This document shows positions 1 through 41,021 of a stretch of DNA of 41,021 bases, in pieces. The notes under the pieces are model-generated. The model ran no database searches and was not told the origin of the DNA. It was given only the letters and a program-made list of their open reading frames with translations. Origin of the DNA: a virus; the IMG/VR virus record IMGVR_UViG_3300045996_001508, positions 1-41,021 of that record; one strand, given 5' to 3'. Both the position numbers and the translations under genes were made by a program. Each line of letters starts with the position of its first letter. Positions within the stretch are counted from its first letter, which is position 1.

Positions 1-74
1 AAAAGGTCGTTGACAGCATTCTCGAACGCCCCTACAAAACGGTCATCGCCTCCCCGAACACAGGGATCTCCGAG

Positions 75-1583
75 ATGACCTTCCTCCCCTCCCCGCAACA
101 GGCTGCAGTCTTCGAGTGGGTTGCCAATGGCCAGGGCAACGGCATGATCGTTGCGGTCGCCGGCAGCGGCAAGACGACCACCCTGACCCAGGCCCTCAAG
201 TTCACCCGCGGCAGCGTGATCTTCGCCGCCTTCAACAAGGCCGCCGCCGAGGACATCACCTCGAAGGTCACCAAGCTCGACAAGACCCTCCTTCGGCGGG
301 TCGCCTGCTCGACCATGCACAGCCTCGGATACGGCGCCCTGGCGCAGGCTATCGGCAAGTTCCAAATGAACGAGAAGTTTCGACGTGACCAGCTGACCTC
401 GCTGGCGATGAAGGCATTTCGCGGCCAGGGCCTCCCATACCAGCGCCTGCCGGCCAAGGCCTTCAGCCTCTTCGACCTCGCCCGTGGTCAGGCCATTGAC
501 CCCCGCCAGCCTCACCTGCCTGCGCTGCAGGAGATTATCGACCACCACGACATCAACCAGCCGACGCGCGAGGAGCGTGAGGGCGGCGAGCGCCCGGTCA
601 ACGACACCGACCTCTGCATCATGGCGAGCTTCCTCCTCCAGGCGGCCCTGGAGCCCGCGACCGTGATCGACTTCACGGACATGATCTACCTCCCGGTGGT
701 CATGGGCTACCAGCCGAAGCAGGCCGATTGGGTGTTCCTGGATGAGTGCCAAGATACGAACCCCGCCCGCCGGATGCTGGCGCGGATGGCCCTGCGGAAG
801 GGCGGCCGGTTCGTCGCCGTGGGTGACCCTTATCAGGCGATCTACGGGTTCACGGGCGCCAGTAGCGACAGCATGCAGCTGATCGCTCGGGACTTCCAGA
901 CCACGGAGATGAAGCTCACCACCACCTACCGGTGCCCAAAGGCGGTCGTCCGGCACGCCCAGCAGTGGGTCAGCCACATCGAGGCCCACGAGAGTGCCCC
1001 GGAGGGTGTGGTCGAGCGCATCGAGGCCGCGGCCATGGATCCGCAGATCGGAGACGCCATCCTCTGCCGGAAGACGGCGCCGGTCGTGAAGATGGCTTTC
1101 CAGCTAATCCGCCAGGGCAAGCCGGCCCACGTCGAGGGTCGCGAGATCGGCCGTGGCCTCCTGGCGCTGACCGAGAAGTGGCGGATCGCCGACATCGGAA
1201 AGTTCTTCGTCAAGCTGCGGGACTGGGCCGAGGTCGAGCGCGCCTCCCTGATCTCCAAGGGCCGGGACATGGCCGCCGACGCCCTCGACGACCGGGTCGC
1301 GACCTTGGAGGTCATCGCCGAGAACTGCGGCTCGCTGCAAAGCCTGCGCGAGCGGATCGAGGCGATCTTCGAGAACACCGAGCCCGGCCAGAGCCGGTCG
1401 AGGATCACCCTGGCGACCATCCACCGGGCCAAGGGCCGCGAGTGGGACACGGTCTACTGGCTGGGCCACGACGAGTACTCGCCGAGCCCAATGGCCAAGA
1501 AGGACTGGGAGCTACAGCAGGAGGACAACCTCTGCTACGTCGCGGCCACCAGGGCCAAGAACAAGTTGGTCCTGGTAAACTGA
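75..1583 (+). CDS. UvrD/Rep-type superfamily 1 DNA helicase
   Basis: ATP-dependent 3'-5' DNA helicase of the UvrD/PcrA/Rep family, most likely used in phage replication or recombination. Visible motifs: Q-like motif near residue 8 (SPQQAAVF), Walker A AGSGKTT at residues 29-35, motif II VFLDECQDTNPAR, motif III GDPYQAIYGFTGA, motif IV TTYRCP, motif V TLATIHRAKGREWDTV and motif VI YVAATRAKNKL at the C-terminus. At 502 residues it is shorter than bacterial UvrD (about 720), so the 1B/2B insertions are reduced, as is common in phage versions. The ATG at 75 has a modest AGGGA upstream. The frame is also open from position 3 to 74, so the true start could lie left of the window. The family call is firm; the precise phage role is inferred. 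Confidence 0.93.
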   Translation: MTFLPSPQQAAVFEWVANGQGNGMIVAVAGSGKTTTLTQALKFTRGSVIFAAFNKAAAEDITSKVTKLDKTLLRRVACSTMHSLGYGALAQAIGKFQMNEKFRRDQLTSLAMKAFRGQGLPYQRLPAKAFSLFDLARGQAIDPRQPHLPALQEIIDHHDINQPTREEREGGERPVNDTDLCIMASFLLQAALEPATVIDFTDMIYLPVVMGYQPKQADWVFLDECQDTNPARRMLARMALRKGGRFVAVGDPYQAIYGFTGASSDSMQLIARDFQTTEMKLTTTYRCPKAVVRHAQQWVSHIEAHESAPEGVVERIEAAAMDPQIGDAILCRKTAPVVKMAFQLIRQGKPAHVEGREIGRGLLALTEKWRIADIGKFFVKLRDWAEVERASLISKGRDMAADALDDRVATLEVIAENCGSLQSLRERIEAIFENTEPGQSRSRITLATIHRAKGREWDTVYWLGHDEYSPSPMAKKDWELQQEDNLCYVAATRAKNKLVLVN

Positions 1584-1630
1584 ACGAAGCGGGCCGGGAG
1601 CAATCCCGGCCCAAGCTCAAAGGGATGACC

Positions 1631-1924
1631 GTGAAGATACAGAAGCGAGCTCTCATCAGCGTTACGCAGAAGGACATCGACCGGGGAAAAATCAACGACT
1701 GTTGTCGCTGTCCAGTAGCCCTGGCCTGCTCTCGAACCTTCAGCAGAGAGTATTTCGTCACTGGACTAGATGCCCAGCCAATGAGAGTTCCTGGAGGATG
1801 GGCACCCCGTCGCCTGCCCAGAAGCGCTCGCCGGTTCATCAGAGCGTACGATCAGCAGAAGAAGGCCGTCCCCTTCCGCTTCTACCTGGAAAACCCTAAG
1901 GTCGATTACAGCCCCTTCGTCTAG
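1631..1924 (+). CDS. Small phage protein with CxxCP motif (hypothetical)
   Basis: A 97-residue protein of a small family common in phages and actinobacterial or proteobacterial mobile DNA. The family has an N-terminal 'VTQKDIDRG' segment, a Cys pair CCRCPVALA and a C-terminal 'ARRFIRAYDQQKKAVPFRFYLE' type segment; function is unknown. An ATG at 1625 lies directly against AAAGGG, whereas the in-frame GTG at 1631 sits six bases after it, so GTG is preferred (ATG would give 99 residues). It follows the helicase by about 47 bases and is probably co-transcribed. Odd feature: the last codons and the TAG stop lie inside the 5' acceptor and D-arm region of the tRNA-Glu gene, so the protein ends in a short tail (KVDYSPFV) encoded partly by tRNA sequence. 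Confidence 0.75.
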   Translation: MKIQKRALISVTQKDIDRGKINDCCRCPVALACSRTFSREYFVTGLDAQPMRVPGGWAPRRLPRSARRFIRAYDQQKKAVPFRFYLENPKVDYSPFV

Positions 1925-1985
1925 CGGTCAGGACACCGGTTTTTCAAACCGGGTAGCGCGGGTTCGAATCCCGCAGGGGCTACCA
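1910..1985 (+). tRNA. tRNA-Glu (UUC)
   Basis: Full cloverleaf: acceptor AGCCCCT pairs with AGGGGCT, D-arm GTC/GAC, anticodon stem CCGGT/ACCGG with loop TTTTCAA (anticodon TTC), T-arm GCGGG-TTCGAAT-CCCGC, discriminator A and an encoded CCA at 1983-1985. Its first 15 bases overlap the end of the upstream small gene. Confidence 0.95.
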
Positions 1986-2038
1986 CCACCAACAAGGGAA
2001 TGAGTGAAAGGTGGGGCGCACGCGGCCCCTGCCGTCCT

Positions 2039-2137
2039 TTATCCGCCCAAGAAGCCTGAGCAGAACGCCAGCGAGAAGGCGAGCAAGACGCAAATGCCGC
2101 CGATGATCAGGCGCTTCTTGCGGTGGTTAGGCGACAA
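2039..2137 (-). CDS. Single-TM small membrane protein (holin or lysis accessory candidate)
   Basis: A 32-residue protein with a basic N-terminus (SPNHRKKR) followed by a hydrophobic segment of about 20 residues (LIIGGICVLLAFSLAFCSGF). The start is inferred to be TTG at 2137, because GAGGAG lies seven bases upstream and the TTG overlaps the end of the endolysin gene (TTGTCGCCTAA), a normal coupled arrangement. An upstream in-frame ATG exists but would overlap the endolysin by over 100 bases and add an Arg/Pro-rich shadow sequence. Position straight after an endolysin suggests a holin-like or lysis-accessory role, but the family is not recognised. Confidence 0.5.
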   Translation of the reverse strand: MSPNHRKKRLIIGGICVLLAFSLAFCSGFLGG

Positions 2138-2648
2138 GCGCGCTCTCCTCGCCGAGTACGGTCCCCATGGCCAGGGCGTAGTTTTCCGGCCAGTCCTGGG
2201 GGCGGGGCTTACCCGGGTTCCAGTTGCGCATGTAGCAAGCCCAGGCCGACTTCTCATCGCCTATGGAAGGCAGGCGCTTCAGATCGGACCACAGAAGTGC
2301 CGCGCCCATCGCGCAGCCTAGAATGTCGTTGTGAGCCATGGCGTCATGCACGCCATGCGGCGTGGGGTTGTAGCCCAGCTCCTGAACCCTGTAGGGCAGC
2401 CACAGGCAGCGCTCGTGGGCCAGGACCAGCCCCACGGTGCCCCGCTCAAACTGCCACCAGGACCGCCCCAGGTGCGGCAGCACCTTGCCGTTCTCGTCGA
2501 TCTGCAGGCGGTCACGGAGGCCGCTCTCCTGCATGGCGATGGCGATCAAGAGGAGCCGGCGCCCTGGAGTGTTGAAGACGGGTCCGAGCCACTCCAGGGT
2601 CGGCCTCACGATCAGCTTGTCGAGCAGCGCAGGGGTCACTTCTTCCAT
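2127..2648 (-). CDS. Lysozyme-like endolysin (transglycosylase fold)
   Basis: A 173-residue protein that resembles phage lysozyme/lytic-transglycosylase-fold proteins. It has AIAMQESGL with a candidate catalytic Glu near residue 43, then GRSWWQFERG, typical of the 'GxxQF' segment after the catalytic helix, and a final NYALAMG. No signal peptide or membrane segment is seen, so release to the wall would need a holin or other membrane lesion. It overlaps the phospholipase-like gene by 13 bases. A GTG at 2639 forming GTGA with the upstream stop is an alternative start that would drop three residues. It lies in a caspase, PLA2-like, endolysin, small-TM string. Peptidoglycan cleavage is inferred from family resemblance. 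Confidence 0.7.
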   Translation of the reverse strand: MEEVTPALLDKLIVRPTLEWLGPVFNTPGRRLLLIAIAMQESGLRDRLQIDENGKVLPHLGRSWWQFERGTVGLVLAHERCLWLPYRVQELGYNPTPHGVHDAMAHNDILGCAMGAALLWSDLKRLPSIGDEKSAWACYMRNWNPGKPRPQDWPENYALAMGTVLGEESALVA

Positions 2649-3034
2649 CCCGAGATTGCTGGGCGGCCGAACTTGCGAACAAAGAACCAGTAGATCGCGG
2701 CCGTCCCGGTCCAGAACCAGCCGAAGCGATCCTCCTCCTCACCGATGGAGATCATGCAGGCGCGCACGTCATCATCAGCCTTCTTCCTCTCCCCCTCGGT
2801 CTCGGAGAACCAATAGTCGAGGTCGTGCATTGCACAGCATGGCTTGGCGATATCGAGCCCGAAGGTGCAGCCATCAGATCGCCTGATCGGGTATGGCGGC
2901 AGATGCGGCTTCAACAGATGGCGTCGGTCGGCCTCGGCCTGGAACCACCTGAGGAACGCGGCCTTGTAAGCTTCATCCGACAGACGGTCACGGCTCCGGG
3001 GGAGCGAGGCCTTGAAGTCGCGATAGGCGTTCAT
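2636..3034 (-). CDS. Phospholipase A2-like protein with C-terminal membrane segment
   Basis: A 132-residue protein. Residues 54-75 read DGCTFG...KPCCAMHDLDYW, matching the PLA2 catalytic signature CCxxHDxxY (His70-Asp71, Tyr74). This is followed by an Asp-rich helix with a Cys (ADDDVRAC, Cys93) like the family's second conserved helix. A hydrophobic aromatic stretch at about 104-119 (FGWFWTGTAAIYWFFV) could anchor it in the membrane. The start is the ATG at 3034, overlapping the caspase TGA as ATGA; the longer open frame to 3148 is shadow. PLA2 enzymes hydrolyse the sn-2 acyl chain of glycerophospholipids; activity here is inferred from the motif. Neighbouring endolysin suggests a part in envelope breakdown. 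Confidence 0.65.
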   Translation of the reverse strand: MNAYRDFKASLPRSRDRLSDEAYKAAFLRWFQAEADRRHLLKPHLPPYPIRRSDGCTFGLDIAKPCCAMHDLDYWFSETEGERKKADDDVRACMISIGEEEDRFGWFWTGTAAIYWFFVRKFGRPAISGWKK

Positions 3035-3771
3035 GCTTTGAACGGCACCTCGTTGATAAAGCCGTAGCTCAGCTTGCCCGAGAAGTAGAGGCCCGGCCGC
3101 TGATCCCAAGGCATACGGCGGCGAACCTCGGCCTCCAGGGTGCGCCATCCGGCCTTCGGCGGCAGGCTCTCCAGCTGGCTCAGCATGGTGACGGTGAACC
3201 GGCCGCCCTCGGCCAGGTCGCCGCTGAGCTGATCGTCGGTGCAGCCGCTGAAGAGGATGCAGGACGCCTTGACGATGTCGATCTCGGGCTCGCGCATCGG
3301 GGCTACCGTCTGCGGCTTCCGGCTCCCGCGAGGCGCCCTAGGCGCCCTGGTGACCGTTCCCGAGTGGCAGCTGTCCGAGACCACAATTACCTTGACGCCG
3401 GCCTTGAACTTAGACATGAGCGTCTGGACCTTATCGTCGATCATCTCGCCGTCGAAGAGGCACCATGTCTCGTCTCGCTTGTCGTCCTCATCTCCTGACG
3501 TGTCGGGCACCTGCCCGCCATGTCCTGAGTATGAGAGCAGGAAGCGGTCGCCTCTCACGAGCTGACGGGCGATCTCATCGATATAGCTGACCAGGGCCTC
3601 ATTGGTCGCCTGTTCATCGGTCAGTACCTCGCGCACGGTCCAGCCACGCGCTGACGCCATCTTCGACATCGCCATCGCGTCTGGAATGCAACCCTCAAGC
3701 TCGCCATCCCAGCCGTTGTATGCGGCTCTGGAGACGTGATTCAGGCCGAGGTGAAGAGAGATCGAGGTCAT
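3031..3771 (-). CDS. Caspase-fold (C14) cysteine protease
   Basis: A 246-residue peptidase of the caspase/metacaspase clan. The His motif is FLLSYSGHGGQ (His84) and the Cys motif is VIVVSDSCHSGT (Cys135), each after a hydrophobic beta strand as in p20 domains. The N-terminus GLNHV...LEGCIPDA is also family-typical (strand 1, then the 'GCxxDA' helix). There is an acidic loop DTSGDEDDKRDE between His and Cys. No signal peptide or extra domain is seen, so it is probably cytoplasmic. It is the first gene of a coupled string leading to PLA2-like protein and endolysin, upstream of which are tRNAs on the other strand. Substrate is unknown; roles in lysis timing, virion processing or interference with host defence are all possible. 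Confidence 0.88.
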   Translation of the reverse strand: MTSISLHLGLNHVSRAAYNGWDGELEGCIPDAMAMSKMASARGWTVREVLTDEQATNEALVSYIDEIARQLVRGDRFLLSYSGHGGQVPDTSGDEDDKRDETWCLFDGEMIDDKVQTLMSKFKAGVKVIVVSDSCHSGTVTRAPRAPRGSRKPQTVAPMREPEIDIVKASCILFSGCTDDQLSGDLAEGGRFTVTMLSQLESLPPKAGWRTLEAEVRRRMPWDQRPGLYFSGKLSYGFINEVPFKA

Positions 3772-3811
3772 TGACGAGGCCTTTCTAGTCGTGTAACTCT
3801 AAGTGTTCTAC

Positions 3812-3900
3812 GGAAGAGTGGCAGAGTGGCAATGCGTCGGCTTGCTAAGCCGTAGCCGGGGTTCGTCTCCGCGAGAGTTCGATCCTCTCCTCTTCCGCCA
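3812..3900 (+). tRNA. tRNA-Ser (GCU)
   Basis: Type II tRNA. Acceptor GGAAGAG/CTCTTCC, D-arm GCA/TGC, anticodon loop TTGCTAA (GCT), long variable arm CGGGG-TTCGT-CTCCG, T-arm GAGAG-TTCGATC-CTCTC, discriminator G at 3897 and encoded CCA at 3898-3900. The first anticodon-stem pair is a T-T mismatch. Confidence 0.95.
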
Positions 3901-3901
3901 C

Positions 3902-3990
3902 GGGCGGTCTAACATTGGTGTGTGTAGCTGTCTCGAAAACAGTAGGGGGTGAACAGCTCCTTGGGGGTTCGAATCCCTCACCGTCCGCCA
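3902..3990 (+). tRNA. tRNA-Ser (CGA)
   Basis: Type II tRNA one base after the previous tRNA. Acceptor GGGCGGT/ACCGTCC with one G-U pair, anticodon stem GCTGT/ACAGT with loop CTCGAAA (CGA), long variable arm, T-arm GGGGG-TTCGAAT-CCCTC, discriminator G at 3987, encoded CCA at 3988-3990. The D-stem is short (ACA/TGT). Confidence 0.92.
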
Positions 3991-3999
3991 ACCTTTTAT

Positions 4000-4074
4000 G
4001 GTGACGTTAGTGTAGTAGCCGCACATCAGGCTGTGAACCTGATAGAATGGGGGCAGAACCCGTACGTCACCCCA
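4000..4074 (+). tRNA. tRNA-His (GUG), with degenerate T-loop
   Basis: Acceptor GTGACGT (4001-4007) pairs with ACGTCAC (4064-4070); G-1 at 4000 faces C73 at 4071, the tRNA-His identity pair; CCA at 4072-4074. Anticodon stem TCAGG/CCTGA with loop CTGTGAA gives GTG. Odd: the T-loop reads GGCAGAA instead of TTCRANN between ATGGG and CCCGT, and the D-loop TAGTAGCCG lacks the usual GG, so the standard elbow contacts cannot form as drawn. Confidence 0.82.
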
Positions 4075-4075
4075 T

Positions 4076-4158
4076 GCGTAGGCAGCCCATTGGCGAGGGC
4101 AGCAGACTGTAAATCTGTGGCTTCGGCTGTGGTAGTTCGACTCTGCCCCTACGCACCA
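4076..4158 (+). tRNA. tRNA-Tyr (GUA)
   Basis: Acceptor GCGTAGG/CCTACGC, D-arm GCCC/GGGC, anticodon loop CTGTAAA (GTA), variable arm GGC-TTCG-GCT, T-arm GGTAG-TTCGACT-CTGCC, discriminator A at 4155 and CCA at 4156-4158. It starts one base after the CCA of tRNA-His; its 3' end overlaps the stop of the opposing 68-residue gene. Confidence 0.95.
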
Positions 4159-4355
4159 TTTCCACCACTGGCATAGTTATAGACCCGGCAATCGGTGGCA
4201 ATCACCTTGGCCCTAGGTTCATTCTTCTCGACCCACTGACGAGCCAGAATGTTCTGCGAGATGGCACAGACAGCAACCGGGCCGTTGTGCTTCTCGTTGA
4301 TCACCTGCAAGCCGCCGTCGACCATGATGACCAGGAAGAAGATAAATCCCGTCAT
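4149..4355 (-). CDS. Small exported or membrane protein, hypothetical
   Basis: A 68-residue protein with a hydrophobic N-terminus (MTGFIFFLVIMVDGG) that could be a signal anchor, then a soluble tail with two Cys (AVCAIS, TDCRVYNY). Its ATG overlaps the TGA of the DUF3309-like gene as ATGA, so the two are translated together. Its stop overlaps the 3' end of tRNA-Tyr on the other strand. The family is not recognised. It sits between the spike module and the tRNA cluster; role unknown. Confidence 0.6.
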   Translation of the reverse strand: MTGFIFFLVIMVDGGLQVINEKHNGPVAVCAISQNILARQWVEKNEPRAKVIATDCRVYNYASGGNGA

Positions 4356-4510
4356 ATCTTCCCCATGAGCACCAGGATCAGGATAATGATCAGAAGCAGA
4401 CCTAGGCCGCCGACCGGGCCATAGCCCCAGCTCCTCGAATGCCCCCAGGTCGGCAGAGCGCCGATCAGGAACAGGATGAGGAAGATCAGGAGAATTGTTC
4501 CGAGCGACAT
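4352..4510 (-). CDS. DUF3309-like small membrane protein
   Basis: A 52-residue protein with two hydrophobic segments: an N-terminal one (LGTILLIFLILFLIGALP) and a C-terminal one (GLGLLLIIILILVLMGKI). They are separated by the conserved-looking turn TWGHSRSWGYGPVGG, the hallmark of DUF3309 peptides found in many Rhizobiales and other proteobacteria. GGAG stands upstream of the ATG at 4510. Function of the family is unknown. In this phage it lies downstream of the tail spikes and upstream of the tRNAs and caspase gene, so a membrane or lysis-associated job is possible but not shown. It may have been picked up from the host. Confidence 0.8.
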   Translation of the reverse strand: MSLGTILLIFLILFLIGALPTWGHSRSWGYGPVGGLGLLLIIILILVLMGKI

Positions 4511-4563
4511 CTCAATCTCCGCAAGAGAAAAGGGGCGCCACCCTTAGACAGCACCCTATCTCC

Positions 4564-6720
4564 CTACACGCGATAACCGCCCAACTGCAACAGCTCCTTG
4601 AAGTCCTTCAAAGCGCGGCGGTCGGTGCCCTCGTTCTTCCCCTCGCGCGCAATCTTGGCATCCGGATGGATGATGCAGCGCCTGGCCGGCTGGTTGTCGT
4701 GGTCGGTGCTGGCATCACCCAGGATCACTGGACCATTGCCAGGGCCGACATAGACCAGCTCAGCGCACGGATAGCCGCCGTCACCCGGCTTCCAAAACTT
4801 GCTCCAGTCCTTCCAGCGCGAAGGATAGGTGCCAGAGCGCAGCGCAACCTCGGCTCCCTCGTTATCCTCGATCCAATGGCAGTAACCACGGACGGAGATG
4901 CGGGTGAACCCCTTGTTGCGGATGCAGATCAGACGCGAGCCATGACGCTCTCGCACGCTCTCGGGAATCTTGCAGTCGTCCTCCTGAATGCAGTCGGCGA
5001 TAACCGCATCGAAACCCTTGAACTCGAAGATGTTTGTGGCCGTGCAGTTGCGAACACGTAGACGCTGGCAGACGAACTTGTTGTCCTCGTCTTCCTTGCC
5101 CTTGCCGTTGTTCAGATAGATCAGATGCAGGCCGTGCTCGCCCGTGCCCTTGATGCTCTCCATCAGACATCCCAGGAGGCGGTTACCTACTCCAGGGGTG
5201 CCAGTCAGGGCTGGCAGCTTGCAGTTCAGGAAGTCGGTGTTGACATAGCTGCTCATGCTCATGCTGCCACGACCGCTGAAGTCCTGATCCTTGATCAGCT
5301 TCCGGCCGTTGGCGCCAGGAGGGCCGCCGATCCACTCGCCCTCGTCAGGCTCGTTAGGCTCATCGGGCTCCAGAGACCAGTAGGCGTCAGGACCGATGCT
5401 GTGGTCACCAGGGACGCCGACATCAGGGATATCGACCGAGATGTCATCCTGGACGTCTACCCCCTCCAGATCGCCCTCCAGATCGCCTTGGTGCCCTTCT
5501 ACGCGCAGGCCAGAGACCCGCACGGCCTCACCCCGGGAGGTGGTGGCGCCGACCACCAGGGCGCCCGCATTGCCCGCCGCGAGGCAGTTCTTGGCAGCTC
5601 CAGTGCCATCCTTCGCTTCGCCGCCGGCATGGTCGCCGGCAAGCACCTCGATCTTCGATCCACGATTGCCCCAGGCCTGGGTCTCCTGGCCGCCGAAGGC
5701 GATGGCACTGTCCTCATTGACATTGCGGACCAGCTTGTTGCCCTTACCGCCGCGCATGCGCAGGCGGCCCGAGTGCCGGATCACGTTAGCGCCTACGACG
5801 TTCCCGCTCGACTGCTGGGCGATGATGTCGCCGCCCGCACCCTCGCAATTCTCGATCAGGTTCTGCTCGACCACGCAGCCGGCGACGTTGTTCTGTCCGG
5901 CCCAGTTCAGGCCGATGGCGATCACGTCCGATCCCTGAGCCCTGCCAGACTTCATCCGGCGGATGACGTTCCGGCGATACCAGCCCTCGTTGCCGTTCGG
6001 CTTCTGAGCCCAGGTTCCAACCTGGATCGCGGCACCGACGCAATCTTCGATCAAGTTGTCCTCGATCAAGTTCCGCTTGCCGCTGTCCACGATGCAGGCG
6101 GCAGCATCGTCTCTCGTGCGCTTCCTGATCCAGTTGCCGGCGACGCGGCACTTGTTCCCCTGGAGGCTGACCTTGATCGCGGTATCGCCTTCGAAGATCA
6201 GGCCCTCGATCGCGCAGTTGTCGGCCATGACATCGATCTTGCCGTCCATGACCGGCAGGCGGTGGGGATCGGCGTGCGTGATCTTTACGCCGGCCTTGGC
6301 CAGGATGTAGTTACCCCGATAAACGCCAGTCTTCAGCATCACCACATCGCCGGGCTCCGCAGAAGCGAGAGCGGCCTTAATCGAGCCTGTATCCACCGCC
6401 TTGCCGGCTCGCACCTTCGTCCGAAGCTGGTAGTCAGTAGCCTTGCGCCCGGTCAGCTCGATCAGGCTGCCGGCGGGCGGCACGGGAATGTCCGGCTCAT
6501 CAGGCTCATCGGGGTCCTCGCCGAGGATCTGCTGGACTACCTTCTCCATCAGGGCTCGGCTGGCCACCATGTTCGAGGCCAGGGCTCTAAGATCGGCCTT
6601 GCCGTCCTTCACATTGGCGATCGACTGCTTCGCGACGATGCGCTTGTCGACGTCGTCGACCAGACCCTGCGCTGCGGCTAGCTTCTTTACCGCATCCTGC
6701 GCTGCCCTCAGATCAATCAT
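4564..6720 (-). CDS. Beta-helix tail spike, PL6/chondroitinase-B-like
   Basis: A 718-residue tail spike. Residues 1-70 form a helical N-terminus. A DEPDEPDIPVPP linker follows, then a right-handed parallel beta-helix (about 85-400) with repeated 'N..I.....N.I..C' rungs. Its opening (IKAALASAEPGDVVMLKTGV, then VMDGKID) resembles PL6 polysaccharide lyases such as chondroitinase B. Acidic repeats (QGDLEGDLEG, LEPDEPNEPDEGE) bridge to a second beta-rich domain (about 480-718). Probably binds or cleaves capsule, exopolysaccharide or O-antigen; enzymatic action is inferred. No close coupling to its neighbours: gaps of 81 and 53 bases. A 518-codon open frame runs antisense and I treat it as a shadow. 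Confidence 0.8.
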   Translation of the reverse strand: MIDLRAAQDAVKKLAAAQGLVDDVDKRIVAKQSIANVKDGKADLRALASNMVASRALMEKVVQQILGEDPDEPDEPDIPVPPAGSLIELTGRKATDYQLRTKVRAGKAVDTGSIKAALASAEPGDVVMLKTGVYRGNYILAKAGVKITHADPHRLPVMDGKIDVMADNCAIEGLIFEGDTAIKVSLQGNKCRVAGNWIRKRTRDDAAACIVDSGKRNLIEDNLIEDCVGAAIQVGTWAQKPNGNEGWYRRNVIRRMKSGRAQGSDVIAIGLNWAGQNNVAGCVVEQNLIENCEGAGGDIIAQQSSGNVVGANVIRHSGRLRMRGGKGNKLVRNVNEDSAIAFGGQETQAWGNRGSKIEVLAGDHAGGEAKDGTGAAKNCLAAGNAGALVVGATTSRGEAVRVSGLRVEGHQGDLEGDLEGVDVQDDISVDIPDVGVPGDHSIGPDAYWSLEPDEPNEPDEGEWIGGPPGANGRKLIKDQDFSGRGSMSMSSYVNTDFLNCKLPALTGTPGVGNRLLGCLMESIKGTGEHGLHLIYLNNGKGKEDEDNKFVCQRLRVRNCTATNIFEFKGFDAVIADCIQEDDCKIPESVRERHGSRLICIRNKGFTRISVRGYCHWIEDNEGAEVALRSGTYPSRWKDWSKFWKPGDGGYPCAELVYVGPGNGPVILGDASTDHDNQPARRCIIHPDAKIAREGKNEGTDRRALKDFKELLQLGGYRV

Positions 6721-6801
6721 AAGTGTTTCCCGTTCTTCTCTGGGTCGTGAGATGGCTTAGACCATCCCAGATTGGTCGATCTATCCTACGGTCAAGAACG
6801 G

Positions 6802-7665
6802 CTAGCGTCGAGCGTAAATTACCAACCGCCAGTTAGCGTCAGTGAGAGAACGAAGGGCTCCTCCGTTCTTCTCAATGATCTGCAATCCGGCTGACGGAAA
6901 AGCCCACGATACGTTTGTAGCAGTAGCCGATATCGTGATCTTATCTCCGATGTGAACTTCCTCTCCTACTGAGAAACCCCATTGCGTCACGATATTTCTG
7001 AGGACTGCCCACACCTCCCGGGGCTTCCCTCCTAGGCCGTGCGCCGCCGTGCCATTGCCCGAGACCACCAGCGTCTGCTGCGGGCTCTCGTAGGGCTTCA
7101 GGGTGACCATGGCATCTGGCGTCACGATGCCGTCCCCGGAGGCGGCCAGGACTTCAGCCGAAGTAGCCTCTACGCCGGTTGCAAAGCTGGTCAGGCCCAG
7201 CCACGACCGGAAAGCCCCGATGTCCGATCCGAAGAGCGGCGGTCCGAGCTGAAGCCATTGGTCGCTCGTACGATGCAGGAGGAGCCGGGTAGCGCTGCTG
7301 CCCAACTGGAAGACAGTGCCCGTCCCGCTGTTGCGAGACAGGAAGATTTCCTCAGCAGTACCCCGCTCGTGTCGAATGTTGACCTTTCGGGCGCTGTCCG
7401 CAATGCGCAGCATGATGACAGACCCCACCGGGAGCGTATCGTTTCCGATGAAGTCAAGATCGTCTACTGCGGCCGAAGCCTCAGTATCGATCTTCACGAG
7501 TGCCTTAGTCGGCGAGACGCGGCCGTTCGAGATGACCAGCGTCTCCTCAACGCCGGCACCAAGCATCTGCTTAGCGGCCTTTAGGAAGTCTTCGAGCAGG
7601 AGGCAAGCCTGCTCATTTGCTCTGGATTCAGCAATGAATGAACCTTGTGCCGGGAAGTTCGTCAT
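6802..7665 (-). CDS. Tail fibre/adhesin-associated protein, hypothetical
   Basis: A 287-residue beta-rich protein. After a helical N-terminus (LLLEDFLKAAKQ), residues 50-140 (ASAAVDDLDFIGNDTLPVGSV..., then HERG...FLSRN) follow the same plan as residues about 55-145 of the 677-residue fibre gene at 13.5-15.5 kb, so the two share a domain. The C-terminal part ends in WRLVIYARR. Its ATG is reached after an 81 base gap from the spike on its 3' side, and its stop-start junction with the next downstream gene on its 5' side is ATGA. No enzymatic motif seen. A distal fibre or spike-adaptor role is likely from location. Confidence 0.6.
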   Translation of the reverse strand: MTNFPAQGSFIAESRANEQACLLLEDFLKAAKQMLGAGVEETLVISNGRVSPTKALVKIDTEASAAVDDLDFIGNDTLPVGSVIMLRIADSARKVNIRHERGTAEEIFLSRNSGTGTVFQLGSSATRLLLHRTSDQWLQLGPPLFGSDIGAFRSWLGLTSFATGVEATSAEVLAASGDGIVTPDAMVTLKPYESPQQTLVVSGNGTAAHGLGGKPREVWAVLRNIVTQWGFSVGEEVHIGDKITISATATNVSWAFPSAGLQIIEKNGGALRSLTDANWRLVIYARR

Positions 7666-8228
7666 GTGATCTGCCTTACATTCGTGAACTCGGCCGACAT
7701 CAGGGGCGATGCGTAGAACATCAGGTAGCCCCTAGTCATAGCGCTTAATTTGGAATCTCGGAAGGTCTGAGATAGACCGGAGTTAATATCGCGTTGGACT
7801 ACCGTATCTCCAGACCACTCAAGCTCGATCTCATGAAGAACATTTAGCCCCAGATCTATGATTTTCTCAGCGTCTACAGAACTTATCGCAGTTCTGTTGC
7901 CGCTTCCGTCCAACCAGCGCATACGAAACCTATTCGATTCCGCAGCTCCGGTGGTGTTGATATTGCCAAGCGTAATGCGCCACCCAGTTGTAATAAATGC
8001 CATCTCTACATCGCTAGTAGGCGTGCTTAGTGGCCATAGCGATGGATTTAGGTTTGGCGCCTGAGCCGTAGGCAGAAGAAATCCAACGAAGCAGAAAGCT
8101 CCATTGCTGTCTGTCTCAGCCGGAATCACTAGGCGTTTGAAGCCAAACCGTAGCCTTACAGGCTTATAGGTAAGGCGGTTGTTAAACACCCTAACGCCTG
8201 AGTTAGGGTGCTCTACGACGAAGGCCAT
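7662..8228 (-). CDS. Hypothetical protein of the tail-spike module (beta-rich)
   Basis: A 188-residue protein, rich in short hydrophobic strands and polar turns, with no recognisable motif. The pattern (TGWRITLGNI..., RWLDGSGNRTAIS..., HEIELEWSGDT) resembles a single beta-sandwich such as a carbohydrate-binding domain. Its TGA overlaps the next gene's ATG (ATGA), so it is expressed with the 287-residue protein. It begins 16 bases after the 739-residue spike, behind GGAGATCTGA. DNA here is visibly AT-richer than the structural genes. Likely a virion adhesin part; not certain. Confidence 0.55.
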   Translation of the reverse strand: MAFVVEHPNSGVRVFNNRLTYKPVRLRFGFKRLVIPAETDSNGAFCFVGFLLPTAQAPNLNPSLWPLSTPTSDVEMAFITTGWRITLGNINTTGAAESNRFRMRWLDGSGNRTAISSVDAEKIIDLGLNVLHEIELEWSGDTVVQRDINSGLSQTFRDSKLSAMTRGYLMFYASPLMSAEFTNVRQIT

Positions 8229-8244
8229 TCAGATCTCCATTGCA

Positions 8245-10464
8245 TTAAGATGGAGCCGGAAGATCTGAGTCCATCGTACCATTGATTACGCGTTCACCGC
8301 GCCTAACGACTATAGGCATTCCAGCTGCAACAGTCGAGTTCGCGGTGTTGTCCTCGTAGGTGTTTTCTTCCAGGGTTAGTCTCGTGTAGTCGGTACCGGT
8401 TAGGTCGATGCCTGTGGAGCAATTGTTAAACCAGTTGAAGCGCAGATCCACATAACGATATCCGCCATCGAGACGCGCTCCTCTAGCTCCACTGTCCCCT
8501 GTGGCCTCGGCCGTTCCCAGCAGACGCTTTGTGGTATTGCTGAACTTGTTCTTCTCGATCCACAGATCGGTAGCGCAGAGAGCAGCAGATTTAGCATAGA
8601 GGCCAGAGTTGTTTAGTCCGGTAGATACGACCTCATTGCGCTCGATAAGGATCCTGCCGCTCCACCAATCGTCGATCTTGATCGCATCCGCAGTCGAGAC
8701 GAAAGCGCTGAATATCTCCCAGCCAGAACCTGCTGCAGATCCGTGAGCCCCTGCGGGCCGCTCATGGAAGACCAGGAAGTCGTTTACGCCCGAACCTGTA
8801 TCCAGGCAGTATACAACATCGCCATCGGTCGGAGGAGAATATCCCCATAGCGCATTGTCTTCATCGTAGATTGCATACTTCTTCTCTTTATCGGCTCCAG
8901 CCCATACTCCGGTAGCCCCTGGAGGGATAATGAATGTTGCGCCATGGGCTTGACCAGCAGGAGGAGCTGTAGTCACACTACTCATGACTACTCTAACACG
9001 ATCCCACCTGTTCCCGATGATCTGGACATTGCCGCGTCCGAAACGGCAGATGATCTCTGCTCTCGGGCCCATCTGCACGTTCTGGACTACCGCATTGAAG
9101 GTCTCCTGGGATACCGTGCTGGAGAACGTGCCGATGTAGATGCCCTGAGAGCGAGCCTCCCCGCCGTCGATCCAGACGCCGAATGATTCAGAGCTGACCA
9201 GAGTGCCAGCCGTTTCCGGCGTGCCGTAGATCTGAATATCTAGCGCATTGAACGATGCAGACTGGAACCGTCCATTACCCCAGGAATGGAAGTTCCTGAT
9301 GATGATTCCGGACGCCTTGTTGCCTCGACGATTGCTGAGAATGAACCCAGTCGATCCATTCCTCGACCAAGTGCAATCTTCAAAGTAGCAGCGCTCTGGC
9401 TGATTAAACGTACCGCCATTGTTGGCGTCCGCTTCGCCCTTATCTGCCTCGAAGTCGATACCGGCTCCAGGTCCATCCGGCTGGACAGCGAGATCCCCGT
9501 TATCATTGAAGGTGGTTCTAATCCATTCTGAATTGCGAATCGTGATCGGAGACATGCCATTCCGGCCGTTCCGATCTATAACGCAATCAATGAATGATAG
9601 CAGCTGAGATGCTGGGGAATAATCGCCTAGAGTGTACGGAGTCCATGTGCGTTTACCTGCAATGAACAGTCCGTCTGTATTAGAGTTGAGCATGCCAACT
9701 CTTTCACACCGGACCTCCCTGGAGGAGATAAGCGATAAGGCATTCATGCTCCCATTGCCGTACTGAGCATGGGTTCCAGATGTGCCTACGAAGCCCGTAT
9801 GTTCTCCACGCGAGCCATCAAGATCAACTCCCATGATCCTAATCTTGGAGCAGCTATCCAGAACTAGAGGACACTGCCTAGTGGAGGCGCTTGTCGCTCC
9901 ATTATAAGGCTTCAGCTTGAGCTTGGCGTTGCCTTGATTGTCAGCGCCAGCGAAGCCGCCCCATATAAGTAGCTTGACCTTTGCCGTCAGAGTGATCGTG
10001 CTGACAAGGTAGGTCTTGTAAGGCTGCAGGAGAAGAGCACCGCCGCCAGCAGCGGCCAGGGCATTCAGCTCGGCAAGGATCGTGGGCCCGTCGTCCGTGA
10101 CCCCATCGCCGATAGCGGTCGACCTCGTAAGCCCAAGGCCTGTAAAGTCCAGCTCACCCGCGCCTACGCCCTCTACGGTGATCCAGGCTCCATCCCCGCG
10201 CAGGAACTTGGTGGCTGACGGAGTACCGGAACCTAGCTGAGCTAGTGGAACTCGACCATTAGAATCCAGGGCAGCATAGCCGTTGGCTGCCCCTTTCTCT
10301 GTTTCCTTCTGGTACTGAGTATGCGGATCAGAACCGCCGATATGGCCATTAAGAGAAGATTCTAGGCTATTAACAAAGTTCTGAGTATCGGTCAGATTGT
10401 TATCATGATCAATGATATCTAGTGCGGTGCCCTTCTCCTGGCGGGTAAGAAGATTGAGGCTCAT
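8245..10464 (-). CDS. Pectate-lyase-like beta-helix tail spike
   Basis: A 739-residue spike. The N-terminus (about 1-100) carries fibre-type modules: IGGSDPHTQYQKE, AALDSNGRVPLAQLG and ATKFLRGDGAW, typical of phage fibre shafts. Residues about 110-150 (IGDGVTDDGPTILAELNALA) are the standard opening of the pectate-lyase-3/beta-helix fold of phage depolymerases. The middle has many N/G-rich rungs (NSNTDGLFIAGKR, NGRNGMSPITIRNSEW). The C-terminus ends with more short strands (LRFNWFNNCSTGIDL). Acts outside the cell on surface polysaccharide, by inference. It overlaps the 1000-residue spike by four bases (ATGA). Composition is AT-richer than the head genes. Confidence 0.8.
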   Translation of the reverse strand: MSLNLLTRQEKGTALDIIDHDNNLTDTQNFVNSLESSLNGHIGGSDPHTQYQKETEKGAANGYAALDSNGRVPLAQLGSGTPSATKFLRGDGAWITVEGVGAGELDFTGLGLTRSTAIGDGVTDDGPTILAELNALAAAGGGALLLQPYKTYLVSTITLTAKVKLLIWGGFAGADNQGNAKLKLKPYNGATSASTRQCPLVLDSCSKIRIMGVDLDGSRGEHTGFVGTSGTHAQYGNGSMNALSLISSREVRCERVGMLNSNTDGLFIAGKRTWTPYTLGDYSPASQLLSFIDCVIDRNGRNGMSPITIRNSEWIRTTFNDNGDLAVQPDGPGAGIDFEADKGEADANNGGTFNQPERCYFEDCTWSRNGSTGFILSNRRGNKASGIIIRNFHSWGNGRFQSASFNALDIQIYGTPETAGTLVSSESFGVWIDGGEARSQGIYIGTFSSTVSQETFNAVVQNVQMGPRAEIICRFGRGNVQIIGNRWDRVRVVMSSVTTAPPAGQAHGATFIIPPGATGVWAGADKEKKYAIYDEDNALWGYSPPTDGDVVYCLDTGSGVNDFLVFHERPAGAHGSAAGSGWEIFSAFVSTADAIKIDDWWSGRILIERNEVVSTGLNNSGLYAKSAALCATDLWIEKNKFSNTTKRLLGTAEATGDSGARGARLDGGYRYVDLRFNWFNNCSTGIDLTGTDYTRLTLEENTYEDNTANSTVAAGMPIVVRRGERVINGTMDSDLPAPS

Positions 10465-13463
10465 TCGTAGACTCCAGGAACGTAAATGCCTGTAGCAAAA
10501 ACGGCCCCAGAAGAACCCCCTCCAGATCCGTTAGTAAGGCCACTCAGACGTATACCGTTAGTTATCTGAGTGATTGTCCCTCCAGTTGCAGGTCCAGAAG
10601 GGGCAATCTCTGTCCGGAAGAAAATCGCCTTGTCGGCATTCCCACCACCCCAGGAGGCATCGACCCAGGACAAGCCGTCTGGCGCCAGGGTATGCGGCAC
10701 GATGGACAGTTGAGCAAGATCAGTATCGATATTCGGAGCCGTGATCTGGGCATCGTCGACCAGGGTGAGCTTCCACGGACGGTCGCCCATGAGTGTGACG
10801 AACCGGCTCTGCGAGCCCTCAGCACCGGGCGCGGTCGTGCCAACGCCACGGCCCCACCGCACGATAACCTTGTTCAACTTCTTGTTGTAGAAAGCTGAAC
10901 CGCGCCAGTCGATCTTGTGCGGGAAGGTGTAGACCGCGGTGGCGCCCGTAGGAGCCGCGCCTGCAGTGCCCCAGGCGGGAGCGTCAGGCGTGCCCGTGAA
11001 CCACTGCCATGGATCCTTGCTCAAGACGTGGGCGCCGTAAGGAGCCCTCTGCAAGTAGATCTTGGCAGGATAGTGATGAGGGCTGTCCCCGGCGACAGAC
11101 TCGATCGGGTTATGATCCATTGTATAGACATAGACGTACTCGTCGAATCTATCCACCAAGCCGGGGCCGGCTTGCATGAAGATCGGACAAATTTTATTCC
11201 AAGTCTGGGCGCTTCCCCATACTGCCGTCCCGAACTCAGGATTGAGGGCCATGTTTCTCATGTCCCAGCGGAACATGACGATCCTGGGCCAGCCTTGCGT
11301 TCCAGCCCCCTGATCCATCATAGGGATGAGCAAGTAGTCTCCGTAGGCCAGCAGGCTAAGAGCCTTGGCCCGGATGGCGCTAATGTTGTCGGGATCAGAC
11401 GCAAAGCCCGCAAGCTTAGGGATGTAGGCTCTAGCGCTCGGGCTGGGGCCTCCGATCACATAAGAGACTGCCAGATTATCCCAGGATAGCCCCGTGAGCC
11501 TGGCAATGCCTATCGATACACGACCGCCCACATTTGGACCATCTCCAAACACAGCATAGGTTACGCCACTCGCAGACGTTGTCGAAGCCCAAATATCAGC
11601 TCCTACAGCATTAGCCGGCTGGTTATTATTAGCCAAGTTCATATGAACATTAAAGGTAGGCGTGCCCCCAGAGCTAGAAGATCCTCTGAAAGCTGTATAG
11701 TTAATGGTATAGTCATCTCCGATTTCCAAGCCAGAAATGCCACTGGGCTCTTCTTCTTCCTCCAAAACGAATGTCTTGTCCCACGCTCCTGGGCCAGTGT
11801 CCGCCTTGAAGAGGCGCAAGGGAACGGCGTCGTAGTTGGCATCCGGTATTACGCCATCCGTCTTAGTGCGTATTGAATTACTGCTTGTCAGCTGGCTAGC
11901 GAAGTTTCGGCTCTGACCAGAAGTCGGAACCCAATTATCAGCTGGCTGGTACGGGGCCACATCTGAAGCGGCAGTCGTAACGACCCGCATACGGTTGCCG
12001 CCTACGGTAGTCTTGTAAGCCGAAGCCTGACGATTCACTCCTTCTGGTTCGGAACTCGGAGGGTCCGATTCGGGGAAAGTTTCTCCATTCGAGTACGCTC
12101 GATACAGATTGATAGTGCCACGGCTGCTAATCTGACTACTCAAGCTTGGACGCTCGCCATCCGCCAAGAGAACAGCCCAACAGTTCTTAACCTTGTTGTG
12201 CCTTCCTCGAACAGTTATATTTGCTTCATCTTGCGCCGGATTGCAAACAAATAGTATGTTTAAGAAGCTTGTGCCAACTCCCTCCAAAATATCTACACTA
12301 GCGTCACTCACAGACTGCTGTCTGATCTTGAGCTGATTCGGAGCACCGCCACTTGTACTCGCCATCTCGAATGTGCATTTATCAAACGTAACCCCGCCAC
12401 TCTTGATTTCTAGCTGGTCGCCAGTTCCTCTTCTGCCGGTATCGAGGTGATACTGGATACGAATACGTGTGTCGATCATGCCGTTGCCAGGGTTATGGCC
12501 AAAGGCGAAAGATCCACCGTATTGGGTATTTTCAGTATGGTTATGCGTAATCAAGTAATCCTTATGATTATTCGCGCTCGGATCCAAATGCATCCAGGTT
12601 GCTGTATTGCCCGTGTAGCGATTGAAAGCAATCAGAACATTTCGAGTGTTACCGCCACTTGTGCAGTTAACTGCATACCCATTAGTATAAACAGAAGTGG
12701 TAGAACCTCCAGTGAAGCCCACCATACGATTGGATTCGATCTGAAAATCATTTCCATTCGTAAGCTCGAAATGAACCGAGTCTAGTGTAGTCGCCCTCCA
12801 AATGAAATGAGCGCCACCATCGATCTTGATGTTGCCGCCACTTAGAGTTCTGTACTGAGACTCATCCTGACCGTCTCTATCTGAACAAATGATGATCTTG
12901 TTTTCTGCGGTTCCTTTGCAGGTAACCGTGATGGTCGCAACTGAGAAGCTAGCATTGATAACGATGCAGTCACCAGGATCTGCATCCCGAATCGCATTCT
13001 GCAGCTCGGTCGCAGTGCTGACGAAAACCTTGTTCGAACGGCTGGCATAAGGATCAACCCGCGTCCACGCCCCTCCAGGGAACATGCCAATGTCGATGGG
13101 ACCTCCGCCGCCATCGCCTGTCCTGGTCGCATTGACCCGAGCGCTGGCAATGGATTCGATGATCAGAAAGCCGGCGTAGAGGATAGTCGGCTTCACCAGG
13201 ACCTGAACCGTATCAGCCGGCAAGGTGGCTCGATCCACTATCTCGTTGGTCGTCACTCCCAGAAGTGTCGCGCGCTCCCAGGAGGTACCGGCAATAGAGG
13301 TGGTCTTAACAATGTAGCCAGCGAAATTCTCGGGCGTGTCGTAGGACCACAAGACGCTGTCCGCCGTCACCGAGATAGTAGTGATCGGCGGCGGCACTAC
13401 AGGCAGCCTGCCAGGGAAGAAGCCCTCAGGCGACGCCGTCATCGCCCCCATCATGGGGATCAT
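10461..13463 (-). CDS. Large tail spike: FN3-like, beta-helix, and C-terminal beta-propeller-like domain
   Basis: A 1000-residue virion protein. Residues about 25-115 form an FN3-like unit (LWSYDTPENFAGYIVKTTS...VQVLVKP) that matches a unit near the C-terminus of the J-like hub. Residues about 140-420 form a PL6-like beta-helix (ELQNAIRDADPGDCIVINAS, NIKIDGG, then TGDQLEIKSGGVTFDKCTFE). A further beta-rich part follows. From about 690 the pattern (YGDYLLIPMM, YVYTMDHNP, KLNKVIVRWGRG) suggests a beta-propeller, possibly glycosidase-like. The shared FN3-like unit may dock the spike to the hub. The start ATG overlaps the upstream TGA by one base. Substrate unknown. Confidence 0.75.
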   Translation of the reverse strand: MIPMMGAMTASPEGFFPGRLPVVPPPITTISVTADSVLWSYDTPENFAGYIVKTTSIAGTSWERATLLGVTTNEIVDRATLPADTVQVLVKPTILYAGFLIIESIASARVNATRTGDGGGGPIDIGMFPGGAWTRVDPYASRSNKVFVSTATELQNAIRDADPGDCIVINASFSVATITVTCKGTAENKIIICSDRDGQDESQYRTLSGGNIKIDGGAHFIWRATTLDSVHFELTNGNDFQIESNRMVGFTGGSTTSVYTNGYAVNCTSGGNTRNVLIAFNRYTGNTATWMHLDPSANNHKDYLITHNHTENTQYGGSFAFGHNPGNGMIDTRIRIQYHLDTGRRGTGDQLEIKSGGVTFDKCTFEMASTSGGAPNQLKIRQQSVSDASVDILEGVGTSFLNILFVCNPAQDEANITVRGRHNKVKNCWAVLLADGERPSLSSQISSRGTINLYRAYSNGETFPESDPPSSEPEGVNRQASAYKTTVGGNRMRVVTTAASDVAPYQPADNWVPTSGQSRNFASQLTSSNSIRTKTDGVIPDANYDAVPLRLFKADTGPGAWDKTFVLEEEEEPSGISGLEIGDDYTINYTAFRGSSSSGGTPTFNVHMNLANNNQPANAVGADIWASTTSASGVTYAVFGDGPNVGGRVSIGIARLTGLSWDNLAVSYVIGGPSPSARAYIPKLAGFASDPDNISAIRAKALSLLAYGDYLLIPMMDQGAGTQGWPRIVMFRWDMRNMALNPEFGTAVWGSAQTWNKICPIFMQAGPGLVDRFDEYVYVYTMDHNPIESVAGDSPHHYPAKIYLQRAPYGAHVLSKDPWQWFTGTPDAPAWGTAGAAPTGATAVYTFPHKIDWRGSAFYNKKLNKVIVRWGRGVGTTAPGAEGSQSRFVTLMGDRPWKLTLVDDAQITAPNIDTDLAQLSIVPHTLAPDGLSWVDASWGGGNADKAIFFRTEIAPSGPATGGTITQITNGIRLSGLTNGSGGGSSGAVFATGIYVPGVYE

Positions 13464-15496
13464 CAGACGGGTCCTAGAGCCATAATGGCAACGACTGCGT
13501 CTTTGACCTTCACAGCGGTGGTGTTGTCCTCCGAACCGTAGACAAGCGTAAACACATCTGGAGCTGCAACTGGAGAGACAACTCTGCCCGTCATAAAGCT
13601 CACTGGAGAGTAATGAGCGGGCTGTCCTGACTGCACGCGGATAGTGTGCTCGGGCTCGTAGGAGAACTCTACGTTGTTCATCCTGGAGCCCATGATAACG
13701 CCAGATGTGCTGAGGTCTGCATCCAGGTAGCCCTGCATCCCCATCAGGACCAAAGACTTCCAGTTCGCTTGTAGCGTGCTGCTCTTGCTCAGCTTGGTCG
13801 AGCGAGATGTAGCTGTCGTTGTTGGAGTTTCGGCCGGGCTCTCAGCGTAGTCGAACGACTGGAACTTATCAGCCTTGAGAACGATCACGATACCGCACGT
13901 CGCAGCAGATGTGCCAGAGATCTGCTTGGCATTCAGTGTAGCCGTTAGAGTTCCGCCAGCATGTGTAATCTTCTTAAAGGTCGTGTAATATGCCAAACCT
14001 GGATTTATACGACTCGAAGCTGTTTCTGCATAATCCGATCCATTCACTGTCAGCTTCGCTGAGAAGCGATGATCGCTGGACGTGTCGAGAGTGAACCCAG
14101 CAATGACCAGATAATCACCGGCAGGAGCTGTATAGGATTTTGTGGCAACCGCGGTATAGCTCGTTCCAACAGATACAGACGCCGTCGCTTGAACGCCAAA
14201 ATCTTCATCAGTCTCCAGCTGAAGGCCGAACATATAGATCGCCTTCGACTCTGCAATAAAACCGCTTGCTCCTAGGGCAGCTTCCCACCTGTAGGTCTGA
14301 GAAGTTGGACTTGAGCCATAGCTCGCACCCCACCACACAGCCGTGTAGTGCTCTCTCTGAACATATCGAGGGCGGCCTACCGCAGCCAATGGCACCGTAG
14401 GGGCGGCCGTATTGACCATGCGATACTTGGCATCGTTCCCGGTATTTGATCCAGTTGCGTCCTGGGTTGCATTACAAAAATAAATCCACTTGCTGTTTGC
14501 AGGTGGAGTATGAGTTAAGGTTCCTGCATTTCTATAACCGACATCAGTTCCCGTGTACGAGTAGTCTGGAGGAGAACTCGTAACATAGGAACGACTTGTC
14601 GTTCCAGGAACGCCGATTCCGCCCGAGCCTGTAGTCTCGCCTGCAATCCGCCAGTAGAGCGTGCCGTCGTTGGCCTCGCAGACCTTGAAGAAGACAAAGG
14701 CTCCAGGGACTGATCCAGCGGCTCGATCATGATTCAAGAAATGGTTCGGCGCCGCTCCGGTATGCGTAATCCCCTGGAGGAGAGAAGCATGCCGCTGGGC
14801 TGCGATCTGCATGCCAGCCAGCCAAGCCTCGCCATCTTCATCAAGCGCATTAGGATTAGGCAAGGTAACGACTAAATCTAAACGGGCATTAAGCCAATCG
14901 CCTACGTCCGAGACTTTGAGAGTATACACTCCACCAGGGGCCTCTACGGCCGTGATGTTCCGCTCGTTCCAGATCAGACCTGTAACACGATTGTTGTTAC
15001 CAACCAGCGTGGACGACAAGCTTCCGTCGAAACCCCCGGAGGATGTGGAGAAGCCATCCCGACGGACCTCGAATATTTGAGTGCCGCGACGCTCGAGCGT
15101 CATGCTGCGCCGCGTGTCATCCATGGCGACCTTGTCGCCAGGATCGTTGCCTGTCAGCAGGACAAGCTCACCGCCCCCCGAGCCACTGTTGTACATATGG
15201 ACTACGTTGATCGTACGCGCATCGTTGACAGGACGGATACGGATAGCCCGATTCTCGGGCAGGCTCGCCCAATTCGAAAAAACGACCAGATCGTCGGAGG
15301 AAGCAGCGCCTTCGGTATCGACCAGAATATCGCCTGTGTCGGGGCTAATTGCCCCAGAAACGATGACCTCAGTGCTCACCGTAGCCGAGATACCAGGGAC
15401 CTCTTTAACCGCATCTCGAAGATCGTTAACCCCATCCTTCCAGTTGCCCCAAGTTGCGGTGCGGAAGTTGGTGGTTGGAACTTGCTTGACGGGCAT
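13463..15496 (-). CDS. Tail fibre protein (beta-sandwich type), hypothetical
   Basis: A 677-residue protein between the hub-proximal small gene and the large spike. N-terminus: helical start (DGVNDLRDAVKEV). Then a domain (ASSDDLVVFSNWASLPENRAIRI...RTINVVHMYNSG) related to part of the 287-residue protein at 6.8-7.7 kb. The C-terminal half has two similar beta-rich units (near FIAESKAIYMFGLQLE...YTAPAGDYLVIAGFTLD and the one around STLQANWKSLVLMGMQGYLD). These look like jelly-roll lectin domains. No catalytic motif. Probably a host-binding fibre. Stop overlaps the next start by one base; its own start overlaps the 90-residue gene stop by one base. Confidence 0.65.
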   Translation of the reverse strand: MPVKQVPTTNFRTATWGNWKDGVNDLRDAVKEVPGISATVSTEVIVSGAISPDTGDILVDTEGAASSDDLVVFSNWASLPENRAIRIRPVNDARTINVVHMYNSGSGGGELVLLTGNDPGDKVAMDDTRRSMTLERRGTQIFEVRRDGFSTSSGGFDGSLSSTLVGNNNRVTGLIWNERNITAVEAPGGVYTLKVSDVGDWLNARLDLVVTLPNPNALDEDGEAWLAGMQIAAQRHASLLQGITHTGAAPNHFLNHDRAAGSVPGAFVFFKVCEANDGTLYWRIAGETTGSGGIGVPGTTSRSYVTSSPPDYSYTGTDVGYRNAGTLTHTPPANSKWIYFCNATQDATGSNTGNDAKYRMVNTAAPTVPLAAVGRPRYVQREHYTAVWWGASYGSSPTSQTYRWEAALGASGFIAESKAIYMFGLQLETDEDFGVQATASVSVGTSYTAVATKSYTAPAGDYLVIAGFTLDTSSDHRFSAKLTVNGSDYAETASSRINPGLAYYTTFKKITHAGGTLTATLNAKQISGTSAATCGIVIVLKADKFQSFDYAESPAETPTTTATSRSTKLSKSSTLQANWKSLVLMGMQGYLDADLSTSGVIMGSRMNNVEFSYEPEHTIRVQSGQPAHYSPVSFMTGRVVSPVAAPDVFTLVYGSEDNTTAVKVKDAVVAIMALGPV

Positions 15497-15768
15497 CAGG
15501 GCACCAACGCAATCTGAAACAGAGCTACTGTGCGATCATGCACTGACCCTACCTCGCTCCAATATAGGGTCTGGGTGCCTTCTGGCACACGCCCCAGTAG
15601 ATGACGTAACGCTGAAGTCTCATCTCTCAAGTCGTCACGGATCTTCTCCATAACCTCTTGCACGCTGTCTGGCGTGATCTCCTCCTTCTTTACCAGCTTG
15701 GCTACCAAGAAGGCCAGAGCGGAGTGAGAGTAGTCCGCGGTTGCCACCTCACGGATTGTCTGGTCCAT
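15496..15768 (-). CDS. Small protein linked to the tail hub, hypothetical
   Basis: A 90-residue, mostly helical protein (residues 1-60, with HSALAFLVAKLVKKEEI and EVMEKIRDDLRDE) followed by short strands (TLYWSEVGSVHDRTVALFQIALV). ATG overlaps the hub TAA (TAATG), and its own stop overlaps the following ATG, so it is translationally locked between the hub and the fibre. This is a position where phages may carry fibre chaperones or adaptors, but no family is recognised. Confidence 0.6.
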   Translation of the reverse strand: MDQTIREVATADYSHSALAFLVAKLVKKEEITPDSVQEVMEKIRDDLRDETSALRHLLGRVPEGTQTLYWSEVGSVHDRTVALFQIALVP

Positions 15769-18700
15769 TAGGTTCCACCCACGGTGATGTCGGCGACACC
15801 CGACACGAGATTGCCTTCCTTGTCAATCAGCTCGACACGCGTGCCTGTTACTGACTTAGCTGTATGGCCGAACGTGATTGCATTACTTGGCCTCTGAATG
15901 GTTCCTAAAACGTATCGAATAGTGCGAAACCCCTTGGTTAACTTCAAGACCTTTCCAGAAGTCGCAATAAGCTCATCTGAAAGGATCTCTTTCAACTCGA
16001 CACCCTGGACCTCCATGATGAACCGTGAAAGTGCAGGTCGAGCGGCTTGTCCGCCAATGCCAGTCACCCGAAACTGAATAGGCTCATTGGCGACCGGACG
16101 CAGGCCATTCTTCCACGGCTTGAACGGACGCGCCGTAGCCCCTGTCGCAAGACCGCCGAATGCCACCCAGTCAGGCGGAATCGTGTAATCGTCAGCCGCA
16201 GGGACTGGGTCTTCGTCAGGATACTCAGAAACGATATCGTTGATCCACCGGAACTCGACGCGCACCTCTCCCCTGTGAAGCATGTTCAGCATGATGCGAT
16301 CAGTCGAAAGGATGTTGCTTGGGCAAATATACTCGAACTCCCAAGTCCAGTTCGACCAAACAACATCAGCCCAGAGCCCCGTCTTCGGGGATCCCCATTT
16401 CGATGTCTTAGATGAACCCCAAAGCGATGTATCCGTCGACTTGAGTTCTCCATCTGCTACAACGTAATTCGTCTTAGTCCCAGGAAAACCGAGCGCTCCG
16501 AAGTCCTCCTTGTAAACCTGATAGAGATCCGGACGATCGATGCCGATCACGCGGATGCGAGCAGGCAAAAGGCTCTGTTTCTCGGAAGTGGTCTCAGACT
16601 TGATCAGAATCTCGTAGGCATTCTGAGGCACCTCGTCGATCAGGATGTAGTTTACAGGGTAAAGGTTGTCCGAGACATCCTCTGCCGCCTCCCATTCCTG
16701 GTTCTCAACCAGCGTGTACTTGAGCCTGTAGCCGGCGAAGTCGGATGGCTTGACCGGCATATGCCAAACCACACGGTCGCCCTCGACCCACCCCGTCTCT
16801 ACGCCTAGCGGAGGCCGCGTAGGCCCGCCCACGGTATGAGGGACGGCGCTGGACCAAGCCGAGAACGGAGGCGTCTTGCCGCCGCCCTTAACCGGCCCCA
16901 GGCGATACCTGGCGCGCACGATATATGTCTCGTTCATCGAGACGTCAGGAACGTTGGCCTGCGTCGCCTCGGACGGCAGCTCATAATAGCGATCGGCAGC
17001 GCCGGTCGTAACCTCTTGCACAACCAGCTGAATGCCAATCGCACGATAGCGTGTCGAACGTCCCTGCTGACGCAGGCGGACCAGCATGCCCAGCCTGTAG
17101 CTGCCGTCGCTATCCCGCACCATCGCCGACTCACTAGAAACAATGCTCTCGATCTCGACGGTAATAAGCTTAGCCGGATCGGTAATCAGCGGATCCCATT
17201 CTGGGATCTCGCTATCCTCGGCATAATGAATCGGCTCGGCGTACGGGATCAGCGAAACAGTGGCCTCGAACTCGCTGGCCGGCGTAATGCCATTGCAAAT
17301 CACCACCATGCTCTCGACGCCTGGAGCGCCCACAATCACGAGGTCGCCAGCCGCAATGCCGCTAGCAGTCGAAGGCGGCTCAATGGGCTCAAAAGTATCT
17401 ATTTCCCCTATGGCCGCCTCGCAAATGACCGAAACCGACTCCTTATCCGCCTTTCTAATACGAAGCATCTGCCGCTGAGTACCATCTAGCGCAATCTTGT
17501 CCCTTAGAACGATCCCGACGATCAAGCCCCCGGAGACAATAACCTGCTTGATGTAGCTCTCTCCAGACCCGATCAGGATGGTATCGTAGGCAAGTCGACC
17601 GCGATCTCCACGCGCGAATGTAAGCCATTCCCAATCCATCGTGACTTCGTAGCTTTCACGACGGAGCAAAATCTCGGCTAGACGCTTCCTGCCGTGCGCC
17701 CAGATCGCCTTGTTGTCCGTGACGCCGGGCATCTCCCAGTCTTCATAGCGTTCAGAATTGTTCTTGTTTTTCCCATCCATGAAGACGTCCATCTCTCGCG
17801 TCTTCCAGTCCGAATCCCTATCGGTAAAAGTGATACGAAGAGCATCGGGGATCTTCACATAGTTATGCTCCCATACAAGACCCCTAGAGTTCTTTGGAGT
17901 GATCCAGAACTCATCACTCTCCTTGATGTAGTCGACTGCGACTGTCCACTTGCCATCCACGACCATAGGACGAGCACGACCGCAACCGCAAACGATCCCT
18001 AGCAGATCCCAAATCGACATATCCTTGTCGACCACAAAATCGCACATCCACTTCTTCTGCTCGCAGAGAGTATGCCACTCTTCAAGATCATCGAAATTGA
18101 TGAACTCGTCATCGACCTCCATCTCGTTCGCCGGGTTCTGCAAGACGTGTCGCATGATCGATGCCGGATTACGAGTAGGCGACCACTCCCAAGACTCCGA
18201 GCTTGTCTTGTAGTCTTTGCAGATCGAGGTCACTATCATGTTGACCGTGTCAATCTGTCCCTCAGTCTGACGAGAAGCTCGGATCTTCAAACCGTAGAGC
18301 TGGCAGAAACGATTATTAACCGGCGGATCATCGCGGAAGCTGCGCAATACCTCTACGTGACTGTGGTGTAGGTGATCTGTCTTGCTGGCATCTTCAGATG
18401 TTCGGGCGATGCGGACGTCATATTGACCAATCTCCGGGAACTGAACCTTGATGGTACGACGGATCGGGGTCGAACTTTTGTCCTCGATCTGGATTTCTGG
18501 AAGTTCGGTCCAATCATTCTGCCCCTCTGGAGAATACTGAACTTCGAAATGAACTGTCGTTCCTGTGAACTTCGCAGCACTATTGTAGAAGCCGATACCT
18601 TGTCTGAAGCCTATATCTAGGCTCGCCCGCTGGGTATCTGGACGAGTGGTTAGCGTCATCCAGCTGTCCGACATGAGAAGCTCGCGACCGACCCTGTCCT

Positions 18701-19580
18701 CGACTACGTCGTCAGGAAACTGAGGGACAAACTGAGGCTCGTCCCAATCCCCGGAGGACATTTCCGTATCGACATCGTCGAACTTATCTAGGCCGGTCTC
18801 TCCGATGCGCGGGTCTCTGACCTCAACAGGCCCGATACCAAGGTCGAGCAGCATGTTGAGGATCTGATCGTCGCCATCCATCTCCGTATAAGTCGGCGCC
18901 GCCAGCGACGGGTAGATGCGGTGCTCGCCCAGCACCTGCATGACCGCGCCCTTGAGCCGGGCGGTATTGCGGGCTCCTTCGATGGAGTAGGTCTCGCCGG
19001 CCTCGACCGCCTCGCGTCCTGCCTCCATCTGAGGAACAGCCGGCGGGATCAAGGCATTCACCGCCATGAAGCCTACGGTCGAGATGGTGGCACCCACGAC
19101 CGCGCCCAGCATGCTGGCGCCCAGGCCGCCACCCAGGATAGGCGCAGCGGCGATACCGCCTGAAGCGACGGTGGCAGCAGCGACGATGGCTAGGGTGAGC
19201 CCCAAGCGCATGCCCTCACCCCCTTCAGGGATGGGGAGAGCCGTGACCACGGAGCCCTGCTTGGGCCGCACATAGGGCCACCGGGCGCGCGGTACGAGCA
19301 CGCCGTTGATCGCCACCTGCAGATGACGATCGAGCCCAGGGGCGAACTGTAGCTCGCCCACGATATCGGACAGCGTCGCCCCAGCCCGAACCTGGACCAT
19401 GGGGCAATGGGACTGGAGGATCGAGCGTCGAGCTACAACGCCTACCAGTCCGTTCTGGACGAGGGCCGGATCGTAGTCAGGAAGATGGATCAGCCCCGTA
19501 CCGGTAGAAGCCGTCAATGCAAGTCTCCCATCGCGGGGCAGTATAGGGCTCGATTGTCGAGAGGCGATTACGCTCAACAT
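15768..19580 (-). CDS. J: Central tail hub / tip attachment protein, lambda J-like
   Basis: About 1270 residues. It has the J-type plan: a ubiquitin-like N-terminal unit (GATLSDIV...LQVAINGVLVPRARWPYVRPK), a hydrophobic stretch (GLTLAIVAAATVASGGIAAAP...STVGFMAVNALIPP), the hub domains (RFCQLYGLKIRASRQTEGQ; NPASIMRHVLQNPANE; WDLLGIVCGCGRARPM), and C-terminal FN3-like units (DFAGYRLKYTLVENQEWEAA). It forms the tail tip that contacts the cell surface. Start is uncertain: ATG at 19580 has AGGAGAGG nine bases upstream but overlaps the K-like gene by 104 bases. ATG at 19400 avoids the overlap but has no clear ribosome site. Two starts before 19580 (TTG at 19604) are less likely. Confidence 0.88.
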   Translation of the reverse strand: MLSVIASRQSSPILPRDGRLALTASTGTGLIHLPDYDPALVQNGLVGVVARRSILQSHCPMVQVRAGATLSDIVGELQFAPGLDRHLQVAINGVLVPRARWPYVRPKQGSVVTALPIPEGGEGMRLGLTLAIVAAATVASGGIAAAPILGGGLGASMLGAVVGATISTVGFMAVNALIPPAVPQMEAGREAVEAGETYSIEGARNTARLKGAVMQVLGEHRIYPSLAAPTYTEMDGDDQILNMLLDLGIGPVEVRDPRIGETGLDKFDDVDTEMSSGDWDEPQFVPQFPDDVVEDRVGRELLMSDSWMTLTTRPDTQRASLDIGFRQGIGFYNSAAKFTGTTVHFEVQYSPEGQNDWTELPEIQIEDKSSTPIRRTIKVQFPEIGQYDVRIARTSEDASKTDHLHHSHVEVLRSFRDDPPVNNRFCQLYGLKIRASRQTEGQIDTVNMIVTSICKDYKTSSESWEWSPTRNPASIMRHVLQNPANEMEVDDEFINFDDLEEWHTLCEQKKWMCDFVVDKDMSIWDLLGIVCGCGRARPMVVDGKWTVAVDYIKESDEFWITPKNSRGLVWEHNYVKIPDALRITFTDRDSDWKTREMDVFMDGKNKNNSERYEDWEMPGVTDNKAIWAHGRKRLAEILLRRESYEVTMDWEWLTFARGDRGRLAYDTILIGSGESYIKQVIVSGGLIVGIVLRDKIALDGTQRQMLRIRKADKESVSVICEAAIGEIDTFEPIEPPSTASGIAAGDLVIVGAPGVESMVVICNGITPASEFEATVSLIPYAEPIHYAEDSEIPEWDPLITDPAKLITVEIESIVSSESAMVRDSDGSYRLGMLVRLRQQGRSTRYRAIGIQLVVQEVTTGAADRYYELPSEATQANVPDVSMNETYIVRARYRLGPVKGGGKTPPFSAWSSAVPHTVGGPTRPPLGVETGWVEGDRVVWHMPVKPSDFAGYRLKYTLVENQEWEAAEDVSDNLYPVNYILIDEVPQNAYEILIKSETTSEKQSLLPARIRVIGIDRPDLYQVYKEDFGALGFPGTKTNYVVADGELKSTDTSLWGSSKTSKWGSPKTGLWADVVWSNWTWEFEYICPSNILSTDRIMLNMLHRGEVRVEFRWINDIVSEYPDEDPVPAADDYTIPPDWVAFGGLATGATARPFKPWKNGLRPVANEPIQFRVTGIGGQAARPALSRFIMEVQGVELKEILSDELIATSGKVLKLTKGFRTIRYVLGTIQRPSNAITFGHTAKSVTGTRVELIDKEGNLVSGVADITVGGT

Positions 19581-19893
19581 GCAGCATAACCCCTCTCCTG
19601 ACAACTAAGCCCACATGCGTTCCTCTGTACATCATGATCCCATCCATGATCCTCTCCTTCCCCGGAGGAATAGAGGACCAGTGATGAACGCCGGGATCTA
19701 TCGTTCTCGAGACTAGCTTGAGATTGGTTGGGTTTATCTCATCGTAAGCTGGCAATTCGATACATAACTTATCCCAGCAAACCTGACGGAATAGTGTCCA
19801 GCATGTGAATCTTGGGATGCCCTTTTCTGGATCTCCCTCGACCCATGGAATATCCTTATACTGAGAGAAATCTGGACTAACCTTGAGCGTCAT
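19477..19893 (-). CDS. K: NlpC/P60-like tail assembly peptidase, lambda K-like
   Basis: A 138-residue NlpC/P60-fold protein. It has FTCWTLFRQVCWD with candidate nucleophile Cys31, GTHVGLVVRRGVMLHV with His93, and a final ETCIDGFYRYG, all in the order expected for phage K-type and gene-transfer-agent cell-wall peptidases. The usual Asp before Cys is replaced by Thr. The start at 19893 gives ATGA with the previous stop; an ATG at 19905 adds four residues. Such proteins are tail-tip or assembly cell-wall hydrolases that help DNA entry. It sits at the K position just before the J-like hub, and its last 100 bases overlap the proposed J start. Confidence 0.75.
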   Translation of the reverse strand: MTLKVSPDFSQYKDIPWVEGDPEKGIPRFTCWTLFRQVCWDKLCIELPAYDEINPTNLKLVSRTIDPGVHHWSSIPPGKERIMDGIMMYRGTHVGLVVRRGVMLHVERNRLSTIEPYTAPRWETCIDGFYRYGADPSS

Positions 19894-20378
19894 GCAGCTC
19901 GCCATAAAGCTGGATAGAGAGATTCGGTATAGTGAAAACGTGGATAACGCGCGACAGTTAGGTCGTCCAGCTCAAGCTTTGCGTCCACGCTAACGGCATC
20001 TGGGCCAGTAACTTTAGTTATCCTGTAGTTCAACCAGCGGGCCTCGACTAGATCCAAGTTGCTAATCTTGACTAGCTCGATGTCGACCGAAACGAACGTC
20101 GTCACGCTGCGCAGAAGCGGGATTAGCGTGCGGCCGACATTGTCCACCGTCATACGCGCAACAGGCGGCGACTGCTCGGTCTCGGACGGAAAGAGAATGT
20201 CAAAGGCTAGAGCGTCATATTCGTTGCCACGGCTAAAGATGCCGTCCGTGTTCCGTACATAACGTAGTGAAGGGCTCAAGCTCTCATGTGAAAGCTTGAT
20301 CAGAGGGAGAAGTCCGTCTCCGGTATTCTCCGCATACAACGCTGCAATACCGGCTAAGCTGATTGCTCTTTTTGCCAT
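19890..20378 (-). CDS. DUF1833-like minor tail protein (lambda L position)
   Basis: A 162-residue protein matching phage DUF1833-type proteins. It contains LPLIKLSHESLSPSLRYVRNTDGI, then FDILFPSETEQSPPVARMTVDNVGRTL, VSVDIELV and a C-terminal 'FPR(Y/F)' style end (TVARYPRFHYTESLYPALW). It occupies the position of lambda L between M-like and K-like genes, where a hub-forming minor tail protein is expected. No Fe-S type Cys cluster like that of lambda L is visible, so it is probably an analogue rather than a homologue. Separated by nine bases from the M-like gene. Confidence 0.75.
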   Translation of the reverse strand: MAKRAISLAGIAALYAENTGDGLLPLIKLSHESLSPSLRYVRNTDGIFSRGNEYDALAFDILFPSETEQSPPVARMTVDNVGRTLIPLLRSVTTFVSVDIELVKISNLDLVEARWLNYRITKVTGPDAVSVDAKLELDDLTVARYPRFHYTESLYPALWRAA

Positions 20379-20387
20379 TACATGTCT

Positions 20388-20744
20388 CTACGGGATGATC
20401 TCTAGCTCATGCGCAACCCGCCATCGTGTAGATGCCCGATTGAACGGCGAGATAGGAATGGAGGTCGTCGCATACCTCACCAAGATCTGCAGTTTTGTCC
20501 TCGGATGCGGCATGTCGAAGGACAGCGCTCCGTTCTGAATATCGTTCTTGAACCACGTCATCCAGGTGGCCAGCTGGGCATCCGTCCAGACAGTATCGCC
20601 TCTGATCTTGTCGTAGGCCGCAGTGAAACGGCGACGTGTCTTCACATTGCCTGCGTCCATCGTGGTTCGCAGGATGATGTCATCCGTCGTCTCTTGATAG
20701 CCTTCGACGATGAAGGTCGTGAGGGAGGCGGGCCATGTGGGCAT
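20388..20744 (-). CDS. M: Minor tail protein, lambda M-like
   Basis: A 118-residue, beta-rich protein with the M-type layout: a start with MPTWPASL, a polar middle with RRRFTAAYDK, a helix around WTDAQLATWMTWFKND, then SFDMPHPRTK and a closing TRWRVAHELEIIP. Size and position (directly after the tape measure, before the L-position gene) match lambda M (109 residues), a distal-tail component that joins the tail tube to the tip. ATG overlaps the tape-measure stop by one base (TAATG). Confidence 0.7.
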   Translation of the reverse strand: MPTWPASLTTFIVEGYQETTDDIILRTTMDAGNVKTRRRFTAAYDKIRGDTVWTDAQLATWMTWFKNDIQNGALSFDMPHPRTKLQILVRYATTSIPISPFNRASTRWRVAHELEIIP

Positions 20745-23700
20745 TACATCAGCCTATCTCTGACGTTGAACCGTGCCCGCATGGTCTTGCTCACGCCACC
20801 ATCGGCTGCATGCTCTTCCCATTGCTTGCCAATGAAGACGCGAACCCGGTACCGATCATTCGAGCCCCTGGAGCGCTCGGTCCTGACCGGGATCTCCGGG
20901 CTCGTGAAAACCTGCACCTCAGGCGGGGCCGAGCCCATGGCGCCGCGCGGGATCACCATCTCGCCGCGCTGCAGAATGGCCGGAACCTCGTCGCCTGCGA
21001 GGCCGCCACGATGATAGCGATTGGCAAAGTTGAAGACGCGTGGATCGATGCCTGTACGCCAGGACGTAGGCAGGCCGACCTCGCCACCCTGATGATAGAT
21101 TGCGCCAGTGGTGTGGACGTTGCTGGGATCCTGACCGGCCTGCGGACCAGGAGCCCCAAGACCCAAGTTCAGGCCCGCCATAAGGGCTTTATTAAGAAAG
21201 AACTGCAGCACCATCTTCTGGATGCTGTCGGTCACGCTCTTCAACGCGGCCTGCATCGTCTCCAGATCGTAGACGCCGCCCACAACGAAGTCGCCTAGCG
21301 CGCTGCTGGCCTCGCCCCAGGCACCCACGAGATTCTCGGAGATGTACTCGGCGGTAGTCGGGATCTCTGCCCGCAGGGCATGCATAGCCGCTCTGACGCC
21401 GTCTATAGGGTCTTGAGAGGCCCTGAAGCCCTCGACGTCCAGCTGGTCCCACTGGCGGTCACGGTTGAGCCGCCCGGCCGCGCCCTGGTCTAGCTCGCGC
21501 CTCTTGGCCGCTAGCCGGGCGTCCTCTTCCGCCCGAGCAAGCTCAGTCGCACTAATGGCGCCTAGATCGTATTGCTTGCGCAGCGCCTCTAGCTGCTCAG
21601 TCAGGACCACCGAAGCGTCCGTGTACTGCTGCTTGGTCTTCATGCCATCGGCAAGGGCCTGGGTGTGCGTGATCAGGCGGGCCTGATTGGCCACCCACGC
21701 TTGCGCCTCGGCATCCAAATCCTCGATGCCCTTCGCCCGCAGTTGCGCCTCCGTGCGCAGGACGGCTTGCTCGTTCTGATAAGCCTCCGTGCCTTGATTC
21801 AATGCCTTGGTCAGTCGAAGCTGATCATCATAGGCCCGAGTGTTGGCAATTGAGAGGTCGGCAATCGGCTTGACGTTATCCTGCACCTCGGTCAGATTGA
21901 ATAGCTCGGTGGCCAACTGCTTAATGAGCGGGATCTGCTTCGGGTCCACGAACTTCGAAAACTTGTCGACCCACTTGTCGACGTAGTCCTGTCTTGCAAC
22001 CATCTTGTCGACCGAGTCGCCGACATTGCCCATGGCCTCGATCTGCAGTTGTGCAGCGGCCTGGAACACTGACATCTTGGCCGGATCGAACTCGATGGTG
22101 TCACCGGTCGCGGTGCGCCCGAGCGTCTTCCTCCGCTCAAGGTCCCCCTGGAGATCCTCCATGATCTTCTGGTCGCGCTTGCGAGCGTTATCCTCTTCGC
22201 CGCTTGCCTTAGTCGCAGCCTTGGCATCGATCTCCGCGATCTCTCGACGCAGATCGGCTACGCGCTTATTGACTACTGCAGAGTCACCGACTCCCTTGTT
22301 CTGCAGGTTCTGAAGGTCAGCGATCTCCTTCTCAAGTTGAGCACGCTTCTCCAGAGGCTGTGTCGCTTTGTTCAGAAGCGACTGAGCTTCGCGTGCATCC
22401 TCCAGAGTTCCGCCCAGTTTCGCTGCTGTAGCAGACAGTTCCTGCTTCTTGCGGATGCGCTCTTCTTCGGCGGCGATATCTGCGAGGCCCTGGAGCCGTA
22501 CCCTGTTGGTGATCTGTTCATTGTTGTAGAGCTGTTGTGCCTTAGCGACAACCATATCGAGATGGGCAATTCTCTGCTCATGAGTGACGTTTTCGCCTTC
22601 TCTCAGAGCTTCCTGCTGAATCTTCTCTCTATTATAGAACTCAAGGTCAGCCGAAGAGAGCGGCTTATTCTGCTGCATCTTCAGCTCGATGTCGTTCCTA
22701 CGACGCTGATCCTGCAGCTCGGTGATCTGCTGTTCACGCAACAGCAGCTCCTCCGCTTCCTTCAACGCCTGACGACCGCCCATGCCCTGCGTGTTGCCGA
22801 GGCCGGTGACGGCTTCTGTCAAATCGGCAGCTGTCTTGGTCCCAAGCTGCATCTGACCGACAAGACCTTTGAACTCGGCGGTCGCTCTCTTCGTAGCTTC
22901 CGCTATCTGTTCGGGGCTAGTCTCTCCCTGCGCCCTTGCATCGCCGATTGCCTTGGCGACGAACCTAGTCTGAAGATTAGCGATCTGATCGTCCTGCTGC
23001 TTCTGCAGATCAGCAAGCTGCTCATCAATGTTCATGACCTCGATGTTCTGGATCCCCAATCGGAGACCAGATTGCGCATCGGTTAGGCCACGAAGTGTAG
23101 CAATGAACGAGTTGGCGCTGTCATCGACAATGCCAAGTTTTGAGTCCAGGTCATCGAGAGCGCTGCTCAGAGCCTCAGTCGAGTCCTTCGCCTGCTCTGA
23201 GTTATCACTCAGTATATAGAGGGAACCGGCCACCACGGCGGCTGCGGCACCTGCTAGGCCGAGGGCGGCACCCCATGGGCCGAAGGCCGACGCCATCTGC
23301 GGGAACTGCTGCCCGAAGATGATGGCAGCGTCCGTGCCCCCCTGGAAGGACACAATCACATCCTGGAGCTGCAGGGGCAGCTGCTGCAGGCCCTGGCGCA
23401 GATTGCCGGTATTGAAGCTGCCGGTGGCAGCGCCCAGCTCGCGCTCAGCCTCGGCCAGGAAGCGGGTCTTGGTCGCCTCGTCGATTTTCGCTGCAGCTGC
23501 CAGCTCGTGAATCTGCGCCTGACGCTGGGCCAGGGCAAAACCCTGAGTATACTTCATGTTCAGCTGCTGGAGAGAGTTTTCCAGGCGCTCGTTGTTCGCC
23601 ACCTCACGGGCTTGCAAGCCGGTGTGGTTCTCAATGGCCTGAGCCCGCAGCTGGTCGATCTCGACCCGATTCATGCCTACGGCAGCGCCGGCCGACTCGA

Positions 23701-24217
23701 TCCGCTGCAGCTCCTGCTCCAGAGCGATCCTGGGGTTCAGCTGGGCCATGTAGCGCTCGCCCTCTTCCGTGAGGGCACGCTGCGCGGCCATGCGCTCCTG
23801 GAAGCTCCTAATGGCGGCTGGATCGATGTCCGCGGTGACCGCAGTCGACAGAGCTGCGTTGCGTTCGCGTTCGGCCACGGCCAGGGCGCGGGTGGCAGCC
23901 TCTTTCTCGATTAGGCCGCGAGTCTCAAGCTCGATGATGCGAGCGCGACGATCGTCGAAATTCTGATTGATCTGCGTCGTGTCGTAGCGATTGTTAATCG
24001 CCTGAAACTCGGCGGTGAGGTCCTTGATCCTCTTGAGCCCGGCTTCAACCTGGCTGACATCGAACTTGCCAGCCGCGCCACTCGCGGACTGGAAGGCCGA
24101 CACCATCTTCTTGCCGGCCTCATCTGCAGCTGCGCCCGCAGTCTCGAACGTGGTCCGGATCTCAACGCCACCGGTAGCCGAGATATGGATCGACTTACGC
24201 GCGATCTCCGTCGCCAT
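20744..24217 (-). CDS. H: Tail tape measure protein, lambda H-like
   Basis: A 1157-residue protein, almost entirely helical and coiled-coil. A hydrophobic segment near residues 310-340 (GPWGAALGLAGAAAAVVAGSLYIL) follows a LQQLPLQLQDVIVSFQGGTD segment typical of the TMP_2 / lambda H family. N-terminus: IHISATGGVEIRTTFETAG. The C-terminus (QKMVLQFFLNKALMAGLNLGLG, then GGEVGLPTSWR...VPAILQRGEMVIPRGAM) is a family-typical 'hydrophobic helix plus Gly-Gly-x-AG-V-P' tail. It sets tail length and is ejected on infection. At roughly 0.15 nm per residue a tail of about 170 nm would be expected. It overlaps the T-like frame by 23 bases. Confidence 0.95.
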   Translation of the reverse strand: MATEIARKSIHISATGGVEIRTTFETAGAAADEAGKKMVSAFQSASGAAGKFDVSQVEAGLKRIKDLTAEFQAINNRYDTTQINQNFDDRRARIIELETRGLIEKEAATRALAVAERERNAALSTAVTADIDPAAIRSFQERMAAQRALTEEGERYMAQLNPRIALEQELQRIESAGAAVGMNRVEIDQLRAQAIENHTGLQAREVANNERLENSLQQLNMKYTQGFALAQRQAQIHELAAAAKIDEATKTRFLAEAERELGAATGSFNTGNLRQGLQQLPLQLQDVIVSFQGGTDAAIIFGQQFPQMASAFGPWGAALGLAGAAAAVVAGSLYILSDNSEQAKDSTEALSSALDDLDSKLGIVDDSANSFIATLRGLTDAQSGLRLGIQNIEVMNIDEQLADLQKQQDDQIANLQTRFVAKAIGDARAQGETSPEQIAEATKRATAEFKGLVGQMQLGTKTAADLTEAVTGLGNTQGMGGRQALKEAEELLLREQQITELQDQRRRNDIELKMQQNKPLSSADLEFYNREKIQQEALREGENVTHEQRIAHLDMVVAKAQQLYNNEQITNRVRLQGLADIAAEEERIRKKQELSATAAKLGGTLEDAREAQSLLNKATQPLEKRAQLEKEIADLQNLQNKGVGDSAVVNKRVADLRREIAEIDAKAATKASGEEDNARKRDQKIMEDLQGDLERRKTLGRTATGDTIEFDPAKMSVFQAAAQLQIEAMGNVGDSVDKMVARQDYVDKWVDKFSKFVDPKQIPLIKQLATELFNLTEVQDNVKPIADLSIANTRAYDDQLRLTKALNQGTEAYQNEQAVLRTEAQLRAKGIEDLDAEAQAWVANQARLITHTQALADGMKTKQQYTDASVVLTEQLEALRKQYDLGAISATELARAEEDARLAAKRRELDQGAAGRLNRDRQWDQLDVEGFRASQDPIDGVRAAMHALRAEIPTTAEYISENLVGAWGEASSALGDFVVGGVYDLETMQAALKSVTDSIQKMVLQFFLNKALMAGLNLGLGAPGPQAGQDPSNVHTTGAIYHQGGEVGLPTSWRTGIDPRVFNFANRYHRGGLAGDEVPAILQRGEMVIPRGAMGSAPPEVQVFTSPEIPVRTERSRGSNDRYRVRVFIGKQWEEHAADGGVSKTMRARFNVRDRLM

Positions 24218-24590
24218 CTATCTCGGTCCCTCTGCCGTCCATCGTCTGCTCTCGCTTCTCAGCCATCGCCTCGCGAAAGCCGTGATCGAGATAATGGGCG
24301 AACCTCAAAGTGTCGTCGTCATCAACCCCAACTGCCCGAGCAAGCCCCAGGAGCTTGTCCAAGTCCAAGCCCACAGGCCCCATAGAGCCATGCTGCACCA
24401 GCATGTAAGCATTCTCTTTCACTGCCGACCAGAGCAAGATCGCAGAATCGCTCAAAGCCCCTAGAGGCTTGCTATACTCACAGAGCCAAGGCTGGTCTGT
24501 CGCGCACTCCTGCCTTACGGCGTGGCATCCTTGGCAGAAGCTGGGGCCTCGTCCGTAGTGCCACTTGGCGAGACCCCTGATGCTTCCCCC
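24195..24590 (-). CDS. Tail chaperone T-like reading frame, probably read after a -1 frameshift
   Basis: An open frame that directly extends the upstream G-like gene in the -1 frame. It carries a Cys4 motif (FCQGC, then six residues to Cys, then seven to Cys) and LLWSAVKENAYMLVQ and VGLDLDKLLGLARAVG segments typical of phage T/GT chaperone tails. The only start-like codon is TTG at 24455, with AGGGGC just two bases away, which would also remove the Cys motif. Lambda G and GT arise by a -1 shift at the same map position. The fused product would be about 260 residues, guiding tape-measure and tube assembly. Frameshift is inferred, not shown. Confidence 0.6.
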   Translation of the reverse strand, partial: GGSIRGLAKWHYGRGPSFCQGCHAVRQECATDQPWLCEYSKPLGALSDSAILLWSAVKENAYMLVQHGSMGPVGLDLDKLLGLARAVGVDDDDTLRFAHYLDHGFREAMAEKREQTMDGRGTEIDGDGDRA

Positions 24591-24976
24591 TCCTTGTTCC
24601 AGAGGAACACCGAGGAGTTGTAATGAGTCCGAAACTCGACCGACGCTCCAGGTACTTCACGCATAAAGATCGACATGTTCTCTGGAGTAACAGGCAGAGG
24701 ATCATCACCTTCACTGCAGACATTATCCCAGCTTTCTACAAGCCGGGCTGCGAGTGCAATATAATAGGCAACGTCGAACTCTTGAGGATCCCAGTCCAAT
24801 CCTTCCTCAACTGTCGCCTGCATGTACCTCTGAGCGTCGCGAGTGGCGCCGTGATCGAACTCGGGCCGATATACCCTGAAGTGGAGCACGGCTCCGCAGC
24901 TCAAGAAGAGCGGATCGAACCTGGGCGCGCCCTTCCCTAGCCTCACGACCTGAGGCTTCGTCCTCTGCTTCGCCAT
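24515..24976 (-). CDS. G: Tail assembly chaperone, lambda G-like
   Basis: A 153-residue protein between the tail tube region and tape measure, the position of lambda G. N-terminus basic (MAKQRTKPQVVRLGKG), middle with helices (DAQRYMQATVEEGLDWDPQEFDVAYYIALAARLVESWDNV), C-terminal 25 residues low complexity (GEASGVSPSGTTDEAPASAKDATP), as expected for a domain that is replaced in a frameshifted G-T fusion. G proteins coat the tape measure before tube polymerisation. It starts just after the stop of the 105-residue gene with three bases between. Confidence 0.7.
   Translation of the reverse strand: MAKQRTKPQVVRLGKGAPRFDPLFLSCGAVLHFRVYRPEFDHGATRDAQRYMQATVEEGLDWDPQEFDVAYYIALAARLVESWDNVCSEGDDPLPVTPENMSIFMREVPGASVEFRTHYNSSVFLWNKEGEASGVSPSGTTDEAPASAKDATP
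24584..24597 (-). promoter_or_regulatory. Candidate -1 ribosomal frameshift site in the G-like gene
   Basis: On the minus strand the sequence reads AAC AAG GAG GGG GAA. The run GGGGG lets a GGG codon re-pair in the -1 frame, and AAGGAGGGG is a strong internal anti-SD match that could pause ribosomes. The adjacent GAA codon re-pairs poorly, so the exact slip codon is uncertain. Both frames are open on either side over more than 100 bases. Confidence 0.4.
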
Positions 24977-24979
24977 CGA

Positions 24980-25297
24980 CTATTCCTCTGGCTTGGCCTC
25001 GGCCGGGACTTCCTCGGCCTTGGTCCTGATGTCCACGATAGGATTGCGGACGTGAAGCTTCGCGACCGAGCTTGTGGACGTAATTTCCAGCTCGACCTTG
25101 ACGACGCGCTTGATCAGCTCGCCGGTCTCGGCGTTCAATACCCTCATATTGAAGGCATTGTCACCCTGAATTAGAACTTCCACCTCTTCCCCACCCCTTT
25201 CCCGATCCCAGAACAAGATGTGGTGGGGCTCATACGTCCCCACCACCCCTGGGATTTTCTCTGGAGAAGGGATACCTCCCTTATGCGTAGGAGGCAA
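24980..25297 (-). CDS. Small protein after tail tube, hypothetical
   Basis: A 105-residue beta-rich protein (EEVEVLIQGDN, FNMRVLNAETGELIKRVVKVELEIT) with a Glu-rich tail. Start uncertain: TTG at 25297 overlaps the tail-tube gene by 17 bases and lacks a clear SD; GTG codons at 25246/25243 would give an 87-88 residue protein beginning before TYEPHHILFW. AAGGGAGG lies between these options without a canonical start at the right distance. It sits between tail tube and G, where many siphophages have a small protein of unknown job. Confidence 0.6.
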   Translation of the reverse strand: MPPTHKGGIPSPEKIPGVVGTYEPHHILFWDRERGGEEVEVLIQGDNAFNMRVLNAETGELIKRVVKVELEITSTSSVAKLHVRNPIVDIRTKAEEVPAEAKPEE

Positions 25298-26228
25298 TGT
25301 CGTTAATCAGGGTCACCGTCATCATGCGAGCTGGGGACTCAGCCTTGGAGCCGATTAGATCGAGCACCAGCTCGATGGCACCGGCACCAGCAGGAGGCGA
25401 ACCAGTTGTCGCAATCTCGGCCTGCTCAAGCTTGAACGACAGCTTCTGTGACGCCGACTTCTCGAACCCAACCTCCAGGGCGAAGGTTGTCTGGTCAAGC
25501 GCAAGCTGAACCAAGGTATTGTCGGCGAACCGAGCGGTCAGCTGGCCGCGGGACTCAGTCGAGCCAGGAGCCGTGTCACCAACAGCGCCTGCGCCGCCGA
25601 CGTAACGGATCTTGTCGAGCTGATTGCGGAACGGCATCCGCGCGCGCACGATCTTGCCGAGGGCAGTACCATTAAGGTTGATGTAGTTCTCGAACTGCGA
25701 GAACCGCACAACCGAGATCGAGGTCGGCGTGCCAGCGCTCGAAGAGCTGGACGGGGTCTGAGCGCCGTACGATAGGTCGAAGGTCATCTGGAGCTGGCCA
25801 TTAGGCGCCAGCTCAAGATCGAAGCCGTCTCCGGTCACGTCCTTATTGAGGAAGTACCGAGGCGTCGGAAGATCCGGGTGCTGTTGCTCGACGGAGTACA
25901 GGTCGGTGGCGAGACCGCCCGAACGCCACTCATGGGTATACGGTCCTGAGCCGGTCGTGATCGGCGCACCGAAGATCATCGAGAGCCAGTAGCCGATAGC
26001 CCGAAGATCGACGGGGAGCACGGCCTGACCGGTCGTCTCCGAAACGTCACGCGATGGTCTGGCCGGATCACGGCCCTGACCAATGAGGTCGTTCGGAAGG
26101 AAGGTCTGCTGCTGACCCATCCGCAAGGAGACGGCAGGAATCAGGATGTAGTTGCCGGTAGCCGCAACGCCTGCAGTGGTCTGCTTCTTCAGGGCGATGC
26201 GGGTATTGGCGCCAGAGGCGACTGCCAT
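25281..26228 (-). CDS. Major tail tube protein, lambda V position
   Basis: A 315-residue beta-rich protein. N-terminus AVASGANTRIALKKQTTAGV..., then FLPNDLIGQGRDPARPSRDVSETTGQAVLPVDLRAIGYWLSMIFG, a pattern common in phage tail tube proteins. The middle (LELAPNGQLQMTFDLSYGAQ) and C-terminus (LSFKLEQAEIATTG..., VTLINDIASYA) are strand-rich. The map position (after the terminator, before the G/T chaperones) and size match tail-tube subunits that stack as hexamers around the tape measure. A Ser-rich stretch (SSSSS) near residue 160 is likely a loop. Confidence 0.8.
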   Translation of the reverse strand: MAVASGANTRIALKKQTTAGVAATGNYILIPAVSLRMGQQQTFLPNDLIGQGRDPARPSRDVSETTGQAVLPVDLRAIGYWLSMIFGAPITTGSGPYTHEWRSGGLATDLYSVEQQHPDLPTPRYFLNKDVTGDGFDLELAPNGQLQMTFDLSYGAQTPSSSSSAGTPTSISVVRFSQFENYINLNGTALGKIVRARMPFRNQLDKIRYVGGAGAVGDTAPGSTESRGQLTARFADNTLVQLALDQTTFALEVGFEKSASQKLSFKLEQAEIATTGSPPAGAGAIELVLDLIGSKAESPARMMTVTLINDIASYA

Positions 26229-26295
26229 GATTAGGGCTCCAATAGCCAGTTGCAGGGTTGCGAGAGTGATGTACTGCTAGCACGATCCATGGCAA

Positions 26296-26730
26296 CTAGC
26301 CTACAGGGGACTCGCTCTGGTAATGGACAGTGATCGGGATACGGCCATACCCAACGGGAGCCGCTCCCATCACATCTTCCTGGTCCACGGAGTATGGACC
26401 CACCAGAACGATAGTTGCCAGACCACCAAGATTGCTTCTGTGGATTGAATCCCGTAGTGTTTCTGCGAGACTATCTACTTCGGCAACTCGATCTATTCCG
26501 TCTGCGTCCTTGATGTATAGTTCAAGCTCAAGCTCTTCAGAGAACTCGTAATGCTCTAATCCAATCGTCTCAGATTCTACAGTAGGTCTATCCGGAGTTA
26601 GAAGAACGGCATACGATCCACCCTCCTCTAGGAATTGAGTCGAGGGCTCGTTCAGAAAGACCTGTGGAGCCATAGCAGCATCGATGTCGGCTACGAGAGC
26701 CCGATAGATCTGCTGCCTGAGCGTCGTCAT
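26296..26730 (-). CDS. Tail terminator, lambda U-like
   Basis: A 144-residue protein. It has helix RQQIYRALVADIDAAM, strand-rich middle (FSEELELELYIKDAD, LAETLRDSIH), then LATIVLVGPYSVDQEDVMG and GRIPITVHYQ, a mixed alpha-beta plan typical of U-like tail terminators, which end tube growth and join the tail to the head. Start ATG overlaps the stop of the Z-like gene by four bases. The family is inferred from size, fold pattern and place rather than a strict motif. Confidence 0.65.
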   Translation of the reverse strand: MTTLRQQIYRALVADIDAAMAPQVFLNEPSTQFLEEGGSYAVLLTPDRPTVESETIGLEHYEFSEELELELYIKDADGIDRVAEVDSLAETLRDSIHRSNLGGLATIVLVGPYSVDQEDVMGAAPVGYGRIPITVHYQSESPVG

Positions 26731-27476
26731 CGAGTTAGCCTCGCAGTCAGAAGTCCATCCAAGACCTGGATGCCCATCGTGGCTGCAGCATTGAAGTCAA
26801 GCAGCTTGGGCAGCTTCACCTGGGCCGCCAGATAGTACATGGGAACGACGCCCGTGCGTAGGATCCTCTTCACACGAGGCCGGCGCCGGCTGCCGAGCGA
26901 TATATGCGACGCTCCGGATACCACCGCCTTCAGCGACTTAGCGTTGCTGGCCCCGCGGACGTCCTCAGGGCTGACCTTCACCATCCAGAGCTTGTCGCCA
27001 GCTCGATCCGCCTCGGCGACGAACGACATGCCGACCTGGGCCAGAGCGACCATGTCGCTCGGCTTCAGCTTCACCTGCTGGTAGGGATCGGGATCGCCCT
27101 TCGACCGAGCCGATCTGCCTCGGCCTCCCGGGAGGTTGAACTGCGTCGGGATGCAGAGGTACTTGCTGCCGCGAGCACGAATGATGGGGCCGTGGTCGAA
27201 GGCGGCGGCTACGAGGCCTTCGGTCGACCAGATGCTCGATGCCGCATTCAGCGACGGCTGCCCTGGAGGGTAGGTCCTCGATCTCCACGAGCGCGTAAAG
27301 CCGCCGGCCCTCGGGAAGTTGTTCCTGGTCTGCTCCTCCATGAGCTTGCGGACCACGTCGCCCGCATCCTTCACGCATTCCTTCACGATGTACTCCATGC
27401 GCTTGACTTCTTCCTGCATCATGAACATGCAGTTTCCGTCAGTGCGAGCATCGATCTTGAAGAGAATGGGAGCCAT
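26727..27476 (-). CDS. Minor tail/head-tail joining protein, lambda Z position (DUF6441-like)
   Basis: A 249-residue protein with long helix (MMQEEVKRMEYIVKECVKDAG...LMEEQTRNNFPRAGGF), then TRSWRSRTYPP, and an IRARGSKYLCIPTQFNLPG segment that fits the DUF6441/HK97-gp10 style phage neck proteins. Position corresponds to lambda Z, which readies tails for joining to heads. ATG at 27476 overlaps the upstream TAA (TAATG); an ORF extending to 27497 is not needed. Many basic residues in the C-terminal half (SRRRPRVKRILR). Confidence 0.7.
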   Translation of the reverse strand: MAPILFKIDARTDGNCMFMMQEEVKRMEYIVKECVKDAGDVVRKLMEEQTRNNFPRAGGFTRSWRSRTYPPGQPSLNAASSIWSTEGLVAAAFDHGPIIRARGSKYLCIPTQFNLPGGRGRSARSKGDPDPYQQVKLKPSDMVALAQVGMSFVAEADRAGDKLWMVKVSPEDVRGASNAKSLKAVVSGASHISLGSRRRPRVKRILRTGVVPMYYLAAQVKLPKLLDFNAAATMGIQVLDGLLTARLTR

Positions 27477-27781
27477 TACTGGAACTCGATGACCCACTCC
27501 AAGCGTCTTGGACCTCGATCCAAGGTCTTGATCTTGTAAACTTCTGTTCCTACCGTGAAGGTGTCCGAAATCTTGAGGTCGGGCACCTCAGAAACACGGA
27601 CGCGACCCATCGCGGTCGAGATGCGGATCCGCGATCTACCGAGAGTAACTTCCTCGTCCGGCAGGCCGATTTTGAGACGCACGGAAACAGGCGTTCCCGT
27701 ACCACGAGCACGATAGAGCGCGTTGATGGTCGTATTTTCGTCGGCGTAGCGGGTGTCGACGGCGTCCTGGAAGACTGTCAT
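27476..27781 (-). CDS. Head-tail connector, lambda FII position
   Basis: A 101-residue beta-rich protein: helix at start (FQDAVDTRYADENTTINALYRAR), strands VSVRLKIG, RIRISTAMGRVRVS, DTFTVGTEVYKIKTL, and the close RRLEWVIEFQ. This size and strand plan matches FII-type head-tail attachment proteins, which cap the filled head and meet the tail. The preceding region (27804-27840) carries a stable hairpin. Confidence 0.6.
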   Translation of the reverse strand: MTVFQDAVDTRYADENTTINALYRARGTGTPVSVRLKIGLPDEEVTLGRSRIRISTAMGRVRVSEVPDLKISDTFTVGTEVYKIKTLDRGPRRLEWVIEFQ

Positions 27782-27803
27782 CGAGCGCCCGCCTCGCAGA
27801 TGG

Positions 27804-27840
27804 CTCCCCGCCCGGCAAGCCGGGCCTGACAGGCGGGGAG
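27804..27840. terminator. GC-rich hairpin between FI- and FII-position genes
   Basis: CTCCCCGCC (27804-27812) pairs perfectly with GGCGGGGAG (27832-27840), with an inner CGGC-AA-GCCG helix in the loop. No T-run follows on either strand, so it may be a weak terminator, a processing site or an mRNA stabiliser that separates expression of capsid genes from connector and tail genes. Confidence 0.5.
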
Positions 27841-27844
27841 ATGG

Positions 27845-28297
27845 TTACTTGCGGGCTGGACCAACCGTCTCGACGGCCGGGCCACCCTTGCGGCCGGGCT
27901 CCGAAAGACGGGGCTCGCCCTCGTGACCGCGAGCGGGGACCGAAGGCGGCTTCAGGAAGCCGGTGTCACCCTGCTGCCCCTCGGTATCCAGCTCGTCCTC
28001 GACCTGACGCTCGGCATCATCATCCGGCCAGTCGCTGCGCGCCTCGCGGGCCAAGCGCTCGCGAACCTTCGCGAGTTCCTTGATCGCCTTGGCGTCCGCG
28101 GGAAAGGCGCTGCCGCCGTCGATCAGGCGCACAGCCTGCTCGTCGTCGACCTCGATAGCCTTCGCGTTCTCGAACTGACCAGCAGGCTTCGCGACAACCT
28201 TGTGACGGACGGAGACAACCTTCTCCTTGCCGTCATTCGGATCGCGTGTCTTGACTTGCTCGCCCTCGACAACCGTGCCCAACACTAGGACCTTCAT
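27845..28297 (-). CDS. Head completion protein, lambda FI position
   Basis: A 150-residue protein. The first half (VLVLGTVVEGEQVKTRD..., AKAIEVDDEQAVRLIDGGSAFPAD) is beta-rich; the second (KELAKVRERLAREAR then DDDAERQVEDELDTEG) is charged and helical; the tail is Pro/Gly rich. A clear AAGGAG lies before the ATG at 28297. It is located directly after the major capsid gene, as FI is in lambda. FI helps the terminase-prohead meeting; such function here is only positional. Confidence 0.55.
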   Translation of the reverse strand: MKVLVLGTVVEGEQVKTRDPNDGKEKVVSVRHKVVAKPAGQFENAKAIEVDDEQAVRLIDGGSAFPADAKAIKELAKVRERLAREARSDWPDDDAERQVEDELDTEGQQGDTGFLKPPSVPARGHEGEPRLSEPGRKGGPAVETVGPARK

Positions 28298-28333
28298 GAC
28301 TTTCTCCTTGACCCTACCAGATGCGCTTATAGA

Positions 28334-29383
28334 TCAGCGAACGGTAGCGGCAAAGCTGCCATTCGGGCGGAAGGGAACGACGAGAGGAGCGCTCTGCATC
28401 AGAATGAAGCGGACGCTGGGATCCTCTTCCTCCCACGACTTCACGAAGTACCGGGTCGGCGTAAAGCCGGCCTTGTGGTCCTTGATGTAGCCGTAGCAGC
28501 GCGTGCCCTGGAGGCGGCCCGGCGAGCCCATGATCACGGTGTAGTCCGGGATCATCTTCTGCTCGACGCCGCTCTCATCCTGGTAGGTGTTCTGGTAGGT
28601 CCAGAAACGGAACTCGCCGAGAACACCGCGCGGGATGACCACGGCCTCCTCGTTCGGCTGGTAGCCCGCGTAGGGCTCCTGCGGAATCGATGGGCCGCCG
28701 CCGCGCTGCGCCTGCGCCGTCAGGAGCGCCTGCACCTTAGGATCGACCTCGAAGAGGCTCCAGGCCAGAGGATCCATGACCACGTTGGTCAAGGCGCCAC
28801 CGCCGTTCGACATGCCGGTCGCGAGCCACGTCTTGAGGTTGTCGAGCGGGCTAACGCCGGACTCGCCCCAGCGCGCGGTCGTCAGAAGCGTGACGGTGTG
28901 GCCGGCCGCACGGCCGAAGTTGACGACCTTGGTCGGATAGCCCTCACCGGTGACGGTGATCTGGCCGAGGCGCACCGCCTGCGACGCCATCCACTCCTCT
29001 CTGCGGGTCAGCATCTCCAGTTGGTCCTGCAGATTGGCGACCACGGCCTCGCGCATGCGGGCCTCGGGCGACAGATTGCCGCCGATCGGCTCGCCGGGAC
29101 GTCTCTTCTGCAACATTGTTGCCTCGAAGACACGCTTGTCCTTGACATACGCCGGCCGGAACGAGTGGGTCTTGTAGCCGGGCATGTCAACGACCTGTCC
29201 CTCTCGCAGAGGCGAGACGAACGGGGCGAGACGACGCTTCTTCGCGACGTTATCGAAGTAGATCTCCTCCGACGTCGCGGGCAGGACGTCAGGGAAGAAC
29301 ATGTCCAGCAGGAAGCTGGACGGTGTTTGCCGGTCCTCAAGGACGCGATTGAGCGTCTGGACCGAGAAGATATCGATTGCCAT
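28334..29383 (-). CDS. E: Major capsid protein, lambda E-like
   Basis: A 349-residue capsid protein of the lambda gpE family (341 residues in lambda). It has DIFSVQTLNRVLEDRQTPSSFLLDMFF at the N-terminus, EEIYFDNVAKKRRLAPFVSPLREGQ, and a mid region MLTRREEWMASQAVRLGQI, all family-typical. Its C-terminal half includes GYIKDHKAGFTPTRYFVKSW. HK97-fold subunits build the icosahedral head. It follows the decoration protein gene by 14 bases and is likely the most abundant product of the late operon. GAGGAG lies 10 bases before ATG. Confidence 0.93.
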   Translation of the reverse strand: MAIDIFSVQTLNRVLEDRQTPSSFLLDMFFPDVLPATSEEIYFDNVAKKRRLAPFVSPLREGQVVDMPGYKTHSFRPAYVKDKRVFEATMLQKRRPGEPIGGNLSPEARMREAVVANLQDQLEMLTRREEWMASQAVRLGQITVTGEGYPTKVVNFGRAAGHTVTLLTTARWGESGVSPLDNLKTWLATGMSNGGGALTNVVMDPLAWSLFEVDPKVQALLTAQAQRGGGPSIPQEPYAGYQPNEEAVVIPRGVLGEFRFWTYQNTYQDESGVEQKMIPDYTVIMGSPGRLQGTRCYGYIKDHKAGFTPTRYFVKSWEEEDPSVRFILMQSAPLVVPFRPNGSFAATVR

Positions 29384-29397
29384 CGGTCAAACGCTCC

Positions 29398-29793
29398 TCA
29401 GGTCGCCGGGATGTTCTTCCGGAGATTGATGTTCACGTCACGCAGCACCGGCCGGACGGTGGCGATCGTGTGACCGGCTCCGAGGACGAGCGCGTTCTCG
29501 TTGAACGTGCCTGCCTCGTAGACCACCACCTCGATGTCACCCGCGGTGGCATCGGAGTCATGGGCCAGGATGGCGACCGGGGTCTGCGAGCCATCGCCCG
29601 CGGCCGAGGCCGACATTTTGTACTTGCCCGAGGCGGTAATCAGTCCCAGGACAGTGCCGCGCGTACGAACCTCGCCCGAGAGAAGGGTAACCTTCCGCTC
29701 GAAGGGGTCCTGATCACCCGCGAACAGGTTGTCCTGCGGGGTCCATGTGTCGGTTGTGAAGCCGGACGCATGCGGAAAAATGTAGTCAGGCAT
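29398..29793 (-). CDS. D: Head decoration protein, lambda D-like
   Basis: A 131-residue protein of the HDPD/gpD family. It has VTLLSGEVRTRGTVLGLITASGKYKMS and PVAILAHDSDATAGDIEVVVYEAGTFNENALVLG, the pattern of gpD trimers that bind capsid three-folds after expansion. Lambda D is 110 residues; the extra N-terminal part (YIFPHASGFTTDTWTPQDN) is common in this family. Adjacent to the protease/scaffold gene, with three bases between stop and start. Confidence 0.9.
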   Translation of the reverse strand: MPDYIFPHASGFTTDTWTPQDNLFAGDQDPFERKVTLLSGEVRTRGTVLGLITASGKYKMSASAAGDGSQTPVAILAHDSDATAGDIEVVVYEAGTFNENALVLGAGHTIATVRPVLRDVNINLRKNIPAT

Positions 29794-29796
29794 GGG

Positions 29797-30351
29797 TTAC
29801 TCCCGTCCCTCGATCTTGCGGAGGTCCTTCAGGAGGGAGCCCAGCTCGTCCTCCTCTCCAGACACCTCGCCCGCACCCAGCTGTGGGTTCGGCATGCCCC
29901 GAAGGGCGGCGAGATGTGCCTGCTCGGCGGCCGGTGGCTCCTGCACCTCCTTGGCACCCGCGGCCAGGACAGGAAGAGCGGCATCGACCGACATGTCGGT
30001 CTTGAAGGCGAGATGGCGGGCCAGGGATGGCCGGTCCTTGGCCTCATCGCTGTCGAGGATGGCCGACAGACGGGCACGCTCAGCCACGGCACCATCCTTG
30101 AATCCGCTCGCGGTCGCCGCATCCACGGCCGACTGGAGCTGGGCCTTGCCCTCGGTCACACCCTCGCTGCGGGCGCGGTCGAGGTCTGCCTGAGTGAATG
30201 TCACGATGGCGGCTCCTTCGAGGCGGCCCATTGAGTTGTCGAGAAAGACGTGGTCTGGCGCAGGCCCTAGGATGACATGCCCCATAACATGACCACGTCC
30301 CTGACCGTTAGTCAATCCGGCTCCTGCGTTGCCGGCATTGGGACCTGTCAT
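29797..30351 (-). CDS. Possible internal scaffold protein, Nu3-like
   Basis: An in-frame ATG at 30351 (Met306 of the protease, MTGPNAGNAG) has GGGAG eight bases upstream. It would yield 184 residues containing only the linker and helical scaffold. Lambda Nu3 is made in just this way from within C. Evidence is the Shine-Dalgarno, the domain boundary and the precedent; expression is not shown. Confidence 0.45.
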   Translation of the reverse strand: MTGPNAGNAGAGLTNGQGRGHVMGHVILGPAPDHVFLDNSMGRLEGAAIVTFTQADLDRARSEGVTEGKAQLQSAVDAATASGFKDGAVAERARLSAILDSDEAKDRPSLARHLAFKTDMSVDAALPVLAAGAKEVQEPPAAEQAHLAALRGMPNPQLGAGEVSGEEDELGSLLKDLRKIEGRE

Positions 30352-31266
30352 CCCAACTACTCCCATGCTGCGGCTGCCGCCGCCGTTGATGTACTCGCGA
30401 AACTCGGTAACTGCTTCCCGAGGATCCATTACTGCGTCAACAAGGCCCATCTTCTGAGCATCTTGACCTGAGAATGTAGCTCCCTCCAGAGAACGTACTG
30501 CCTCAGGCTTCAGATTCCTATTGGCGCAAGTTAGATCGACGAAGCTTGCAAACAAACCCTCAAGTCGAGCATCGATGTTCCTGGTCGCTTCTTCACTCAA
30601 AGAGCCAAACGGATTGCCCTCGGCCTTCCGCGCACCCTTCTGGAAGATAGTGACCTTGTGCCCCTTGTGTGTCAGCTCGCCGCTTCGGTCAACATGAATG
30701 CCGAGAACTCCGATGGACCCGACATCACCCTGACTTGAAGTAATGACACGATCAGACGCAGAAGCAAGTGCATAAGCGGCCGAAGCAGCTTGTGGACTTG
30801 CTATGCTCCACATCGGCTTGGTGCCACGCAGGCTGGAAATGAAGCGAGCTGCTTCAAGACAACCCGCGCTCTCTCCCCCGGAGCTGTCCACGTCGTAAAG
30901 CAAGCCCTTCACCGAGGGGTCCGCCATCGCCTGACGGGTAGCCTCCTCGATGGCATTATATCCTACGGCTCCCGAGCGCGGGCGCAGAGAGGCACTCCGT
31001 CTCATAAGGGAGCCCTGGATAGGAATAACGGCCATGCCGTCGCGGGTCACTTCGTACTCGCGGCTCTCGCGCTCGAAGTCCTGTGCCACGCCGGCCAGCA
31101 TGCCGACATCCAGATCGACACCTTCCATGGTCACGTCAGGCACAGAGATGCTTTCGATGCCCAGGCGGTCAGCCAGAACGCCCAGGATGCAGGCAGCAGC
31201 CCAGGGCTCAGCAAGCAGTGGCTGGCTGAAGATCCTGGCGGCCAGGGCAGCGTAGAGCCCGTTCAT
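29797..31266 (-). CDS. C: S49 capsid maturation protease with C-terminal scaffold, lambda C-like
   Basis: A 489-residue protein. The S49/ClpP-like domain runs to about residue 285: IPIQGSL, LLYDVDSSGG, and SPQAASAAYALAS with candidate nucleophile Ser162, then GDVGSIGVL and HKVTIFQKGARKAEGNPF with a candidate catalytic Lys near 214. The remainder contains a Gly-rich linker and a helical, Ala/Arg/Glu-rich scaffold (QADLDRARSEGVTEGKAQLQ...). In lambda C cleaves portal and itself, and Nu3 is the same frame read from an internal start; the same layout is visible here. Located between portal and decoration genes. Confidence 0.9.
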   Translation of the reverse strand: MNGLYAALAARIFSQPLLAEPWAAACILGVLADRLGIESISVPDVTMEGVDLDVGMLAGVAQDFERESREYEVTRDGMAVIPIQGSLMRRSASLRPRSGAVGYNAIEEATRQAMADPSVKGLLYDVDSSGGESAGCLEAARFISSLRGTKPMWSIASPQAASAAYALASASDRVITSSQGDVGSIGVLGIHVDRSGELTHKGHKVTIFQKGARKAEGNPFGSLSEEATRNIDARLEGLFASFVDLTCANRNLKPEAVRSLEGATFSGQDAQKMGLVDAVMDPREAVTEFREYINGGGSRSMGVVGMTGPNAGNAGAGLTNGQGRGHVMGHVILGPAPDHVFLDNSMGRLEGAAIVTFTQADLDRARSEGVTEGKAQLQSAVDAATASGFKDGAVAERARLSAILDSDEAKDRPSLARHLAFKTDMSVDAALPVLAAGAKEVQEPPAAEQAHLAALRGMPNPQLGAGEVSGEEDELGSLLKDLRKIEGRE

Positions 31267-31268
31267 TG

Positions 31269-32882
31269 CTATTCCTCTTCCTCGTCTGGCTTCTCGCCTG
31301 CAGCCTCAGCGTCTTCACGCTTCTGCTCGCGCTCCTGGACCTGTGAATCGATCTGCTTCTGTTGCAGTTCAAGCTTGGCCTTCTCGGCCGGATCGATTGG
31401 AACTTCGTCTAGGCCAGCCGCCTTGCGAACATTGCGCGTGAACAGCTCTTCTTCAACCTGCTGCTCAATGACAGCACGCCAGTCCTGGCCCTGCTCGGCG
31501 CATTCGCGGGCGAGTGTAGAAATACCGGCATCCCTCTTCGCCTTCGACGCCTGCGCCTCCTTGAGAGGGTCGATCCACCCTCTGCCGTCAGGAATCCATT
31601 CGCACTGCGTCCACGCGTACTGGTTCTCGAAGAACCCTGGAGCCTTGATCTCTCCACGGGCGACGGCCTCCTCGAACCAAAGGACATAGACAGGATCGCA
31701 CCAGTAGGTGATCAAAGTGTCGCGGCGGCAAGAGAAGTAGCGCCATGCTTCCAGGAGAGCCGCTCTCGCCGACGAATAGTTTGTCTTCGAGAAGTCCTTC
31801 ATCAGCAATTCAAGCGGCAAACCGATTGAGGTCCCGATGTGCCTCTGAATATGCTCTACGAATGGGCCAAAATTCGCATTCGGACGCGATGGCGTAAAGC
31901 TGTTGAACTTATCGCCAGGGAAGAGGGGAATGATCGTACCGGAACGAAGCTGAACGCGACTGCCATATTCCTTCTTGGCAGTCATGTACTCGTTCATGTC
32001 CTCGCCGAAGTAGCCCATGATCTGCTCCATGGGCAGACCGCTTTCGACCACACCAGCGACCAGGGCATTCACGACCGCGGCCTGAACCTCGGCTCCTTCG
32101 TACTTGTCCATCATGCGGAAGATCGGCATGACCGAAGTCAGACCGGGCTTGCCCCGGTTCTGGCCCGTACGGCCCATGTCGTGGATATGAAGCACGCTAG
32201 GACGGCCCCAAGGAGTCCTGGCCGGGATCGCCTCCCAGTCCTCCCTGTTGTAGCTGCCGGTGAAGCCGTCCCCTACCTCCCGGGGGTGAGCCTTCCGGAT
32301 GTGATAGCGAACAGGCTCTCCATACTGATTGATCTCGATCCCGGCCCGCATGGTAGCGCTGTCGCGCTCGCCGATGGGCGTGCTCAGTCGGTCAGGGTCG
32401 ATGAGCTGGATTGCCGTCGCATACTTGGTACCCCTCCCTTCCAGGAAGAGAGGAACTGCCACAGCTTCGCCCGATATGAACTGAGTTCTACAGACGAGTT
32501 GTGTCTGGCCATGGAAGTTGAGCTTCCGGTCTGCTGAGTACTCGAAAGATTCCGCCCAAGTCTTCCACTTGGACTCAATCTCGATAGCAAACTCTCCAGC
32601 CCATTCTTTACTTTTGCCAAGGGCTCTCCAGTCCGGTCTGGCATTCAGAACGAAGCCAGTACCTACGATATTGTCAACCAACGTCTGGATAGCGCCGGCA
32701 GCAACACCATGATTGCGGCTCAAATCCCTGGAGCGGGCAATCAGTCCAGGCAGCTCGTCGATAAGCTCGGCGTCGGCCGACTGGATGCCCGGCAACCAGG
32801 ACTGCAGCTCGCGCGCCTGGGTCGAGGCGCCACGATGCGCGGTCTCGTAGTCGACCGGCGAAGTGCCCGAGACCATCGTCAT
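31269..32882 (-). CDS. B: Portal protein, lambda B-like
   Basis: A 537-residue portal of the lambda gpB family (533 in lambda). It carries GAIQTLVDNIVGTGFVLNARPDW, FSADRK-like segment, FIEEGE-like TQFISGEAVAVPLF, IQLIDPDRLSTPIGE, HIRKAHPRE, VLHIHDMGRTGQNRGKPGLTSVMPIFRMM, and LPLELLMKDFSKTNYSSARAALLEAWR, all family hallmarks. The C-terminal 100 residues are charged (AELKLQQKQID..., EREQKREDAE). Dodecamer at one capsid vertex that passes DNA and binds the terminase. Directly abuts gpW (stop then start). Confidence 0.94.
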   Translation of the reverse strand: MTMVSGTSPVDYETAHRGASTQARELQSWLPGIQSADAELIDELPGLIARSRDLSRNHGVAAGAIQTLVDNIVGTGFVLNARPDWRALGKSKEWAGEFAIEIESKWKTWAESFEYSADRKLNFHGQTQLVCRTQFISGEAVAVPLFLEGRGTKYATAIQLIDPDRLSTPIGERDSATMRAGIEINQYGEPVRYHIRKAHPREVGDGFTGSYNREDWEAIPARTPWGRPSVLHIHDMGRTGQNRGKPGLTSVMPIFRMMDKYEGAEVQAAVVNALVAGVVESGLPMEQIMGYFGEDMNEYMTAKKEYGSRVQLRSGTIIPLFPGDKFNSFTPSRPNANFGPFVEHIQRHIGTSIGLPLELLMKDFSKTNYSSARAALLEAWRYFSCRRDTLITYWCDPVYVLWFEEAVARGEIKAPGFFENQYAWTQCEWIPDGRGWIDPLKEAQASKAKRDAGISTLARECAEQGQDWRAVIEQQVEEELFTRNVRKAAGLDEVPIDPAEKAKLELQQKQIDSQVQEREQKREDAEAAGEKPDEEEE

Positions 32883-33122
32883 CTAGAAGGACACCAGGAT
32901 CGGCCGGCGCACGGCTCCCGAAATCGAGCCGCCCTGAGCAGCGGCAATCTGGCTCTCCAGGGTGCTGATGTAGAAGGCCAGATCCTTCGCCTGGGCGAGC
33001 TGATAGACGACAGTGCTGCCATCCGCCTCTCGAACCGTCTGGGCCTGGGAGCCGCTGATGATCCGATGGTAGGCGCTTCTAGCCTGCGCTAGATAGCCTT
33101 CCAGTTCCTGTAGTGTGGCCAT
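32883..33122 (-). CDS. W: gpW-like head-tail joining protein
   Basis: A 79-residue protein with the gpW fold layout: two helices (LQELEGYLAQARSAYHRIISGSQ; QLAQAKDLAFYISTLESQIAAAQ) with a strand pair between (AQTVREADGSTVVY). Lambda W is 68 residues. It binds the portal after DNA packing. The order W-portal-protease is conserved. It overlaps the previous hypothetical gene by 44 bases. Confidence 0.88.
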   Translation of the reverse strand: MATLQELEGYLAQARSAYHRIISGSQAQTVREADGSTVVYQLAQAKDLAFYISTLESQIAAAQGGSISGAVRRPILVSF

Positions 33123-33378
33123 GATCTAGTCGGTGCTCTGCCTCATAGAGGGCGGAATACAGAAAGCTGGCGCTTACACCAGGGACCTGTGTCTCTCCCA
33201 GCTCGATACACGAGGCTTCGAGCGGGTTCAACCAGTCTAAGTTAAATTGTGGCCCGTAGTTCCTGGTTCTCAAGTGCGTGATCTCTCTAGCTCCCCTTTC
33301 CGTCTCATGGTGAGCCAGGATCGTGACGTTCTTCGATCTGCCAATGAGCAGCCAGTTCTTCATCGTCAACTTAATCAT
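33079..33378 (-). CDS. Hypothetical protein before gpW
   Basis: A 99-residue protein with a beta-rich start (MKNWLLIGRSKNVTILAHH) and an Arg/His mix; no family is recognised. The 44-base overlap with gpW is long for this operon. ATG at 33378 has AAAGG touching it; a TTG at 33402 is the longer option and ATG at 33363 the shorter. It is the first gene of the leftward capsid operon after the plus-strand cassette, so its mRNA start is probably close by. Confidence 0.5.
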   Translation of the reverse strand: MIKLTMKNWLLIGRSKNVTILAHHETERGAREITHLRTRNYGPQFNLDWLNPLEASCIELGETQVPGVSASFLYSALYEAEHRLDHGHTTGTGRLSSAG

Positions 33379-33419
33379 CCTTTGAGAATGGAGGAAATGC
33401 AAACCATTCGCGTTTCTCC

Positions 33420-33448
33420 TTGACGAGTGCAGAACGAGAGACTAGGTC
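33420..33448 (+). promoter_or_regulatory. Candidate promoter for the rightward cassette
   Basis: TTGACG (33420-33425), a spacer of 17 bases, then TAGGTC (33443-33448). The -35 box matches the bacterial sigma70 consensus at five of six; the -10 is weak, as is usual in alphaproteobacteria. It stands in the gap between divergent genes and just before a long hairpin. Confidence 0.45.
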
Positions 33449-33450
33449 TC

Positions 33451-33513
33451 ACGGACCGGCTTATCCTGTCCGCCCGCATGCTGACGCGGGTGGACCAGGA
33501 GACGTAAGTCCGT
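33451..33513 (+). ncRNA. Structured leader RNA/hairpin upstream of the rightward cassette
   Basis: A 62-base imperfect hairpin. GTCCGCCCGC (33468-33477) pairs with GCGGGTGGAC (33486-33495), with loop ATGCTGAC. TCCT (33464-33467) pairs with AGGA (33497-33500). CTTA pairs with TAAG (33505-33508). ACGGA (33451-33455) pairs with TCCGT (33509-33513). Asymmetric bulges CCGG and GACG lie on opposite sides. The Shine-Dalgarno for the first gene is 13 bases further on. It could be an mRNA leader, a protein-binding element or a small RNA. Confidence 0.55.
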
Positions 33514-33536
33514 AACTCACCACCAAAGGAAAAACC

Positions 33537-33659
33537 ATGTTTTATAGACCAAGGCGTCAATGGAGCAGACCACCTCAGGCTGACCACATGCTCATCTACG
33601 CGCTCTACGTGGCGCTCGGGACCATCGTGAGCATGGGCATTAGGGCAGCGCTCGGATGA
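33537..33659 (+). CDS. 40-residue membrane peptide, first gene of the cassette
   Basis: The peptide starts with MFYRPRRQWSRP (basic, six Arg) and has a hydrophobic second half (MLIYALYVALGTIVSMGIRAAL). AAAGGA is seven bases before ATG. Its TGA overlaps the next gene's ATG (ATGA). No family is recognised. It is the first gene of a string of coupled small genes. Basic N-terminus plus TM is a common layout of small membrane effectors, but function is unknown. Confidence 0.6.
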   Translation: MFYRPRRQWSRPPQADHMLIYALYVALGTIVSMGIRAALG

Positions 33660-34237
33660 CGGACCCAGCCCAGGAGCTGATGTTTCTGCTCAAAGGTTTC
33701 ATGACCAAGGAGCAGTACGAGGACCTTCACATCCTTCTCATGCAGAAGAGAAGCATCGCCCTCGCTCAGGAGCGCCTCTACCTGCAGTTCAACGGCAGAA
33801 GGAAGTTAAAGAGGGACATCCCGGAAGAGAAGGAGGCTATCGACGAGCTGAACCTTCTCGAAAAGGGCAAGTCTCCGCTCTTCAGGAAAATCGAGGACCT
33901 GATCGAAAGCTCGCAGGTTCCGAAGAGGCCCAAGCTCAGCCCGCAATACGGGAAAATTCTTGAGCACGGGCGCACTCCCGCGATGTACAACTCGCTGGCC
34001 AGCTCAATCACGCTATGGCTGGGCCAATGGGGCGAGGTCACGGCGGGCTACATGGCCGGAACAGGAAGACCAGAAGAACCGAACATCTGGCGGGACAGAC
34101 ACGTCATTCCAAGTCTTCTGCAGTGCATAAGGGACATCCGTGGAGAGCCTGATCCAACAGCTCCTGAAACGACGGCATCGCATGACGCGAATGACGTACC
34201 TGAGGAGGATCAGGAGGAGGACGTTCGGCCAGGATAG
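33656..34237 (+). CDS. Hypothetical helical protein (193 residues)
   Basis: Mostly helical and charged: FLLKGFMTKEQYEDLHILLMQ, ALAQERLYLQFNGRRKLKRD, a Pro/Lys segment (QVPKRPKLSPQYGKILEHGR), then LASSITLWLGQWGE, and a Pro/Asp/Glu tail. No catalytic motif or family recognised. Coupled (ATGA) to the membrane peptide upstream. The acidic end (PEEDQEEDVRPG) is probably disordered. Confidence 0.65.
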   Translation: MTDPAQELMFLLKGFMTKEQYEDLHILLMQKRSIALAQERLYLQFNGRRKLKRDIPEEKEAIDELNLLEKGKSPLFRKIEDLIESSQVPKRPKLSPQYGKILEHGRTPAMYNSLASSITLWLGQWGEVTAGYMAGTGRPEEPNIWRDRHVIPSLLQCIRDIRGEPDPTAPETTASHDANDVPEEDQEEDVRPG

Positions 34238-34238
34238 C

Positions 34239-34319
34239 ATGGCCAGACGCACTCTCTTTTGGCTACCCGGCCGCCGGAAGACGGTCTGGGGCAACACCAA
34301 CAGAAGGAAATCGACGTGA
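34239..34319 (+). CDS. 26-residue basic peptide, possible
   Basis: ATG is one base after the upstream TAG and the stop TGA overlaps the GTG start of the next gene (GTGA). The 26 codons encode a strongly basic peptide (RRTLFWLPGRRKTVW...). Supported only by its coupling on both sides; the SD in front (AGGATAGC) is weak. Confidence 0.33.
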   Translation: MARRTLFWLPGRRKTVWGNTNRRKST

Positions 34320-34696
34320 AGCAGTTCAGCAAGGTCGCCCAGAAGCACATCGAGAGCCTCGCAGGCGATCTGCGCGCGAGCGCGTCATCCCTGCAGGAGC
34401 AGCACAGCGACCTCCTGGAGGCCGTGCGCGAGTTCAATGCCCTCGTGACCAAGCACAACGAGAAGGTCCAGGAGACCACCACCTTCCTCGAAGAGCTGAA
34501 GGGCGACATGGAGGGCTACTTCGAGGAGCGCTCCGAGAAGTGGCAGGAGGGCGACGCCGGCCAGGACTATCAGGCCTGGATCGACGCCGTAGGCGAGGCC
34601 ATCGACGGCCTGGAGCAGGTGGAGGAGGTCGACGAGCCCGAAGAGCCGGTAGTCGACGGTCTCGACGCGCTCGACGAACTTCCGACCTCGCCATGA
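34316..34696 (+). CDS. Coiled-coil phage protein, hypothetical
   Basis: A 126-residue protein. Heptad-like helices through residues 5-85 (VAQKHIESLAGDLRASASSLQEQHSDLLEAVREFNALV...) and an acidic tail (EEVDEPEEPVVDGLD). GTG at 34316 has AAGGA seven bases upstream, preferred over the TTG at 34259 (145 residues), which lacks a ribosome site. Tail overlaps the next ATG (ATGA). No function recognised. Confidence 0.65.
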   Translation: MKQFSKVAQKHIESLAGDLRASASSLQEQHSDLLEAVREFNALVTKHNEKVQETTTFLEELKGDMEGYFEERSEKWQEGDAGQDYQAWIDAVGEAIDGLEQVEEVDEPEEPVVDGLDALDELPTSP

Positions 34697-34935
34697 GCGC
34701 GCGCGGCCGGGCCTGCGAGAAGTGCGACTTCTTCGAGCCCATGGAGCATGAAAAGCTAAAAGGACGTGGCATATGCCGGGTCAATTCGCCCACGCGCCAA
34801 TGGCTCTACCGGCTAATCTTAGGCACCGATCCGATCAATATCGGATGGCCCGTGGTCAACGCAGGCGATTGGTGCGGCAAGTTCGAGGCGCTACCTAAGG
34901 CAGGCGACAGCCTCACCAACCAAGGCAAACCGTGA
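34693..34935 (+). CDS. Small four-Cys protein (CxxC...C...DWCG family)
   Basis: An 80-residue protein with CEKCDFF, GICRVNSP and NAGDWCGKFEA. The four Cys (CxxC, C, C) and the WPVV..DWCG end define a widespread small family in phages and proteobacteria, thought to bind a metal. Function is unknown. Start ATG at 34693 overlaps the upstream TGA; its TGA overlaps the next ATG by one base. Confidence 0.78.
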   Translation: MSARGRACEKCDFFEPMEHEKLKGRGICRVNSPTRQWLYRLILGTDPINIGWPVVNAGDWCGKFEALPKAGDSLTNQGKP

Positions 34936-35084
34936 TGGATCAGCGTGAAAGAGAATCCCTGGAGCAGATCGATGACATGGTGTGGGAGTGCGTTCCCGAC
35001 CGTCTCATCACGATCCTGGCCTCCATGCTGGTCGTGGTCCCCGTCGTTGGGATCATCGGCTACTTCATCGTGGTGCTGACCTGA
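34935..35084 (+). CDS. 49-residue single-TM protein, hypothetical
   Basis: Acidic N-terminal half (MDQRERESLEQIDDMVWE) followed by a TM segment (LITILASMLVVVPVVGIIGYFIVV). Both ends overlap neighbouring genes by one base (TGATG), so it is well supported by layout though short. No family recognised. A third small membrane protein in the cassette. Confidence 0.6.
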   Translation: MDQRERESLEQIDDMVWECVPDRLITILASMLVVVPVVGIIGYFIVVLT

Positions 35085-35569
35085 TGAGCCAGCTGCAGCT
35101 CTATCGGATCGTCTGGGAAGGCGTCGATCACAAGATCGGCGGCCTGGAGCGCATCATCGCCTGCATCGACATCGAGGCCATGGGCATCGAAGACGCCAAG
35201 CAGTGGGTGCGCAACAACAAGCACCGCTACACCAGCAACTATATCGATCTGAACCGCATCAGGATCGAGGTCGTCAACAAGGAGGCGGTGAACGGACAGC
35301 CCCAGCCGTCCGACATGGTGGCGTCCTACGATCCAGCCAGGACCAGATGGGAGGACACCGAGCAGGACACCCTCGAGGGCCTCAAATTGGAGCTGGGCCA
35401 GCTCCGGCGGGAGCTAGACCTCGCCCAGAAGCTGGCCGGGCAGGCCGGCGAGCTGGCCGAGGAAATCGAGCAGGCCTGGGACGCTCTCGGGCATCAGAAC
35501 AAAGGACACCTGTCGCTGGCAGAGGCCATCATGGCCCTGCAGCACGAAACCGAAGGGAATGCAGAATGA
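35084..35569 (+). CDS. Hypothetical protein with C-terminal coiled coil (161 residues)
   Basis: Residues 1-75 are mixed alpha-beta (SQLQLYRIVWEGVDHKIGGLERIIACIDIEA); residues about 88-150 form a coiled coil (LEGLKLELGQLRRELDLAQKLAGQAGELAEEIEQAWDALG). No family recognised. Both start and stop are in overlap with neighbours (TGATG, ATGA). Confidence 0.65.
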   Translation: MSQLQLYRIVWEGVDHKIGGLERIIACIDIEAMGIEDAKQWVRNNKHRYTSNYIDLNRIRIEVVNKEAVNGQPQPSDMVASYDPARTRWEDTEQDTLEGLKLELGQLRRELDLAQKLAGQAGELAEEIEQAWDALGHQNKGHLSLAEAIMALQHETEGNAE

Positions 35570-35847
35570 GCGGTCAGAAGATCATGGACGGGCTGAACGA
35601 GGCCGTCGAGCGCGCGCGCGAGCGAGCGCGTAAGGCGAAGAAGGCCTTCCCTGCCTTCTCGCCGGCCGAGGCCGCCCTCATCAAGAGGGTCTACATGTCC
35701 AACGGCGGGAGCTTCTGGTTCGCCGACGCCGATGAGGCCAAGGTGGCGCAGTCGCTGGTGAAGCGAAAGCTCATCACCATGGAGCAGCACAAGGGGCTCC
35801 GAGGCTGGTATCGACTGCGGATGCGCGAGAAGGAAGCGAAAGAATGA
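35566..35847 (+). CDS. Hypothetical protein with winged-helix-like C-terminus (93 residues)
   Basis: The N-terminal helix is very basic (LNEAVERARERARKAKKAF). A compact unit follows: FSPAEAALIKRVYMSNGGSFWFADADEAKVAQSLVKRKLITMEQHKGLRGWYRL, which reads like the helix-strand pattern of a small winged-helix fold (a 'locus between helices then a basic wing'). A DNA-binding role is possible but the match is only by pattern. ATGA coupling at both ends. Confidence 0.55.
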   Translation: MSGQKIMDGLNEAVERARERARKAKKAFPAFSPAEAALIKRVYMSNGGSFWFADADEAKVAQSLVKRKLITMEQHKGLRGWYRLRMREKEAKE

Positions 35848-36140
35848 GTGACGCATCCGGCAATGTCATGCTTGACCAGATCGGCATGGCGATGGAGCTG
35901 GCAGAGACCGCGGAGAAGACCCTGCAGCAGGGAGACGCCATCCAGGCTTTAGTTCTCCTGGCGGCAATTCCGGCCTTCCTGCCCGAGAACCAGCGCATCA
36001 ACATGGGCCACCTGCTCTGCGATGCGGTGCGCGGCAACCTGAACTATAGCGCGGCGATCCGCGATACGATCCGGATCATCGTCTCAGTACGGGAGGGAGA
36101 CAAATTTCCTACCAATCATCCTACAAACAATACCGCCTGA
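35844..36140 (+). CDS. Hypothetical helical protein (98 residues)
   Basis: Helical throughout: MLDQIGMAMELAETAEKTLQQGDAIQALVLLAAIPAFLPENQ, then LCDAVRGNLNYSAAIRDTIRIIVSV. No motif or family recognised. ATGA coupling upstream. Its last 37 bases overlap the possible ATT-initiated next gene. Confidence 0.58.
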   Translation: MSDASGNVMLDQIGMAMELAETAEKTLQQGDAIQALVLLAAIPAFLPENQRINMGHLLCDAVRGNLNYSAAIRDTIRIIVSVREGDKFPTNHPTNNTA

Positions 36141-36379
36141 ACGGCCGCTCGATCCGCCAGATGCTCGACGAGGACATCGACGGCGGTGGTGGCCTCTGGC
36201 ACGTCGATGACAGCCGGGAGAACGGCATCATCCACGTCTGCAACCTGAAGATGGCGTTCATCGGCATCCAACTGGGCGACACGCTCTACCTGGAGCGCGA
36301 GACCGTCGAGGGATGGGAATGGCTGAAGGAGCAACGGAAAATCCCAGCGGACTCATCCTGGCGTCCATCGCCGGCCTGA
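36104..36379 (+). CDS. Hypothetical protein, possibly ATT-initiated (91 residues)
   Basis: A mixed protein (WHVDDSRENGIIHVCNLKMAFIGIQLGDTLYLERETVEGW). An ATG at 36161 would give 72 residues, but no SD stands before it. GGAGGGAGA lies directly upstream of ATT at 36104, and translation from there adds ISYQSSYKQYRLNGRSIRQ, which is smooth protein-like sequence. ATT is a rare but real start (infC). No family recognised. The C-terminus overlaps the next gene by 67 bases. Confidence 0.5.
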   Translation: MSYQSSYKQYRLNGRSIRQMLDEDIDGGGGLWHVDDSRENGIIHVCNLKMAFIGIQLGDTLYLERETVEGWEWLKEQRKIPADSSWRPSPA

Positions 36380-36774
36380 GCGCCGGAGCCGGCGCCGCTT
36401 CGCTCTGGGGAAGACCGCACTGGATCGTCCTGCTCATCTGCCTCATCGCCCTGGCCTGGGCCGCGATAAACTGCACGAAGGAGAATGCACATGAAAAACG
36501 TCACCAACGCCATCTGCGGAGATATGGAATGAAGCACGCACGCGCGGACTACGACCGCATCCAAGATCCGGAGGGGAAGATCGGCCAGGACGAGCCGGTA
36601 ATGCTCTTCCGCGCGCAGGACAAGCACTTCCCCAAGGTGCTCGCCTACTACCTCATGCTTCTGGGCAAGGACGCCGAGGCCCGGCCGGACATCTTGACCG
36701 CGGTGGTCGGCCAGATCAGGGCCGGGCAGCGCTGGCAGGCCGAGCACGGCTGCAAGACGCCGGATCTGCCATGA
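36313..36774 (+). CDS. Two-domain hypothetical: TM segment plus small 'MKHAR...' family domain
   Basis: A 153-residue frame. Residues 15-52 hold membrane segments (LILASIAGLSAGAGAASLWG, HWIVLLICLIALAWAAI). Residues 73-153 (KHARADYDRIQDPEGKIGQDEPVMLFRAQDK...) look like a phage family usually found as a stand-alone protein of about 80 residues. An internal ATG at 36529 (MKHARADYD) with GGAG eight bases upstream would make that domain alone. The first 67 bases overlap the previous gene. Either a fusion or a dual-product gene. Function of the domain is unknown. Confidence 0.6.
   Translation: MGMAEGATENPSGLILASIAGLSAGAGAASLWGRPHWIVLLICLIALAWAAINCTKENAHEKRHQRHLRRYGMKHARADYDRIQDPEGKIGQDEPVMLFRAQDKHFPKVLAYYLMLLGKDAEARPDILTAVVGQIRAGQRWQAEHGCKTPDLP
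36491..36532 (+). CDS. 13-codon leader peptide, possible
   Basis: ATG at 36491 is preceded by AAGGAG with seven bases between, the best SD in the cassette. It encodes MKNVTNAICGDME and its TGA overlaps the internal ATG at 36529 (ATGA). It lies in another frame inside the 153-residue frame. It may couple translation to the internal domain. Confidence 0.3.
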   Translation: MKNVTNAICGDME

Positions 36775-37238
36775 GCTGGAAAGCCTGGCTCGCCAAGAAG
36801 CTATGTCCTGAGGCCTTCGAGGACCAGAGGAGATGGCGGCACGCCTACGATCTGCTCTACGAGCTGAAGTGGTGGTGCCATGGCCACTTCCCCGAGGCTT
36901 CTATGGGCGCCAACTGGGTCCTGGCCTGCGTCTTTCGCCACTTCGGCGACCCCGATAGGCGGGACTGCATCGGCGCCTGCACTATCGAGCAGTTCCGTGA
37001 GGACTTGCGCAATCTGCGGCGCCAGGAGGAAGAGGCAGAAGCAAGACCCAGCCGGGACAAGCTCATTGAGGCCTTGGGCTTCTACGCCCGGCATGAGCAC
37101 TGGATGTCGCTCAGCGACGACGGGCCTCAGAGGGTTCTGATCGCCATGAAGGGCAAGAGCAGCCCTGAGGGCTGGTCCGTAGCCGAGGACTGCCTAGAGG
37201 GTCGATCTGAAGCTCTTCGCTCCTTCGCCTCACCCTAG
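36771..37238 (+). CDS. Hypothetical protein, last gene of the cassette (155 residues)
   Basis: A helical protein with many aromatic and Cys residues (KAWLAKKLCPEAFEDQRRWRHAYDLLYELKWWCHG, ACVFRHFGDPDRRDCIGACTIEQFREDLRNLRRQ). No family recognised. ATGA coupling upstream. Its end overlaps the large terminase end by nine bases, tail to tail, so no room is left for a terminator between the two converging operons. Confidence 0.6.
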   Translation: MSWKAWLAKKLCPEAFEDQRRWRHAYDLLYELKWWCHGHFPEASMGANWVLACVFRHFGDPDRRDCIGACTIEQFREDLRNLRRQEEEAEARPSRDKLIEALGFYARHEHWMSLSDDGPQRVLIAMKGKSSPEGWSVAEDCLEGRSEALRSFASP

Positions 37239-39191
37239 ATAGGGGTCGTCGGCATCCCTGGTCGAGCCTAGGAGCATGTCGGCGAAGTCGATCTTCCGCT
37301 TCGACCTGGAGGATGGTCCTGGACGGCGCTTGGCCTCCTCCAGGGCCTCTTCCGGCCGGGCTCGGTAGTTCTCCTCCCGACGGCGCCACGCGGCCTCAGG
37401 CATGCTCCAAAGGCCGGCTACGATGGCTCCTGCATAGGCGTAGACCCAGCAATCGAGCGCCTCGTTGTTCTCGGACGGCTTCTTGCGCCACTCCCACTCG
37501 ACATAGCCCTTGCGGTTGACCTTCTTGATCTTCCTCTCGGAGGTCATCTGCTGCAGCTCATCGTCGGTGGCCCAGTGCGGGATATGCACATACCCTGGAG
37601 GGGGTAGCTCACCGGGCATGGGCGGATCGAGGCGCAGCTTCCGGATCAAGTAGTCCTTTGCCTTGTTGACGCCGATGGCTGTGGTCGCGACGCCGAAGGC
37701 AGCCTTCTTGCCCGTCTTCGAGAACTCCTGAACCTGCTTCGGACCCGCGACAAGCGACTGGCGGGGATCGCCCTTCCCGAGAATGACCCGGTCGTCGAAC
37801 TTGTACCGCCGGCCCCAGCCATAGGCCTCTTCGGTGAAGGCGCCAGTATCGAGCACGATCTTCTCGATCCGCATCAATTCCCCGGAAGCGCTCAGCCATG
37901 CAGTGCTCTCATCCAGCAGGAGGTCGACCCGCTCCCAGGCCTCGGGATCGTCGGGACCGGCATCGATCACATCCTGCTTGATCAGCCAGCACTCGCCCTG
38001 GCGTCCCCAGCCCCAGACCCGGTACTCCATGCGGTTCTTCTGCAGATCGACGCCACAGGTCAACATCAGGACGCCGTCCGGCAGCTGGTGCGCGCTGAAC
38101 TGCTCCTTCTTGCGGTGCAGCATCTTCCAGTCCGGTGTATCGGACTCTTCCGCCCAGGTGTGGCCGAGGTAGGTGTTGACGAACACCTTGCGCTGCTCGT
38201 CCGTCCGGCAGGCGGTCCACTCGCGCGCCATCTCGGCATGGGTCACGTCAGGCGACATGAGGCCGTCGATGATGTAGCTGCGGATCGTTCCTGCGTCCTG
38301 AGTCGCCACCCAGCGGCCCTCGGCGACGTTAGCGATCCGCTGGATGTCGGACCAGACGATGCCGCAGCTCACGCACCTGTAGACGGCGGTGCTGGGCAGG
38401 TGCTCGCCCGTGATCGCGTGCTTCTCCCAGTGGAGGTTCTCGAACTCCACCGTCTGCTCGTGGCCGCAGTCAGGATCGTGGCACTTCACGAGCCAGCGAC
38501 GCTTATCTCCTCGATCAACAACACCTTCGATGAGGCTAAGGCCGGCGATGTCCGGAGTTGATCCAAGGACAAGCTTACCTCCTCGCCGCAGGTACGTCTG
38601 GGCTCGCTTCTTGACCAGCGAGATCGGGTCGCCTTCGTCGCCGGCAGAGACGGGGTAGCGATCGACCTCATCGAGCATGATCCTCTTGGCAGGCCAGGAC
38701 GCGAGACCAGTAGGCGAGTTGGCTCCAACAGCCTTAATAGCCCCTCCAGGGTATCGTTTATGAAGTACAGAATTGGTCCCATCCCTGGACTTCGCCGGCT
38801 TGATCAGGCCGTTAAGCGCTGGAGACGCCGAGATAACCGGCTGAAGGCGGTCCTTCGACCAAATTTCGGCCTCGTTCTCGGTCGGCATTGCCACGAGAAT
38901 GCGCGAAGGATCACAACGGACGAAGTAGGAGACCGAAGCTGTAAATACCAGCGTCCAGCCAACCTGGGCAGGCTTTTGAACGGCAACGATCTCGATGTCG
39001 TCATCGATGAAGCTGTCCACGATCTCGACCAGAAAGCGGTGTCGGGTGAAAGTATAGGCACCCGGAATCGCCGATTCCTCGGTCGGAATTGTCAGTTCAC
39101 GCTCCATCCACTTCGATGGAGGCAGGTCAGGAGGCGGTTCCCAGAGCCTGTCGGCCTTGTCGAATGCCCTAGTGACTACTTCTGAAACCAT
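37230..39191 (-). CDS. A: Terminase large subunit, lambda gpA-like
   Basis: A 653-residue terminase (lambda gpA 641) that cuts and pumps DNA. The N-terminal ATPase has VQKPAQVGWT (Walker A with Lys ahead of the usual place, as in gpA), RILVAMPTENEAEIWSKDR, MLDEVDRYP (Walker B), and GSTPD (coupling). A zinc-type pair of Cys (CHDPDCGHE, CVSCG) sits at about 235-275. The C-terminal nuclease region carries CGVDLQKNRMEYRVWGWG and the late ALDCWVYAYAG. Lies between TerS and the reversed cassette. Confidence 0.95.
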   Translation of the reverse strand: MVSEVVTRAFDKADRLWEPPPDLPPSKWMERELTIPTEESAIPGAYTFTRHRFLVEIVDSFIDDDIEIVAVQKPAQVGWTLVFTASVSYFVRCDPSRILVAMPTENEAEIWSKDRLQPVISASPALNGLIKPAKSRDGTNSVLHKRYPGGAIKAVGANSPTGLASWPAKRIMLDEVDRYPVSAGDEGDPISLVKKRAQTYLRRGGKLVLGSTPDIAGLSLIEGVVDRGDKRRWLVKCHDPDCGHEQTVEFENLHWEKHAITGEHLPSTAVYRCVSCGIVWSDIQRIANVAEGRWVATQDAGTIRSYIIDGLMSPDVTHAEMAREWTACRTDEQRKVFVNTYLGHTWAEESDTPDWKMLHRKKEQFSAHQLPDGVLMLTCGVDLQKNRMEYRVWGWGRQGECWLIKQDVIDAGPDDPEAWERVDLLLDESTAWLSASGELMRIEKIVLDTGAFTEEAYGWGRRYKFDDRVILGKGDPRQSLVAGPKQVQEFSKTGKKAAFGVATTAIGVNKAKDYLIRKLRLDPPMPGELPPPGYVHIPHWATDDELQQMTSERKIKKVNRKGYVEWEWRKKPSENNEALDCWVYAYAGAIVAGLWSMPEAAWRRREENYRARPEEALEEAKRRPGPSSRSKRKIDFADMLLGSTRDADDPYLG

Positions 39192-39506
39192 CTACTCATA
39201 CCTTCCAGGGACATTCATGACCGCACGCTCAAGAGTACGTATATTGCGTACCAGCATAGCCACAACGTACTCGTTGGCCTCCAGGCGAGCATTCAAAGCC
39301 CCGATCCTGGCGTCTTTGGCCGCAATGGAGAACTCTAGACAGCGTAGGCGTTCCTCCACCGACTGGTTCCAAGTCCTGGGACCGGGTCCAGGCGCCTTTT
39401 CAACTCCATAGAATCCATGGAGGGGTCTATCGAAGATCCCCTCTCGGATGCTGCGGTCGACCGCCTGACTGATCATGTCGCGGTACTCGTGGTTCTCGGC
39501 TGCCAT
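39192..39506 (-). CDS. Hypothetical protein between terminase subunits (104 residues)
   Basis: Helical protein with a heptad-like middle (SVEERLRCLEFSIAAKDARIGALNARLEANEYVVAMLVRNIRTLERAV). The N-terminus is polar with Gly/Pro (GVEKAPGPGPRTW). Shares the overlap base with TerS stop and touches the TerL start (stop then start). No family recognised; may be a packaging accessory. Confidence 0.6.
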   Translation of the reverse strand: MAAENHEYRDMISQAVDRSIREGIFDRPLHGFYGVEKAPGPGPRTWNQSVEERLRCLEFSIAAKDARIGALNARLEANEYVVAMLVRNIRTLERAVMNVPGRYE

Positions 39507-40036
39507 CAGGCCTCATCCTCTGACTTGTCGACCTCTTCCTGGCTCCGTGACAGCTCCTGCAAGGCCCTGTTGATGGCGCTATGCAGTCGATGACGGATGA
39601 CCTTGGGGTCGTGCACGATCGCAAGATCGTCTGCCAGGGCTCCTGGGAGCCCTAACATCAGGGCTCGCGCGCGTCCAATCCTGGCCTGCTGCTCCTCGAT
39701 CACATCCGGAGCCGGCAAAAGCTCACCCCTGGAGGTGGCATTCTTCAGCGAGGCAGTTATCCGCTGCTCTCGACGCAGTTTGGCCAGCTCCAGGTCGCTG
39801 TCGAGGTCTTCCTCACCGGCATCGCCGGCTACGGCGGTCACAGCCTCGTTCAGGAGCCACCGCATGACTTCGGCGGTGTAGACCCTGTACTCGCCGCCCT
39901 TGTCGTCAGGCCTCTGGTGAATAGGCATGCCTTCTCGGACGTGCTTATCGAAGATCTGACGGCTCCAACCGAAGATCGAGCAGCACCGCTGCTTGTTGAC
40001 TAGCTCGCCCTTAACCTTCGCTGGCGGGGTTGGCAT
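39506..40036 (-). CDS. Terminase small subunit, Nu1-like
   Basis: A 176-residue protein. Residues 13-40 form a helix-turn-helix (VNKQRCCSIFGWSRQIFDKHVREGMP) as in Nu1, followed by YRVYTAEVMRWLL. The middle has a helical segment (LAKLRREQRITASLKNATSRGELL) typical of the Nu1/GpA-contact region. C-terminus acidic. It binds the packaging start (cos/pac) and recruits the large subunit. The next upstream gene overlaps its start by 26 bases. Confidence 0.88.
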   Translation of the reverse strand: MPTPPAKVKGELVNKQRCCSIFGWSRQIFDKHVREGMPIHQRPDDKGGEYRVYTAEVMRWLLNEAVTAVAGDAGEEDLDSDLELAKLRREQRITASLKNATSRGELLPAPDVIEEQQARIGRARALMLGLPGALADDLAIVHDPKVIRHRLHSAINRALQELSRSQEEVDKSEDEA

Positions 40037-40658
40037 CCTTCGCTCTCTTCACGCAGAGGTTCATGAGGTCTCGGAGGATATCCATGGCCTCGATGTTGGT
40101 CAAAGTAGTGGGATAACTGGTCAGTTTATGCGTGTTAGTCCAGATGAATTTCCTATCTTCTTCGGAGAAGTCGACCTTCGACATGATTCTGACGAGAGCT
40201 GGCCACGCTGCAGAGAGGGTAACACGAGTTTCCTCTCCGTAGTTAACATTGCGGCGTAAACGGTGGTTCAGAGCCCCAATTTGGTGGTCCATGAGGGCTA
40301 AAAGGCTCGAAATGTGCGGCGTAGGCAGTACGAGATCGTCTTCTGTGCCCCGAATGCGCTCCACCGTGTTGCCGAACTCGCTCTCATGGAAGGCGCCGAA
40401 GCGGCAGTGAACTCGACCTCCAACCTCAATTTCCTTCATCGAGAAGGAGTACCAGGGCACCATTTCGAGCGGATTTACCTCTCGGAAGCACCCTCCGATG
40501 GCCTCGATCTCGAAAATCTCGTTATGGAAGAAGTATTCCACCTGAATTGGGGTGATTTCCGCCCGAATTGGGAAGGAAAACTCGTAGTCGGTCCAAAGAC
40601 CCTTCTCGATCCTGAATTTTCCGACCTGCTTGAGGCTGTACATCCGCTTCTCAGACAT
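40011..40658 (-). CDS. Hypothetical protein upstream of terminase (215 residues)
   Basis: A soluble protein with a beta-rich first half (LWTDYEFSFPIRAEITPIQVEYFF..., FSMKEIEVGGRVHCRFGAFHE) and helical second half (SLLALMDHQIGALNHRLRRNVNY, AAWPALVRIMSKVDFSEEDR). No motif or family recognised. GGAGGAAG stands 8-9 bases before ATG, directly next to a hairpin (40675-40693). Probably the first late-type gene of the packaging module. Confidence 0.6.
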   Translation of the reverse strand: MSEKRMYSLKQVGKFRIEKGLWTDYEFSFPIRAEITPIQVEYFFHNEIFEIEAIGGCFREVNPLEMVPWYSFSMKEIEVGGRVHCRFGAFHESEFGNTVERIRGTEDDLVLPTPHISSLLALMDHQIGALNHRLRRNVNYGEETRVTLSAAWPALVRIMSKVDFSEEDRKFIWTNTHKLTSYPTTLTNIEAMDILRDLMNLCVKRAKDANPASEG

Positions 40659-40674
40659 GAACTTCGCTTCCTCC

Positions 40675-40693
40675 TAGCTTCCTGTGGAAGCTA
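40675..40693 (-). promoter_or_regulatory. Hairpin at the ribosome binding site of the 215-residue gene
   Basis: TAGCTTCC pairs perfectly with GGAAGCTA around a 3-base loop; on the minus strand GGAGGAAG (SD) follows at once, then ATG at 40658. The CTTCC of the hairpin could pair with either partner, giving a possible on/off switch. Confidence 0.35.
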
Positions 40694-40824
40694 CCCTCTT
40701 TTGCGACCCAAATCTCGAGGAGAGTGTGCCTCTAGAGGTCATTTTTGTACCTAAATAGGTCTTTCTTCTCGTGTTTCTCGGTGACACCTGCAGAAACGCA
40801 TGGCTGACCATCATTTTTGCGTTC

Positions 40825-40980
40825 TCAAGACCGTTTTGAGGTCGATTGTTGCCAAAAACAGGGATAATCTAGCCCAAAATGGTCCTGATTGTGCCGTTTT
40901 TGGAGATAATCAAGCAGTTCAGATTCCAGGTCTAATTTGGCTGTCCTAGCAGCTCGAACTTCTTGGCGTGTGTGCCTCAT
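40825..40980 (-). CDS. 51-residue small protein, possible
   Basis: Begins RHTRQEVRAARTAKLDLESELLDYL, a plausible helix, then HFGLDYPCFWQQS. Start ATG at 40980; GGAGG lies 14 or more bases upstream, where a separate ATG at 40991 begins a 15-codon frame that runs into it. No family recognised. Confidence 0.35.
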   Translation of the reverse strand: MRHTRQEVRAARTAKLDLESELLDYLQKRHNQDHFGLDYPCFWQQSTSKRS

Positions 40981-41021
40981 GGATAGGAATCATACCCCTC
41001 CTCCTTCGCGCTTCCGCCACC

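Follow-up and report, generated by a model that had tools for sequence, protein, structure and literature searches.

The window analysed here is an entire virus record of 41,021 bases (IMGVR_UViG_3300045996_001508). Its gene content is that of a long-tailed phage, with genes for terminase gpA, portal, head protease, major head protein, tape measure and a lambda-J-like fibre on the minus strand. The closest portal relative in the phage collection comes from a Pararheinheimera phage (52%), and the host is probably Gram-negative. Past the last tail-spike-like gene (6720-4564), the order is a DUF3309 protein, a 68-aa ORF, tRNA genes on the opposite strand, a caspase, a phospholipase A2 (PLA2) and an endolysin (Table 1). 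The initial annotation had described the caspase and PLA2 genes as overlapping by ATGA and leading directly into the endolysin, and this layout is confirmed: the caspase gene ends and the PLA2 gene begins in a shared ATGA at 3034-3031, and the last 13 nt of the PLA2 gene overlap the beginning of the endolysin gene. An AAAGG-like ribosome site can be read 5' of the caspase ATG. The tRNA genes at 3812-4158 oppose the late-gene strand and separate two blocks of late genes; a fourth tRNA (Glu) lies at 1910-1985.

Table 1. Features at and around the caspase-phospholipase locus of the window.
Feature	Position	Strand	Length	Remarks
Caspase-fold protease (metacaspase, GSU0716-type)	3031..3771	-	246 aa	H84/C135 dyad
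Phospholipase A2 (group XIII/XIV-like)	2636..3034	-	132 aa	H70/D71, D87, four invariant Cys
Endolysin	2127..2648	-	173 aa	phrog_3108
Possible single-TM ORF	2039..2137	-	32 aa	TTG start; MSPNHRKKRLIIGGICVLLAFSLAFCSGFLGG; 3' of endolysin; candidate small lysis protein
DUF3309 two-TM protein	4352..4510	-	52 aa	PF11752, E 8e-22; candidate holin
68-aa ORF	4149..4355	-	68 aa	ATGA-coupled to DUF3309 gene
Three tRNA genes (Ser-GCT, Ser-CGA, Tyr-GTA)	3812..4158	+		between caspase operon and upstream late genes

The caspase ORF is intact and reaches the caspase domain family PF00656 with 73.9 bits against a cut-off of 21.4 (E 2e-20). The proposed catalytic residues, H84 in YSGHGGQ and C135 in SDSCHSG, align with those of metacaspases of known structure, namely 3bij and the yeast enzyme. 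The closest solved relative is 3bij, the Geobacter protein GSU0716 (phmmer, 5.5e-57), followed by yeast, plant and trypanosome metacaspases. Residues C28, D31, S82 and D133 match what we take, from the trypanosome MCA2 structure, to be the basic S1 pocket, and the C28/D31 region could be aligned with yeast metacaspase. Because of this match to the pocket, the enzyme should prefer Arg or Lys. Its activity may also depend on Ca2+. A quickly built tree of 111 caspases placed the window protein on a long branch at the base of the GSU0716 clade (support 99), with the phage copies L120, L009 and L106 as neighbours. The annotated phage collection held a single caspase relative, and single-sequence searches of viral contigs with the caspase, PLA2 and endolysin proteins each gave no matches.

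The middle gene required more than one line of evidence. Searched alone, its product matched only phrog_6098, whose function label is "unknown", and reached no Pfam family. We gathered about 26 relatives across viral contigs with the DNA pattern CC..HD.DY; numerous proteins of an unrelated 255-aa family that it also caught were discarded. Among 20 aligned phage members, C56, C66, C67, H70, D71, Y74, D87 and C93 are invariant, and D73 and G123 are also kept. The CCAMHD signature noted by the initial annotation is present in the window protein as C66-C67-A-M-H70-D71, and a profile of the family matched four PDB entries, all of them PLA2s (E 3e-5 to 1e-4; best 3.2e-5). The spacing of six between D87 and C93 equals what we take to be the D99-C105 spacing of classical secreted PLA2; two disulfides, C56-C67 and C66-C93, are therefore expected.

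Structure prediction from the single sequence was poor (AlphaFold, pLDDT 48) and was replaced by a run with the family alignment (pLDDT 84, pTM 0.79). The best five Foldseek matches of this model in the PDB were group XIII/XIV PLA2s (E 0.01 to 1.4), the first four with probability 1.00 and E 0.01-0.03, and its matches among viral structures include phage proteins named phospholipase A2. H70 and D71 sit in the predicted PLA2 fold, as an active-site assignment requires. VIA Z scores were 7.4-9.3 against PLA2s and 6.2 for the best unrelated match, a lead that is modest given the helical nature of the protein; the identification therefore depends on motif, profile and fold jointly. Taken together, these data identify the product as a predicted phospholipase A2 of the secreted type with a full catalytic signature. 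Two other readings of its ends were considered and rejected. The C-terminus is the normal last PLA2 helix by family alignment and fold comparison and not a transmembrane helix, and the N-terminal part aligns with PLA2 structures (fold over residues 1-125) and is not a pro-domain. Since the N-terminal helices belong to the normal PLA2 fold, the protein has no obvious pro-domain to cleave. No signal peptides were seen in the caspase, PLA2 or endolysin proteins of the window.

The third gene of the series matches phrog_3108 (E 4e-30). Its product has relatives in 105 phage records, several annotated as lysozyme or endolysin, including those of phages AH2 and Mano, and some of these relatives occur within holin-lysozyme-spanin cassettes. 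Pfam and PHROG matches identified no holin with confidence in the window, the DUF3309 two-TM protein and the 32-aa TM ORF (which lacks an informative PHROG match) being the candidates; no spanin pair was recognised adjoining the endolysin.

The same pair was sought across phage genomes and recurs in a second phage (IMGVR_UViG_3300045996_001284, 57,928 bases) as caspase-ATGA-PLA2, the PLA2 relative being L219. The upstream caspase has its catalytic residues in SGHG and CDACHSAT and matches PF00656 (E 4e-19). Identity to the window proteins is 34% for the caspase and 48% for the PLA2. On the 3' side of the PLA2 gene lie an HNH endonuclease gene and then a phage lysozyme (PF00959, phrog_7 endolysin) that is not homologous to the window endolysin. 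The linked caspase and PLA2 at 34% and 48% identity, beside unrelated endolysins, indicate that the pair stayed together despite extensive divergence and a change of lysin. No match was obtained between the head and packaging genes of the two phages, although they have a tail module in common (J 43%, most others 25-42%); the pair thus retained its position at the end of the tail genes while the lysin changed. The 68-aa ORF of the window has a weak relative downstream of the second-phage endolysin (tblastn 28%, E 0.001). A search for phrog_3108, which gave no positive-control match, did not detect it in the second phage or among six further caspase phages. Directly upstream of the second-phage caspase is a weak match to a matrixin-like zinc protease (HEVGHAMGLLH; L249:4479-5279), which would place two proteases and a lipase consecutively. 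The exact caspase-PLA2 pair was seen in these two phages only, and with a shared tail module in both it may go back to one evolutionary event.

We also examined caspases in other viruses. Alignment-guided scans yielded about 35 other caspase-bearing virus records, and 37 records in total were counted. A phospholipase gene adjoins the caspase gene, or lies one small ORF away, in five of the 37 (the window, L219, the L011/L012 lineage, L098 and L103). The L011/L012 phospholipase belongs to PF08398 (27.9 bits, cut-off 23.9); on the podovirus-like contig L012 (5884-8117), a 425-aa caspase with a repeat-rich C-terminus is followed by one small ORF and then this parvovirus-type PLA2. On L098 (2700-4815) and L103 (4854-6798), a lipoprotein-like patatin phospholipase lies a few bases upstream of the caspase; with 49% identity between the caspases and 50% between the patatins, these represent one inherited pair. 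No other patatins were found in the 36 records searched. Judged by sequence, these are three independent caspase-phospholipase pairings that draw on three unrelated lipase families (sPLA2-type, PF08398/VP1u-type and patatin). For the majority of viral caspases no phospholipase adjoins the gene, and in many cases no lysis gene can be recognised nearby.

In 10 of the 37 records the caspase has a lysis gene no more than two genes away, with evidence of varying strength: an endolysin in the window, a lysozyme in L219 (with the HNH and PLA2 genes between), NlpC/P60 plus peptidoglycan-binding domains in L104, a weak NlpC/P60-like match in L106, an endolysin amidase in L117, M15 proteins in L128 and L009, and holins in L129, L101 and, weakly, L014. 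These counts are lower bounds, as a whole-record search with PF00959 missed a lysozyme that was found by protein scan. For five endolysin families with 19 hits, five hits lay within 2 kb of a caspase where 1.2 were expected by length (P 0.005), an optimistic value given that the families were chosen after some neighbours had been viewed. The relatives show the pair linked and near lysis genes, in agreement with the association first suggested for the window. Some caspase neighbourhoods have a different look. On L129 (5458-7548), the caspase directly follows an M23-like lysin and a holin (PF05105) and precedes a recombinase-like gene, an arrangement that resembles prophage cargo, and a lipoprotein-like Exo_endo_phos protein (L113:4455-5324) and a weak SNase-like protein (L110:5546-5953) lie near GSU0716-type phage caspases.

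PLA2 relatives were also found apart from caspases. L181 and L192 come after M15-type endolysins (for L192 the endolysin match is weak), and others (L203, L195 and those of Mannheimia phages) come after tail-fibre genes, so the family is often located at the tail-lysis boundary. Two members, L187 and L176, resemble lipoproteins, and the region around L176 also encodes a SleB-type hydrolase and a small TM protein. In P2-like and Mu-like Mannheimia phages (L005:2950-3192 and L006:2944-3186), the phrog_6098 PLA2-like gene is annotated as hypothetical and stands right after the tail fibre.

The caspase-PLA2 pair beside unrelated lysins in two distant phages, together with the few other phages in which a caspase adjoins a phospholipase of a different family, suggests a lysis-time module not described before. 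The usual account of phage lysis involves holin, endolysin and spanin. On balance, we favour the view that the three overlapping genes form such a module of a tailed phage, in which, to go by sequence and structural models, the PLA2 would attack host membranes and an Arg/Lys-type metacaspase would act alongside. All three proteins would be made late and, without signal peptides, in the cytosol. There, low calcium and reducing conditions could keep the PLA2 inactive, as it should need Ca2+ and two disulfides formed from its four conserved cysteines. Once the inner membrane is opened, the PLA2 would become active and cut phospholipids of the inner or outer membrane, and this lipid hydrolysis might substitute for a spanin. 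In the same step, the metacaspase would most likely cut envelope proteins that resist disruption, or alternatively trim the lipase or lysin. A broader proposal is more tentative and, in our estimation, somewhat less probable than its converse: that phages have repeatedly assembled a membrane-killing module of caspase and phospholipase (sPLA2-type, VP1u-type or patatin) into or beside their lysis functions. The module would be a viral counterpart of the death systems in which hosts combine a caspase with a membrane effector, and its caspase would control lysis or bring it to completion.

Several other explanations deserve weight. The caspase could activate the lipase by cleaving a PLA2 or endolysin zymogen after Arg or Lys, such that lysis waits for a protease signal, much as trypsin activates pancreatic proPLA2. 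The ATGA coupling in both phages, the basic residues R15, R37, R38 and K42 that both PLA2s conserve in their N-terminal helices, and the retention of C28, D31, S82 and D133 from the presumed Arg/Lys pocket are all consistent with this idea. Yet those helices belong to the normal fold and leave no extra pro-domain, and other phages pair the caspase with unrelated lipases or with none. Activation by the caspase is thus possible but not favoured by comparison of the modelled structure, and we regard it as rather unlikely. If the caspase instead cleaved host immune proteins, the PLA2 would be a separate lysis gene adjacent to it by chance. Phage caspases are indeed sporadic accessory genes at many positions, but the late-gene location after the tail genes, the persistence of the pair (34-48% identity) across a replacement of the endolysin, and the clustering of lysis genes near caspases make counter-defence improbable. 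The initial annotation had also likened the pair to abortive-infection effectors. This likeness proved weak: a generic PADLOC "caspase" model was the sole PADLOC match in the part of the window scanned, which also weighs against the counter-defence reading.

Two remaining explanations would remove the pair from lysis altogether. The end of a tail operon is a common site for cargo, and nuclease- or phosphatase-like proteins neighbour some phage caspases (the weak SNase match of L110 and the Exo_endo_phos protein of L113), as would suit enzymes that, once released, target competitors or a eukaryote preying on the host. We consider this quite improbable, as signal peptides were not seen in the window proteins and the PLA2 gene overlaps the endolysin gene; general inspection of the window also noted no integrase. 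That overlap, together with the nearby endolysin in the second phage, also makes it very unlikely that the two enzymes travel inside the virion or on its tail and work during entry, as does the parvovirus VP1u PLA2, despite the adjacent tail-spike genes, the phrog_6098 relatives right after tail-fibre genes and the location of the PF08398 gene of L012 near a head-tail connector gene.

If the favoured lysis-time reading is true, a caspase and a phospholipase at the lysis position would bring the cleavage of proteins and lipids into the last stage of lysis, and might explain how the outer membrane is opened by phages that lack recognisable spanins. Caspase-linked membrane death would then not be confined to hosts but would serve phages too. 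A PLA2 function is also suggested for phrog_6098, now labelled unknown.

Each component has known counterparts. The stand-alone bacterial metacaspase of the GSU0716 type (3bij, Peptidase_C14) belongs to the same family as the window caspase, with the same dyad, similar length and about 46% identity over the alignment. Unlike the window caspase, 80 bacterial relatives had no PLA2-motif gene nearby in simple regex scans, which also found no convincing patatin-motif gene. The window PLA2 has the catalytic His-Asp pair, the second Asp and the fold in common with group XIII/XIV secreted PLA2s (1faz, 8k1w, 7ygk, 4aup), whereas the phage protein lacks a signal peptide and its CC motif is phage-specific. 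In bacterial immunity, gasdermin operons with caspase-like proteases constitute caspase and membrane-effector systems that, as here, place a caspase-type protease beside a membrane-damaging protein. In contrast, the window genes are late phage genes that overlap an endolysin gene, and no gasdermin or sensor gene was noted. In the literature searched, no paper describing a caspase at a phage lysis locus came to light, although this absence is not proof. DUF1353 proteins are common in prophages, and one of them, TtaP, is an experimentally proven PLA2 distantly related to group XIV (PMC11525133). The TtaP islet also encodes a muramidase with prophage relatives, and deletion of TtaP gave no envelope phenotype (PMC11525133). 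TtaP is likewise a small PLA2 with prophage relatives, but it resides in a bacterial islet and not in a phage lysis region, and has no caspase partner. For phage WO, a patatin-based lytic cassette has been proposed (PMC9203015), which likewise assigns a phospholipase to lysis; this remains a proposal, and the patatin is not sPLA2-type and is accompanied by neither an endolysin nor a caspase. Phage phospholipases in lysis have thus been proposed before, and what is new at the present locus is a conserved combination of known enzyme families.
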